Origin: Phytopythium helicoides
Taxonomy: Eukaryota > Oomycota > Peronosporomycetes > Pythiales > Pythiaceae
Assembly (NCBI GenBank): GCA_024867545.1
Contig: JANFNE010000008.1
Location: 828,501-892,500 of the forward strand
Length of the DNA: 64,000 nt
Reading direction: 5' to 3'
The notes under the pieces: generated by a model
The model's input: only the letters and a program-made list of their open reading frames with translations
Databases searched by the model: none
Told to the model about the DNA's origin: nothing
Program-made: the position numbers and the translations under genes
Part shown: in pieces, positions 1-64,000 of the stretch
Layout of the letters: every line of letters starts with the position of its first letter
How positions within the stretch are numbered: position 1 is the stretch's first letter

Positions 1-1
1 C

Positions 2-1036
2 ATTGCCGTCAGCCAGATTGTGTACAACGCCACGGGGCTCATGCTCGCAATCGTCACGGGGTGCAGCTTGCCATGTGTCCTACGATTCTGCGCGTTCGCC
101 ATCCCAGACGACGTCGAGTTGGAGCTCGTGACACGAATGAACAAGTTTGGGACGCCGTGCGCCACGCCAAATGAGTGTACCTCGGAACTTCCTCCTGTGA
201 GTGCTCTTCGTAATACCTCGATGATCCACAGCCACGCTCCTCCGCCCGTGATCAACCCCGTGTTCGTTGTGACCGATATTGAATCTTCGAGCTCGCTATG
301 GGCGATTGGGGACGGACGAGTGATGCAGCAAGCCATCGAAGTGCACGATGACGTACTGCGATCACTGCTTGCAGTGCACCGCGGATACGAGATCACGACC
401 GCGGGCGATTCTTTCCAGTTGGCATTCCACACGATCCGAGAGGCAGTTTCGTATTGCTTGGCCGTTCAACTCAAGCTTCTCACAGCCAAGTGGCCTCCGG
501 GGCTAAGTGGTTTAGTTCCCGCGACGCGAAAGCAGCGCACTGGAGCTCGTCTACTCTTCCGAGGGCTTCGAGTCCGAATGGGAATTCACGACGCAATGGG
601 GTCAGATGGGCCGCTCGTCACTAGAGTTCATGCAGTGACTGGCAAGATGACATACACTGGCGCGTCCGAGGTCATTGCGGCCGAAGTGAGCGATTTGGCT
701 GCTGGCGGACAAATCCTAGTCACCAAGAGAATCGCCGACTGGCTGCTGACCAACAAGCAGATCGTTCGTATGGACTACTCGGTGCATTTCTTGTGCAATT
801 ATGCACTGCCTCAAGTCGACGCGCACCTCGAGATCTCACAAGTTGTGCCTGATGAACTTGGACGTCGTATCAAGGTGTTTGGCGCTGATCCAACAAACCG
901 CTTTGGTGGGGAATTTATTGAAGACGACGGCGATGATTTTGATGCGTGCTACACACCGTCAGATGGCGCGCACTCGGCTCGGGAAAGCATATCGAGTATC
1001 GAGACGATCAGCGCTTCACTCCACGACCGCGTTTGA
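2..1036 (+). CDS. 7TM-class III cyclase protein, copy 1 (5' partial)
   Basis: The open frame enters at base 2, so upstream exon(s) lie outside the window. The visible part begins in the last membrane helix (VYNATGLMLAIVTGCSLPCVL). After a linker of about 60 residues comes a class III nucleotidyl-cyclase domain opening with NPVFVVTDIESSSSLW. Both metal-binding Asp positions are present (VTDIES and TTAGDSF). The Asn and Arg that normally stabilise the transition state are Glu and Ala (YTGASEVIAAEV). The domain resembles trypanosomatid receptor adenylate cyclases more than animal ones. It is the first of four neighbouring paralogues, and by comparison with copies 4 and 5 the missing exon should encode five to six membrane helices. 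Whether it makes cAMP, cGMP or nothing is unknown. Confidence 0.8.
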   Translation: MAVSQIVYNATGLMLAIVTGCSLPCVLRFCAFAIPDDVELELVTRMNKFGTPCATPNECTSELPPVSALRNTSMIHSHAPPPVINPVFVVTDIESSSSLWAIGDGRVMQQAIEVHDDVLRSLLAVHRGYEITTAGDSFQLAFHTIREAVSYCLAVQLKLLTAKWPPGLSGLVPATRKQRTGARLLFRGLRVRMGIHDAMGSDGPLVTRVHAVTGKMTYTGASEVIAAEVSDLAAGGQILVTKRIADWLLTNKQIVRMDYSVHFLCNYALPQVDAHLEISQVVPDELGRRIKVFGADPTNRFGGEFIEDDGDDFDACYTPSDGAHSARESISSIETISASLHDRV

Positions 1037-1302
1037 TTTTTTTTTCTGCGCGTCGAGAAGTCGTTTACGTCGTGATGCGTTCGCACTGCTCCATGGCAGA
1101 GGTAACGCCTCCTGAGGAACTGGGCGTTCTCAGCCGTCGAGTGCCATCTCGATCATTTTAGAGCTAGCGAGGCGAAACCGCATGCTAGGTTTCTTCTGTA
1201 GTAGAGTGTACAATAAAATCCGAGATAAGTTATTTTCGCAATGCTCGCAACCGCTGCTGCTGCTGCTGCGCCTCCAACTTTCTTCAGTTAAATCGAGAAG
1301 GC

Positions 1303-3103
1303 ATGCTTTACACCCCGCTGGCACTCGGCACAGGCCGCGTGCTCGAGCATTGCCTCGGCGCTTATGGTCGTCAAGTTCTGCCGCGACTGGCGCGTGGGAG
1401 GCTCCAGCGTTCGATGGCTTTTCACTCTCTTCTTCGGCTACCTGTGGGTCTACATCACGATGCGCGCAGTTTACTATTGCTGGCTCATGGAGCTGCTGCT
1501 CAACCCCGAGTCGATCCTCGACAAGACGCCGGCCAGCGGCGCCATTTCTCTCAGCAAGCTCGATCGACTCGGCATACACGCAATTCTCTACCTCACTGGC
1601 TCGACAGATAGCTGGATCATGCCGATCGTCGCAATCGGAGATACGGCACACTTTGGAGCGACGGTGTGGGTATTCCCTCTCATTTACGAGCTCTCCAAGC
1701 TCGTCAAACGTGCCATGGATCGCGGTGTCGAGAATGAAGAGGCCAAGATTCGTGTCTACGCGTGCGTCGGTCATTGCTTCGTTACGTTGTTTGCGCTCGC
1801 AGAGGTTGTGGTCGCCATCACGACAAGTGGGTACTCCAAGTACGCCCATGTACCTTGCTGCTAAGCCGTCACCTACTTCAGATGTGTGTGCTGTTGTACA
1901 TGGTCGCGACTTTGATTCTACTCAAGCACAAAGGTCGCAACAAAGAGGCTATCCACGGCCAATTTGTCGCGTCGCCGCTCTACCAGCGCCTCAAGTGGAT
2001 GATGTAAGCTCTCTCTTTTGCTGCCCAACTCTGTTTTTCACAGGATGCTAACATCACTTTCTCTACTCCAGGCTAGTATACGCGGTGTTCGCGTTCCAGT
2101 TCAACCTCACAGCTCTTATCATATTTGTCTCGCCCGACAACTTGGTGGCTCAAAAGTGCCTCGGCACGAGCGTTGTCATCTACAACGCAACTGTATTTGC
2201 GCTCGCAGTTGTGACCGGCTGCAGCCTTCCGTGCGTGCTCAGGTGCTGTCGGTGGTGCATTCCAGCTGAATCTGGAAATCGAGCCAAACTGCTGGGCTCG
2301 TCCGATCCCGTACATGATGTGCGTTACTCCTGCAGCCAGCAACGCCGCTCCCACAATTCGGCCAGTGTTTGTGTTCACGGACATCGAGTCGTCAAGCGCA
2401 CTCTGGGCCATCGGAGACGGAAGAACCATGCAAAAAGCCGTCCAGATTCATGATGACATCCTGCGATCCGCACTCACCAAACACAGAGGATACGAGATCA
2501 CCACTGCAGGAGACTCCTTCCAACTCGCCTTCCACACCATCCGAGAAGCAGCCGCCTACTGCCTCGACGTCCAAATGAAGTTGCTGACTGCCGAGTGGCC
2601 CAAGGAGCTGCACGGACTCGTGCCAGCCACCTCCAAGGAGCGTCAAGGCGCATCGGTATTTGTTTCGCGGGTTGCGCGTTCGCATGGGAATCCACGATGC
2701 GAATGAGTGTGAGGGAGCACTCGTCGTGGATGTGCACGCCGTGACGGGGAAGACGACGTATACGGGTGCGTCGGAGGTGATTGCGAGCACTGTCGGGGAC
2801 GCTGGAGCTGGTGGTCAGATCGTGGTGACTCGTCGCGTGGCGGAGTGGCTGGAGCAGAATCGCGATTTGATGTCGGAGCGGTTCGAGGTGGATTGGCTGG
2901 CGTCGCTGGAGATCCCGCAGGTGAGCATCAATGTGGAGCTGTGCCAGCTCCTGTCTCTCAAGCTCCTCGCTCGGAACCGGTTCTTCCCCGCCGTGGACCC
3001 GCGCCGAACCGCGAGTTCAAGCCGGCTCGAGTCGTCAACAACCCCGCACCGCCGCCGCCGGCACCTCCGCGTCGACCGGATCTCGCCGCTCGCCATGGTC
3101 TGA
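1303..3103 (+). pseudogene. 7TM-class III cyclase, copy 2, multiply frameshifted
   Basis: Homology to the intact paralogues covers the whole gene, but the reading frame changes at least four times: near 1345 (after MLYTPLALGTG), near 1845 (after SGYSKYAHV), between about 2310 and 2360 before the cyclase domain, and at about 2646, where one extra A (gcgtcaaggcg) is present relative to copy 3. The conserved intron is intact at 2004-2071 (donor gtaagc, acceptor cag, in the ATG codon of the IM motif). The part from about 2368 to 2938 is almost identical to copy 3, whereas the flanks are diverged. The C-terminus after LEIPQ is unique and arginine/proline rich. The number of independent breaks argues for a pseudogene; a locally poor assembly is the alternative. 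Confidence 0.75.
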
Positions 3104-3444
3104 AGCTCGGGCAGCGTGGCGTGCCGCTCCCAAGTGATCCACGCGCAGGTTCAAATGTGAGTCGCCAGCGGCGCATCCCCATCCCACCCTCTGTCAAATC
3201 GTGTCGCTGTCTCCCCACACCCTCGGGGTGATGATGATCGCCGCGCCGCCAAAACTCGCAAACTCCCCCACGCCCCGCGCCGTTTACGCGCGAGAAGAGC
3301 AGACGCGGCCCCGCCCCAAGCCGCCGACGCTCGCCGCGTCGCTTCACCTCGCCTTCTTCGCCTCCAGCAAGTCGCCCGTTGCGGCGGAACTTTCCTTGGT
3401 AACGGGCGCATTAGTCGATCGATCGCCTCCTCCGCCCCGCGGCC

Positions 3445-5261
3445 ATGCTGTACGCGCCGCTGGCGCTCGGCACTGCGACATGCTCGGCCGTCGGCGCCGC
3501 GCTCATGGTCTTCAAGTTCTGCCGCGACTGGGATATTCGCGTGCGCGTGTCGAGCGTGCGGTGGCTGTTCACCGTCTTCTTCGTCTACCTGCTCGCCTAC
3601 ACGCTCTCCCGAGTCGTCTACTACTGCTGGCTCGTCGACTTCCTCGCCGGTGCAGACCCGGACGTGCTCATTGTCGGCGAGACCGAGCGCTTCACGGTCG
3701 GCGAGATCGACCGCCTCACGATTCACGCGCTCGTGCACCTCGACAACTCGGGCACCTGAGTGGCTCGTCATCATCGTCGTGGTCGGCGACATCGCGCTCT
3801 TCGCATCCTCCCTATGGGTCTTCGCGCTCGTGTACGAGCTCTCCAAGCTGCTATCGCTCACCATGGACCGCGGCGCAGCAAGTGAGCGAGCCAAGATCCG
3901 CACCTACACGTGGATTGGGCATGGGTGCATCGCCGTCTTCGCCGCTGTCGAGCTCCTCTTCGCGCTGCTCTTCCCGGGCTACTCGGTCTACTCGCACGCG
4001 CTATTGCTCCTCATCTACCTCATGCAGATAGCGTCGCTCGTCTACATGGTCGTGAACGTCGTCGGGCTCAAGTGGAAGGGACGAGACAAAGAGTCCATCC
4101 ACGGCCAGTTTGTCGCATCGCCAATCTACCGCCGCCTCAAGTGTATCATGTGCGTGCAGAAGGCGCTATTGTAGTCGCTTTGTAAGCTAACGGAATGCTC
4201 TCGTGTCGCCAAACAGGGTCGTCTACGCCGTCTTCGCGCTTGAGTTCCAGATCAGCTCGCTCATTCTGTATACGACGTCGACCCACAACCGAATCAAACT
4301 CGAATATCTAGGCGCGAGTGCGATCATATACACGTCGACGGGCCTGGCACTCGCGGTCGTCACCGGCTGCAGCTTGAGCTGCGTCTTGAAAGCTTTCCCG
4401 TTTCTTGTACCGAAGGCACTGCACAGCCACATGGAAATCCTCATTGACGATGCAGCTTTCGCCGAAGGAGCTGCGCCGATTACCGGCACATTTGAGCGCG
4501 TGGGGCCATGGGTGAACCCCGTCTTTGTGTTCACAGACATCGAGTCGTCAAGCGCACTCTGGGCCGTCGGAGACGGAAGAACCATGCAAAAAGCCGTCCA
4601 GATTCATGATGACATCCTGCGATCCGCACTCACCAAACACAGAGGATACGAGATCACCACTGCAGGAGACTCCTTCCAACTCGCCTTCCACACCATCCGA
4701 GAAGCAGCCGCCTACTGCCTTGACGTCCAATTGAAGTTGCTGACCGCCGAGTGGCCCAAGGAACTGCACGGACTCGTGCCAGCCACCTCCAAGGAGCGTC
4801 AGGCGCATCGGTATTTGTTTCGCGGATTGCGCGTTCGCATGGGAATCCATGATGCGAATGAGTGTGAGGGAGCTCTCGTCGTGGATGTGCACGCCGTGAC
4901 GGGGAAGACGACGTATACGGGTGCGTCGGAGGTGATTGCGAGCACTGTCGGGGACGCTGGAGCTGGTGGTCAGATCGTGGTGACTCGTCGCGTGGCGGAG
5001 TGGCTGGAGCAGAATCGCGATTTGATGTCGGAGCGGTTCGAGGTGGATTGGCTGGCGTCGCTGGAGATCCCGCAGGTGAACATCAATGTGGATTTGTTTC
5101 AAATCCTCCTCACACAAATGCGTGGGCGGAAGCATCTCTTCAAACAAATCGAAATCAAGCGCGAGCCCAATCGGATCAGCCCTGCGAGACCAACGCAGTC
5201 GACGAGTGGAGAAACGTGGAGCAGCAGCACGCAATTTCCCATAGTCGTCGGCTTCTCCTGA
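3445..5261 (+). CDS. 7TM-class III cyclase, copy 3 (single +1 frame break)
   Basis: Exon 1 (3445-4149) encodes five membrane helices. Exon 2 (4217-5261) encodes two more and then the cyclase domain; the 67-nt intron has a gtgcgt donor and cag acceptor at the same place as in the paralogues. The only defect is at 3757: frame 1 ends at a TGA after NSGT, and homology resumes without loss or gain of residues if the T is skipped (GAG TGG CTC, EWLVIIVVVGD). Read that way the product has 582 residues. The cyclase domain (FTDIESSSALW, TTAGDSFQLAF) keeps the metal Asp residues, but the later Asn/Arg positions are Glu/Ser. The gene may be recently broken, mis-sequenced by one base, or use +1 frameshifting. 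Confidence 0.75.
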
Positions 5262-5414
5262 CGGGAGTGGCGACGTACGTTGGAGTGTACGACCCGAGTC
5301 AATGGACCAAATCCTTCCCATCGTGTAGTCTAACCAAGTCCAGTAGAAGGCATGTAGTCTAGTCATGGCGCACGTAATAAATTAAAGTTGGGAGTATTTA
5401 TTCCAGAGTTATCA

Positions 5415-7242
5415 TCAACACGAAACGTGTGAGAGTCCGTCGCTGAAGCTGTTGGTCGGGATCGTGCTGCAGAGTGAGGCTTCCAAGTACGACACTCTGC
5501 TGTATCGCTGACTTGCACGCTCGCCTCTATCCAGGATATTCCGGTTGGAAAAGAAGCGCGCACGCTGGTTGAGTCGCCGTGGGAGAATTTGGAACAACTC
5601 CACGGACAGAACAGAGTGGGGAACCTGGTATTCGCCGACGCGGTCCATAGTCGTGGGCGTTTCCAGCACCCAGTCGTTCGCTTCAAGCCAGTGGGCTACT
5701 CTGTGGGAGACCAAGATTTGCCCGCCAGCGCCTAGATTCCCGATTTCATTCGCGATCTCGAATGATGCGCCGGAATAGGTCGTTTTCCCTGTAACTGCGT
5801 GAACGCCGATTATCATTGGTCCTTCAGAGGTGGTGCTCGTGTCATGGATGCCTATTCTGACCCGAAGGCCGCTGAAAAGAGTTTTATGTGGGAGTATGCG
5901 TTCCACTTTCGTTGCAGGGACAAGTCCATGGAGCTCTTTTGGCCACTTGGCCACCAAGAGCTCCAATTGCACAGCGAGCGAATACTCGATAGCTTCTCGA
6001 ATCGTGTGGAACGCGAGTTGAAACGAATCGCCAGCAGTTGTGATCTCATACCCGCGATACTTGGCAAGCAAAGCACGAATGATCTCGTCGTGCATTTCTA
6101 CTGCTCGTTGCATCACAAGCCCGTCGTCGATGGCCCAAAGCGCACTGGAAGACTCAATGTCCGTGATGACAAAGACCGGATTTGCCAGCGGTGGTGATCC
6201 GCTGTGGCTTCGAATCGGCGTGAGCGATCTGGCTGCTGATTGGAGTAAGACTTCCTCACCACCACTCAGTTCAAGTAGTTGCGCTTCAACATCTTCGGGA
6301 AAACAACACGATCCGAAGCGAAGAACGCATGGTAGACTGCATCCCGTGATGAGCGCTAGCGCAAAGCCCGTCGAGTTGTAGACGATCTGGCTCACGGCGA
6401 TGAACGTGAACAAGGCTGGGTCGGTCGGCGTTCTCCAATACAACGAGAGCGAAGAAACCTCGTACTGAAACGCGAACAGGGCATACACCAACCTATCATC
6501 CACGAACGCCTCGATCAAAAAGGTGACAACCACGGAAATCTACAGTTGTGAGAACGTACATGATTCGCTTGAGGCGTCGGTAGACGGGTGATGCCTCAAA
6601 GTGGCCGTGCACGACTTCAATGTTTCGGCCTTTCCATCTCAGCGAGAGCAGCACCACGGCCATGTATGCGAGCGTGATCATTTGCATGACGTAGATGGCG
6701 AGCACAAGTCTGTACGCCGAAATGGAGTAGCCCCCGTTCCTTGCCGCAATCACGACTTGCGCGACGAGGAATCCAGCGATCAGAACGTGACCTGCAAGCG
6801 TGTAGAGCCTCATCTGGCGCTGCTCCTTCTCCACTCCGCGGTCCATGTTCTTGGCGGCGATCTGCGCAAGCTCGTAGGTAAGGGGGAGCACCCAGAAGGC
6901 GGCTCCGAGGTGCACGGCATCGCAAAAGCACAATAAGGCCGTTACCCAGGTTTTCTTGACGGCCGAGAGGTAAATCGACATGTAGATGCCGAGCTGGTCG
7001 AGCTCTGTCTTGGTCATCGACTCATTGACGGCGATGATGTCGTCCGACGGCAGCGAGAGCAGCCACGCGTACTGCACGACTCGCCCTGTGGTGTAGAGCC
7101 AAACGTACACGAAGAAAAGCAGGAAAAGCCAGCGAACGCTCGAAAGCCGCACGTCCCAGTCTCGCCAGAGCTTGACCGCGATGAGAAAGCAGCCGACGCT
7201 CGAGAGCGTCACGGCCGCCATGGCGAACGCGGTCCAGATCAT
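5415..7242 (-). CDS. 7TM-class III cyclase, copy 4 (intact)
   Basis: Exon 1 is 7242-6560 and exon 2 is 6492-5415, with a 67-nt intron (gtacgt...tag) splitting an ATG codon in phase 2 exactly as in copies 3 and 5. The product has 586 residues. About seven hydrophobic segments (five in exon 1, two at the start of exon 2) are followed by a roughly 60-residue linker and a cyclase domain starting at NPVFVITDIESSSALW. Metal Asp residues are kept (ITDIES, TTAGDSF). The purine-selecting Lys is Thr (YEITTAGD), and the transition-state Asn and Arg are Phe and Asn (YSGASFEIANEI). The gene is divergent to the channel gene at 7699. It is likely an integral membrane protein with a cytosolic cyclase-like domain; catalysis is doubtful. 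Confidence 0.85.
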
Positions 7243-7698
7243 CGAGCCCGCAGAACACTCCTCCGTTCGTCGACAAACAATCGATGCAGGACGCCCAGCG
7301 GCCTGTCATGGAGAGATGAGTGTTTCTTTGCACCCCGGTGACATGTTGGCCACGGCCACTGTTATGTATCGCAGATCCCCGGGCACTGACTGACTGCCAG
7401 GCAGTCCTGGCTGAGACGGTTTCTCAGCCTGCATGGGGATCTGCCGCCCCCTTCGATCACCAAGACCAAATGCAAGGTTTCCGCAGGCCCAACATGCTGA
7501 CGTGGCAATCAATTGGTTGCAGCTGGTCGTGTCGTCTGGACTCGGCTCAGGTGCTTTGGCCAGGCGTTTCAATTCATTTTGAGCCTGGCCGCTTTGCCCA
7601 GAACGGGAGGGATATTTCGGGGACCGGTTGGTGTTGTCTCGGTCCTCAGATGCATCACAACTTTGCCTTGGACGACACGAGCAAGAAGAGCAACGTCG
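7243..7698. other. Divergent intergenic region
   Basis: This separates the minus-strand cyclase copy 4 from the plus-strand channel gene, so it should hold both promoters. I see no TATA box, repeat or RNA gene that I could defend. The chosen ATG for the channel is 7699; the frame is open upstream of it, but without family similarity. Confidence 0.4.
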
Positions 7699-10600
7699 AT
7701 GGATCCCTCGCTCGGGTCGCTCCCGACGCTCATTGTGCCAGACGACCCGGAAACCGGTGCCATCGAGCGGCCAAAGACGCCGCCACCAGTCGAAGTCGAT
7801 GAGGCTAGACTCGCGTCTACATCGGCAGCTCCAAAAGCCAAGGAGCCGTCGGTCAAAAGTCCTCGAGAGCCGTCAACCAAGAGTCCTCGAGAGCCGTCGG
7901 TCAAGAGTCCTCGAGAACCACAGGTGAAGAGTCCACGTGAGTCCCCAATTAAAAGCCCACGAGACCCATCGGTGAAAAGCCCACGAGACCCATCGGTGAA
8001 AAGCCCACGTGCTCCATCGCATCATTCCGCTGCTCATCAAAGCCAAGCGATCGCGGTGGATATAGCTTCTCCACGAGCAGAAAAACAGCCAGACGATGGT
8101 GCTACTGCTACTCCTGCTGTGCCTCCACCTCCGCCGTCGCCAGTTCAAAAAGCACCTACTCTTAGTAGCAAAGATTTTAAGACCATGGCGAAACGAGCGG
8201 CTGCACTCGCGAAACTCGATCGACTAGCCTCAGGAAGCAAGTCGGTGTTTGACGTCGAAATGTCTGACATTGGCGCACTTGGCATTGGTATGCAGCTCTA
8301 CTTCATGCTAACAAAGTACCTAGGGGTGGTGTTCTTGACCATGGGGATCGTTTCACTCCCAGTGATTGTTGTCAACTATTTTGGAGACGGTGTGACGAGC
8401 AAGATGGCCGATCCGCTTCAATTAGCATATGCGTCACTTGGAAATCAAGGGGTCAGCGATGAGATCAAGCAGGACGCGAGTCTATGCCAGCCGGACGGAG
8501 AGATTGACTGCACGTGGGAAACAGTGAACACCCCATTTACATCTAGCCCAGTGACGGTTAGCTGGATCATCACGTCAAGTGACGCAATCTACTCGTTTGT
8601 CTTTCTTCTCTTCTTCGTCTACTTTCGTGTAAAAGCGCGGAAAGCGATCGAGCTACATCAGGCAGAAAACTTAACGCCTGCGAAATACTCTGTGTTTGTG
8701 CGGGGACTTCCTCCTGACGCGACAAAAAAAGAAATTCTCGAACATTTCAATTCGCGCTTTGATCCAACCCAGGAAGAGGAGTACTTTCCTTTGTGGCTCA
8801 ACTGTTGTTGGGGCCGTCGGCGCAAGGTCAAGAACTCGTTGAGTCGAAAGGCGATCAATTGCAATGTCGTATCGAATATCGAACACCTGACAGGTATCAC
8901 TGGCTCGTCTCCCGCAAACGAAGCGGACGCAGAAATGTACATTGGCACATGGATTGCGGAGGTCAGCGTTGCTCATCCAACTGGCGGTTTGCTTCGGACG
9001 TTCCTTTCTATGGAGGCGCTGACTCGGAACATCTCCGAGACAGAGGAACTTATAGCAATTCTGGAGCGGGAGAAAAAAGAGGCAGAAGAAGAGCAGGTAG
9101 AGCGAAATGCAGCCATAGCAGCAGCTGATGTTGTAACAGCAAAGAAGCTAAGAAGGCAAAAACCCAAAGCCACTTTCAAGCTGGCAGATGAGAAGCTACT
9201 ACAGGCAGCTCGGAAAAAACTGGAGAAGCTAAACGCCCAGATGGAAAAGAAAACTAGCAAGATCAAGGCATTCAAACAGCAGCAACGAGAAGACCGAACA
9301 GCTAGTTTGAAAAAGCCGAAGACGCCAACAGCTAGCGAAAAAGCACCGACACCTGTCTCTTCTGCCACAATTGCTCCTGCTCCATCGCCAAATGATCCAC
9401 CACTTGCTCAGGGATTAGCTCGTCAAGCAACCGTGAAGTTGAATGTTGAGGCAGTCAAGAAGGCGGCAGCAGACACCGTGAAGGCATTCAATCTGGAAGC
9501 GTGCGAGTGTGCCTTTGTTGTGTTTAACAATCTGGAGTCTCGGCGTCGATGCCTTCGCGACTATCGCAAATCGACTCGCTGGCTACCACAGGAAGTATCA
9601 ACCGAAGTACCTGCGTTTCCGTGATGGCAAATTTCCCCTCATTGTTGTACCCGCCCCCGAGCCGTCCAATATTCTGTGGGAGAATCTTGAGATCACGGAT
9701 CGCGGCCGACTGTACCGCCGGTCATTTACAAATTTTGTTACCTTCCTTCTACTGCTCTTTTCTTGCATTATCATTTCGGGTGCTCAGTCGGCGCAACAAC
9801 AGTTCAAAGCCAAGATGCCCCCCGCAGGGCTCTGCGACTATTCTCTACCAGCCGTTTACTATGGCAGCTACTCTTTTGACGATCAACATAACGCTGCCAC
9901 AAAAAACTTGGTCTGGGAACTAGAATGGGACCGAATGAGACTTGCTCTGTTGGGTCGTCGGGTGAAACTCGTTACCATATTGCTTACTCGAACGGGATAA
10001 TAAACGCCTTGAACGTAAGCAATGTTCCAAAGCTAAGTGCGGGAGAAAGTGCTCCTGTCCGATGCGTAGACCCATGCGTCTCTGATGAGAGCTCGACTAC
10101 TTGCAGCACGCTTCCTTGTTTCGATCAGGATCTGCTAGATGCAGGTGACGAGTGCGAGACCTACATGGCGAGCCACTCTCTCTATTGCCTCTGCACAACC
10201 CAACTGCAAGCTAGTATCAGCGAGTTGGGCATTATCGACGGCCCTCAGGCACTCTGGAAGGATTTTGTGCCTTGCCAAGGGCTTCATCAAAGACTATTTG
10301 ACCAAGAATGCATTCATTGTGATCGCCTCAGGTATCGTTGTAATAGTCAACCTACTACTGAAGTCGATTCTGCGCGCCTTTGCAAACTTTGAGCGGCACT
10401 CGAGCGAGTCAGCGAAGGCGTCCGCGATCACACTCAAAATGTTTATGGCGCAGTTTTTGAACACTGCTGTCATTGTACTCGTGGTTAACGCAGCACTCAA
10501 CTTGAACAAGGTTCCGCTCGTAAACGATCTTGTTCAAGGGAAAATATCATGACTTCCAGCGTGACTGGTATCCCGACAGTGGGTATGGCAATTACTATGA

Positions 10601-12333
10601 CCATGCTGATCAATGCCTTCGTGCCACACATCGTGCTTTGTCTGCAAATGTTCCTCATCTCGCCCATCACGCGATGCATCAAGCGCCGATCTATCCGCAC
10701 CCAGCAGCAGATGGACAAGTTGTACGCCGGCCCATCCTTTGACATCTCAGTGCGCTATCCTATGGTGCTAAACTCGGTCTTTGTGACAATGATCTTCTCG
10801 GGTGGATCTCCTGTACTTCTCTTTATCGCAGCACTAACGTGTGGAAGCACTTTTTGGTTTGACAAGTTATCGATCCTTCATATGTACTCTGTCAAGACAG
10901 CTTATGACGAGGAACTGGGTGAGACTGCGCTCAACTTGTTACCATGGACACTCGTGCTGCATCTTGCCTTTTCAACTTGGATGTACGGTAACCCAGATCT
11001 CATGAAGTCTCCGACTCTGAACCTGGGCGTCGTGTTTGATGCCGTGGGCATATCTATGGCCTCTTCCTCCGAATCTTCTGAGACTGCCTATGACCAACTG
11101 CTTGCGAAGGCTAGCCAGATTGATATCCTTGGGCAATATGGGTTCGTGGTCAAGATCGTGCGCTCCAACGTCATGGTCATGTTTCTTTTTTGCATCATCA
11201 CTGTCGTAGGCATTCTTCTGTCAACTATTTGGTTTCAGGTACTGCTACCTGTACTACGGAAAACAGTCGGTGTTGTCTTGCTCGCTTGCTGGAAGCGCGT
11301 TCGAGTATACTTTCGCTGCTGTTGCTGCCGCAGGAAGAAGCGCGTCAAGCCCGCTTCGAGTGATAGCCGCTCATCGGTCAACAGAAAGAGTGCCAAGGTT
11401 GCTGCTGACAATCCAGCTGCTCCAGTCGTTGTAGTGGCTGAATCTCCAGCAGCCCTGAGTGACGCTATTCCTCCTCCAAATGCGCCTCCTCTTGAGGCAC
11501 CCGATATCCCTGCGGCCATCACAGCCGATAATATCACTAACCTCACTGAGTCAGCTCTAACCTCAAATGTGAACGAGGAAAAGCTTCCAGAAAATGAAGT
11601 CAAGGAGACAGATCAAATTGGTGACGTTTTAGTGCCATCAGCTGACGCACAAATGCAAGCAGGAGACGTCCAAGTGCCTCCATCAGTCGATATAATTGAA
11701 ATGACAGTGCCAAAGTCGGCACGAATCTCGACTGGTAGTCCGGAACCGATATCTGCCTCAGGGACACCACCAGTCCTTCCGATATCAGTTCCCTCCATGG
11801 CAGCAACAACTGCAGCGATTGTTATGTCGGCAAGGCTATCAGTTCGCAAGAAGCATCCAGTAGTGCTACCCGAGTTTACCGACGTATTTCGCAAGTCGGT
11901 TCCTCGGCGGTTCAAGCCGGACACAAAGCTCGGGTTCTCGATCGATACCGAGAGTGGTGAGCTCGTGCGGTGCTGGAAGGAGGAGACCATCAGCAATGGC
12001 CGTGCTCGCACGCCTGGTGAACGCATGCGAACCTGGGAAGCGTTGCAAGCACCCGTCAAGACGTATGCTATTGAGGCCAACGCGAAGTACCGACTTGCTT
12101 TCGCAGAGCTGGTTGCTGCTTCGAGACGCTCGCGGTCGGGCTCCACAGTGCTCTCCAAGGTGGACGTGCCTGCCGAGGAGACCGATGGAGACCACCCTAC
12201 AGCGCCTGCTGCTTGGACTGACCTCGCTGCTGTTCCGCCTGCGGAGCATGCTGAACCAGCGTTGGTGGGAGAAGAGCCACCGCCCATTACATCAAACGAG
12301 GAAGCCACCAACGCAATAAGTTCGTCAATGTGA
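7699..12333 (+). pseudogene. OSCA/TMEM63-like membrane protein, copy 1, frameshifted
   Basis: It is colinear with the intact paralogue at 32903-36979 but needs about five single-base corrections: near 9590 (after STRWL), near 9930 (after WELEWD), near 10278 (after DFVPC), near 10540 and near 10575 (around GKYHDFQRDWYP). None looks like an intron, because both sides abut in the paralogue without a gap. The N-terminus carries about eight copies of a KSPREPSV-type octapeptide. Then come TM1-TM2, an RRM-like cytosolic domain (YSVFVRGLPPDAT), a Lys/Glu-rich coiled-coil insert, the motif PSNILWENLEITDRGRLYRRSF before TM3, a Cys-rich loop and a TM bundle with FERHSSESAK. This is the layout of the DUF221/CSC1 branch of the TMEM16-OSCA superfamily. 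It is a pseudogene unless the indels are assembly errors. Confidence 0.7.
7852..8022 (+). repeat. Tandem 24-nt repeat coding for KSPR(E/D)PSV octapeptides
   Basis: About seven to eight consecutive units read SVKSPREP, STKSPREP, SVKSPREP, QVKSPRES, PIKSPRDP, SVKSPRDP, SVKSPRAP. Each holds a Ser-Pro-Arg core, a typical proline-directed kinase site. The intact paralogue lacks the repeat, so it expanded or was lost after duplication. Confidence 0.85.
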
Positions 12334-12399
12334 GCAAATGCAGCAATTGATTTCCGTTTGGAATTTAGCACGATAGTCATCTGGCTTCGTCTTGATTGC

Positions 12400-12769
12400 C
12401 TACTTGGCCTCAGCCATGGTGTAAAACCCCTGTGCGTACTTCTTGCCAAACTCTTCGGCTGAGCTCGGTGGGTGCTTAAGTGCCTTTCGGGGGTTCTCGT
12501 CAAGCTCCTATTTTGTTCAGGTTATCGATGGCGTCATTCCCGAACACAAAACAGCGCAATCCGTTCAATCATAAGTTGGCCCGCACCTCGAAGATCGCCT
12601 CGAGGTCTCCACCAAGCTTTTCGTACAAAGCTGCGAGCTTTTCGGCGATGCGGGGGTCGTACTCGAGCGAATCCGAGTGCTCGCGGCCCTTGCTGCCCGT
12701 GGCCTTAAGGCTTTTGCTTGACTTGTTCAGCTCTGACTCGGTCACCACGCTGCCGCCCTTCGCCTCCAT
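12400..12769 (-). CDS. Small two-exon protein, 96 aa, unknown
   Basis: Exon 1 is 12769-12587 and exon 2 is 12507-12400, joined in phase 0 by an 80-nt intron with a gtgcgg donor and an atag acceptor. Exon 1 gives MEAKGGSVVTESELN... ending YEKLGGDLEAIFE; exon 2 gives ELDENPRKALKHPPSSAEEF and ends YTMAEAK. The product is charged and probably helical, with no signal peptide or membrane segment. The splice fits this genome's intron type and joins two stretches of similar composition, which is the main support. No family recognised. It is tail-to-tail with the channel pseudogene that ends 67 nt away. Confidence 0.6.
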
Positions 12770-12920
12770 TATGTGGTGCTCTCTTGCCTAGATGGTGTCT
12801 GTCTGGCACTGTGGATCGCTTGAAGGGAAACGCAACCGCCGCAAACCCCACGAAACGACAGTCTCGAAAAGTCTTCACCATCACCATCGCTATTATCGTA
12901 AATAACCCGAGCTGTTGCAG

Positions 12921-14195
12921 TCAAACCTCCACATCCTTGTCGTCCACCACCGAGGTGTTGGCGTCCGCTTCAGATGGCTCATCACCACCGCTAGGCGGTG
13001 CGCCTGCTCCCATTACAACCGCAGTTGAGATTTTCTCTTCCTGCTTTTCTTCCTCTTCTGAGGCGGCATCCGGGATTACATTTGGATCCACGTCGTCATC
13101 GTCATTATCATCACCACCCTGTGTATTGGCAGTTTCGGAAGGCTTGAAGCGAGGTGTCAACTCGGTCTCGGAGGTAGAGTCCGAGTCGTAGAACGCGTCC
13201 AGCTGCTCTGCATCTGCCTCCACCACGAGGTCGATCGAGTCAAGCGTCTCCTTGCCGGTTGAAAGTGTGGCGACTGACTCTGTCATCGTCATCAATCGTC
13301 AGGTATGCTCACTCTCACACCAAAACCCCAGCCATCAAACGAGTAGACTCACCTGCTTGTGCGCTCGCCGCTGTCCCGCCCTGGTAACTCACGAGCGTCT
13401 GGTATGTTTTGAGGTCGTCGTGGAAGGCCTGCGCGAGCCGCTGGCGTCGCTCCTCCAGCAGCGCGCGCTTGCGGCCCTCCTTCTCGTGCAGGATCTGCTG
13501 CTCGAACCGCTCCAACTCCTCTTGCTGCACTCATAGCCACCATTTAGCGGCTCAGTGCAGCTGCAGCTCGTGACGGCAGCTTGCGACGCACCTGGCGTGC
13601 CGCGAACTCGGCGTTCTGCTTGGCCATGTACTCCTCGGAGCGCTGTGCGAGCAGGTTTTCCACGTCCTCTGCGTCCTCCGCGATCTTCTCCACGAGCCCG
13701 CTGCACTCGCAAGCCCCGTCAGCCTCCTTTCCACCCTCTCCAACTCCCTTCAACGACCGTCGCACCGCAGGTGGCCCAGCTGCTGGCGCACGCGCGCCAC
13801 GAGGTGGAAGTTCTGCGCCACGAACTGCGCGCTCTCGGCCTGGTCCAGCAGCTTCTGCCGCGTCTTGGACAGCTCCGCGCCCAGCTCCTCGCCGCTGCAG
13901 CCACGCGTCAGCCTTCTCGCCAGTCGACGTCGACACCTGCTGCAGGCGCCGCGCACCTGGCCACCAGCGCGCGGTGCCGCGCCAGCACGAGGTCCATGCG
14001 CGCCTGTCGCTGCCGCAGGAACGCGCCGCCCTCGCCGCTGGCCGCCGCCTCCGCTTCGTGCGCGTCTCCACCGCCGTCTCCGCCGCTTGCGGCGCCCGCA
14101 GCGCCCGCCGGCGCCTCCAGGCGCGTCGAGAGCTCGCGCGACTTGGCCACCACGTAGCCCAGCATGTCTCGATCCAAAATGGGGCGGAAGGGCAT
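12921..14195 (-). CDS. Dysbindin-like coiled-coil protein (BLOC-1 type)
   Basis: Five exons: 14195-13957, 13894-13766, 13700-13592, 13524-13353, 13279-12921. All junctions are GT-AG with matching phases, giving 335 residues. The first ATG is MPFRPILDRDMLGYVV. A Gly/Ala-rich stretch follows, then a long coiled coil (ELSKTRQKLLDQAESAQF, VEKIAEDAEDVENLLAQRSE, QEELERFEQQILHEKEGRKR, LEERRQRLAQAFHDDLKTYQ), then ETLDSIDLVVEADAEQLDAF and an acidic tail. Order and wording match animal dysbindin: a coiled coil ending EAFQQDMEQY and later a short LEQMDLMD...ALDVFLNS motif before an acidic tail. Dysbindin is a subunit of BLOC-1, which works in endosome-to-lysosome-related organelle traffic. Assignment rests on memory of the family pattern, so a profile search is needed. 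Confidence 0.65.
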
Positions 14196-14353
14196 CACTA
14201 TCCTGTCACAAACCCAGATGTGTGACTTTACTGTCACAATCGTAGCTTAGTGACACATGATGAATGTCATTACCCCGATAGAATGACACTAACGGCCGCA
14301 CGTTGAAGTGCGCTCCTCGAGGAGCTCACTTGTTCTCGCGCCGCCTCTGCCTC

Positions 14354-15394
14354 ATGCAGGCCTGGACGGCGCGCTGCTCGGGCTCGACGCTGCTCGAGTT
14401 CCTGCTGCGGTCAGCGCCGGCGCCTGGGCCGCTGCCGCGCGCGGCGATGGGCGAGATCCGCCGCGTGCTGGCGCGCCGCCGCGTGCACTGGGGGCTCCCG
14501 CGGCGCCGCAACCTGCTCATCCTCGCGTGCGAGCGCGGGCTCGACCCCGCGGTGCTCGACTGCCTGCTGCAGGCCTTTTACCGCCAGCGTCGGCTCGCGC
14601 TCTTCGACGGCTCGCGAAAGCTGCTCGAGGCAGACCGCGAGGCTGCTGTGTGGGCGGCCGCGAACCCGGACGGACCCGCGTGCACGCTACTCGGGAGACT
14701 CTTCTTGATCGACAACGTCGACTTGCACGAGCGCGGGAGCCGACCCATGCACTTGCCCGTACTACTTGCGGCGATCCGCTCCAACGACGAGCAGTGGGCC
14801 GAGCAGGTGCTGCTGCATCGACGAATCGCGCCTGCAGTGGTGAACGCGGTTGTTCCGACCGATTTGGTGCTCGGTAAATACGCCAAACGGCCGAGTCGAA
14901 GACGCCAAAGAAGAATCGACAGGCAGCGGCATGAGCTCGGACACCTGGTCGAATGCGTGCGAGAAGCGACCAAGGCTGGGATGGACACTGTCTTGCTCAG
15001 GCTGGACGCGCTCAACCCCATGGCGACGCGGGCAATAGTTGCATATTGCACCAGCCCCACGATCTACGGCACTCATCTCGTTGCACGAAATGAGGCTCCG
15101 ACCATCACGTCGCGCCTTGTGACCAAATTCCAGCGAGACTTACTCTGGAATCAGGTCGGTCCGCTGGTGCTCGCGAGAATGGAGAGCGCTCGACGCAGGA
15201 AGCGGTTTCCGTGGTACGCAGTGTGGCGCTGGCGTCTTCAGATCGAGGAGCCAAAAGCCGCAAATTCGACGCAACATTTGTTGGGAATTCTTCCAGACGG
15301 TCTCTTTCGAATCATCGTGGCGTTTGTGTCAGTCGCAAACGAGGCTGACGCTGTGATGGAAGCTCTTGCACGGTGTGATAGCGAGGATTGGTGA
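14354..15394 (+). CDS. Solenoid-family protein, member 1
   Basis: Single exon, 346 residues from the first ATG (MQAWTARCSGSTLLEFLL). The N-terminal half is built of short helical pairs reminiscent of degenerate ankyrin repeats (NLLILACERGLDPAVLDCLL). Diagnostic segments shared with three other genes in the window are LPVLLAAIRSNDEQWAEQVL in the middle and a C-terminal ILPDGLFRIIVAFV. There is no signal peptide or clear membrane helix. Its start lies 159 nt from the divergent dysbindin-like gene, and its stop is adjacent to the Fanzor relic. Function unknown; likely a protein-interaction scaffold. Confidence 0.75.
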   Translation: MQAWTARCSGSTLLEFLLRSAPAPGPLPRAAMGEIRRVLARRRVHWGLPRRRNLLILACERGLDPAVLDCLLQAFYRQRRLALFDGSRKLLEADREAAVWAAANPDGPACTLLGRLFLIDNVDLHERGSRPMHLPVLLAAIRSNDEQWAEQVLLHRRIAPAVVNAVVPTDLVLGKYAKRPSRRRQRRIDRQRHELGHLVECVREATKAGMDTVLLRLDALNPMATRAIVAYCTSPTIYGTHLVARNEAPTITSRLVTKFQRDLLWNQVGPLVLARMESARRRKRFPWYAVWRWRLQIEEPKAANSTQHLLGILPDGLFRIIVAFVSVANEADAVMEALARCDSEDW

Positions 15395-15415
15395 GCTACG
15401 GTGTGGCTATATTTG

Positions 15416-15585
15416 CTAGCACTCGCCTTCGGCTCGCGGGTATGGCCGTGGTAAGCCCGGCATCCTACGATAAAAGACGATGACTGGGAATGGAACCCAG
15501 TGAAAATGCAACAATGCCTGAGTATACAGTGCTATCTGCGGGCAACGCTGAGCGCACCTGCAGACACTTTGTGGCCCCTGATGTG
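15416..15585 (-). other. Fanzor 3' flank, candidate guide-RNA scaffold region
   Basis: In TnpB/Fanzor elements the guide (omega) RNA usually covers the 3' end of the nuclease ORF and the adjacent element end. This segment lies directly 3' of the Fanzor stop, is GC-rich and holds short hairpins, for example ACTGGG/CCCAGT around 15482-15501. I cannot place the element end: no convincing terminal inverted repeat was found, only a weak CACTCGC match near 15421 and on the other strand near 17635. Confidence 0.3.
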
Positions 15586-17563
15586 TTAAGTTGGCGCTCG
15601 GCAAAAAATGGTAGGTCTTGGTTGACCACGGAGCATGTAGAAGAGAAGCATGAGCATGTTCTTCGAGGCGTTGACGTCGCGGTTCACAGTAGTACCAAAA
15701 CAGCCATTGGATCGACAATGGAGCACACTATAAACCTTGCACGTCCGCCATTCCTTGTCCGTGCTGTTCTTGACCTTGCAGAGTCGGAGACTGTACTGGT
15801 ATTCTAGCCGCCGGTGGCAACGTGAGTGAAGCTTGCTGGTGCGAAACTCGTCAATTGGTTGTACACGACAGTAGTTTCTCAACGTGTGCTCCAGTCTTTT
15901 GACCGGCCCCGCGGGGCACTTCTTGATGAGTCCAGAGTAATCGGTATTGCTCCAATCTCCAAATCCAACCACCGTTCGCCTGCCTGCTTGCTGGGTCAGT
16001 CTCCGGCAGAGTTCATGTAGCTTCTTCTGCGCAAAGATGTACCGTCCAAAACGCAGGTTGCGGAATCCCTTCGCCCGTGAAAATCCTAGCAGGTTTTCCA
16101 TACGTGGAATAACGTATCGTGTGTACGTTTCCAGCAGCTCGAGCGACGCGGTCTTCTTCGACGGCATCTGACGCTCGGCCGCCAAAATGTCGGGACGCCG
16201 CTCCTTCCAGCAAGCTATCTTCTGGTTGCTCTTGTGGTAGCGAGCATCCTCGTAGAACTCACGAGTAGAGCAGTGGATAGTCTCGCCATCCTGGTTGGTT
16301 GCTACAAACAGATCTCGTCTGCCAGGATCTAGGCCCCACATGACATCGTAGTCTTCTTCCCGAAGTGGGCGGTCTGTTGCCGGATGGGTTTTCCGCATGA
16401 CAATACTGACAGCCTTTCCGTCCGTCACGATCTCTCCTGCGAACTTCTTGTTGGCTGTTTCAAACTTCTCGATATTGAAGAGACTGTGCCACCATTCGTC
16501 TGCGACAGCATTCCAATCGTCACCTAGAGGAGGCACGCGAACACCAGCACGTAGAAGTAGGCTGCGGAGCGCCGTCTTGCACATCTTGAAGTGCGAGCAC
16601 TTGAACCCATTCTTTGTCGGCAGAAGACTGAACGTGCGGACCTCTGGGATGTCCTGTCGATGCTGAAACCGGCGATTCCTCTCTTCAATGTCGGTCAGAA
16701 CCATGTAGGTGAGAGGAAGCAATCTGTTAGCCTCGTCGGACAAGTAGCCGCTCTCGTTGCGCGGGATCTGCTCTCGCCAAGCCTGCACCTCGGTATCGTT
16801 GCCGTGCTAGACAGGGTCCAGGATGTTCTTGATCATGACGTAGGCCTCAGCACCATTCAAGTCATAGACCCGCTTGATGTGACGGTGAAAGCGACGGTAG
16901 AAGTTGCGTACGATCGCGTTCTTGGTGTTAGTGGCCATCATTTGGGCTGCGTTCTGCTGCCACCCAGCAGTAATCTGCCGGTTGCTTGCACGTCGAGCGT
17001 CTTCACCTCGCCAAGTGTTGTACAGCGTGACTGATTGCTGGAATGCAGGAGACCCGAGTGTGGAGTTGGCGTTGCAAACACACGATAGGCATCTGTAGAA
17101 GAAGACCTGGTTGAGTGGCTCCACTGCATCGCCCAGCTGACACATCCGCACGGCGTGGATGTTGGCGAGGACGTAAGCCTCCAGCACGGCCTGGTCCATA
17201 TCCGCCAGCACGGACTCCCACGGCAAAGTCATGGCCTCATCGCTCTTGCAAAACGCCTTGAGCGACGTCTTGACGCACACAAGCGAGGATTTGGCGTTAG
17301 CTGCGTCACGAGCTTCGACTTCGGCCCGTCGCCTCTTTGACTGACTCTTGCGTGGTTCTGCACTGCGTTTCTTCCTTTTAGACCTAGCACCGCCTGACGT
17401 CGGACCAGCTGCACGTGTTGTCTTGGACCGACCTCGACGAGTTGCTGAAGCAGCTCTACTCGTTGTGGATCTGCATAGCCCTGCGGCAGCTTGTCTGATC
17501 TTGGACCTGCCTCGCCGGGACCTGGATCGCCCTCCTTGCCGATCGAGCGCGCTTGTTTGCCAT
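15586..17563 (-). pseudogene. Fanzor (eukaryotic TnpB-like RNA-guided nuclease), degenerate
   Basis: Two abutting minus-strand ORFs, 17571-16807 and 16788-15586, are in the same frame and separated only by an in-frame TAG at 16809-16807. The C-terminal ORF carries a RuvC-type nuclease: GLDPG (first Asp, residue 154 of that ORF), DEFRTSKLHSRCH with the alternative Glu (314), HCRSNGC zinc-binding residues, and NRDVNASKN with the third acidic residue (Asp 371). The first zinc Cys seems replaced by His. The N-terminal ORF is basic (ARSKRKKRSAEP, SQSKRRRAEVE), like a nuclear localisation signal. A strong Kozak ATG (gccaccatgg, 17563) lies in a different frame from the rest, implying another indel. 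Such genes ride in transposons and are related to Cas12. Confidence 0.85.
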
Positions 17564-17571
17564 GGTGGCAA

Positions 17572-19160
17572 ATTACACTGTGAGTAGGGAGATCAGGGTC
17601 GGCAGCCGCTTTCGTTCGTTGCCGTTCGAGAGCGAGTGGGCGCTTGACAATTCAAAACATGCTATTGTCTCATCATGACCGTTTACGTGTATGCAGGCAG
17701 AGTGGCAAAGGCCGCTTTACTAGCTTGCCGAGGCTCATGATGGAGCTCTGGAGATCCTTCCTATGGCATCTTCAACAAGCAATATGAAGTGTCCATGCAG
17801 TGCTGTTGTCATCGCTGGGGAGGGCATCGCGCAACCCGCTTGAAGCTGATGAACTGCGCTGCCAGCTTGTCAATTGGGCAGTACCGTAAGTTACGCTCTT
17901 GAAGACAGGTGTGTCTTCAAGAGCGTAACTTACGGTACTTGCGTAACTTTCTTGCCGTAACGACAGGTTTATTTAGTTTCACGTCTCCTTTTCTTCGTTT
18001 TCCGGTTGAGTGGGAGTTTACGTCGATCGTTGTGATGAGAAAGGTGAATGTAGAAGTGGAGGTTTTTGTGTTTTGTGGCCATCTACCACAGCGCCAATGC
18101 CTGGTACCCCGGTCATTTCATTGTTAGTGCTGCTCCAAAGAGTATGCATCGTTTAACACCTTGGTTCCCAACGTCGTATCTTACGACATTAGCACATGAA
18201 CTGCAAGCGATTGTCTCTGCATGACGCGCTTGTTTTTCACAAGCATGGAGTGCCAGGAGCCCAGCAAGGAACCGAGCGTCATGAAGACTGCCTAGGCGAC
18301 TCAACGGACACTACACTACTCGACTGGATTTTCTTGGTCGTGTAGAAGGCTTGCCGAGAGCTCATTGGTAGCATCGTGGATTCCAACGCACAGTCCTCAA
18401 TTCTTTCCACAAAGTCGCTCCACCGGATCCTTGCGGTTCGATGGGACCGTTATGGAGGGCTCCTAGGGGAGGAACGATTGGCTGGATGAGCAAGCCGCAG
18501 CACTCGACGCGCAGCATTTCTTCTCTCAGTCGTGAATTTGCAAGATGGAGTCCAAGCGGCCGCATTTCCCGGATCACGACCCGGGGCCGCGCAGCTACTC
18601 CAAGCAGCCGGAGTTTTTCGACGACGACGACGACGACCTAGCCTGTGAAGCTCGCCTTATCCTCTTTTCCGCGGCCAGATGTGTCGGCAGGACTTGCGCT
18701 GTTGCAGATCACAGTCGAAGCAAGGCCAACCGCCCGAGTCATCGACAGTGCCGTGTTGATTCAGTAGGGTCCCCCACCGGAGCGCGGATCCACGGAGGAA
18801 GGCCATTGCGAGCAGGCGACAGGCGTTTCGCCTCGGCGCTAGCTGCGCAGGACGCATCGACGTCAAGAACAACTCCAATATCGTGGTGGTGAGGGAACAC
18901 CACCACACGTGGTAACCAGTCTACGCTGTGGAGTCAGTGTAGAGTATTCTGGGAGTCCCGTATAACTGTAGTGGAGAGGGCAGAGGGTAGGAACCTCGGT
19001 GAAACAAGAGTTAATGATCAGCTGAGTGGAACTTGATATTCCTGCCTTGCCAACTTGCCAGTTCTACAAGAATCAATGAACCACGAGGTTGAGACGGCAT
19101 GCGACATCAACACTCAAAGAACCACACTCTGGAACTCCAATTAACTTTCTTCAGTCCACA
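17572..19160. other. Gene-poor interval after the Fanzor relic
   Basis: About 1.6 kb without a supportable gene. It contains the long perfect hairpin listed separately. A short frame at 18545 begins MESKRPHFPDHDPGPRSYSK and runs into an Asp cluster, but has no convincing continuation or splice. Confidence 0.4.
17880..17939. repeat. Perfect 28-bp inverted repeat with 4-nt loop
   Basis: The left arm 17880-17907 starts agtaccgtaagttacgctc; the right arm 17912-17939 is its exact reverse complement; the loop is ggtg. It lies about 320 nt upstream of the Fanzor start and in no gene. It could be a foldback/MITE relic, an element end, or a source of hairpin RNA. Confidence 0.95.
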
Positions 19161-21113
19161 TCAAGAAACAACTCTGCCGCAAGCTTGTGCCTGCTGAGCC
19201 ATTTGCTCTCGCCAGCCCGGTGCAATCGAGTCTTGGATCCTTTCGAACTCTTCACACAGGCCAGGAAAGTACTCCCTTCCACGTTGAAAGTTTGCACTCA
19301 TGTCTTCGGGTTGCTTACTCCACATCCAACACGAAACTTCGACGCGCCTGCACATATATCCCGATCGAATGGCTCCTTTCTCCCACGTAAGTCGCCCATC
19401 GGAATAAAGGGCGATCACGTTCTCAAGTCGGTTAAACGCGCAAATGTCGCTTCCATTCAGATTCCGTCCGTGATAGTGCTGGAGGAGCCATTTCAGAGCT
19501 TTTACATCAATATGTCTTGCTGCTGCTTTGACTGCATCCACAGAGATTGGGTCCCCCAACTTCACGTGTAGCCACTCCAAAACTTTAATGCGACCACTTC
19601 CTGCAGCATGGATCATCGCTTGACGAGTGTAACCTTCCCTGCGATTCTCATGTAGGTACTCCAAGACTTCTAGATGCCCATGCTGAGCTGCTAAATCCAT
19701 TGCATCCGTGGTGCACCCCTCCGAACGATTCTCGTGCAACCACTTTACCACAGCCAGATGCCCGCTGCTCGCGGCCGCGTCCATTGCCCATGCAGTGCAA
19801 CCAGCTTTGCAGTTGGCATGAAGCCATTGTACCACTTGCAAGTGTCCATTACTGGCCGCAAAATTCATCCCGTACTTGGTAGATCCTTCGCTTCTATTGG
19901 CATGAAGCCACTTCACCACATTCAAATGGTTATTCGCAGCAGCAAAGTTCATCGCAGCTATTGAGCGTCCCGAACAATTCGCATGAAGCCATTTCACAAC
20001 GTCCAGATGGCCACAGCTTGCTGCAGTAGCCATCACATCAATAGAGATCTTGAAACCCATGCGATCCAGCTCCTGGATGATTTGAAGATTTCCACTAGCA
20101 GCAAGCAAGAGCTCAAAATTTTGATCACCTGGACTCTTGGTACTAGTAATAATCAAGTTCTCGACTGCCCACTTGGCAATCGTCGTATGCTCATGGCTAA
20201 CAGCTAGATCAATTTCATCCAGATCCACGGTCTTTACACCTTTTCCTACTAACCACTGTGCCGTCTCGAGCTGCCCACTGGAAATCGCACCATTCATTTG
20301 AGACTCACTCAACGTCGCACCAAGGTGGTCAATCGCCCATTCTAGCACGTTCTTGTGGCCAAACGTTGCCGCCCAGCTCAGCATTGTATCCATCTCCCAA
20401 TTTCGTGTGCTCTCGAGCTCGAGAACCCATTGAAGCATATCTAGATCTCCGATTTTGGCGGCAGCAAATACAATCTGCGATGTATCATCGGGAGGTACCG
20501 GCGTAACATTCGTGTGGAGCCAATGGACCATCGCAAAGATACGCGCTTTATCGTTTTCAGCAACAACTTCTGGTGGCAAGTAGCGGAGCGCGTTCGGCCA
20601 CCACGTTACTCTCGCGTTGTGAAGGGCGTGAATCCACTGAAGAAACTCGAGGTTGACGAATTGAATTGCGATGCAAACTGCCTCCACGATAATCCCCGCC
20701 GGGCAGTACTCGTCAACGAGCCACTTGGCGATGTCGGTTTGTCGGCATCGTAATGCGTTGACAAGGGCGTCATCAAACCACTTCTGCTTGAGGTACGGGT
20801 CGATGCCTGCTGCTGCTTCACTTGCAGCAATTCTTCTCAGTAAGCGAAGCTGGCCAGGCAGCGGGTTCGTTGATGGAGGTACTAGGTGCTTCGCTTTGAC
20901 GGACCCCCAGGCAGTCACTTTGACCACCGTCCACAGTGGCGTTGGGTCCAGACAAGACTCCATGTGCTTCGCAACATCTTCGTTGAGCAGCTTGGCGCGG
21001 CGCACGACGGCGACGCTCGTCAGCAGCGATGCCTCGGGAGCTCGGCTCGGTGCGCTAGGATGGGCCGCGCGCTTCGCTGGGTAGGGGTCGAAGCTTCCGC
21101 CGCCGCCTCGCAT
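19161..21113 (-). CDS. Ankyrin-repeat protein 1
   Basis: One exon, 650 residues. The N-terminal 200 residues are non-repetitive, and the middle (roughly 220-560) is a run of 25-34-residue ankyrin repeats of the oomycete type, for example GHLDVVKWLHANCSG, NHLNVVKWLHANRSEG, GHLQVVQWLHANCKAG, GHLAVVKWLHENRSEGCT and GHLEVLEYLHENRREGYT. The C-terminal tail contains several Trp/Cys residues and no catalytic domain. Role: intracellular protein-protein interaction; partner unknown. It is divergently oriented to solenoid member 2 with about 190 nt between starts, suggesting a shared promoter region. Confidence 0.85.
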   Translation of the reverse strand: MRGGGGSFDPYPAKRAAHPSAPSRAPEASLLTSVAVVRRAKLLNEDVAKHMESCLDPTPLWTVVKVTAWGSVKAKHLVPPSTNPLPGQLRLLRRIAASEAAAGIDPYLKQKWFDDALVNALRCRQTDIAKWLVDEYCPAGIIVEAVCIAIQFVNLEFLQWIHALHNARVTWWPNALRYLPPEVVAENDKARIFAMVHWLHTNVTPVPPDDTSQIVFAAAKIGDLDMLQWVLELESTRNWEMDTMLSWAATFGHKNVLEWAIDHLGATLSESQMNGAISSGQLETAQWLVGKGVKTVDLDEIDLAVSHEHTTIAKWAVENLIITSTKSPGDQNFELLLAASGNLQIIQELDRMGFKISIDVMATAASCGHLDVVKWLHANCSGRSIAAMNFAAANNHLNVVKWLHANRSEGSTKYGMNFAASNGHLQVVQWLHANCKAGCTAWAMDAAASSGHLAVVKWLHENRSEGCTTDAMDLAAQHGHLEVLEYLHENRREGYTRQAMIHAAGSGRIKVLEWLHVKLGDPISVDAVKAAARHIDVKALKWLLQHYHGRNLNGSDICAFNRLENVIALYSDGRLTWEKGAIRSGYMCRRVEVSCWMWSKQPEDMSANFQRGREYFPGLCEEFERIQDSIAPGWREQMAQQAQACGRVVS

Positions 21114-21305
21114 GGTTCCGTTTCACCGCTTCTTTCCGGTTGTGATACGTCGACGTGGCAGAGAACTCGACTGGCCATGTCCCGCGCCTCGTATCGGATA
21201 CCACCTCTGCAAAAATGCGGATGGGTTCGCTCGCGGTGCTGGGTTGGCGCAGGCATCTCATCGCGCGGCGCGAGAGACCAGTCGCGCCGCTCTCCAGTCG
21301 CCGCC

Positions 21306-22173
21306 ATGCCGTCGGCCACGTCCTTCTTCCTGTGGACCGCCGACGTGGAGAGCGCGAGCCTCTCGGGCTTCCTGCGCGCGCTCAAGCAGCACCTGGCGAC
21401 CGACGACAACGCCTGGAGCAGCAACCTGCTCTACATCGCGGACGTGCGCGGGCTGGACGTCAAGGTGCTCGCGCTGCTGCTCGCCGACCTGCGCAGGCTG
21501 CAGCGTCGCCGCAGGTGGCGACTGGCCGACCGCAGTCACGAGCTGCGGCCGCACGACCAGCGCGCGCTCGAGGACGCGGCGCGCTGGCGGCCGGGCACGC
21601 GCGCCAGCTTCTTCCTGCTCGCGAGCGTCAAGCTGCGCGGCCGCGAGCTGCGCGTGCTGCTGGCGGCGGCGCAGTCCTCGAGCGAGGACTGGGCGCTGCA
21701 CGTGCTGCGCGGCGGCTAGGGGCGTGCGGCGGCGCTTCTCGGCCGCCAGCGAGCCGCACGAGGACCTGCAGCTGGCCGTGGACGCCGCGCGCGCCGCCAT
21801 CCAGCAGGGCATGGCGGCGCTGCTGAGCGAGCTGCTGGCGCTGAACCAGCCCGCGGTCGAGCGCGCGGCCGACGGCTGGCAGCGAGACGTGGACGACGGC
21901 CGCGTGCGCCCGCGGGGGACCGCCAAGGCCGCCGAGAGCGTCGCCGCGGGCATCGCGAGCAGCTTCCGCCGGCGCAAGCGCTGGGAGAGCGTCGGGCTGC
22001 TCGTGCTGGAGCGCAGGCGGCGCCGGCGGCTGCTGGAGGAGCTAGGGAGCGGCGGGAGCAGCAGCAGGAGGAGCAAGTGGCTCTGCGGGCCCCGCAGGAG
22101 CCAGGAGCGGCCGCCGCACCCCGTGCTGGAGCTGCCGGCCGCGCTGTTCGCGCTCGTGGTGGCGTTCGTCTGA
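21306..22173 (+). CDS. Solenoid-family protein, member 2 (single +1 frame break)
   Basis: It starts MPSATSFFLWTADVESASLS, closely matching member 3 (MPSGATSLLWSAGREASNAT). Frame 0 runs to a TAG at 21717-21719, immediately after DWALHVLRGG. If the T at 21717 is skipped the protein continues RGVRRRF..., exactly aligned and of the same length as member 3 (DWALHVLHNGKGVKTHF). The total would be 288 residues, ending LELPAALFALVVAFV. The sequence is very GC-rich and Arg/Ala-rich. Options are a one-base mutation, a sequencing error or +1 frameshifting at the stop. Function unknown. Confidence 0.65.
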
Positions 22174-22322
22174 CGTTGAAGTGGCAGCGTAGAAGTAGTG
22201 CTCTCTCAAAATCAATATTATCGTAGTCTAGTAGTATACAACAACCAAAGTACAAACACCTCAATAAAGCATAACCTGCCCAACGCGTCAGCCACCAGTT
22301 CCCCGCCACCAGCCGAGCCCTC

Positions 22323-23336
22323 ATGGAGCTGCGCGAGCTGCGCGTGGAGGTGTCGGCGCCTCCGCGGCCGCGCGCATGCCGCCCGCCGCCGCAGTCGCCG
22401 CCCCGCGCCCTCCGCACGCTGCTCGCGACCACCGAAGCCGCGGCTCGGCGCCCGTTCGACGCCGTGCTGCTCTACTTGCACGGCTTCCCGGACCTGGCGG
22501 TGCACCCGGCGCGCGTGGCCTTTGCGTCGCGCATGCCGCTCAAGCTGGCGGACTGGTGGCTGACGGCGCGCGCCGGCGGTCGCAAGAAACACGCGGCGTT
22601 CGTCACCTTCAACTTCGGCGGCACGCCCGGCTCGGACGCCAGCGGGCTGCGCTTCCGCTTCAAGACGGTCTCGCAGGAGGTGCAGGACGCCGTCGCCGTC
22701 TGCGGCTTCGCGCGCTCGCAGCTGCTGCGCGACGGCGGGAGGCTGCACGTAGTCGGCCTGTCGACGGGTGCGATCGTCGCGGCGCTGCTGCGGGCCGAGC
22801 CAGGGCTCTGCGACTCGATCGCGGCGCTTGCGGGGCTGCTCGACGTCCCGCGGGGCGTGCCGTTCGACTTTTCGCCCCGGCAGCGCGCGCAGTGCGACGC
22901 CGACGGCTACTGCTGGAAGGAGTTCTACCTGCCCGATGGGTCTTCGCTACCCGAGAGCGCCGAGCTGTCGTTCGACGGAGAGCGCCGCGCGACCGCCGAG
23001 CAGCTCGCGGCCATCAAGGAGGGCGAGGCGCCCAGCAAGCTGTTCATGCGGCTCGATAGGCAGTACGTGGACGAGTGCCTGGACGGCTCGCTGGACGTGC
23101 GCGGCGCCGTGAGTGGGGAGCTGACCGGCTCCGCGCCACTGGCGCCGCTGCTGGTGGTGCACGGCTCGGACGACCACAGCGTGCCGCTGGAGAACGGCGA
23201 GGCGCTGTTCGCGGCTGCAGCCGAGCGCAAGACGCTGCTGGTGATCCCACGCGCCAACCACCTGCTCACCAACTCGAAGCACCTCAAGAAGGCGCTGCAG
23301 GCGCTCGGCGCGCACACGGATGCGGCGGACACCTGA
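22323..23336 (+). CDS. Alpha/beta-hydrolase fold protein
   Basis: Single exon, 337 residues. The oxyanion-side motif is LLYLHGFPD (about 49-57), the nucleophile elbow is VGLSTG with Ser147, the acid lies in VVHGSDDHSVP (Asp283 or 284), and the base is in RANHLL (His313). Length and spacing fit a serine hydrolase of the esterase/thioesterase/lipase superfamily. There is no signal peptide or membrane anchor, so it is probably cytosolic. Substrate cannot be told from sequence. It lies 149 nt after solenoid member 2 on the same strand. Confidence 0.8.
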   Translation: MELRELRVEVSAPPRPRACRPPPQSPPRALRTLLATTEAAARRPFDAVLLYLHGFPDLAVHPARVAFASRMPLKLADWWLTARAGGRKKHAAFVTFNFGGTPGSDASGLRFRFKTVSQEVQDAVAVCGFARSQLLRDGGRLHVVGLSTGAIVAALLRAEPGLCDSIAALAGLLDVPRGVPFDFSPRQRAQCDADGYCWKEFYLPDGSSLPESAELSFDGERRATAEQLAAIKEGEAPSKLFMRLDRQYVDECLDGSLDVRGAVSGELTGSAPLAPLLVVHGSDDHSVPLENGEALFAAAAERKTLLVIPRANHLLTNSKHLKKALQALGAHTDAADT

Positions 23337-24319
23337 CGCACGCAAGTGACTTCGATCGGCCGCCATTTCAACGCCGAGCGCTGCCAATTCAACACCAAGC
23401 GCTGCCAATCCAGCGCCATTGGCGTCCAATGGCTTCCCGCGTCATTCAGCCGCCATCGCCACGTCAACCGGCCGCTATTCTCATATCATGCGCCGTCGTT
23501 CCCATTGAAGCAGTTGATCGCGTTGAAGCAGCCGCGAGCACTTCGCTCGCGTGCGCCGGCCGCCGCCGATCGCGCCGCAATTGTAGACGCGGCCGCGCGC
23601 GCTGTGAAGTGGCGACGGCCACCATGACCGACGATTACCCGCGCAGCGCGCCGCTAGATATGCGAGCAATCAAACCTGAACGTCCAGTAATCGCATTCGC
23701 CCGCCGCCGCCGGCCCGCCGGCATTTTTGCATGGAGACGACGCAGCCGGAGCGACGCCATGAGCGCGCGGCTTGCATACTCATGTCAAACGCGCGCCGGC
23801 GGAACGATTGGCTGCCGGCACAGGATTTTGGCGAATGGGCGAGCGGCCGCCGGCAGCTGTCTCAAACAATAGATTCTTTGCTGGCAGCATATACCTCACT
23901 ATATCTATTATAGGAGGTATTCTCACATGTTAAATTCATAAAACACATTATTATATTTATCAAGGTATGCACTCCCACGACGGTTTGTGCCATGTCGGCT
24001 GCCCATCCCCGCCGTCTGGCCAGCAGCCACCAAGCAGAAAATGACCTGTCAAACAGCCAATCAGCGTCGCGGGCGCCAGTGTCAGGGGGTATTAGATGTC
24101 GCGGTGCCAATTCGTACGTACTGCAACGTTGACGAAACGTCGCGTAATACAAACCCATCTCCGCATATCGGGAAGGACAGGTTCGTACCCGCTCGACTGA
24201 CGTAGCCGCTCGGCGCCGCCCATTTCGCTCACCGCTCACCGCAGCCCGCGACTCCAGCAGCTCATTCGCCTTCTCGCCCGCTCCAGCGCAAGCTCCGCCA
24301 CCCCCACGCTCCTCTCACG
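23337..24319. other. Intergenic, short degenerate direct repeats
   Basis: Near 23355-23430 a block with the core GCGCTGCCAAT(T/C)CA occurs two to three times in tandem. The remainder is AT-richer around 23880-23960. No gene is supported. The stretch before 24320 should hold the GPDH promoter. Confidence 0.4.
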
Positions 24320-25348
24320 ATGCCCAAGAAGGTCTGCCTCGTCGGCTCCGGCAACTGGGGCTCCGCCATCGCCCGCATCATCGGCGAGAACACGCAGCGC
24401 CTGAGCAGCGTGTTCGAGAAGGACATCAACATGTGGGTGTTCGAGGAGACCGTCAACGGCCGCAAGCTCACCGAGATCATCAACGAGGAGCACGAGAACG
24501 TCAAGTACCTGCCGGGCTACAAGCTGCCCGAGAACATCATCGCCGTGCCGGACCTGCTCGAGGCCGTCAAGGGTGCCGACATCCTCATCTTCTGCGTGCC
24601 GCACCAGTTCCTCGGTCGCATGCTCGCGTCCATCAAGGAGCAGGGCCTCAAGCAGGGCGCCATCGCCGTGTCGCTCATCAAGGGCATCGACTTTGACGAG
24701 AACGGAGTTGTGCTCATCTCCAACATCATCCGCAAGGCGCTCGACATCGACTGCAGCGTGCTCATGGGCGCCAACGTGGCCAACGAGGTGGCCGCGGGCG
24801 ACTTCTGCGAGTCCACCATCGGCTGCTCGGACCTGCGCCACGGCGCCGTGCTGCGCGACCTGTTCAACGCCCCGACGTTCCGCGTCGAGTGCGCGCTCGA
24901 CCCGCACGGTGTCGAGATGTGCGGTGCGCTCAAGAACGTTGTGGCGCTCGGCGCGGGCTTCTGCGACGGCCTCAGCTACGGTGGCAACACCAAGGCCGCC
25001 ATCATCCGCATCGGCCTGATCGAGATGAAGAAGTTCTGCTTCAAGTTCTTCGACGGCGTCAAGGAGGACACGTTCTTCGAGAGCTGCGGCGTGGCTGACC
25101 TCATCACGACGTGCTTCGGCGGCCGCAACCGCAAGTGCGCCGAGGCCTTCGTCAAGTCCGAGACCACGTGGGAGCAGCTCGAGGAGACGATGCTCAACGG
25201 CCAGAAGCTCCAGGGCACGCTCACGGCCAAGGAGGTGTACACGATCCTCAAGGCGCACAACGCCGAGGAGCAGTTCCCGCTCTTCACGGCCATCTACCGC
25301 ATCGCCTTCGAGGGTGCCGACCCGGTCACCATCACGCAGCTCCAGTAA
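24320..25348 (+). CDS. Glycerol-3-phosphate dehydrogenase [NAD+], cytosolic
   Basis: Single exon, 342 residues, full length for the eukaryotic enzyme. It interconverts dihydroxyacetone phosphate and glycerol-3-phosphate with NADH, feeding glycerolipid and glycerol synthesis. Visible landmarks are the dinucleotide loop VGSGNWGSA (8-16), FCVPHQF (91-97), SLIKGID with the conserved Lys121, GANVANEVA (150-158), [11 protein letters not shown] with catalytic Lys205, [10 protein letters not shown], and TCFGGRNRK near the C-terminal third. There is no N-terminal transit extension or PTS1. Strong codon bias towards C/G in third positions suggests high expression. Confidence 0.97.
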
Positions 25349-25589
25349 GCGCGCGATGGATGCAACACCGACCGCTGCAATGCTGCCTGCATAGATAGAG
25401 AGAGACGCGTTTGCATGCACGTACCTTAACATATATTGTCAACGTTTTGATCGACGTGCGCCGAGTGGTGTTGCAATTTGTCTGGCGCATGGAAAGAAGC
25501 AGTGGGGCTCTGATCTGCAAGACTCGACAACGCCGAAAACGCAACATGACTACATTACGATTAGATACTACACTGCTGGAGACGATACT

Positions 25590-26417
25590 CTAAATGAACG
25601 ACACGATGGTAGCGAAGAGCGAGTCTGGGAGCTCTGTGATGGGGTGAGCGCACTCTAGCTGACTCCCGGCGGGCTCGAGTGAAACCCTGTGGCGCTCCAT
25701 GGCAACTAGCTTCACTTCCTCCCAGCGTTGGCACTTGATGTACCTTGCTGCGATCTCGCGAGCCAGGTTCTCTGCCTCTGTTGCTGCCTCTGGGTTAATT
25801 GTAGCATCCATTTGCTCCTTCATCTCGAGCCACTGCACGGCGGCGAGCTCCACCACCGGCTGGTTCAGCTCGAGTAGTTGCTGCAGAACCACTGGCATGT
25901 CCTGCCGAATTGATGCTCGCACGAGGTCAAGGGCGACTACCAGCTCCTTTTGCTGTCCGTCCTTGGTCTCCTCATCTGGGATGCGGACTGCTTGGAAATG
26001 TGTCTTGACGCCCTTGCCGTTATGAAGGACATGCAGTGCCCAGTCCTCGCTGTTGGACTGCGTTGCTGACCGGAGTGCTCGCAGCCCCCAGAGCGGGCTC
26101 TTGTCGATGTGAACATTGTCGAGCAGGAAGTGGCTCGACGGGGAGTTGGGTCGGCACTGACTCTCGTGCTCGAGCGCTCGGAGATCGTATGCGGCGGTCG
26201 GAGCGCCTTGACTGCCCTGGAAGCGGTAGAAGTCGTCGAGCAGCACCTGCAGCACTCGGGTGTCCGCTCCTCGCAGCGCCGCGACGTATAGCAAATTGGA
26301 TCGCCACGCAGCGTCTCGGTCGGCGTCGAGCTCTCGTCGAAGACAGCGGACGAGCGAGGTGGCGTTGGAGGCCTCGCGGCCAGCGCTCCACAGCAGTGAA
26401 GTGGCGCCCGACGGCAT
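25590..26417 (-). CDS. Solenoid-family protein, member 3
   Basis: Single exon, 275 residues from MPSGATSLLWSAGREASN; the frame is open upstream but similarity to member 2 begins here. Segments shared across the family are NLLYVAALRGADTRVLQVLL, LRALRSATQSNSEDWALHVL, VLQQLLELNQPVVELAA and the terminal ITELPDSLFATIVSFI. It is intact across the point where member 2 has its stop. Predicted all-alpha, soluble. Function unknown. Confidence 0.75.
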   Translation of the reverse strand: MPSGATSLLWSAGREASNATSLVRCLRRELDADRDAAWRSNLLYVAALRGADTRVLQVLLDDFYRFQGSQGAPTAAYDLRALEHESQCRPNSPSSHFLLDNVHIDKSPLWGLRALRSATQSNSEDWALHVLHNGKGVKTHFQAVRIPDEETKDGQQKELVVALDLVRASIRQDMPVVLQQLLELNQPVVELAAVQWLEMKEQMDATINPEAATEAENLAREIAARYIKCQRWEEVKLVAMERHRVSLEPAGSQLECAHPITELPDSLFATIVSFI

Positions 26418-27436
26418 GGCGAGCGAAGTGTGGGGAAGCGAGGGAATTGCAATGTGGCGGCACTGCTCGCTACCTTCACTTGCGCTGCCTAGCGACACGC
26501 CCGTCACGCAGGACGCTGCGACGACACCATCAAGAGCGCACGGCGCCGGTCTCTGCGCTAGGCCGCGACCAGAAGCCAATTTTCACGGGAACCCAGCACG
26601 ATAGCCGAAAAATTCGGCTCCGGCCAGCTCTGCCGATCTAATGCTCCGTGCTAGGTGGTCAATCGAAGTGGACAGGCTGGGCGGTGAGTTGCGCCTGCGC
26701 GGACGCTGACACCAGACCAGGTTTTTGGTGACGCCACTGCCTGAGTGCAGCGGATCGACATCCTACATCGCGAACGAAAGTTGCGCCGTCACATGCAGGG
26801 TGGGTGGAGGGTGGCGAGGGAGTCTCAGGGCCCCCGCAGAGGGGCCTGGATAGCTTTGTTTGACGTCATAATGTTCAACATAATCAGACGGCACTTCCTA
26901 ATGGTAAAAGCTAGGATTTCATCATTCTCCGCGCGCGCACCGCTCCCATACAAAACATGCACGACACGCAAACGCAAGGGCGCGTCCCTCAACAGGATAC
27001 GTTGGCATCACTCGGATCAGTGTAATTCTAGAGATTGAACTCTCATCGGGGCGCTGACGTCGGCAAACACACACACACACACAACCACACTCGAAGGCGA
27101 CTGCGCGTCGCCAAGAAACTCACGACGCGACGACCAGAGACGTTCGCAGTGCGACGCCAACTCGAGACTGGCGGCTCCCGTCGAGGTGTCGGGTCGTCGA
27201 GAGCGGCTCCTCCAGCCATTCACTGCCCTGTAATAGTAGTTACTTGATGTGGCGCAGAACACAGAACCTGCTACATGTAATGATTCGTAATTTCATCCAA
27301 TGGTCGCTCGAAAGAAGCCCGAGGGGCGACGTGACGGGCGTCGCGCGCGCCCATTGGCCGAAAAGCGCCCCCTCCTCGTCCCGGCCGGCGGAGAACACGC
27401 TCGTGCAGTCGAGAAGAGCGGCGGCAGGCAGCGGCC
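26418..27436. other. Intergenic region with (CA)n microsatellite
   Basis: Divergent region between solenoid member 3 and the Rab gene. A (CA)8 tract lies at about 27067-27083. No coding or RNA gene was recognised. Confidence 0.4.
27067..27083. repeat. (CA)n microsatellite
   Basis: About eight uninterrupted CA dinucleotides directly visible in the sequence. Confidence 0.9.
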
Positions 27437-28241
27437 ATGGCGGACGGCAAGGCGCGCGAGGTCAAGGTGGTGCTGCTGGGCGACACGGGCGTGGGCAAGT
27501 CGTCGCTGGTGCTGCGCTTCGTGACCAACAACTTCCGCCCGTACTCGGAGTCGACTATCGGCGCCAGCTTCATGTCCAAGATGATCGTCGTCAACGACAC
27601 GCCCATCAAGTACCAGATCTGGGATACCGCCGGCCAGGAGAAGGTGCGCCGCGCGTGGTGGGCGCGCTCGCTCGCTCTGTCGCTTACAGCTCTCGCTTGC
27701 AGTACCACAGCCTTGCGCCGGTATACTACCGCGGCGCGGCGGCCGCTATGGTCGTCTACGACATCACGCGCAAGGTGCGGCGCGCTGTCGGCGGCTCCCG
27801 CGAGGTCTGCGCCACGCTAACCGCTCTCTATCTCTATCTCTGTGTGTCCGCAGCAATCGCTCGCCACGCTCAAGAACTGGGTCCGCGAGCTCAAGCAGCT
27901 GGGCCCGGACAACATCGTCATCGCCATCGCGGGCAACAAGAGCGACCTGGCCGACAAGCGGGTGCGCCTCCTCTCCTCCCGCGGGGCGGTCCTCACGGCC
28001 GATCTAACGCTGCGCGCTCGCGTCCACCATGCAGGAAGTGCCGGCCTCGCAGGCGCGCGCCTACGCCGAGGAGATCGGCGCGCTGTTTATCGAGACGAGC
28101 GCCAAGGAGGACACGAACGTGTCGGACCTGTTCATCCAGATCAGCCAAGCGCTGCCAGCCGAGTCCCCCGAGAGCAACGCGCTGCCCGAGGTCGTGGACC
28201 CCTACGGCGGCGGCCGCAAGAAGTCAGGCGGCTGCTGTTAG
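27437..28241 (+). CDS. Rab family small GTPase (Rab5/22-like)
   Basis: Four exons: 27437-27643, 27703-27774, 27854-27961, 28035-28241. Three introns of 59-79 nt each start gtgcg and end cag, all in phase 0. The product has 197 residues. Nucleotide-binding motifs are GDTGVGKS, the effector-region STIGASF, WDTAGQEK, NKSDLAD and ETSAK. The C-terminus GGRKKSGGCC is a double-cysteine geranylgeranylation site. The switch region YHSLAPVYYRGAAAAMVVYD is typical of the Rab5/21/22 group that controls early endosome fusion; the exact subgroup is inference. Confidence 0.93.
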
Positions 28242-28512
28242 AAGCGCCCGGGCGGATCCTTGGACGACCTCGACGGTATTTGAAAATGAGAGTCGCCGCG
28301 GCGCCGCCTCGTCTGCGCTGCACGCGCGTCGTAGAGCCGACTCCGGTCGCCAAGTGCGACTCGGAGGGCAGAGGCTCCGAGCAGCGGCGGGCGCAGATGA
28401 TGACGGTGTGGCGAAAGGAAGCGAGCGCGCGCGACTCGGATGACGTACGGACAGATAATTGCATTTCCTGTTTTTGGCTTGGTGCTGGCTTGCCGTCGCC
28501 GTCGCTGGCTGC

Positions 28513-29170
28513 TCACCAGTCGCGCAGCTGGCGCTTGATCTCCCGCTCGCTGTCTCGCTTGCGCGTGTCGACCTGGTTCTTTTTGAGGCACGCGGCCAGC
28601 GCGACCTTGATCCAGCCCGTCTTGCCGACCTCGAGCCGCAGCGGAATCTGCCATTCGCAATTCCCAAGTCAGCCACCGTTTTCGCAACGCGAGGATGCCG
28701 CCATTTGCCGCCGCACCAGCTGCGCGTTCGGGTGCGTCATGAACTCCTCCATCTTCTTGAGCTCGGACCGGTTGGCGAGCAGCTTGCGCACGCGCGTGGG
28801 CTCTGGGCGGCCGATGAGTCCGTTGCGCCACACTGCAGCAAAAGCAGCGCGTCAGCCGCCGCCAGCAGCCCGCGCAGCTCGCGCGCAGCGCACCTGGCAC
28901 GTGCATCTGGTGCAGGAAGAGCTCGTGGCGGTAGAACTCGGCGAAGGCCGCCGACAGGTCTCCGTTGCGCGCGCGCAGCGACTTGACCTCGGACGGCTGC
29001 AGCTCGATGCCCAGGTTCCACTCGCGCTGCAGCTCGAGCGCGCCGCCGAGCTTGCGCTGCAGCCCGTGGTTGCGCAGCAGCAGCTGCACCGGGTAGTCGC
29101 GCAGCCCCCGCGCGAGCGCCTGGCCCAGCAGCGCCGGGTAGTCGCGCCGCCCCCGCACAAGCGCCATCAT
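28513..29170 (-). CDS. Small three-exon protein, 175 aa, unknown
   Basis: Exons 29170-28894, 28832-28717 and 28647-28513 join in phases 1 and 0 with introns of 61 and 69 nt (gtgcgc/gtgcgg donors, cag acceptors). The product starts MMALVRGRRDYPALLGQALA and continues through FYRHELFLHQMHVPVWRNG, RVRKLLANRSELKKMEEF and IPLRLEVGKTGWIKVALAAC to RQLRDW. It is basic and helical, with no membrane segment. The basic character and size could suit a mitochondrial or ribosome-associated protein, but I do not recognise the family. It is divergent from the coiled-coil gene 59 nt away. Confidence 0.6.
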
Positions 29171-29229
29171 GACCCTCCGGCGGCTCGAAAATTGCCAATA
29201 ATCGGCTGGTTGCCCCTGCGAGAAAGGCC

Positions 29230-32200
29230 ATGGCGCGCCATGGGCCGACGCAGGCCGAGATCATCGAGGAGCAGGCGCTGGCGCTCGCCGAGCTGCGCGA
29301 CTTCAAGGCGCGCGCCAAGCTGCGGCTCAAGGAGGCGGCAGCGCGCCTGCGCGAGTACCGCACGCGCGCGGACGCGCTGGTGGCCGAGCTGGCCGAGGCC
29401 AAGCGCGCGCTGCAGGCGGCGAGCAATACGCGGGCGGAGGCGCCGAGGCAGCGCAAGGTGGCGACGCGCGCGGTGGCGGTGCAGACGGAGCGACTGGCGG
29501 CGGTGGATGCGAGCGCACAGACCGAGGCCGAGGCGCCTCGTGCGGTGCGGCGGAGGGAGCAGAGCTGTCAGACGGAGGACGAGGCGGGGAAGGCTCGTGG
29601 CGATGGCGGAGAAGCCCTGCAGCCCGTCAGGTTTGACGGACTGCCGTTCAGCGACGCCACAAGCGCGGCCATCGACGCGGAGCTGGCTATGAGTGACTCG
29701 GACGACGAAGGCACGGGAGTGAAGGCAGCCCTGCAGCGAGCGCCGACGCTGGACGAGATCGCGAGCGCCATCGACGACGAGCTCCAGATGAGCGACGACG
29801 AGCAGGAAGAGACGAAGGCGGTTGATGCGATTGGCGACGCGATTGATGCAGAGCTGGCTACCAGCGACTCCGAGGATGAGCAGCCACCCACGGAGACCAA
29901 GGTGTCTGCGGTTGGAAAGACTGAGGCAACTGTTAAAAAGGGGGAGGTCAGCAGTGCTGCGACTCGAGCGCAGCTGCTCAAGTCGATTGACGATGAAATT
30001 GACGCCGAGCTAGCGTCCTCTTCGGATGAAGAACTAGCAGCACATCAAAAAGATGCGATCACAAAGATTGGCAAGGAGGAACCTAGCTCCAGCAGCAGTG
30101 ATAGCAGCGACAGCAGCGATAGCAGCGATGATGAAGACGAGAACAAGAAGAATAACGACGTAGTAGCGAGAGCGAGTGATCCTCATGTAGACCTGAATCA
30201 ACAAGCTTCAGCTCTCCAGGCAGAGTCAAAAGCAACCACTGACAGCTCAAGGTCAGGATCTGCCGAGATACTGACCCTGGATGCAGATCGAGAGATCGAG
30301 CTTTCGCCGAAGAAAGCAACTGGGTCACTCTGGCTAACCGCGAAACATTCCGGATCACAGTGTTCGAGTGCAGAAAATATAGCTGCTGAGCTGCCTTCCC
30401 GTGTGCCAGTGGTAAACAGCATACCCGAGTCGCTCCCAAGAAGCGGTTCATCAGACACTGAAGAGATTACAACTGACGAAGCTGAGTCCGTGACAGGAAA
30501 AAGCAATGCAACCTTCACTTCTGAAGTGAGCTCCAGAGTTTTGGTCGTGGAGACAGCTGCCATAGCGGATGAAACCAGCACAACGACTTCTGACGTCCGT
30601 GCAAACCACCCCAACGTAGAGCGTGATGGGCCATCACTTTCAAATGCATCACTGTCAACAACACTAGTACGAAAGCGAGGCATCAATGATGTCGGTTTGG
30701 ACAGTTTTGAAGCCACAGAGCATAATTCTACAAAGAAGAAAAAAGCGGACGTGGACATTGACATTAGTGAAGAAGAAGGTGCTATCCACTCGGCAGTTAT
30801 GGCGCCAAACAAAGCGGATGCGCAATCTTCAGAGTCGAAGGTCGTGGCTCCCACCAGTGAACCGCCTGCGAAGGCGCAGAAGAAGCGTGAGCTGTTCCTC
30901 AAGAAGGCCCAGCAGGCTTTTAATCGTGAAATTGCTCGCGCTGATGGCGAAGAACTGAACGAGCAGTATGTGGCGCGAACAATATCAGCTCTTGTGCGAT
31001 GCAGCTCTGCATTTCAAGTATCTCACCCAGAGCATGTGGTACGTCTGTGAGCTGTCCTGGCGTGTGATATCTCCTGACTTACAATTCGCTCTGAGTGTAC
31101 TTTCAGTCTAAGCTTTGCTCGCGCCTTTCCAAAACATTCCGCGACAACGACATGTCGCCTACACTTGTGCTGCAAGGAATTTTGCGCGTATTTCGTGTTC
31201 CTCGAACACGAAAGAAACTCGAGAACGAATCCATTGGGATATGTGAACTCTGCCAGAAGGTACTCCTGGATACGATGGTCATATCTGGAACCGGGGTCAA
31301 AGCAGTATATCGTGAGCTTGATCTGTGTCTCGATATTCTTCGTGACTTGGTGATTGAAGGCCGTACATTACTGGATAACTCGATGCCTTCGGGTGGGGAC
31401 GCGAGTACTCACCTGAAACTCGTCAGCGACTGGAGAGCAAAAACGTCAGCGACGACTGCCACGCTTGACAAGGCTTTTCTCGTCCACATTTGCACTCTCC
31501 ACGCACTGTTGTGTCGATCCACGAGCTTGCTCCACCGCTCTCGAGTGTTGCTATTTGACGTGGTGTGCTCCTACGCTAATATCAAGGGACTCTTGCTGGC
31601 CTCCATGATGATTGAGGTTTCACCAGAACTGCTGGTTGCCGAGTTTGATAACAAGTGCCAAGAGAGAAAGCTGATTCTGAAGGACACACTGATGTACGCT
31701 CTAGTCGTAATAACAAGCATCACCAGTATGAAGCAGCAAGAGCTTTTTGGAGAGTCTGGCGTCGAAATGTTCCATCGAATCCTACGCGCGATTCAGAATG
31801 ACAATATGGACGGGGTGGACGGAGTGGACCCATCCTATCAGCGCCGTTTTGTTACGCAAATTTCAAACGCAGTGTTTGCGCCGCCTAGCGATGTCATGTC
31901 AAGCAAAGAAGTCCTCCTTCAAGTCGGAAAAAGCTTGGAATTGTTGGCTGCAGTCCATGGTGTGGACTTTCTAGCCCGTGAGTTTCGACTGACCCTCTTT
32001 CAAGAGCTCTTTGATGAGTACGATGCAAGCTCCAACCAGCCTGGTAAAGAGTGGACAATTGGAGCGTTGGGACAAGTAGTACATGCCGTCATCTCTTGCC
32101 GTACAAAGGCAGAAAGCAGCGGTATCTCTCTCGTTGAAGGCATTGCAGAATGGCTAATTGAGCTACTTGCCATTCACCCGAGTGACGAGACACGCACGTG

Positions 32201-32423
32201 GCAGCTACAGTCCGCGCTCACAGCAGCAGATCTTGCTACGGGAGCAACAATGTTAGATGTTCCATCCCGACGACGATGTATGCTTGCCATACTCCAATGG
32301 TTTGAGCAGCAGCCTCCACATTGGTTGATGGAGCTCCCAGCCGGATACTTGCGAAGACTGCGGACAGCGATTCTCACTACTCGCCCGCTCTGTCCGCTCC
32401 AGCAGAATGTTAATGTCAAGTGA
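29230..32423 (+). CDS. Large acidic protein with coiled-coil N-terminus and helical C-terminal domain
   Basis: Two exons, 29230-31038 and 31107-32423, phase 0, 68-nt intron (gtacgt...cag); 1041 residues. Residues 8-70 form a coiled coil (AEIIEEQALALAELRDFKAR). Then come three (A/C)QTE-type motifs (AVQTE, SAQTE, SCQTE) and four acidic repeats of the form IDxELxxSDSEDE between about 150 and 285, followed by a Ser/Thr-rich disordered region to about 540. The C-terminal ~470 residues are helical and conserved-looking (TISALVRCSSAFQVSHPEHV, LVLQGILRVFRVP). Probably nuclear scaffolding, by composition only; no family recognised. Confidence 0.75.
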
Positions 32424-32902
32424 TTTTCTGCTTGATCGACGACGGCATGTGGATTGCCACGAGGACCGACAGGAAGAAAGCATTATCCTTTGTAAACACG
32501 ATATTTATTGAAATCTCCTGTTGTTTGAATGGCACTATCATGACGAGCTGTGGTGAATTTGGCTGTTGCCAACGCTGGAAATGAAAGCAGGGTAACACGA
32601 CCTTTGGGAAATACTCGCTTACATTGTATTCTGCAACTGCTGCATTACCGCATGCACATTAGTGGCAGTGGGGAACCGTTCGTTGCTCCTACGACTGACC
32701 CACATCCTTCATAAACCTTGGAGCAATAAATCTGAGGCTGGGAAATCGTTGTTGATGCTGCGTTGGAAGTGGTCATCTATCATCAACAAAACGTATTCTT
32801 GGAGCAACGGATCACGGTGAACCGTCACCATGGAAAGCTGCAACGGATTGCTCCTTCGGAGGCCCAACTGCTCCAGAAGCGAGAACTCCTTGCTTGGGTG
32901 TG
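32424..32902. other. Intergenic, nothing recognised
   Basis: Spacer between the acidic coiled-coil gene and the intact channel gene; moderately AT-rich, no repeat or RNA gene seen. Confidence 0.4.
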
Positions 32903-35900
32903 ATGGCTACCGACGGCAAGGACGGAGCAGATCCGGAAGACAAGCGTCAAACTCCGGCGCCTTCCGAAGCTGTTGGGCTTCCTTCTGACGCAAACGTTGT
33001 GCCAGTTGGAGAACAAGGTGATTGCACTAAAAATGATGAGCCTAGCTCCGAAGATGTAGTTACTGCTGCAGGTAATGGTGATGAGGACGGCACCAGTGTC
33101 AGTGGGGATCCAGCAAGCAACGATATAGCCACAGCCAACGTTGTGGTCGATATGATGCAGCTAGATAGCGCTACTCAAGGATTTCAAGACAAGCATGTGG
33201 AGGCATTAGATCCTCCTCCATTGGCACCAGCTCAAGTGTCGGATCCCCGGAGCACTCTTGGGAATGAGTTGGATGCTCAACAAGATATGACGTTGAGTAG
33301 CGACTTCAAAGCGATGGCAAGGATCGCAATGGCCAATGCACGGCACAACCGGCTTGCAGGCGGATCCAAGACAGTCTTCAATGTGAAAATGAGGCACATA
33401 GGCGAGCTCGGAATCGGCTTTCAGCTCTATTTCATGCTAACCAAGTACCTCGGCGTAACATTCTTTGTGATGGGGCTAGTCGCTCTCCCAGCGATCATTC
33501 TCAACAATTACGGGCACGGTATCACAAGCAAAATGGTCGATCCGCTACAGCTTGCGTACGCATCTTTGGGGAATCAGGGTGTAAACAGCCAAATTGCAAA
33601 CAACACACTGATGTGCTTGCCGCTTGGCAATATTGATTGCACTTGGGAGACGGTAACTACGCCATTAACGACGGATCCGTACCGAGTTACATGGATCCTA
33701 ACGCTTAGCGACTGCTCGTACTCGGTTTTGTTCGCACTCTTCTGTGTGTTCTACTGGCGCCGTGTTCGTTCAGCGATCGAGCTGCACCTTACAGAGAATC
33801 TCACACCTGCGAAATATGCCGTCTTTGTACGGGGTTTGCCACCGGACGCAACAGAGGAAGAGATCATCAAGCACTTTAACGAGCTATTTGACCCGACAGT
33901 TCGTGACCAGTACTTTCCACTCTGGTTTGGCTGTTGCTGGGGTCGACGGCAGAAAGTCAGGAACTCTCGTCTCCCAGTAGCAATCAACAACAGCGTCGTT
34001 TCAAACCTAGATCACTTAAACGGTACAAATCGAGGCACCAACGCGAAGAAAATGTACCTAAATACATGGGTCGCAGAAGTGAGCATTGCTCACCCAACTG
34101 GTGGTCTCCTTCGCGCGTTCTTGTCCATGGAGGCACTAACGCAAAATATCGCCGAAACTGAAACATTGATCGAGACTCTAAACAAAGAAAAAGCTGCGTC
34201 TCCAGGAACATTCCATCCTCGGGATGAAAAACTCATCGTCTCATCAACCAAGAAACTAAAGAAGCTGACCTCGCGTTTAGAGAAGGCAAAGAGCAGCATC
34301 AAACAGCTACGTGATGTACTCCCTGCAGAGTCCAAGAAAAAGAAGAGTTCGGACACCGATAAGCTAGAACAGAAGATGCGAGAGTCCGAACTTGCGACAA
34401 CGAACAAGAAAGATCTACATCGCCGTGCATCGATGACTCGAGCCAAGATGAAGGAGGCGGCAAACGCAGCGAAGAAGGCAGCAACCAAAACGCAGCGCGC
34501 ATTTAACTGGGATGGGTGCGAGTGTGCCTTCGTTGTGTTCAATAATCTTGAATCACGGCGCCGGTGTCTCCGCGACTACCGATTGTCCGGCCGCTGGCTA
34601 TTGAGGCGTTTTCAGCCTGGTTCTCTCCGTTTTCGGAGCAAGCATCCACTGATCGTATGTGAAGCACCTGAGCCATCCAATATTCTCTGGGAAAACCTTG
34701 AGGTGACTGATCGTGGCCGGTTTTACCGCCAGTCTTTCACTAACTTTTTGACGTTCATACTGCTCTTGGCGTCTTGTATTGTTATTTCGGCTGCTCAGTC
34801 AGCTCAACAAGACTTTCAGAGCAAAATGCCCCCTGACGGATTGTGTGACACGAGCCTTCCTCAGGTATTCTATGGCAGTAGCTCGTTCCAATCTCACCGA
34901 AAGATCAAATGGGAGCTTGAATGGGATTCGAGTGCGACGTGTCCTGCTGATGCTAACGGTGGAGCCTTGTATCACATCGCTTACTCGAACGGCATTATCA
35001 ATAATTTCACATTTACTCCTTCATTCGGACCATCCAACCCGTCACCTGTTCGCTGCACCGATCCATGCATCTCCGAGGCAAGTGACCAAGTGTGTAGCAC
35101 TTTGCCGTGCTTTGACTATCAGTCGCTCGTAATTGAAGGTGGGCAAACTTGCGAGACATACCTGGCAAGCCACGTATTGTACTGCTACTGCTCATCTGCG
35201 CTGACTGATAGTATAGCGCAGTATGGATATGTGAAAGGGGCCAAGAAGTTATGGAACGAGTTTGTCCCGTGCCGCGCATTCATCAAAGACTACTCGTTAA
35301 AGAATGCATACATTGTCGTGGCGGCTGCGGTTGTAGTTATCGTGAATCTGCTGCTGAAGATGCTTATCCACGCACTTGCAGCATTCGAGCGGCACTCAAG
35401 TGAATCAGCCAAGATGCTGGCGATCGCATTGAAGACGTTCGGAGCCCAACTGCTAAACACGGCAATTATCGTTTTGTTTGTAAATGCATCGCTTGGCTTG
35501 TCTTCAGTACCAGTCATCAAGGAGTTGTTTAAGGGAAAATACCGCGATTTTGAGCGCGAGTGGTATCCGAGTGTCGGCATGGGAATCACCACCACCATGC
35601 TAATCAATGCCGTCATGCCACAGCTCACGCTCTGCGTGCAGATGTTTGTAGTGGCCCCGCTCATGCGGTTTGTATCTCGACGCTCTATTCGCACACAGCA
35701 GCAAATGAATCGACTGTATGCTGGCCCAGAATTCGACATGTCTGTGCGCTATCCCATGGTGCTGAACTCAGTGTTTGTCACTATGATGTTTGCTGGAGGC
35801 TCTCCGATCCTGCTCTTTATTGCGGCTCTCACGTCCACTGCAACTTTCTGGCTCGACAAGATGTCACTTCTACACTTGTATAGCGTGAGAACAGCGTATG

Positions 35901-36979
35901 ATGAAGAGCTTGGTGAGGTCGCGCTACGTGCGCTACCTTGGACTTTGGCGTTGCACTTCGGGTTCTCGGCTTGGATGTATGGGAACTCAGACCTTATGAA
36001 GGCTAACTTGGTGGATTTACGGTGGGTCCTGAAGTCTGTCGGGTTGTCGTCGCTTGTTCGAGCCAATCCAAACGCCACTAGCAATGATCTGTACGCGTTG
36101 CTGCTCAACAAGGCTGCAAATTTTGACGCTCTTGGGAAATACGGACTTATCGTCAAACTTGTCCGTACCCATGTGATGCTCATGTCAATTCTATTTGCTG
36201 CAACAGTCGTATGTATTCTGCTATCAACTATCTTACTCCCGGTGGTGATCGCAGCGGGAGCAGTGGTTATGAAGGGTTTGGATCGGTTTATCCGATACAT
36301 CCTCGGCGTCGTAAGTCGTATCTTCTCAGTTGCCACTGCGTGCTTGAGCAAACCCAAAGGAAGGCGCAAGCGCAAGCACGTGGTCGCACCAGAGTTTACT
36401 GCAGTGTTCCGCAAGTCTGTTCGCCGGAGTTTCTGGCCTGAGCGTGCACAAGGCTTTCATATGGAGGAGGTGCCAGGTGAAGGTGACATGAAGCCCCACT
36501 TTGAGCTCTTCTGTGTGTTCAAAGAGGACACCGTCGTCCATGGCGTGAAGCGCAAAGCAGACACCCGGAAGCTGACGTGGGAAGCGATGCGAGCACCTGT
36601 CAAGTCGTATTCGATCGAAATGAATCCGCGGTATATTCTAGCTGTCAAGCAAGTAGAGGAGGCTTGGGCTGCAGTCAAGCGGAGCGACGGTATACTCCGT
36701 GGCAAAATCACACCGATCATTGATCATCAAGAAGGGGCAGCTGTGGAATCGTTGGTGACTGCCACTGAGCCAACGGTCCCGATCAATGAAATCAGTTCAA
36801 ACGAAAGCGCACATAGCAATATCCCAGCGCTCCCACAAGTGGATAACAAGCAGGCTGTATGCAATGACTTGAGTGGTGAGCAAACTCCTGCTGCTGAGAT
36901 GATCGAGACGCAACTGGATCCCGCTGATGCTGCTGACGAGGAATCCCCGGCTCTCACTGAGGAAATTGGACAGAGTTAG
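32903..36979 (+). CDS. OSCA/TMEM63 (DUF221/CSC1)-like membrane channel, copy 2, intact
   Basis: One uninterrupted exon, 1358 residues from MATDGKDGADPEDKR. TM1 is at about 172-198 (FQLYFMLTKYLGVTFFVMGL) and TM2 at about 262-285. An RRM-like cytosolic domain starts at YAVFVRGLPPDAT (about 305), with a Lys/Glu-rich coiled-coil insert at 425-530. NILWENLEVTDRGRFYR precedes TM3 (about 611-633). A long Cys-rich extracytosolic loop follows to about 793, then the remaining TM bundle to about 1120 and a C-terminal cytosolic tail. OSCA/TMEM63 proteins are osmo- or stretch-gated cation channels of the TMEM16-OSCA-TMC superfamily; the Cys-rich loop and long coiled insert are lineage features. It is the functional counterpart of the broken copy at 7699. 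Confidence 0.75.
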   Translation: MATDGKDGADPEDKRQTPAPSEAVGLPSDANVVPVGEQGDCTKNDEPSSEDVVTAAGNGDEDGTSVSGDPASNDIATANVVVDMMQLDSATQGFQDKHVEALDPPPLAPAQVSDPRSTLGNELDAQQDMTLSSDFKAMARIAMANARHNRLAGGSKTVFNVKMRHIGELGIGFQLYFMLTKYLGVTFFVMGLVALPAIILNNYGHGITSKMVDPLQLAYASLGNQGVNSQIANNTLMCLPLGNIDCTWETVTTPLTTDPYRVTWILTLSDCSYSVLFALFCVFYWRRVRSAIELHLTENLTPAKYAVFVRGLPPDATEEEIIKHFNELFDPTVRDQYFPLWFGCCWGRRQKVRNSRLPVAINNSVVSNLDHLNGTNRGTNAKKMYLNTWVAEVSIAHPTGGLLRAFLSMEALTQNIAETETLIETLNKEKAASPGTFHPRDEKLIVSSTKKLKKLTSRLEKAKSSIKQLRDVLPAESKKKKSSDTDKLEQKMRESELATTNKKDLHRRASMTRAKMKEAANAAKKAATKTQRAFNWDGCECAFVVFNNLESRRRCLRDYRLSGRWLLRRFQPGSLRFRSKHPLIVCEAPEPSNILWENLEVTDRGRFYRQSFTNFLTFILLLASCIVISAAQSAQQDFQSKMPPDGLCDTSLPQVFYGSSSFQSHRKIKWELEWDSSATCPADANGGALYHIAYSNGIINNFTFTPSFGPSNPSPVRCTDPCISEASDQVCSTLPCFDYQSLVIEGGQTCETYLASHVLYCYCSSALTDSIAQYGYVKGAKKLWNEFVPCRAFIKDYSLKNAYIVVAAAVVVIVNLLLKMLIHALAAFERHSSESAKMLAIALKTFGAQLLNTAIIVLFVNASLGLSSVPVIKELFKGKYRDFEREWYPSVGMGITTTMLINAVMPQLTLCVQMFVVAPLMRFVSRRSIRTQQQMNRLYAGPEFDMSVRYPMVLNSVFVTMMFAGGSPILLFIAALTSTATFWLDKMSLLHLYSVRTAYDEELGEVALRALPWTLALHFGFSAWMYGNSDLMKANLVDLRWVLKSVGLSSLVRANPNATSNDLYALLLNKAANFDALGKYGLIVKLVRTHVMLMSILFAATVVCILLSTILLPVVIAAGAVVMKGLDRFIRYILGVVSRIFSVATACLSKPKGRRKRKHVVAPEFTAVFRKSVRRSFWPERAQGFHMEEVPGEGDMKPHFELFCVFKEDTVVHGVKRKADTRKLTWEAMRAPVKSYSIEMNPRYILAVKQVEEAWAAVKRSDGILRGKITPIIDHQEGAAVESLVTATEPTVPINEISSNESAHSNIPALPQVDNKQAVCNDLSGEQTPAAEMIETQLDPADAADEESPALTEEIGQS

Positions 36980-37358
36980 AGCTCGAGCAATTTGGATACG
37001 TATCACTTGACAAGCTTGTGTCGAAGATCCGGAGTAGATCAAACACCACAACTTGCCTATTTCAAGCTCGTAGCCGCCCAGAACGGCAGGTAGCATACAT
37101 GAAAATACTCGCTTGGATAAATGCATCTGCTCGTGTTTGACGTTTGCTTGATCGTTTCCCTTTTGCTGTTCACTCGCAAAAATAGCTGCTGTTCTGATCG
37201 GACAATGAGGTCATGCTGCTCTCAGCACCGTCCTCGCCTTCATACCATGCTTCATTTCCTCATCTCAGACTTCGACTGAAGGCGGAACTTGGCAAACGGT
37301 CCACGCCATTCCGGCTTTTCCGACGAGCTAGGGACAAGTTTCGACCGAACTCAGCGCC
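36980..37358. other. Intergenic, nothing recognised
   Basis: Spacer between the intact channel gene and the tubby-like gene; presumably 3' UTR and promoter. No repeat or RNA gene seen. Confidence 0.4.
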
Positions 37359-38633
37359 ATGACGGACTCGATGCGACCAAACTTGCACATCCAGACAGAT
37401 AACTTGGCTCAACTCCCACCCCCGTCGACAACTGCTAGCCATGTACAGCCTTCTGCCGCCGGAAGCCTCACGTTTCTTGAGAAGGCAACCAAGATGCTCA
37501 CTGATCGACTCGGAAGCGTTAATGCCAGCGATGAAACACGCGCTGCTGATTGTGTGCTCGCTCCCACGACTGCTGAGTGGGGAACGAGTATACGCAAAGA
37601 GAAATTTCAAGATATGGACCTCCTTGAGAGCGGCAATGCGCGCGAGTACATCAGCGAGGAGTGTCTGAGTCCGACGCAAGCCAAGTCATGGACGTACTCC
37701 ACCGTCGAACGCACCAACAAGTCCCAATACCGCATGTACTGGAACAGCGACCAGTTCCTGCTCAGTGCCAAGCAAGTCGGCGGCAACTTCTTCATCAGCC
37801 AATACGAAACATTTCCTGAACGCGGCGACAGTACTGACGAGCCCACAGGTCACTACTGTGCCGTGTTGCGCAAGGTCGGTGACCACAACTTCAAGCTGTA
37901 CTCGTGTGGTTGTGAGGGCTGCGACCAGAGCTTCAGCACTTTCACATGCACCAACACAAAGGAGGATGCAAGCACCGATGCGGAGGTGAGCGCTGACGTA
38001 ACAGCGAGCGGTAGCAGCTCGTCCCATCCGCACCTGACTGAAGGAGCCGATCGGCAGCTGCTTGCTGACATCTCGCACTTCACCAAGGCTGCTGGAATCG
38101 CGGGATCGGAGATGCGGTGCTTCCAAGTGATCATTCCGGCTGTGATGGAGGATCGTCGGTCACGCGTTGTGTGGTGTCCGCGAGTCAGTCGCTCCGTCAC
38201 TCCGTCGGGTGGAACACCTCGCGGCACACCGACACGAGAACTTGTCACGTCTCCTTCTCCACTTAACAAGCGCAAGCATACGTTCACATTCGATGCCCCG
38301 ACAAGCGATCGTATTCGCATCGGCAGCAAGCTCCCAGTGTGGTGCCCCGAGGTAAACTCTCTCATGCTCAAGTTCCACGGCGGGCGGATCCGCGAGGCGT
38401 CCGCCAAGAACTTCATGCTCATGATCGAGGACGAGCCCGTGCCAAGCGTGCGCGGTGACAGCGGCGCAGCTGGACTCGATCCCAACGGGTCCAACCGCGT
38501 CGTGATGCAGTTCGGCAAATTCAGCAAGTCTAAGTTTGCGCTCGACTTCCGCTACCCGCTCGCCCCCGTGCAGGCTTTCGCCATCGGGCTTTCGTCGTGC
38601 GCGTGGAACATCAAGCCGCCGACCACGAGCTAG
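37359..38633 (+). CDS. Tubby-like protein
   Basis: Single exon, 424 residues. The N-terminal 110 residues are variable. The tub-type barrel is recognisable at RMYWNSDQFLLSAKQVGGNFFIS and above all at the C-terminus: NFMLMIEDEP, RVVMQFGKFSKSKFALDFRY, PLAPVQAFAIGLSSCAW. The tub domain binds phosphoinositides and anchors the protein to membranes; animal members help load cargo into cilia, and oomycete zoospores are flagellated, so a similar role is possible. Two inserts (about 205-240 Ser-rich; about 285-320 Thr/Pro-rich SVTPSGGTPRGTPTRE) enlarge the domain. Confidence 0.85.
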   Translation: MTDSMRPNLHIQTDNLAQLPPPSTTASHVQPSAAGSLTFLEKATKMLTDRLGSVNASDETRAADCVLAPTTAEWGTSIRKEKFQDMDLLESGNAREYISEECLSPTQAKSWTYSTVERTNKSQYRMYWNSDQFLLSAKQVGGNFFISQYETFPERGDSTDEPTGHYCAVLRKVGDHNFKLYSCGCEGCDQSFSTFTCTNTKEDASTDAEVSADVTASGSSSSHPHLTEGADRQLLADISHFTKAAGIAGSEMRCFQVIIPAVMEDRRSRVVWCPRVSRSVTPSGGTPRGTPTRELVTSPSPLNKRKHTFTFDAPTSDRIRIGSKLPVWCPEVNSLMLKFHGGRIREASAKNFMLMIEDEPVPSVRGDSGAAGLDPNGSNRVVMQFGKFSKSKFALDFRYPLAPVQAFAIGLSSCAWNIKPPTTS

Positions 38634-38728
38634 CCGTGCCGCGCGAAGGCGCCGCGTGCATGTCGACGATTAACTTATCCTTTTGCTTCAATCACCACGT
38701 ACTTGGCTTGCTCTGTTGTCTCCCTTCG

Positions 38729-39511
38729 CTACTCATGTGCTTGCTTGCGTCCCGACTGGAGCTTGATGTCTGGGCACTTGTTAGATAGGATGCGTCGGAA
38801 GGACGAGAGCGAGGGCCGCATCTCCCGCTGCGCCTCACTGCACGCCGCGCTGGTCTCGAACTCGCGCAGCAGCCGCTCCCACGTGAAGTCGGGCGGCAGT
38901 AGTGTGTACGTCTGCTCGACCATGGCGCTCTTGCGCTGGCCGTGCTCCTGCTTTCGCACCCGCACACGCTGCGTGACAACCTGTCCTCGCTCGCTGGCGA
39001 ACCGCCGCAGCCAGTCAGCCAGCAGCTCGTCGTCGAGCACCTTGGCGTTGCGGTTGTGCGCGTTGCCGTGCGGAGCGGCCACCAGCTGCTTGTCCTCGTG
39101 CACCACTCGTCGGTAGCGGTTTAGCGAGCACGTGGAGACGCCGAAGGCGGCTACGAACGCCTCTCGGCAGACCTCACCCACGATCGGCAGGTAATACGCG
39201 AACCGCCTGCGCGAGTTGGGGGCGTCTGCAGCGGGCGCTGCGGCCGAGGTGGCCGAGCTGCTCGCCGCCGCCCCAAGCCGAGCTGCAGGCCGCGAGCCCA
39301 CGAGCGAGGACAGCGAGAGCGCCGTGAAGAGGCAGACCTTGCGCTCGCGCTTGGTCATGGCCGCCAGCGAGGCCGCGAGCGCCTCCAAATCCGCGCGGGG
39401 CGTCGCGTCGGCCGCGAGGCAGCGCCGGGCGCAGCACTCGAGCGCTGCGAGCGCCTCGACGCTCGAGCTGTTGGCTCCTTGGCCGTCGGCGGGGGCTGCG
39501 GCGCTGCTCAT
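38729..39511 (-). CDS. Unknown 260-aa protein, possibly transposon-derived
   Basis: Single exon from MSSAAAPADG; the frame is open upstream without an ATG. The first 100 residues are Ala/Ser-rich. The central RRRFAYYLPIVGEVCREAFV, followed by a Leu-Asn-Arg segment, resembles a short N-terminal domain I associate with some DDE-transposase-like proteins (CRxAFLxxxGI type), but no catalytic domain follows. The C-terminal part is basic and helical. It overlaps no other gene and is convergent with the tubby gene. Domestication from a transposon is a guess. Confidence 0.5.
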   Translation of the reverse strand: MSSAAAPADGQGANSSSVEALAALECCARRCLAADATPRADLEALAASLAAMTKRERKVCLFTALSLSSLVGSRPAARLGAAASSSATSAAAPAADAPNSRRRFAYYLPIVGEVCREAFVAAFGVSTCSLNRYRRVVHEDKQLVAAPHGNAHNRNAKVLDDELLADWLRRFASERGQVVTQRVRVRKQEHGQRKSAMVEQTYTLLPPDFTWERLLREFETSAACSEAQREMRPSLSSFRRILSNKCPDIKLQSGRKQAHE

Positions 39512-40111
39512 GGCGAGTCGCGGCACCACCACGCGCGACTTGCTCGGTCTCTTTGCGAAATTACTGGCCTGGGCGTGGGCTGACGTTGGTGCGCATCCCC
39601 GGGAGGCGACCACCTCGGTCTCACGATGGACCGCAGATCATGCGACTCTCGCGGGGCTGCGACAGTCGTCAGGCTCGCTCGATCTCGGGGCGAGGGCCAC
39701 TGGCTGCGTCAGCGTCAGCCCGGAGGAATCATCAATGCTCGCGCCCGAGGTGACTCGCCATGGCTGCATGAGAGTCTCATGATGAGACCGACCCGGTCAC
39801 TGGCCAACGTCTCCAAACGGATCCGCATCATATCTCACCTCGGCGCGCGGGCACCGCCGCCGCTCTCGCCTGTTTGCGGTCATGATCATCACGGCGGTGG
39901 CGTGCCACTCTGCGGCGGCATAACCGCGAACATCGGCCCATCACACGGGTTGGTGTCCTAGACTGCCGGGGATGCGCCGTCTCCGCGCCATAGAGACTTC
40001 AAGTCCCGCGCTTTCGCTGGTAGCGCCGTGGTGGCTGCCCGCCCGGCTGCTGTCTGCGTGTGTCTAGAGCCTTCGGCTGGCGTGGCAGCTCGACATCTTC
40101 GCCGCGTGAGT
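39512..40111. other. Intergenic, nothing recognised
   Basis: About 600 nt between divergent genes; GC-rich, frames open by chance only. Confidence 0.4.
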
Positions 40112-41299
40112 ATGAACTGGGCCGACGCCTTCTGGCGCTACGACCCGGTCGAGGTGGCGGCCGAGCTCGACCGCACGCAGCTCTCGGCGGCCCAGGCGAG
40201 AGACCCCAACGGGTGCTCGCTGCTGGCGCTCGCGGTCAAGTACGCCGACCCGGAGGAGCCCAGCAGGACCGTCGCGATGCTAGACGCGCTCTTCCGACGC
40301 GGCGCGGACTTCCGCGTCGAGCAGGACGTCAACCTGTTCGTCGAGGCCAGCGAGCGAGACCTCGGCCTACAGGTGCTCGACGCGCTGCTATCGTGGTTCT
40401 ACCAGCAGCGGGCGAGGCACATGGGCTCTCCGTGGCGAGACCTCGACCATGAGGCGCTGCTCTGGGCCTGCCAAAAGTATCCTGGCGACCTCGCGAGGCA
40501 CCTGCTTCGAGTGGTGACGCTCGCTAACAGCAACAGGGACAAGGCGATGGAGCTGCCGCTGCTCGTGCTCCACGCAGCCGTGGCTTCCGACGACGAGGCC
40601 TGGGCGCTCGAGATCGCCCGGCATCCCATCGTCGAATGTAGCATCAAGGCAGTCGAGATACCCGCGCTGTGGCACGCCGAGTGCGCACAGAGAGCGACCC
40701 GATCGCTAGCCCCACCGCTGCTCCGGCGGTTCGTGCGGTGCGTCGAGGGAGCGATCCACAGACAAATGGGCCGCGTCACGGCCCAGCTAGACTACTCCAA
40801 CCACTGTGCGACCGCCCTGGCCGCATCCTACTACATCTACGCGGTTCCGGCAAGGGTCCGATCAGTCTCCTCATCGTCTTCTTCGTCCGATTCGTCTTCG
40901 ACTTCGTCATCATGCTCGTCTCCCCAATCACACAAGCGACCTCTGAGCAACAAGCGAGCGCGGCGGCACGCTCCAACATTCGTCGTTGTCATGGCGACGC
41001 GGTTCACGCGCGACGTCGAGTGGCATAGCGTCCGAGAGATCGCCATAGCACGGCATCGCGCACTGGTGAGTCAGCAGATCAAGCTCGCAAGTCAAACACC
41101 GCCATCGTCGCCAAGTCCATTCGAGTACGACCCAACACCTCCACATCCACTGCTGACCATCCCCGGTCCCGTGTTCGCGCTCATCCTGTCGTTCGTGCCA
41201 CCATCCGAGGTTGTTCGCGAGACGCTCGAGGCGTTCGGTGCCTGGACTCGGTGGCGCCCATCATGCCCGCGAGAACGCAAGCCGGTGCTCACGAGATAA
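40112..41299 (+). CDS. Solenoid-family protein, member 4
   Basis: Single exon, 395 residues from MNWADAFWRYDPVEVAAELD. The best-preserved ankyrin-like helix pairs of the family are here: NGCSLLALAVKYADPEEPSR and TVAMLDALFRRGADFRVEQD. Family signatures are LPLLVLHAAVASDDEAWALE and the C-terminal LLTIPGPVFALILSFVPPSE. A Ser-rich low-complexity insert (SSSSSSDSSSTSSS) lies near residues 255-280. Soluble, unknown function. Its N-terminus suggests the family descends from ankyrin-repeat proteins. Confidence 0.75.
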   Translation: MNWADAFWRYDPVEVAAELDRTQLSAAQARDPNGCSLLALAVKYADPEEPSRTVAMLDALFRRGADFRVEQDVNLFVEASERDLGLQVLDALLSWFYQQRARHMGSPWRDLDHEALLWACQKYPGDLARHLLRVVTLANSNRDKAMELPLLVLHAAVASDDEAWALEIARHPIVECSIKAVEIPALWHAECAQRATRSLAPPLLRRFVRCVEGAIHRQMGRVTAQLDYSNHCATALAASYYIYAVPARVRSVSSSSSSSDSSSTSSSCSSPQSHKRPLSNKRARRHAPTFVVVMATRFTRDVEWHSVREIAIARHRALVSQQIKLASQTPPSSPSPFEYDPTPPHPLLTIPGPVFALILSFVPPSEVVRETLEAFGAWTRWRPSCPRERKPVLTR

Positions 41300-41476
41300 T
41301 TCTTGAGGTCGTAACATGAAGTGCAGAAGTGAAGAGAGCGTCAGATGTCAGTGAGGACGCGGATGATGATAAGTAGCAGGTAGCAAGGACAGTGCAGGCA
41401 TGAATGAGCCCAACGGAGGCGATGCACCCGTACCACGTTCTCCCACTTTACGTTTCGCGTTGCGACGGTCATTGAC

Positions 41477-42019
41477 ATGTCAGACGCGATCGCTGTGCGT
41501 ACGTTTTGCCCTGAGGATCTGCCGGCCATTGCGTGCATCTTCGCGGCTGCGTCAATGTGTTTGGACGACGATGAGGCGTTCCGCCACCGGTGGCACGACA
41601 TCGTGGATCGCTGCCTGCGCTCAGATCTAGCAACCGTCGAGGAGACGTACGTTGTCCCCGGCGGCAACTTCTGGGTCGCCACGGTTGGCAAGGAAGGCAG
41701 CGAAAGAGTCGTGGGGATGATTGCACTGCTCCGCAAGTCCGAGACCGAGGGCGAGATCAAGCGCGTGTCAGTGGACGTCGACTACCATCGGCGCGGAGTA
41801 GGCCGACGCCTCATGAGCCACTTGGAGAGCTGGGCACGCGAGCACGGGGTCGAGCGCCTTGTGCTGGAAACAGGGGTCAAGAGCAAACAGACCATGGGCT
41901 TCTACCGGTCACTGGGCTACGACCTGCTACCTGTGTCACCTCCCCCGACGCTATTCCACGACCCACCATACTACGAGCTCGCCACATTTGTCAAGCACGT
42001 CAACAGGACGCAAGTGTGA
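41477..42019 (+). CDS. GNAT acetyltransferase 1 of tandem cluster
   Basis: Single exon, 180 residues. It has the GNAT fold: the beta4 core VVGMIALLRKSETEGEIKRV, acetyl-CoA pyrophosphate loop HRRGVGRRL, helix SHLESWAREHG and the FYRSLGY motif. The pattern VVPGGNFWVATV is shared by all members of this cluster. With GNAT 2 it forms a subgroup (Asp-rich MCLDDDEAF, DPPYYELATFVKHV end). These enzymes transfer acetyl from acetyl-CoA to an amine; the substrate is unknown. No targeting signal. Confidence 0.88.
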   Translation: MSDAIAVRTFCPEDLPAIACIFAAASMCLDDDEAFRHRWHDIVDRCLRSDLATVEETYVVPGGNFWVATVGKEGSERVVGMIALLRKSETEGEIKRVSVDVDYHRRGVGRRLMSHLESWAREHGVERLVLETGVKSKQTMGFYRSLGYDLLPVSPPPTLFHDPPYYELATFVKHVNRTQV

Positions 42020-42249
42020 ATGGACAGATGGAACAAGGAAGTCTTCTGTTGGGGGTATGCAGCTACCCAAAGATTGCAGTTGAGCTCTCCCGTGATTTTC
42101 TTCATCATTTGTGTCCAGGACTTGAGTCCTGAGCAACAAGAGATCTTTCGTGCGGTAGCAAGGTGAAGTGAGAGTCTACTGACTTGCCTCCCCTGCCATT
42201 GCTGCTCCTTCTCAGTCATTTTTCGTTTTCCTACTCCGCAACAACGAAG

Positions 42250-42810
42250 ATGTTCTCGATGCCACTCATCAGGACGCCAACTTCAATCAGCATTCGTTCG
42301 TTTCATCCCACCGACCTTCCTGCCATCAAGAGTTTGTACTCTGCAAGTTCAGTGTTCATGGACGACGACGACAACTACCGCCACCTTTGGCAAGCCAACT
42401 TGGAGCGGGTCTTTCGCTCTGACATGGCAAATATCGAGGAGACATATATCAAGCCAGGTGGCAACTTCTGGGTCGCCATAATGAAGGACAAGGACAGCGA
42501 GAAAGTCGTGGGGATGGCAGCGCTGCTACGAACCTCGGCATCAGAGGGCAAGGTCAAGCGCGTGTCGGTGGACGTCCAGCTCCATCGACAGGGCATTGGT
42601 CGGAAGCTCATGAAGGAATTGGAGCGCTGGGCATGTAACCACGGGGTCAAACGGCTGTTATTGGACGCAGGTGTGAAGAACAAGCGGTCCATCGGCTTCT
42701 ACGAGTCGCTCGGTTACAAACTCCAACATGAAAGTCCGCTGCCGACGCTTTTCCGAGATCCGCCGTACTACGAGCTCGTGACACTGGTTAAGCAGCTGAG
42801 TGAAGATTAG
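42250..42810 (+). CDS. GNAT acetyltransferase 2
   Basis: Single exon, 186 residues from MFSMPLIRTPTSISIRSFHP. The acetyl-CoA loop is HRQGIGRKL; core VVGMAALLRTSASEGKVKRV; C-terminal FYESLGYKL and DPPYYELVTLVKQL. Closest to GNAT 1; same strand, 230 nt apart. Probably a tandem duplicate that diverged. Substrate unknown. Confidence 0.88.
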   Translation: MFSMPLIRTPTSISIRSFHPTDLPAIKSLYSASSVFMDDDDNYRHLWQANLERVFRSDMANIEETYIKPGGNFWVAIMKDKDSEKVVGMAALLRTSASEGKVKRVSVDVQLHRQGIGRKLMKELERWACNHGVKRLLLDAGVKNKRSIGFYESLGYKLQHESPLPTLFRDPPYYELVTLVKQLSED

Positions 42811-43217
42811 CATGCGTTGCGCTATGAAGTAATGCGAGTCCAATTCCAACTCTCTTTACTCCATTGCAGCATATAGCCTCAACGTTGACACGACCATAAT
42901 GGTTCAACTTAGGAGTCTACTCTGATTAAGCCAGCACGAACTGTCGATTGTACGAAGACAACGATCTGCTAGGGATCAATGAGGAGATGTTGTATTGCGG
43001 CCGCATTCATTTCTACTGACTTGGATAGCATCGCTGTCATAGACAGCCGCGGCTGAAGTCAGTTGGTTTGTGAAATCAATCTACCCCATGAATGTTCTTG
43101 CGGATGCTGGCTTGCTGTGAAGGCTCAGACGTCAGTAGATAGAGGTCGCGAGCTTGCTTCTCCTCGTTCATCCACTTCTAGATTTGACAGCTAGCTGGTA
43201 GACACCAAGAATTGAGG
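42811..43217. other. Intergenic, nothing recognised
   Basis: About 400 nt spacer between acetyltransferase genes; AT-richer than the genes, no repeat seen. Confidence 0.4.
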
Positions 43218-43772
43218 ATGACCCTCACAACGAAGCCCACAATCGACAAACCCGCCATTTCAGTGCGCCAATTCGCTGCCGCCGATGGAGCGACCGTTGC
43301 TAAGCTCTTCTACGACGTCATCCTGTCCCTTTACCCCGACCCGACCCACGAGGCTTATCATCAGTGGCGCGCGTTTGCCGAGAAGCGCCTTCAGACCGAC
43401 ATGACCAACATTTATGCCACTTACATCGCACCTGGCGGTAACTTTTGGGTCGCTACAGCCACCGACACGTCTGGAAGTGAGCGTATTGCTGGCATGGCTG
43501 GTCTCGAGCGCAAGTCCGATACTGTTTGCGAAGTACGAAGCGTGTTTGTGAGCGTTGATCACCACCGCCTGGGTGTGGGTCGTGCGCTCATGGCAAGGAT
43601 GGAAGCGTGGTCGCGAGAGCAAGGTTTGAAGAGCTTGTTCTTAACAACACCAGCATGGAACCGACAGTCGCGCGGTTTCTACGAGTCTCTGGGGTATGAG
43701 CTTCGCCTCCACGAGTCACCACTCGTCGTGCTTGGCGTTGTCGAGCTCTCCGAGTATGTCAAGCAGCTGTAG
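43218..43772 (+). CDS. GNAT acetyltransferase 3
   Basis: Single exon, 184 residues, first ATG MTLTTKPTIDKPAISVRQFA. It belongs to the second subgroup of the cluster: KLFYDVILSLYPDPTHEAYH, IAPGGNFWVATATDTSGSER, EVRSVFVSVDHHRLGVGRAL and GFYESLGYELRLHESPLVVL. Canonical R/Q-x-x-G-x-G/A loop (HRLGVGRAL). Substrate unknown. Confidence 0.88.
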   Translation: MTLTTKPTIDKPAISVRQFAAADGATVAKLFYDVILSLYPDPTHEAYHQWRAFAEKRLQTDMTNIYATYIAPGGNFWVATATDTSGSERIAGMAGLERKSDTVCEVRSVFVSVDHHRLGVGRALMARMEAWSREQGLKSLFLTTPAWNRQSRGFYESLGYELRLHESPLVVLGVVELSEYVKQL

Positions 43773-44265
43773 CTTGTTAAGCTTTCGGTTTCAATTGCTA
43801 CCTGCAGTCATTGGGGTGGAAAACTCGGTCTCACGATCAATAATCCAGGTTTTGTACGGATCGAGGTCGAGCAGCTCGGGCATTCGCTTCAGATTGGAAA
43901 TGATAAGTAGAGAGGCGTGCAAGATGAATAGGAGCCCCGCTGGCTGACATCGTCTCGTGCTTGTCTCGTGTTGCGGATGATTTGCGGGTGTTGCCTTCGA
44001 AGACCGCAGACACATAAAACTCTGGTCAAGCTTCCGTGGACAATGACCAAAGCTTCCTGAAACTGGCATTTCGCTGTGTTCAAGATATTTTGGGGAGAAC
44101 TCTGATGAGATGACCACTTGATTAGAAGCTGTGATGTTGAGATGAGCCGGCACTGCTCACCTCGGCAATTCACATCCCGACTGAAGGACCAACCTCAGTT
44201 TCTCTTCACGTCCACTTCCACTTCTCTCAGCTCCAAGTGATTTTAGCACCCTGCGTCGATCTGAA
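43773..44265. other. Intergenic, nothing recognised
   Basis: About 490 nt spacer inside the acetyltransferase cluster; no gene, repeat or RNA element identified. Confidence 0.4.
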
Positions 44266-44816
44266 ATGATGGCGCAGGTTTCAACCGCAATGAAACCAAC
44301 CATTTCGGTGCGCCAGTATTCGTCCGAAGACCAGCCATCCATTGCCAAGCTCTTCTACGAGGTTATGCTGACGCGTTACACCGACCCGAGCTCCGAAATG
44401 CATCTTCCGGGGAGAGAGTACGCCCAGAAGCGGCTGCAAACTGACCTCGCAGATATTCACGGCTCTTACATCGCAACGAGGGAAACTTCTGGGTCGCCGT
44501 AGCTACTGATGGAGCTGGGAGCGAGCGTATTGCTGGCATTATTGGACTCGATCGCAAGTCCGAAGCAGTTGGCGAGGTTCGCAGTGTGTTTGTGAGCGTG
44601 GATCATCACCGCCTCGGAGTTGGTCGCGCTCTCGTGTCGACGCTCCAACACTGGGCAAGAGAGAATGGCTTCCAGCGACTGTTCCTGACCACGACGGCAG
44701 ATAACCTGCAGTCTCGAGGATTCTATGAGTCCCTGGGCTTCGAGTACCAGCCACACGATCCCCCGCTGCTGATGCTGGGTCGTATCGAGCTCGCAGAGTA
44801 CGTGCAGCTCCTTTAG
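44266..44816 (+). pseudogene. GNAT acetyltransferase 4, single frameshift
   Basis: The frame from ATG at 44266 stops at 44502 after YIATRETSGSP. Homology resumes one frame over and runs to the stop at 44816 (VRSVFVSVDHHRLGVGRALV, FYESLGFEYQ). Compared with GNAT 6, which reads gctacggggggaaac, this copy has gcaacgagggaaac, one G fewer, which explains the shift. The invariant Trp in LPWRE is also Gly (LPGRE), suggesting relaxed constraint. The stretch 44320-44440 is almost identical to GNAT 6. Confidence 0.8.
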
Positions 44817-45133
44817 TCTACTGTTGCAGATAGAAAGATAATCGAGCATTGCGTTGGCCCACAAGATTTCAGTTGCTTTGTGATGCTCTGTGCTGATGCT
44901 GTGGCTCGCGAGTGTATGGTTTCATCAACGCGTTCATTGAGCTCGAGTCTTGGAGCTCTCATGCGCAGCAACCCATCTGGGCGATCGCTTTTGAGGGGAT
45001 TGATGTGATGAGTTGGTGATTGGAGGGCCAAGTCCTGATTACACCTCGACACTCCCAACTTCCTGCACTTCACGCTCACTCTCGCTTTTCACATCTTCAA
45101 GCGGTAGCTCCAACTCGAGGCAAACCAACCAAC
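44817..45133. other. Intergenic, nothing recognised
   Basis: About 320 nt spacer in the cluster; frames open upstream of the next ATG but without similarity to the family. Confidence 0.35.
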
Positions 45134-45700
45134 ATGGCGGCCACGGCACAATCTTTGAGCCCAGCCGCGACGGAGAAGCCGACCATTTCGGTGCGCCAGT
45201 TCACACCAGAAGACCAATCCGCCGTTGCCAAGCTCTTCTACGATGTGATGGACACCCGCTTCGCCGACCCGACCAGCGCCATGTACCATCCGTGGCGGGA
45301 TTTTGCAAAGAAACGACTCCAGACCGACTTGGCCGATATCCACGCCTCCTATATCGCAGTTGGGAACAACTTCTGGGTCGCAGTGGCAACCGACTTGACC
45401 GGCAAAGAGCGTATCGTTGGGATGGCGGGACTCGAGCGCAAGTCTGAGACTCTAGGTGAGGTCCGCAGCGTGTTTGTGAGCGTTGATCATCACCGCCTAG
45501 GAGTTGGGCGTGCCCTCATGATGACTCTAGAGGAGTGGGCGAGATCGAATGGCTTTCAACGCCTGTTCCTGACCACTTCGGCCGAAAACCAAAAGTCACG
45601 CGCTTTTTACGAATCTTTCGGCTTCTGTTACCAGCCGCACGATCCTCCACTCATCATGCTAGGACTCAATGAGCTGGTAGAGTACGTGAAGCTCTTGTAA
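45134..45700 (+). CDS. GNAT acetyltransferase 5
   Basis: Single exon, 188 residues from MAATAQSLSPAATEKPTISV; upstream in-frame codons lack similarity, and this ATG has a good context (aacatggcg). Motifs: KLFYDVMDTRFADPTSAMYH, GNNFWVAVATDLTGKERIVG, HHRLGVGRALMMTLEEWARS, FYESFGFCYQPHDPPLIML. The usual PGGNFW is VGNNFW. Substrate unknown. Confidence 0.88.
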   Translation: MAATAQSLSPAATEKPTISVRQFTPEDQSAVAKLFYDVMDTRFADPTSAMYHPWRDFAKKRLQTDLADIHASYIAVGNNFWVAVATDLTGKERIVGMAGLERKSETLGEVRSVFVSVDHHRLGVGRALMMTLEEWARSNGFQRLFLTTSAENQKSRAFYESFGFCYQPHDPPLIMLGLNELVEYVKLL

Positions 45701-45931
45701 AAGTTATCTTCGTGACAACGAGCCTACCATTTCGCCAATACAAGATATCATGTTGGCTCTGATGGGATGACTTGGTGATTACCTTTCTCTGATTGGAAGT
45801 TGTCGTGCTTAGATGACCAGCGCTTTATGTACCACTCCCCCAAGCTGCTTTGACCAAGCGGAGAAATGCTCAGTTTCCATTCCACCAACTTCCTGCGATA
45901 CCTTTCCTCCAGCTTAGTTGATCACTTCGAG

Positions 45932-46498
45932 ATGACGGCCTCTGCGAACTCTTCGACCGCTGATGCAGCCAAGAAGCCGATCGTCTTGGTGCGTCAGTTC
46001 TCATCCGAAGACCAGCCATCCATTGCCAAGCTCTTCTACGAAGTTATGCTGACGCGTTACACCGACCCGAGCTCCGAAATGCATCTTCCGTGGCGAGAGT
46101 ACGCCCAGAAGCGACTGCAAACGGACCTCGCGGATATTCACGGGAGCTACATTGCTACGGGGGGAAACTTCTGGGTCGCTGTAGCTACCGATGCAGCTGG
46201 GGTCGAGCGTATTGCTGGCATTATTGGCCTCGATCGCAAGTCCGAGACGGTTGGCGAGATTCGCAGCGTGTTTGTCGGAGTGGAATACCATCGCCTCGGA
46301 ATTGGCCGCGCTCTCATGTCGACACTCCAACACTGGGCGAAGCAGAATGGCATCCAACGACTGTTCCTGACCACGAGGGCCGAGAACCCGCAGTCTCGAG
46401 GATTCTACGAGTCCATGGGTTTTCGTGTCCGACCGCACAACCCTCCACTACTGATCCTGGATCGCATCGAAGTTGCAGAGTACGAGCAACTGCTGTAG
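45932..46498 (+). CDS. GNAT acetyltransferase 6
   Basis: Single exon, 188 residues from MTASANSSTADAAKKPIVLV. Motifs: SIAKLFYEVMLTRYTDPSSE, TGGNFWVAVATDAAGVERIA, YHRLGIGRALMSTLQHWAKQ, FYESMGFRVRPHNPPLLILD. Its 5' third is nearly identical to GNAT 4, implying recent duplication or conversion. It appears to be the functional partner of that broken copy. Confidence 0.88.
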   Translation: MTASANSSTADAAKKPIVLVRQFSSEDQPSIAKLFYEVMLTRYTDPSSEMHLPWREYAQKRLQTDLADIHGSYIATGGNFWVAVATDAAGVERIAGIIGLDRKSETVGEIRSVFVGVEYHRLGIGRALMSTLQHWAKQNGIQRLFLTTRAENPQSRGFYESMGFRVRPHNPPLLILDRIEVAEYEQLL

Positions 46499-46831
46499 TC
46501 TGAGTAGTTTGTCGACTAAGCACACTGCTCCTATACCATCTACGATCTTGGCTCACGCAGTATAGCCAAGGTATCTATGACCCCGAAGGATCTCTTCCCG
46601 TTGTACATGTGTGTAAGGTTCGCTCTCAGCCGCTTCTGGTGGCCTTGGCTGCCTCCATGAAAGGTCAGCCGACCGATCACCTCGGATTGGATGGTGCGGT
46701 GATTAGACGCAGGAGCGCTGCGGCGGTCGCAAATCAGTGGATGAGCGTGCTGGCCCTGCTTGGCGAGCGTCGCGACTGCTCACTCCTGCAGTCGGCAGTC
46801 ACGAGGAGCTCCCCTCGCAGTCCACCTCGCC
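46499..46831. other. Intergenic, nothing recognised
   Basis: About 330 nt spacer before the last acetyltransferase gene; composition rises sharply in GC towards its 3' end. Confidence 0.35.
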
Positions 46832-47410
46832 ATGACCTTGACTTCTATCGACCCAAGCTCCGAGGCTGTGGACGGCAAGCCGACAATCACCGTGCGCGAG
46901 TACGAGCCAAGCGACCACGCCGCCATGGTCAAGCTGTACTCGGAGGCGATGGCCACTCGCTACGACGACCCGCAGCGCGAGATCGGGCTGCTGTGGCGCG
47001 CGTACACCGCGGAGCGGCTGCGCTCGGACCTGGCCGACGTGCACGGCGCGTACGTCGCTCCTGGCGGCAACTTCTGGGTGGCCGTGGCCACGGACGCGTC
47101 GGGCCGCGCGCGGCTGGCGGGCATGGCTGGTCTGCGGCGCCGGTCCGCGTCCGAGGGCGAGGTGCGCAGCGTGTTCGTGGGGCGGCAGCTGCAGCGGCTG
47201 GGCGTGGGCCGGCGGCTGCTGGCGGCGCTGCGGCGCTGGGCCGAGGCCCGCGGGCTCTCGCGGCTCTGGCTGACGACCGTGGCGGCCCACGCGCACGCGC
47301 GCGCCTTCTACGCGGCGCTGGGCTTCCGGCAGGCGGCGCGGGCTCGTGCCGCTCGTGCGGCTCGAGATGACGCTCGGCAGCGAAATCAGCGCCGGAAAAT
47401 CGCGATGTAG
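46832..47410 (+). CDS. GNAT acetyltransferase 7, probable altered C-terminus
   Basis: It starts MTLTSIDPSSEAVDGKPTIT. The core motifs are intact: APGGNFWVAVATDASGRARL, EVRSVFVGRQLQRLGVGRRL, LGFRQ. After LGFRQAAR the annotated frame becomes an Ala/Arg run ending RRKIAM. One frame over, the same DNA reads GLVPLVRLEMTL, which matches the family ending (PPLLILDRIEVAEY). A one-base indel near 47335-47342 therefore probably changed the last strand. GC content is far higher than in GNAT 1-6. Activity uncertain because the C-terminal strand shapes the substrate site. Confidence 0.75.
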   Translation: MTLTSIDPSSEAVDGKPTITVREYEPSDHAAMVKLYSEAMATRYDDPQREIGLLWRAYTAERLRSDLADVHGAYVAPGGNFWVAVATDASGRARLAGMAGLRRRSASEGEVRSVFVGRQLQRLGVGRRLLAALRRWAEARGLSRLWLTTVAAHAHARAFYAALGFRQAARARAARAARDDARQRNQRRKIAM

Positions 47411-47598
47411 GTAGCGATTAGCCAATCAGCGCGCGTAATTGCGTCCCCAAAATAGCTGCTTTCGCCCGCGAGGGATTCCCGCGCTCCTCTCCCCCCCGCC
47501 CATATGCAGACCGCCCCGCCGCGAGAAGAGCGCGCCGCCGCCGCCGCCGCCGCCGCCGCGCCGCCAGCTCGCCTCCCGCAGTTCGCGCCCCGCCGCTC

Positions 47599-49535
47599 AT
47601 GGTGTGGGCCACGCTGTCGCTCGGCGCCATCGCGCTGTCGCTGCTGTCCACGGGGCTCACGACCGCGCGGCTGCGGCGCAACTGGGACCTGCACGTGTCG
47701 AGCGTGCGCTGGCTGTTCGTCGCCTTCTTCGGCTACTTCTGCGCCTACTACGCCTCGCGCCTCGCGTACCTAGTGTACGTGCGCTTTGCGCCAGAAGATG
47801 CCGTGGCCAAGGGCGACGCAGACGTCGCCGCGCTGTACGAGCGCTACAGCACCATGGGCATCTACACGGTGCTCAACTTCCGCGCCACCAGCGACCCCTA
47901 CGTCACCGCGCTGCTATGCCTAGGCGACACGCTGCTCTTCGCCAGCGCCGTCTGGATGTTCCCGCTCAGCTACGAGCTATCGCACATCGCCACCAAGTCC
48001 ATGGACAGAGGACCCGAGAAGGAGAAGCAGCAGATTCGGACCTACAGCTGCTACGTGCACGCGCTCATCGGCACCTACGCCGCGCTAGAGGTCGCGCTCT
48101 CCATCGCCTACGGCGGGTACACTACGGCCACCCAGCGCTGCCTGCTCTCCATCTACTTCATCCAGTTCTTCAGCTTCTTCTACATGATCTGGCTCATCGT
48201 GCGCCTTCGCATCGGCGGCAGGAAATACGAGAACGTCAGAGGTCAGTTCGTGACCTCCCCCATCTACCAGCGCCTCACGCGCATCATGTAAGTGCTGTGA
48301 GCGTGTTCAGCAACGTTGTTGGATGGGCTGGCTCTTCTAACATTCATGTTGGCTGCTACAGGGCCATCTACGCGATCTTCTCGTTCCAGTACCAGCTCAT
48401 GTCGGTCGTCATGTATTCGACCCCCAATAGCGAAGACATCCTCGTCAGCTTCATCAGCGTCTCATCCATCATCTACAGCCTCGCGGGGATGGCGCTCTCG
48501 GTCACCACCATGTGCAGCCAGGTGTGCGTGCTCCAAGCTTGCCACTACTGCTTGCCAGACGACGTTGAGGCCCAGATGCAAGCGCGACTTATGCAAGCCG
48601 GCGGGGAGTTGTCGACTCCTCGTGACACACTGGCGCATGAACTAGTCGAGCCACCCCTTGTGAATCCTGTGTTCGTGTTTACCGACATTGAGTCGTCCAG
48701 CGCGCTCTGGGGCATCGGAGACGGCACCATGATGCAGCGCGCAACCGAATTGCACGACAACATTTTACGCTCGTCGCTGACCAAGTACCGAGGATACGAG
48801 ATCACGACGGCAGGCGACGCGTTCCAGCTCGCTTTTCACACGATCCGTGAGGCTGTCGAATACTGCTTGGATGTGCAGCTGCAGCTGCTGGTGGCTAACT
48901 GGCCCAAAGAGCTGCATCAAGCGCTCCCAGCGACTCGAAAGCACCGCTCTGGTCATCGCCTAATCTTCAACGGACTTCGAGTGCGCATGGGCATCCACGA
49001 TGCCATCGAGTCGGACGGACCACTTATTCTCGACGTACACGCTGTGACTGGCAAGATGATCTACACCGGTGCAGCTGAAGTGATTGCGAACGAGATTGGT
49101 GATCTGGGTGGTGGCGGTCAAATTCTCGTCACCAAACGCATTGCAGACTGGCTGTTCATGTACGAGGACCTGGTGTCGATCGAATGTTTGGTGGAGCGCG
49201 TTGGTGAATACGCGATCCCGCAGATCAACGCGAAGCTAGAAGTGTTCCAGGTGCTGCCAGAGGTGCTGAGCGGTCGACGGAAGTTGTTCCCATCGACGTT
49301 GCGGAAACGTACAGCGACCACTTCATTCGGTACCGCCGGGTCGTTCGGCACCGTGGGGTCCTTCACTGGCCAGATGTCTGGCAATCGCGAGCGCCTCAAT
49401 AGCGCGGCCTTTATGAGACGACTGGCGCAGCAACAGGAGTATCAGCAACAGCGGCCACTGGCGCGTCATGCGTCGCAGCAGTCGGTCTTCGGCCGGCCAA
49501 GCGATCTGTTCTACGCGCGGTCGACGAGCATGTAA
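47599..49535 (+). CDS. 7TM-class III cyclase, copy 5 (intact)
   Basis: Exons 47599-48287 and 48362-49535; the 74-nt intron (gtaagt...cag) splits the ATG of RIM|AIYAIF in phase 2; 620 residues. Seven hydrophobic segments lie at about 2-24, 36-60, 101-127, 146-168, 180-203, 230-250 and 258-282. The cyclase domain (about 318-510) starts NPVFVFTDIESSSALW. Metal Asp positions are kept (FTDIES, TAGDAF). The purine-selecting Lys is Thr, and the Asn/Arg pair is Glu/Asn (YTGAAEVIANEIG). The C-terminal tail is Ser/Gln-rich with three GTxGSFGT-like repeats. It lies 40 kb from copies 1-4, just after the GNAT cluster. Expected topology: extracytosolic N-terminus, cytosolic cyclase domain. Confidence 0.87.
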
Positions 49536-50431
49536 AGTAGCGAAAACTATTCCTTTCTAGCTGCATGATTTCCTCCAATTATAAGGAGTGTGCTGTGCGT
49601 GTGGACTCTTGAGTACCACGCGTTAACTGCCTCATTTTCACGTTCAGCATGGTGGAAGCAATGTCAACGAGAGTAACGATCAGGGCGTAGACTCAAATTT
49701 ATGCAAGCGGGAGGAACAACATAATTGCGTTTGGTCAAAAACAGAAATGCAGCGAGTTGGAGTTCCTTTGAATGGTGGTGCAAAATCTGTTGGCAAACAC
49801 TACAACCTCAAGAGCCCCAACATGCCGAGATTTCTCTAAACGTTCAAAGATCAACAAAGATCCGCATCAAGAATTCTCCAACAGCCACACCGGCATGATA
49901 TCGAACTCAAAGATTTTCAGCAGCTTCTTCTAATCAGTTGAACATCATCGGATTGGGACAGATGCACTTGCAGCCAGGGCGTCCGACGGACAGACAACAG
50001 ATCGTCGTGATGTCTCTCGAGTCGACCGCAACACATCTCACCTGCACAGCTTGAGAATCTCAAGCTGTGCAGGTGAGATGTGCCGCGGTCGCGTGAACAC
50101 TTGTCGATCACACGATGTGATCCACCAAGAGCTGCACCCAGGACTTGAATTGGATGCGGCGATGGCTTCTCGTGAGATCGATTAAAAGCTTCAGCTTTTC
50201 GCGATGCGACGGAAAGACACTGCAAGGGGAAGACAAATGGATGGATGAGAGAACATGGTACATTGGTTTGTCGTGTTACTCCACGGTCAAAACTCCGCAT
50301 GTATTAGCGCCGCTACATGTAGCAGTACAGTTGCGGCAAGCAAGCAAACATGCTCGCTGTCCAACAGTCAACGTCTAGACGAAAATGCAGACTCTCCAAG
50401 GAGAGACGCTCGTCACGCTTCGCACGCGTGC
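49536..50431. other. Intergenic region containing a long palindrome
   Basis: About 900 nt between convergent genes with no supportable gene; it holds the 34-bp inverted repeat listed separately. Confidence 0.4.
50023..50091. repeat. 34-bp inverted repeat with 1-nt centre
   Basis: The arms 50023-50056 and 50058-50091 are reverse complements with two adjacent mismatches (aa/gg); the inner 24 bp (acatctcacctgcacagctt...) are perfect around a single central A at 50057. Unrelated in sequence to the hairpin at 17880. It could be a foldback element or give a hairpin RNA. Confidence 0.92.
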
Positions 50432-51700
50432 TTACATGGCGCAGTTCTTGGTGCTACCGGTCGAGGCGGTGGTCGTGGTGGCGGCAGGCGTAGCGGCAGG
50501 AGCGGCCGTGGTGGTGGCGTCCGTCGCGGTCGTGGGGGCCGGGGTCACCGCGGGGGTCGAGGCCGAGCTGCCATCCGTCTCGTCATCGTAGGACGAGTCA
50601 TCGTCGTAGTCGCCCGAGTCCGAGTCGTCCTCGTAGGTGTTCGTGGACTCGGTCGTGGTCGTTGCCGCGGGGGCAGTGGTCGTCGTGGCGTCGGTCGTCG
50701 TGGGCGCAGCCGTCGTGGACGCGGGCGCAGTCGTCGACGTGGTGTCGGCGGTGGTCGGCGCAGCCGTCGTGGACGCGGGCGCGGTCGTGGTCGTGGTGTT
50801 CGAGCTCGTGGAGCCATCGCCCGACGGGATCGTCACGTGCTGCGTGGTGGTGTCCGAGCCGAAGAGACCGAAGTGCGTCTCGTAGTCGGCACCCGAGTAG
50901 CTGGTGGTCGTGTCGAACATCATGAAGTAGTAGGAGTTGCCGACGCTCTCCGACCAGGTGACGAAGTCGTCAATGTACTGCTGCATGCCGTCGTACGAGG
51001 GCGTGTTGCCCTGGTACGTCGAGCCGGCGTAGGGCCAGCCCGTCTCGGTGACGTGCATCTTGTCGGTCGAGTAGCCGGCCGAGATCATCTGCTGCCACTG
51101 GGCCTCGAGCTTGGTGACGGCGCTGTCGTCTCCGTTGGTGAAGAACGGGTAGATGTTGACACCAATGACGTCGCAGGCAGCGTACAGCGAGGCCGTGTTG
51201 GATGTCTCGAGCCACTCGTTGATGCGCTGCACGGTGCCGACCTTGACGCCCGTGCCCGAGACGCAGCTCTGCACGCGCTGGATGTAGGAGATGAGGTCGG
51301 CCGAGGACATGGATCCGAAGGAGCCATCGGCGTTGATGAGGTTCTCGTTGCCGACGTAGATGGCGTCGACGGCGTCCGGGTAGGACTTTGCGCCCGAGCA
51401 TGCGGCCTCAATCTCTGCGTCAATGAGGCTGGCGTCGGTGAGCTGCACGCCCGCGGCGATCTTGAGTCCCGCGCTGGCGGCGGCCTCGATGGCGTTGACG
51501 GAGCTGAAGAGCGTCTGGAAGGTGCGGATGCGCTGGAAGTAGGTGGCCGTGATGGAAAAGTCGCTAGCGATGACGGACGCGTCCACGGACGTGTGGTGCC
51601 ACGGCGCGTAGCAGACACCGGTGGACAGCGAGCCGGCGTCGGCGACCGCGGCCAGCGCGGCCATGGCGGCGAGCACGCCCATGTACTTGGCGCAGACCAT
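50432..51700 (-). CDS. Secreted GH17 beta-1,3-glucanase with Thr-rich tail
   Basis: Single exon, 422 residues from MVCAKYMGVLAAMAALAAVADA, a signal peptide ending about residue 22. The GH17 barrel spans about 25-300: GVCYAPW near the start, YVGNEN with acid/base Glu119, NIYPFF, and HVTETGWPYAG with nucleophile Glu219. Residues 303-422 are a mucin-like tail of (T/A/P)-rich repeats (TTAPASTTAAPTT) with an acidic YEDDSDSGDYDDD block; there is no hydrophobic GPI signal at the end (STKNCAM). GH17 enzymes cleave or remodel beta-1,3-glucan. Oomycete walls are beta-1,3/1,6-glucan, so self-wall remodelling is the likely role; the tail is probably O-glycosylated and may bind the wall. Confidence 0.9.
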   Translation of the reverse strand: MVCAKYMGVLAAMAALAAVADAGSLSTGVCYAPWHHTSVDASVIASDFSITATYFQRIRTFQTLFSSVNAIEAAASAGLKIAAGVQLTDASLIDAEIEAACSGAKSYPDAVDAIYVGNENLINADGSFGSMSSADLISYIQRVQSCVSGTGVKVGTVQRINEWLETSNTASLYAACDVIGVNIYPFFTNGDDSAVTKLEAQWQQMISAGYSTDKMHVTETGWPYAGSTYQGNTPSYDGMQQYIDDFVTWSESVGNSYYFMMFDTTTSYSGADYETHFGLFGSDTTTQHVTIPSGDGSTSSNTTTTTAPASTTAAPTTADTTSTTAPASTTAAPTTTDATTTTAPAATTTTESTNTYEDDSDSGDYDDDSSYDDETDGSSASTPAVTPAPTTATDATTTAAPAATPAATTTTASTGSTKNCAM

Positions 51701-52528
51701 GTCGAGGCTCGTGGGGGATAAGAAGCCGGGGGAGTGCGTCGGAGCGCGCGGATTGGGGAATGACTCAGAAGCGATCCCTGCCGGTCGTTTACACTGGGCC
51801 GCCTCTACTGCCACTGTCGCCGACAGTCGGTGCACAATGGTAAACCTGATGCAGCAGCCTCAGCATCAGGCTCGGCCAGATGGGCGCGAACCGCCTCCCG
51901 GATATACTTTCGCCAAGAGCGAACCGGACGTCGACAGCTGGTGAATCGCGTGCGTGGGCCGCGCGCGTCCGCATACTGGGCGCCAGTCGATTTCTGGGCG
52001 GCGGTTTCGCCATGCACCGACAGCTGGCGCGCGTGAACGGGGCTCTGTGGGTGAAAACCGAGCGCGAACGGACGACTGAGCGCGATGTTTGGATTTTCGA
52101 GCGCGACGAGTCAGCGCAGCGAGCCGGAGCGCGTCGATCGTCGAGCGTCTGATGCATTGATTCTCACAGGTTTTAGGGCTCGCGAGTGCGCGGGATCAGG
52201 CGGCTGCGCGCCGGCGCTCATAGGATCTCGCAGGTGCTCCGGTCCGCCCTTGCTGCTCTTGCTGATCGACTGACGAGCGACCTCCAGCTCGCGACGACAC
52301 CATGAGGCCGCGAGGTGTCGCACTCGCGCGTGCGCTCGGCTGGCCGCCGCGGCTGTCGGCGCCAGCGCATGCGCCCGTGTCGCGCCTGCAGCTGGACCCT
52401 GCGGCTTTCCACGGCGCGATCCGGCGGCTCCCGTGCCGAAAATTCGGCGACTGAGCAAAGCGATCCGATCCACGATCGCGCGGGATAAATAGACCTGTCG
52501 TATTGTACCTGTCCGTCGTCTGGATATG
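51701..52528. other. Intergenic, short frames only
   Basis: Region between GH17 and the ankyrin gene. A 35-residue frame at 51837 (MVNLMQQPQHQARPDGREPP, ending TFAKSEPDVDSW) and a frame ending at 52152 (LWVKTERERTTERDVWIFER) look protein-like and could be exons of a small plus-strand gene, but I could not join them with a convincing splice. Confidence 0.3.
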
Positions 52529-54385
52529 CTATACTAACTCGCGCGGCCCGCCGTCGTCCGCGTACTCGTCGTCGGCCATGCCTGCCTCGCGCTTCAGCCA
52601 GTCCGTCACGTAGAACTTGCCCAGCGCGAACAACCGCAGGCGGTCCCCTCCGAACCGGTCCTCGTAGTGGTGGAACAGCCACTGCAGGATCTCGAGCTCT
52701 CCGGCGCTCGTCGCGTTGACGAATGCGCGCGACGAGCAGCCCTCGCTGCGTCGAGAGTGCAGGAACAAAAGGATCTCGAAGTGCCCACCAGCGGCAGCGC
52801 CATCCATCGCGCCAGTAGTGCAGCCCTCTGTCCTGTTCTCGTGCAGCCATTGCACCACCTCCAAGTGGCCGTGTGCGGCAGCGTCGTTCATAGCTCGGCG
52901 GGTGCACCCTTCTGCTCGATGGCTATGCAGCCACTGTACGACGCTCAAATGCCCACTGCCGGCCGCGCGGTCCATCGCGCTTGCTGTACAACCCTCTTCG
53001 CGATGAGTATCCAGCCACTGAACGACATCCAAGTGCCCGTTCGCGGCTGCGCCATCCATCGCATCTGTTGTGCAGCCTTCCTCGCGATGTGCGTGCAACC
53101 ACTGCACAATCTCGAGGTGCCCGTTCCTAGCCGCCAGGTTCATCGCGCTCCTGGTGCCGCCTTCGCTTCGGTTCGCGACCAGCCATTGCACGACATCTAG
53201 ATGCCCGGATCCAGCTGCCCAGTCTAGCGCTGCTGTCGTGCATCCTTCATGCCGATTCGCATCCAGCCACTTCACGATCTCGAGATGCCCGTACCACGCT
53301 GCGTAGTCCATCGCGCGCGTCAAGCATCCCTCATGCCTATTAATGTGCAGCCACTGCACAACATCCAGGAAGCCATGCTGTGCCGCCAAGTTCATCGCGT
53401 CCGTTGTGCAGCCCTCAGTGCGGTGCTCGTGCAGCCACTTGACGATGGTCAAGTGTCCGTTCCCCGCTGCTTGGTCCATAGCGTCGCCTGTGCATCCCTC
53501 GGAGCGGTGGGTGTGCAGCCACTGGACGACATCTAGATGTCCATTTGCAGCCGCCTTGTTCATGGCGGCGGCCCCGCAGTACGCCGAGTTCTCGTGCAGC
53601 CACTGCACGACGTGGAGGTGTCCGTTGGCGGCTGCGTCGTCCATGGGGATGGACGGGCAGGAGCTGAAGAGGTTGCGCCGCAGCCACTTGAGCACATCCA
53701 GGTGTCCGTTGCTGGCTGCGAGGACAGCCGCGTAGGGCGACCACTCGCCGCGCACCTCACAGAGCCACTTGACCATGGTGAGGTTCCCGTTGCGCGCGGC
53801 CTCCTCGAGCGTGACGAAGAACATGTGCGTGGGCGGGGGCGAGGCGTGCTGCTGCAGCCACGCGGCCACGTCGAGGTGGTTGTGCTTGCCGGCGTAGTAG
53901 AGCTCCTTGGCTCCCCAGAAGACGTCGACGCGCGCGGGCCCCGCCTCGCCCAGGCTGCGGTCGTGCAGCCACTGCAGCGCGCGCAGCTGTCCGTGCTTGG
54001 CGGCCTCCTCGACGGCGCGCGTGACGCGGCAGCCCGGGAAGCGGTCGACGAGCCACTGCATGGCGCCGATGTCTCCGCGCGCGGCGGCGAGCGCCATGGC
54101 GGTGGTGAAGCGCCACTGTCGGAAGAAGGCGTCGGGCGGCGGCTGCTGCCGCTCTCGCGCCGCCACGCGCTCCAGCAGGTGCGCCGCGAGCTCGGAGCGC
54201 CGCGCGCAGGCCGAGAAGAGCCCCCAGCGGCCCGAGCAGTCGAGAAAGTCGCTGACCAGCAGCGCCACGTGCGGCAGCGCGGCCACCACGGGCCGCGCGC
54301 GGCACACGACGAGCGCGCTGGTCAGCGGGGGCGCGGCCATCCACGGCGGCGGCGGCGGGCGGCGAATACGGGAGTGCGGCTGCAT
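52529..54385 (-). CDS. Ankyrin-repeat protein 2
   Basis: Single exon, 618 residues. The N-terminal ~75 residues (VVAALPHVALLVSDFLDCSG) may be an F-box-like or hydrophobic cap. From about residue 90 to 580 there are some 14 ankyrin repeats, very regular in the middle: GHLDVVQWLHTHRSEGCTGD, GHLTIVKWLHEHRTEGCTTD, GHLEIVQWLHAHREEGCTTD. The regularity at DNA level suggests recent repeat amplification. No catalytic domain. Relationship to ankyrin protein 1 is by repeat type. Probable interaction scaffold; partner unknown. Confidence 0.87.
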   Translation of the reverse strand: MQPHSRIRRPPPPPWMAAPPLTSALVVCRARPVVAALPHVALLVSDFLDCSGRWGLFSACARRSELAAHLLERVAARERQQPPPDAFFRQWRFTTAMALAAARGDIGAMQWLVDRFPGCRVTRAVEEAAKHGQLRALQWLHDRSLGEAGPARVDVFWGAKELYYAGKHNHLDVAAWLQQHASPPPTHMFFVTLEEAARNGNLTMVKWLCEVRGEWSPYAAVLAASNGHLDVLKWLRRNLFSSCPSIPMDDAAANGHLHVVQWLHENSAYCGAAAMNKAAANGHLDVVQWLHTHRSEGCTGDAMDQAAGNGHLTIVKWLHEHRTEGCTTDAMNLAAQHGFLDVVQWLHINRHEGCLTRAMDYAAWYGHLEIVKWLDANRHEGCTTAALDWAAGSGHLDVVQWLVANRSEGGTRSAMNLAARNGHLEIVQWLHAHREEGCTTDAMDGAAANGHLDVVQWLDTHREEGCTASAMDRAAGSGHLSVVQWLHSHRAEGCTRRAMNDAAAHGHLEVVQWLHENRTEGCTTGAMDGAAAGGHFEILLFLHSRRSEGCSSRAFVNATSAGELEILQWLFHHYEDRFGGDRLRLFALGKFYVTDWLKREAGMADDEYADDGGPRELV

Positions 54386-54585
54386 GTAGACGGGCGGGGG
54401 GGGGGAAGAAGCCGCGATTCGGTGGTCCTGATTGGCTGGATTTTGAAAGGGAGGGCCACCGCCCAGGTGGACCCACTGTTGGGGGCGCTATAAGGGGTCG
54501 CGACAAGTAAATCAGGGCTCGCTCTATGCAACGACAAATGAGGTGGTGGTGGTGGCGATAGGTACATCCTGGTCACCAGCGGCGA

Positions 54586-56594
54586 CTACAGCCCGCCCTC
54601 CAGCAAGTTGGCGGTCGCGAAGACGTTGCGCGGGTCCAGCGCGCGCTTGACGCCACGCAGCGCGGCCACCGCGGGCGGAGACACGGCGCGCGCCAGCCAC
54701 TCGCGCCGGTGCTTGCCCACGCCGTGGTGGTGCGAGAGCGCCGCGCCGTTGGCCACCATGGCGTCCACGGCGGCCTGCTCCGTCGCGCGGAAGAGCGCCA
54801 GCGGGTCGCGCACGCCAAAGTAGTTGACGCCGTAGTACACGTACACGCACACGCCCGTGGCGTACACCTGCGAGATGCGGCAGGCCACGAGCGGCGGCGC
54901 GATGACGCCGTGCTCGGCCGCCACGCCGTTGATGGCGCGCTTCACGTCGCGGCACAGCGCGCGCGCGTTGCTCCACGGCACGGAGCTCTCGAACGACTCG
55001 CTCAGGAAGTAGTAGTCGAGCGCGAAGTCGCGCAGGTACGCGATCAGGTACGTCAGGTAGTAGCCGCGCTTGCCGTTATCCGACCCGCCAGGCAGCCCGC
55101 CATGCCGCTTGGCGATCGCCTGCAGCGTCGCCTGCTGCGCCGCCACCTCCTCGCGCGTGCCCTCCATGACCACGGTCGCGGCGCACATACTGTCGACCTG
55201 GAAGCCGCGGACCTTGGTGACGTACGCCTTCTTGGCGTAGTCGATCACGCTCGTCGATGGCGCGGTCGTGGTCGACGGCTTCAGCACCTGCCCGAGCTGG
55301 AACTGCGTGTTGTCCATGAGGCGAAGCGAGGCCGGCATGCAGTTAGAGCGCGTGGCCTCGTGCAGCATCGCCAGTCCGCTCGCAAAGTCGGGGAAGATGA
55401 ACGAGTCGTACACCTGGCAGTGCGGCACGTAGGAGACGCGCAACGTGACCTCAGTCACGATGCCTAGCGTGCCCTCCGAGCCCAACAGCATCTCCTGGAC
55501 GTCAGGGCCCATGCTCACTCTCGGTGCGTCCGCAGCGCGACAGAGCGTGCCCTGCGCGGTCACGGCCTTAATATTGACGACGAGGTCCTCGATATTGCCG
55601 TACCGGTTCTTCTTCATTCCCGAGGCGCGCGTAGAGACCCAGCCGCCGAGCGTCGAGAACTCCCAGGAGTCCGGCTCATGACCCAGCGTGAGCCCAGTGA
55701 GCGCCAGGCGGTCGTGCAGGTCGAGCCCGGTGGCTCCCGCCTCGACGGTGACGAGCAGGTTCTCCTTGTCAATGCGGAGGATGCGTGTCATGTTGCCCAT
55801 GTCCACCGAGACGATCGCGCGGCGCTCGGTCGGGTTGCAGTCGAGCGCGTTGGTGACGCTGTGAGCAGCAGCAAACGGGTTAGTAGACTGCAGTTGGTCC
55901 CTGTCATGGGGTTGTGGACGCACTTGGTGCCGCCGCCGAAGGGAAAGAGGCAGATGCGGTCGCTGCGCTCGACCGCGAGCTTGACGAGCGCCTCGACGTC
56001 CGCGTGGCTGGCGGGCCACACGACGGCGTCGGGCACGCGGTCGATCTCTCGCTTGTGGCGCAGGCGGAAGACATCCTCGCACGTCTGTCCGTGTCCGTGG
56101 CGCACGCGCTCTTCAATCTCTCGGCTGGCGCGCAGACCTCTTTCGGCCACGAGCGCCAGGAACTCGTCGAGCGCGCCGTCGTCTGCGCGCGCGTACGGCG
56201 ACTCGTGCAGCACGTGCAGCTCCTCGGCCGCGAGCACCGCCGCGGGGCTGCGGCGCGCGGGGGAGAGCCCGATCGTGCGCTCGGCCCACGGCAGCAGCAG
56301 CGGCAGCAGCCGCTTGTGCGGCGCGCCCGGCGCGGCGGCGGGGAAGATGTCCGGGTAGCGGTCGCCGCTGACCTCGATGACGCCGTCGGCGTTGACGAAC
56401 ATGCGCGTGTCGCGGAAGCCCCAGCCGTTCCAGCGCGTGGCGTCGCTGCGCGCGGCCAGCGGGCGCGGCGCGAGCGCGGAGGAGGCGGCGGACGCGGCCA
56501 GCGCCTGCGCGGGGGCCTTGCCGGCCGACAGGTGGCCCACGAGCGCCCGCATGCGCGCCACGCAGGGCTGCGGCGACGGCGGCGGATGCTCCAT
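54586..56594 (-). CDS. Alkyldihydroxyacetonephosphate synthase (peroxisomal)
   Basis: Exon 1 is 56594-55924 and exon 2 is 55858-54586; 65-nt intron (gtgcgt...cag) in phase 2; 647 residues. The FAD-binding PCMH domain shows LFPFGGGTNVTNALDC, DSWEFSTLGGWVSTRASGMK and MLLGSEGTLGIVTEVTLRVS. The C-terminal active-site motif is LSHHHGVGKHRREWL. RMRALVGHL at residues 14-22 matches the PTS2 pattern of the human enzyme (RLRVLSGHL). The enzyme swaps the acyl chain of acyl-DHAP for a fatty alcohol, the first ether-bond step of plasmalogen synthesis in peroxisomes. Its substrate acyl-DHAP derives from DHAP, the same metabolite used by the GPDH at 24320. Assignment is firm. Confidence 0.95.
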
Positions 56595-57859
56595 GGCGGA
56601 TCGCGAACTGACGCTGGCGGACTCCGGCGCGGGAGTTGACTTGAAGTTTGTATGGATTGGAGGGAGGGCCAGGAGAGTCTTCAGACCTCTGCACCGGACT
56701 GGAGGAGCCACGCGCCGACCGACAACTTCAACACACCAGATTGCTCACTCACGACATGACGCAGCTACAGATGGCGCTGCGCTCGACTGGAGCGACTGCA
56801 GCTTCGCGAAGGAACTCCTCCCTCCGAAGACTGCGAGAAGCCTCTGAACGACATAGAACCGGTCGCCTTTGCGGCGTCACAACGAATGCAGCCTTGGGCT
56901 GACGCTGCCTCCAGCCCGTTGGTTGACTGCACGCGGCCACGGGGTCACCCATCAGACACATGGATATGCCAAGCCCATACAAACGCTGGTTTTGCTGTTG
57001 GTCTCAAGCATAAGCAGAACGTCTTGCACGTGCGACGACGCACTGCATGGTCGACATCAGGGCTCTAGACTTGTTGACACTAATGGCTGTGTGAATCTCG
57101 GGCACGTCGTCTTGTCGAGCATCTAGGTGGGTGGGTCATTTGTTGTGGGCGTAGTATTATTTGTGCAGGATAGGAGTGGCTCCACCGTTCATCGTCTGGA
57201 GACGTGTTGATGTGGAGAATCGAATCCTAGCAGATGGAGGACATTTGGAGCCAAGAAGGAGCGCCCTTATGCGGTAGTGAACTCCATGGTCAATGAAGAG
57301 AGCTCGGGCATCGACTATCTCGAGGTCGATCAAGAGATTGCAGTGCTAGTGATATACATTGGCGTCAGCAAGCATGTTGCTCCCAGGGTCATCAGCGCGG
57401 TTTCAACGCAGAGTAACAATAACAAATTGTACTTCAGCTGAGTATGTGAATACCTCAAATCAAGAGAGGCAGCTCCTTTGCTGTTGCAGTTAAAAACACG
57501 CCAAAAATTCACTGAGTATAACGGTTACGTGGCGCTAGTGGTATGTCACGCGGTATACTCTGAGGTTAAGCTGCAGGGTTGCTGGGTAATGGCTGGGTGG
57601 GTAACCACCTGGATATTATCAGGGTCGATTTCTCTGATTCTTGGTTCGAGTGATCCTGGAGTGATAACTACTGGCCCACCGGGGTAGTAGCACGGCTTCG
57701 GTTGATCCTGCTGGGGTGATGGGGAGTTGGTTTCAGTTACATTCGTACGACATAACGTTGTTCTCAGCCAAGCAAAAGTTGTTGGATTTCTTCTAAACAT
57801 CTCATTCTTCAATTTTTCGCGCGGAGTCAAGACCTCAAGTGGTAACGACAGCGACGACT
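56595..57859. other. Intergenic, nothing recognised
   Basis: About 1.26 kb, GC falling from left to right, without a supportable gene or clear repeat. Confidence 0.4.
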
Positions 57860-58597
57860 ATGGATCAAGCCGAGGAGCAACGACAGCAGCAACCAGAGAA
57901 GGAGGAAAGCGTCGCCACGGGCAACAACGTCTCGCATGCATGTGTGTATGGGACTGTCCGCGAAATCATTCGTCTCCAAGACTCCACTTTTGAGCTCACC
58001 GACGAGCTCACTGATGAGTTTGAGCGAATTATTGGTGTAAACCATACAGGGCAGCATGGTTTGACGAAGGCCGAAGTTGAGCGACTCTTCGAGTTCTTGG
58101 TCAGTCGAGGAAGGAACAATCTCTTGAAACCCAACGTCTACACGGGGGACATGGTTGGGCCTCCCGCAATCGCCCTCTCGGTGAACAAGAAGTCCGGCAT
58201 TTACTTCATTGGGACCATCGATTCGTTGCGTCGTGCTCATTGCTGTGTACTCCACGTCGTCGAGAAACACATGTCGATCCAGGCCACGGTGTACGAGAAC
58301 GGCGCTTCCACGGGCCTTGGTAACTATCCATCAGCTGCCCAGATTCTTTGGGTGCGTGAGTGTGTTCCAACCGTGGGACGAGTTAGTATCGACCAGCCCA
58401 GAACTACCGAGTCCGAGACTATGCCAGAGCGTGGAGTGAAGCGCACCCAGTCGAGCAAAAACAACCGTATCCGGTTCAAGCGGTCACGCATTGTTCGAGA
58501 GGTGAATGCGTTGGCCGCGCAAGCTACGGCGCTTGTCGCCTACTTGGCTGGTTGTGACGAAGATAGCAACACCGAATCCGAGGAGGTGGAGCTCTAA
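57860..58597 (+). CDS. Orphan protein, 245 aa, unknown
   Basis: Single exon from MDQAEEQRQQQPEKEE. Hydrophilic N-terminus, a globular middle (GTVREIIRLQDSTFELTDEL, VGPPAIALSVNKKSGIYFIG, AHCCVLHVVEKHMSIQATVY), a basic segment (NNRIRFKRSRIVREVNALAA) and an acidic end (CDEDSNTESEEVEL). No family recognised. Codon choice is less GC3-biased than in nearby genes and the surroundings are gene-poor, so it may be a mobile-element remnant or a lineage-specific gene. Confidence 0.5.
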   Translation: MDQAEEQRQQQPEKEESVATGNNVSHACVYGTVREIIRLQDSTFELTDELTDEFERIIGVNHTGQHGLTKAEVERLFEFLVSRGRNNLLKPNVYTGDMVGPPAIALSVNKKSGIYFIGTIDSLRRAHCCVLHVVEKHMSIQATVYENGASTGLGNYPSAAQILWVRECVPTVGRVSIDQPRTTESETMPERGVKRTQSSKNNRIRFKRSRIVREVNALAAQATALVAYLAGCDEDSNTESEEVEL

Positions 58598-59845
58598 GAC
58601 GTCAGATGGGAGATCCCTAGTCCCTGTGAGTCCGAGACATCTGTGCGGCGTGGGCACTACATGAAAACCGATGTCATTGAGGGAGATAAGACAGTATCTC
58701 GTAATGTCTGTAATGCAGCTCATCATGAGAAGGAGTCCTTTGACGTCCCGAGTTACACAGCGTTAACCAAGAAGAGACTGCTACAACGATCATAGACACT
58801 GTGGATAACTTGCCAAATACCTCACTGGTGCTGTGCAAGTATTATGTGGTCAGACCTTGTGGCCGTCATTAGTCGAGTTGCAGGTTACACGACAGCACGT
58901 TCACTACACACAACGACAATTACAACTGGCCCATGGACAACTCCTCATCCTTACACCAGCACCCATCACTACTCGCCAGTTTGTCTCGCATGACCAACGC
59001 ATTAGCATGTCTTTTTGTACAATTACGCACATCTAATTCGCTGACAACGGTCACCCTTAATCGATCACACTGGCATGTGTTGATCGCTTGCTTGTGGTCA
59101 TTTCACAGTAGTTCTCGATTGAGTACTCCCGCTAGTCTTCGCTTCCAGGTACCTTTGTCTTCGTTCTTCATCACGTTCCATTACTCGGCCTTCACAAAAA
59201 TTGCCTTCGGTTCGCTCAAGATTTCTGTGAGTTAACGTCTTTGGGTAGGATGTCTCAATGCTAACTTTCAGCTCTGGGTCCAACGTGAGTTTCAGGAAAC
59301 GAGTGTGAACATCACCAACATATCGACAAGTCGCACAGTGCCTCAAGACCATTATTCGGTCTAGGTAGTAGTAAGAAAATAAAAACAGCATATCAAGTAT
59401 GTGCTGAGTTGTCAGCAGCTTTTGTACATGAATATTTGGGCACGAAGGTTGTGAGGATGGAGTTGGTGGATGTAACGGAGTAGACGGTATGCGTCATGGA
59501 AGCCGCGCGTGCAAATGCGGTAGTGATGGGTCCGTCACCTTGGTGTGTATGTCAGTGAAGTGCATTTGTGACAACAGCCGGGTTTCCTTTCTGTTTCGTA
59601 CCCTAGGTCAACACAGCCAGTATCAGTGGTGAAGCGTGTCCTTTCTTTACAATGCTCTCATCACATGATTGAAGTGTATCTATGATCACCTCATTGATCG
59701 GCACCGAGTCTGTCCTGTTTGTGTAGTGTTGATGTGATGGCTGCAGTCCTTGTTTTGCGTGTTGGTGCGGTTAGGGTTGTGTGTTTGACTTGATGTTTGT
59801 ATGTGGTGTGACGTGGTTGGGTAGGTGTACTCGAGATGAGTAGAT
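58598..59845. other. Intergenic, nothing recognised
   Basis: About 1.25 kb of AT-richer sequence upstream of the 5S gene; only short chance frames. Confidence 0.4.
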
Positions 59846-59964
59846 GTAGACGGCCATCTTAGGCTGAGAACACCGTATCCCGTTCGCTCTGCGAAGTTAA
59901 GCAGCCTCAAGCTCGGGTAGTACTCGGGTGGGTGACCACCGGGGAAGTCCGGGTGCTGTCTACT
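59846..59964 (+). rRNA. 5S ribosomal RNA
   Basis: About 119 nt from GTAGACGGCCATCTTAGGC to GTGCTGTCTACT. The ends pair (GTAGAC/GTCTAC). Conserved internal parts are GAACACCGTATCCCGTTCG and GCGAAGTTAAGCAGCCTC, and the 3' control region GGGTGGGTGACCACC is present. A T-rich pol III terminator (ctcttttcc) follows immediately. Confidence 0.97.
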
Positions 59965-59971
59965 CTTTTCC
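59965..59971 (+). terminator. Pol III terminator of the 5S gene
   Basis: A TTTT run lies directly after the 5S 3' end and is followed by more T-rich sequence. Confidence 0.7.
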
Positions 59972-60163
59972 TTCTTTTACTTCTTTTGCTTCTTTTGCTT
60001 TTGGATTGATACCTATCTCACATCCCTTTTGCACCTATTCATACGCATACACACGCATGGCAACGCGAAACAAACGCATGCAAGCACAACATATAGATGA
60101 GTCTGCAAAACACCAAATACACACATATACATGTGTTTGTGTCGAAAATGGCAAAAACAAAAA

Positions 60164-60239
60164 CACCCCCTGTGGGGTTTGAACCAGTGACCAACTGATC
60201 ATCAAACAGAAGCATTACCGACTGAGCCAGTACAACGCT
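60164..60239 (-). pseudogene. tRNA-like element A (degenerate)
   Basis: On the minus strand it has an A-box-like TGGCTCAGTCGG and a B box GGTTCAAACCC, followed by T runs (gtttttgttttt). The anticodon loop reads TTGATGA, which would be GAT (Ile). The acceptor stem AGCGTTG has no partner, and the D and T stems are broken. It resembles a decayed tRNA with pol III promoter boxes kept. Confidence 0.6.
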
Positions 60240-60549
60240 ATCCGCACACCCATTCACAAACACATGACAAACCTGTCATACACACCAATCATCACGACAC
60301 AAATACAAACAGCACTGTCATTCGCTTCTCATGCATTAAACACAAACACAATAGCCTATAGTTTATGCTGACACTGTTTTTGAATCGATACGCATGATGA
60401 CAACACGTATAGAGACGCCCCCTTTAGTGTCGTGTTTGGGTCCCTTCTCTTTTGTGTTTGTGTCTTCGTAAAGCCTTCTCACGTTAAAGAACAAACAGCG
60501 AGACATGAATCCACATAAGCAATGACGTTTGGATTGTGTTTGATAAAAA
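60240..60549. other. CA-rich spacer in the tRNA-like array
   Basis: Low-complexity A/C-rich spacer. Spacers between elements share diverged blocks (for example aaccagtcgttttggtatgc near 60958 and aaccaatcgttcccggcgtgc near 60693), suggesting an old tandem array of about 300-nt units. Confidence 0.5.
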
Positions 60550-60620
60550 TGACAACAACGGGAATCGAACCCGTGACCTCTGGGTTCGAAACCCAATCAC
60601 ATACCACTGCACCAAACGGC
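60550..60620 (-). pseudogene. tRNA-like element B, anticodon TCG-like
   Basis: Minus strand: A box TGGTGCAGTGG, anticodon arm TTGGG-TTTCGAA-CCCAG (anticodon TCG, Arg), variable AGGTC, T arm ACGGG-TTCGATT-CCCGT and terminator TTTTT. The 3' half is a perfect tRNA, but the 5' GCCGTTT cannot pair with 3' TGTTGTC and the D stem does not form. It could be a pseudogene or chimeric tRNA-like RNA. Confidence 0.65.
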
Positions 60621-60814
60621 ACACATCACATTGCACACAAAACATCACATACAAATACAACACAACGCAATCGAAACCGATCAACAAACAACAACCAATC
60701 GTTCCCGGCGTGCTCCCATCTTGTATGTGTGCTTACACAACACCCACACGTCAACACACAAAAGCACGCATCCCTCCGAGTTGCCGTCTAAAAGAAAACG
60801 CAACATGCAAAAAG

Positions 60815-60885
60815 TGGCAACAGCGGGGTTTGAACCCGTGACCTCTCGATTGGAAAGTGAACACTAAACCACTACACCATTTGGC
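60815..60885 (-). pseudogene. tRNA-like element C, anticodon TCC-like
   Basis: Minus strand: A box TGGTGTAGTGG, loop TTTCCAA (anticodon TCC, Gly), B box GGTTCAAACCC, terminator CTTTTT. The anticodon stem pairs only in its outer three positions; the acceptor and D stems fail. The 5' (TGCCAAATGG) and 3' (TTGCCACTTTTTGC) flanks are shared with element D. Confidence 0.6.
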
Positions 60886-61129
60886 ATATGAAATCAAACA
60901 AACAAACACACACATATACAAACACATCAAACACATCAAACACAAACAACACACACCAACCAGTCGTTTTGGTATGCTCTCATCACATGTGCGTGCTCTC
61001 ACTACACTTGCACACAACCACACAAAAGGACAACTCTCTCTGCCTTATAGTTTAAAAGATATACCATTGCCATTTTATAAACACGCTGTTACAGGCAAAG
61101 CGTTTATAATAGATTGAGCTTGCAAAAAG

Positions 61130-61200
61130 TGGCAGCGGTGGGGCTTGAACCACCGACCACTGGGTTGGAGTGCACGCACTTTACCACTAAGCCAAATGGC
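61130..61200 (-). pseudogene. tRNA-like element D
   Basis: Minus strand: A box TGGCTTAGTGG with a workable D stem (GCTT/AAGT), a B-box-like GGTTCAAGCCC within a 6-bp T stem (CGGTGG/CCACCG) but an 8-nt loop, terminator CTTTTT. The acceptor stem does not pair and the anticodon loop (CCAACCC) lacks U33. Confidence 0.55.
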
Positions 61201-64000
61201 ATATAACATATACCATGCAAACTCAAACATACTTAGACAACACACACACAAAACCAACGAGTGGTTCTCAGCCACCGTGCGTTCCTGCACGCTCTTACCG
61301 TTTGTGCATGTTCATATGACATCCATATACTAGAATCAAAACAGTGGGGTCATATTTGGATGCATTAACACGGTCAAAATACGACACCCCAAAATCAAAA
61401 GGAGCACCACCCACACCTCAAAACCCACGTTTCCCTTCATTCCGAAGCCTGTATTGATCGTGCACCCGTATAAATTGGCCTGCACACAGTTCGTATGACC
61501 CCTTGAGCACACCCAAAGCGAGAGAGCTCGGGGTGTTCATCTTCAATGATCAAAATTGGTGGCAAGGGTGAAGGTGACAAGTGTCACATTCACATTTCAT
61601 TTACTGTAGCCCACCAGTTAAAAGTTTCACCTGGTGAAAGAATCGTTTCTAGACGTCCGTAACACGCTCTTTCCAACGAGCTATGGCGCGAGGGTGCACG
61701 ATAAGTGGAAGTGGGTCAAAAGTCGAAAAAACCGCGAAAAACAGGTCAAACATGGTACATTTTTTGACACATATCGGGTTCTACAAGTCTCCAGTTGCAA
61801 GACTCGCCGTGTGACGATAGCCATCGTTTTAGCCCGTGTCACGGCCGTTACAACGAGCTAAGATCCGAGGTCGTAGCTTCTCTGGGGGCTCCGCAATCGT
61901 TTCAAACGTGAGTGCGAACACAAAAGTCGTTCAGGGTTTCCGAGTCGCTCCGCATGTTTGGGCCCCTAAAAACTCGACTTAATGAGCACCCCCAGCGGTG
62001 TCGAGTGACCGGAGGGGGTTTTCGACTACGCCCGACACGGTGGTGAAGTCAGCTCAGATCGGCCATCTAGGGTTTAGGCTCCAAGAGGCCATTCTGGCAT
62101 GGCGACTCAATGTTGGTTGCACTTTCAACTACTCGACGATGTTCACCGCGAACACCCGAAAGTAGAAGGAGCGATCCTAGACCCTGGGACATTGGCTCTA
62201 TAAGGGTTGTTCATCGCGCTGAGTCCGAATTTCGCGGTTTCGAGAGCTGAAAATGAGTGGTTCACAGCGATCGGGCCAATTTTATGAAAATTTTGATGGT
62301 TTTCTCGATCTGTAGGCTCCCCATTTGGTGTGAGTTCGCCGGACCTTGGCTAAAAAGTTGCGCCTAAATGCGTAGATATCAATCCATCTATGTCCGAGGT
62401 CCAACGGATCAATGGTTGCGGAGAAACAGCGTTTGAAAGCGGCATCTCCGACTCCATTTTCACTCTAATACACAATATACAGGGCGAAACTCATGTTGGT
62501 TTGTCGAAAATTTAGATATTTAACGCTATGTACCCAGCCCTTGTGAAATTTATACTATTTCGAAAATTTTGGTGAAAATATGTCGAAAAAAGTGGTTTTG
62601 AGGCCTGTTTTCGCGGTTTAATTGACGCGTCAAAAACGACCGCCTGGCCTGGCTGATGACATGGCAAGATACACCGTGACGAGAGGGTTGCAACGAGCTC
62701 ATGGGAGCTTGCGTCCGACCACTGGAAGTGGGTCAACCAACTGCGTAAAAACATTGTACACTAGCGTCGCCCAACCTGTTTTGCACAAGCTCTCGCTTGG
62801 TGACGTGTTGGGCCATGGCAAAGACTTGTATTTGCCGTTTGAACCGCGAAAAACCGATCAAAATTGGCGCCGTAACGGACGATTTCCTGCGGGGCCTCCT
62901 AGCCACTCATTGGGGGGAATTTCCCCCTTGGGCCAGTGTGCGCCACACAAATATGTAAGATACACACGGTAAACCGGTATTTGAAAAAATATCACCGGTT
63001 GGGGTTCATTGGGGTCGGAAATACTAGGGTTGCCATGGTAAAGTGCGTAATGTTCGAAAAAAATCACAAGTCGCGAGAATTACAAGGGGGAACCCCCTGG
63101 GAAGGGGATGGGAGGCGGCGGTTACTCTATAAATAGAATTTGGTGTTGTTCGCGTGTGTTGTTCCGATAAAATTACGCGTTTGGGTGATTGCGTTGATGG
63201 TATTAATCGTCCTTGATGCGGGGTGCGTTGTTGTTGGTTTTTGGACCCTCTGACGCTCTGGTGACCATGTGAGTGGAGTCTTCGTGAGGGTGTGAAAGTG
63301 TGTGAGGCCTCGAAAGAGGTGTTTGTACATATTACGTTTTTGCGTTTGAACGTTAGCTTTTTGATAAGTGTTCTGGCGATTTATGGTATTTCGACTGGGG
63401 TTCGTGGAGTAGTTCGGCTGCTGCGGTATCCTGGCGGGGGACAGATAGTAGTGCGTGGCGTTATTGCTTGTCGAGATTCGTGAGCAGCCGCGTGCGTCAA
63501 GTTGATTGAGATTGTATTCGTATGCTTTGCATAAGATTACAGTTCCTTTTTGATATGTTTTGTGTTGCGCTGTGCTGCTGTGCTTTGTTGCGTTTCGTGA
63601 CGTGAGCGCGCAGTGTCATCAACACTGTTTCGCGTCGGTTTGTGGACGCTTCTGTGTGCGATTTTGTGTGTTTGTCTGCGTCTGGCGTTTGCTGGTGTGC
63701 GGTACGGATGCGCGTCGTGTGCGGGGGTAGTCGAGCATACTGTTCGCGGGGAGAACTTATTCAGTTTTGTAGAATGAAATTGGATAATGTGGCGCGGGTT
63801 GCGCGTGCTCGGTGAGATATCTGGGTGCGTGTGTCTGTGCTGTGATGGTCGTTGCGCGGTGTTTTTGCTGCGTGCGTCCTGATCTCGATTGTGTAGTATC
63901 TTTCGTTTCGGAAGTGATCGTTGCGCGATCGGCAGGTGAATGTATGCTTGTTCGGTGGATGCGGTCGTGATTTCGTGTTGCGGCTGCGTTTGTCGTTGGC
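61201..64000. other. Gene-poor right end of the window
   Basis: About 2.8 kb without any supportable coding or RNA gene. Composition is closer to 50 percent GC, with T/G-rich stretches at the far end. One isolated ctagggtttagg (two partial oomycete/plant-type telomere units) occurs near 62067, too little to call a telomere. Confidence 0.45.

Follow-up and report, generated by a model that had tools for sequence, protein, structure and literature searches.

Five related genes in a 64,000-nt stretch of the Phytopythium helicoides genome (the window; C79:828501-892500, 57% GC, from a genome of 49.06 Mb in 100 contigs) belong to the oomycete GPCR-bigram family GPCR-AC, and their cyclase domain, judged from its residues, holds half of a class III active site. 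The best explanation, which we hold with about even confidence, is a split cyclase: a seven-transmembrane (7TM) receptor bearing a C1-type half would be completed by the tethered C2-type half of a conserved tandem cyclase. By class III rules and the residue counts given below, the AC type of bigram would not be a stand-alone enzyme, and a C2 half left without a partner in those genomes is a concrete candidate to complete it; the question of activity becomes one of two-protein reconstitution. If true, this would be an arrangement of receptor and enzyme in which a 7TM protein and a shared partner each supply part of the active site.

Gene copies and membership in the GPCR-AC family

GPCR-ACs were described in 2018 by van den Hoogen and colleagues, with four members in P. 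infestans and similar numbers in other oomycetes; the available text of these reports mentions none outside oomycetes and gives the activity as unknown (PMC5784254, PMC6033456). The window genes share with that family the N-terminal 7TM part, the C-terminal class III cyclase domain and kinship to named members: a protein deposited as P. agathidicida GPCR-AC 2 (P0012) has 65% identity over 94% of the query, and the P. infestans relatives P0004, P0016 and P0056 have 70%, 64% and 50% identity. Among the matches listed, the closest relatives of the encoded proteins come from Phytophthora, downy mildews, Globisporangium and Pythium. A preliminary description of the window had proposed an oomycete fusion of a GPCR-like protein with a catalytic domain, which is what the published family is; neither the fusion nor its restriction to oomycetes is new.

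The same description placed four copies of shared architecture at the start of the window and a fifth at 47.6 kb, and tblastn of the copy 5 exons against the window recovered all five, copy 1 lying only partly inside and copy 4 on the minus strand (Table 1). Copy 1 is cut by the window edge, copies 2 and 3 have broken frames, and copies 4 and 5 are intact. Once spliced, copy 5 encodes 620 aa, with the cyclase domain at approximately residues 331-530. The frame of copy 2 breaks near 1345 (if the start is at 1303), 1861, 2295 and 2650, and that of copy 3 breaks once, near 3757 in exon 1, with an intact cyclase domain in exon 2; both may be pseudogenes or products of assembly error. Copies 2 and 3 are 97.7% identical over 576 bases of the cyclase domain and 74-80% identical over the remaining alignable stretches, as would be expected from a recent exchange (gene conversion) or a partial duplication.

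Table 1. Positions of the GPCR-AC copies (window coordinates unless a contig is given) and of the tandem cyclase loci
Feature	Position	Strand	Details
Copy 1, exon 1	C79:827650-828339		left of window; exon-wise genome search
Copy 1, exon 2	2..1036	+	7TM end and C1-type cyclase domain; PF00211 39.6 bits
Copy 2	1303..3103	+	architecture as in other copies; intron 2004-2071; about four frame breaks
Copy 3	3445..5261	+	exon 1 3445-4149, intron 4150-4216, exon 2 4217-5261
Copy 4	5415..7242	-	intact; exon 1 7242-6560, intron 6559-6493, exon 2 6492-5415
Copy 5, exon 1	47599..48287	+	helices 1-5 and cytoplasmic loop to start of helix 6
Copy 5, phase-2 intron	48288..48361	+	GTAAG...CTACAG
Copy 5, exon 2	48362..49535	+	helices 6-7, juxtamembrane Cys-rich segment, C1-type cyclase domain, C-terminal tail
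Tandem cyclase	C57:1239224-1241608
Tandem cyclase	C90:508041-510425

Genome-wide searches with both exons gave nine distinct loci, four more than the window holds. Seven lie on C79 (588k, 822k, 828k, 830k, 832k, 835k and 876k) and one each on C6 and C46. Seven of the nine loci have a phase-2 GT-AG intron where helix 6 begins, with the split codon AT/G in copies 1-5 and C79:822k and TT/G in C6; C46 and C79:588k have none at that place. The preliminary description had noted this conserved intron in the window copies. The C46 locus (C46:150500-155500) is an intronless paralogue with 7TM and cyclase parts in one unbroken 650-aa frame, which rules out that the N-terminal 7TM exon is a separate transcript. 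Its cyclase stretch recurs with a different N-terminal frame on C53, a small contig; this is possibly a haplotype or assembly duplicate.

Other frames in the window include about four of GNAT-type acetyltransferases at 44185-47410 (by reading; 45020-45700 matches PF00583 at 8.5e-20) and, on the minus strand at 50432-51859, a glycoside hydrolase 17-like protein that looks secreted, has a Ser/Thr-rich tail and matches PF00332 slightly under the cut-off. A 707-aa frame at 7501-9624 (+) has a repeated KSPREPS-like stretch, hydrophobic segments and one sub-threshold RRM match, and presumably resembles OSCA/TMEM63 channels.

The helix count of about seven was borne out. Hydropathy gave seven segments in copy 5, P0004 and P0056 and six above threshold in the C46 protein, and an AlphaFold2 model of the P. 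infestans orthologue P0004 has seven long helices, combining a GPCR-like 7TM with a cyclase fold; the 7TM fold of GPCRs (of any class) is thus present. Loop charges in the hydropathy analysis agree with an N-out/C-in topology. Pfam hmmscan assigned no GPCR family to exon 1 of copies 4 and 5, P0004, P0250 or P0268, in line with the earlier remark that the 7TM part has no obvious classical GPCR match, and an MDRG motif after helix 3 is nearly invariant among the homologues examined.

Half of an active site in the GPCR-AC cyclase domain

The cyclase-like domain, for which a PF00211 search had been proposed, scored 39.6-49.4 bits in the four copies scanned and 29.4 bits in a piece of copy 2 (cut-off 21.9). 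Its active-site columns were read in 161 homologues, comprising the best 120 of 220 matches and 41 new ones from the best 120 of 289; rows were clustered at 90% identity, some are fragments and some were grouped by sequence, and all counts are among the matches listed. Albugo laibachii, four Aphanomyces species and Saprolegnia diclina are represented among them. All readable rows retain both metal aspartates (Me1 Asp 161/161; Me2 Asp 160/160 readable), and the purine-binding Lys (0/160) and Ad2 Asp (0/161) and the transition-state Asn (0/160) and Arg (0/159) are absent from all of these. As a positive control, 20 bacterial-type cyclases were read in the same alignment and have Me1 Asp in 20, Me2 Asp in 20, Lys in 13, Ad2 Asp in 18, Asn in 18 and Arg in 19; the canonical letters in most controls support the column placing. 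In an alignment with 1fx2, FTDI and GD are retained by copy 5, which has Thr at the purine Lys, Ile at the purine Asp, Val at the transition-state Asn and Glu at the Arg.

An Arg stands one residue ahead of the transition-state Arg column in 25 of the 161 homologues, and Asn stands at that place in 96 (among the matches listed). The rows with the shifted Arg (motif I-A/G-R-E) include most of P0250-P0263 and most Saprolegniales rows listed; none of the 25 has Asn in its own column, and none has the purine Asp. The shifted Arg could still serve in its subfamilies.

With the metal aspartates kept and four catalytic residues absent, the domain resembles the C1 half of mammalian adenylyl cyclase. 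By class III rules, a domain with these residues cannot work as a homodimer. The 161 homologues rule out that the half-site is an oddity of the window copies. Of the 7TM protein with a nucleotide-cyclase module that was first described, the 7TM part and the class III fold hold, but the cyclase domain has only half of an active site. In the openly licensed literature searched, we found no statement on the half-site or partner of GPCR-AC, and by that literature the half-site appears to be new beside the known fusion. The genes studied here thus share the 7TM head, the C-terminal class III cyclase domain and the oomycete distribution of the published family; there the domain is named an adenylyl cyclase, whereas here a half-site is read in 161 members and a candidate partner is proposed.

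A tandem cyclase as candidate partner

The candidate partner is encoded at two loci in the genome (Table 1) as a tandem cyclase in which no TM-like segment was found. As relatives we took the best 120 of 130 matches, consisting of 51 oomycete-type rows, which span Phytophthora to Albugo, Aphanomyces, Achlya and Saprolegnia, and 69 others (diatoms, dinoflagellates, green algae and some unnamed); the following counts are among these matches. Domain 2 of the oomycete rows has the Ad2 Asp, Asn and Arg in 50/50 readable rows, and lacks the Me1 Asp (0/49) and Me2 Asp (0/50 readable). In domain 1 of the oomycete rows the Me1 column holds Ser (42/43) or Thr (1/43), and no listed row has GD at the Me2 place. 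The 69 other rows keep the Me1 Asp (68/69) and the GD motif (69/69) in domain 1, with no N..AR (0/69), and the Ad2 Asp (69/69), Asn (64/65) and Arg (64/65 readable) in domain 2. Going by these residues, tandem domain 1 has lost its metal aspartates in oomycetes and is dead there. It also diverges faster than domain 2 in the oomycete sequences: mean identity between P0124-P0159 and six Saprolegniales rows is 0.43 for domain 1 and 0.65 for domain 2, while the algae show the reverse (0.58 and 0.49).

In residue content, the half-sites of the GPCR-AC domain and tandem domain 2 are complementary. Searched against this genome, tandem domain 2 matches, besides itself, only GPCR-AC domains (7 matches, E<=1). 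The N-terminus of the tandem has a cysteine cluster (CWWCC in 24/50 rows and SCW in 7/50 among the matches listed, with many others beginning at an inner Met). P. parasitica PPTG_08439, possibly the tandem of that species, was found in zoospore membranes according to the available text of PMC12223298. A single-chain model of the tandem, built on 33 sequences and without an error matrix, lacks canonical C1:C2 packing (approximately 17-20 A rmsd over ~500 columns vs. sAC and AC9; 16 A vs. AC5).

The ancestry of the GPCR-AC domain was examined with trees. In an unmasked tree (71 rows) it falls on the domain-1 side with an SH-aLRT of 81 (the tool's mark is at 95). A tree of 94 rows with active-site columns masked shows no preference among domain 1, domain 2 and bacterial cyclases as its closest kin, and AU tests on 88 of these rows (dropping ALGD2_P0191, ALGX_P0286, ALGD1_P0191, ALGD1_P0195, ALGX_P0287 and ALGD2_P0190) reject none of six groupings (p 0.43-0.70). 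Mean identity of GPCR-AC is 0.38 to algal domain 1, 0.35 to bacterial-type cyclases and 0.24 to algal domain 2. One metagenome sequence, P0286 (861 aa), joins an ammonium transporter (PF00909) to cyclase motifs of both C1 and C2 type in a single protein and is possibly an ammonium-sensing cyclase.

That the same organisms encode both a C1 half on a receptor and a conserved C2 half lacking a working partner in its own chain suggests a site assembled in trans. In this reading, GPCR-AC is a GPCR-like receptor of seven helices in N-out orientation, whose cytoplasmic C1-type half carries two metal aspartates; most likely it becomes an enzyme only once paired in trans with a C2-type domain. The best candidate for that role is tandem domain 2, which retains Asp, Asn and Arg but has no metal aspartates. 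The tandem probably sits at the membrane via its N-terminal cysteine cluster, and a ligand on the 7TM part would control engagement of C1, e.g. through its distance or angle, and switch on the shared C2 partner. Physical pairing, catalysis, membrane tether, product and ligand control are all things we infer. As to the product, the kept Ad2 Asp suggests ATP, which the Gln at the Lys position makes less certain. With a little less confidence than in the split cyclase itself, we propose that a family of C1-bearing GPCR-like receptors would compete for a single membrane-tethered C2 half that they share, left over from a tandem cyclase of stramenopile type whose own C1 was disabled; receptor would be wired directly to cyclase by an active site in trans, possibly with no G protein. 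As counterpoints, the metal aspartates could have been retained to bind nucleotide in a domain that does not catalyse, and the tandem's own domain 1 could compete for domain 2.

In favour of the split cyclase, the other PF00211 cyclase loci in the genome (C19, C7, C25, C32 and C13) each have a C1-like beside a C2-like domain (frames read by eye). At C7:130000-139500, a frame of at least 2142 aa (2320 in the genome search) combines a P4-ATPase part with two cyclase domains, C2-like then C1-like; we take it to resemble the ATPase-guanylyl cyclases of apicomplexans and ciliates. Against the split cyclase, an earlier study cited in the available text of PMC5322657 reported cAMP and cGMP unchanged in zoosporogenesis.

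Rival readings and known systems

The strongest rival to the split cyclase is a pseudocyclase, a metal-nucleotide-binding switch or scaffold that makes no cyclic nucleotide, on a receptor that signals as an ordinary GPCR via G proteins (model E of van den Hoogen and Govers). We regard it as unlikely, though well ahead of the other alternatives. The four catalytic residues missing in all readable rows of the 161 homologues, with the metal aspartates kept, speak for it, as does a GPCR-like 7TM fold with its nearly invariant MDRG; an inactive catalytic domain is also among the options in the available text of the 2018 review (PMC6033456). It leaves unexplained, however, why tandem domain 2 has Asp, Asn and Arg in every readable row with no metal partner in its chain, and why tandem domain 1 alone has decayed.

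Activity could also survive in a self-sufficient, non-canonical homodimer, with the lost residues replaced by others (the Lys of VTGK, the Thr of EITT or the shifted Arg), which we think improbable. Among the matches listed, the Lys of TGK occurs in 156/161 rows and the shifted Arg in 25/161, and the second Thr is present in 121/121 (the first 120 listed rows and copy 5), a strongly conserved motif without drift. Yet the TT motif with a nearby basic residue is also found in algal domain 1, whose neighbour is of C2 type and has Asp, Asn and Arg, and we know of no class III cyclase that is active without all four residues. Slightly less probable still is that the C1 half pairs with the C2-type domain of another cyclase (a cis pair or a voltage-sensor cyclase) instead of the tandem. 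C2-like domains are available at the five other loci, and flagellar voltage-sensor cyclases are reported in P. parasitica zoospores in the available text of PMC12223298; they were not recognised in this genome by exon-wise searches, which can miss split or divergent cyclases. Each C2-like domain found here, however, is already accompanied by a C1-like one at its own locus, and the C19 and C7 domains are distant in type, a long branch separating these rows from the rest.

Under the split-cyclase reading, GPCR-AC differs from the known receptor cyclases in how its site is divided. The T. brucei receptor adenylate cyclases GRESAG 4.1/4.3 (1fx2, 1fx4) are not known to be 7TM proteins, and 1fx2 has in the alignment the Lys, Asp, Asn and Arg that GPCR-AC lacks. 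In mammalian tmAC and soluble GC heterodimers, a C1-type metal half is completed by a C2-type half; the tmAC halves lie in one chain, whereas here they would lie in two proteins, one of them a 7TM receptor. The available text of PMC8815786 describes this completion in tmACs, and also the NeoR/RGC rhodopsin cyclases of chytrids, which like the arrangement proposed here are receptor-cyclases and obligate heterodimers; there RGC1 and RGC2 both keep the known important residues and both are rhodopsins, whereas here the residues are split and the candidate partner has no TM-like segment. The tandem C1/C2 cyclases of diatoms, dinoflagellates and green algae (P0171-P0240 except P0184) come close in their halves: domain 1, mostly EITTEGDAF-like, has metal aspartates and no Asn/Arg, as in GPCR-AC, and domain 2 resembles that of the oomycete tandem. 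In the algae, however, both halves are intact in one chain in which no 7TM part was noticed, whereas GPCR-AC has a 7TM.
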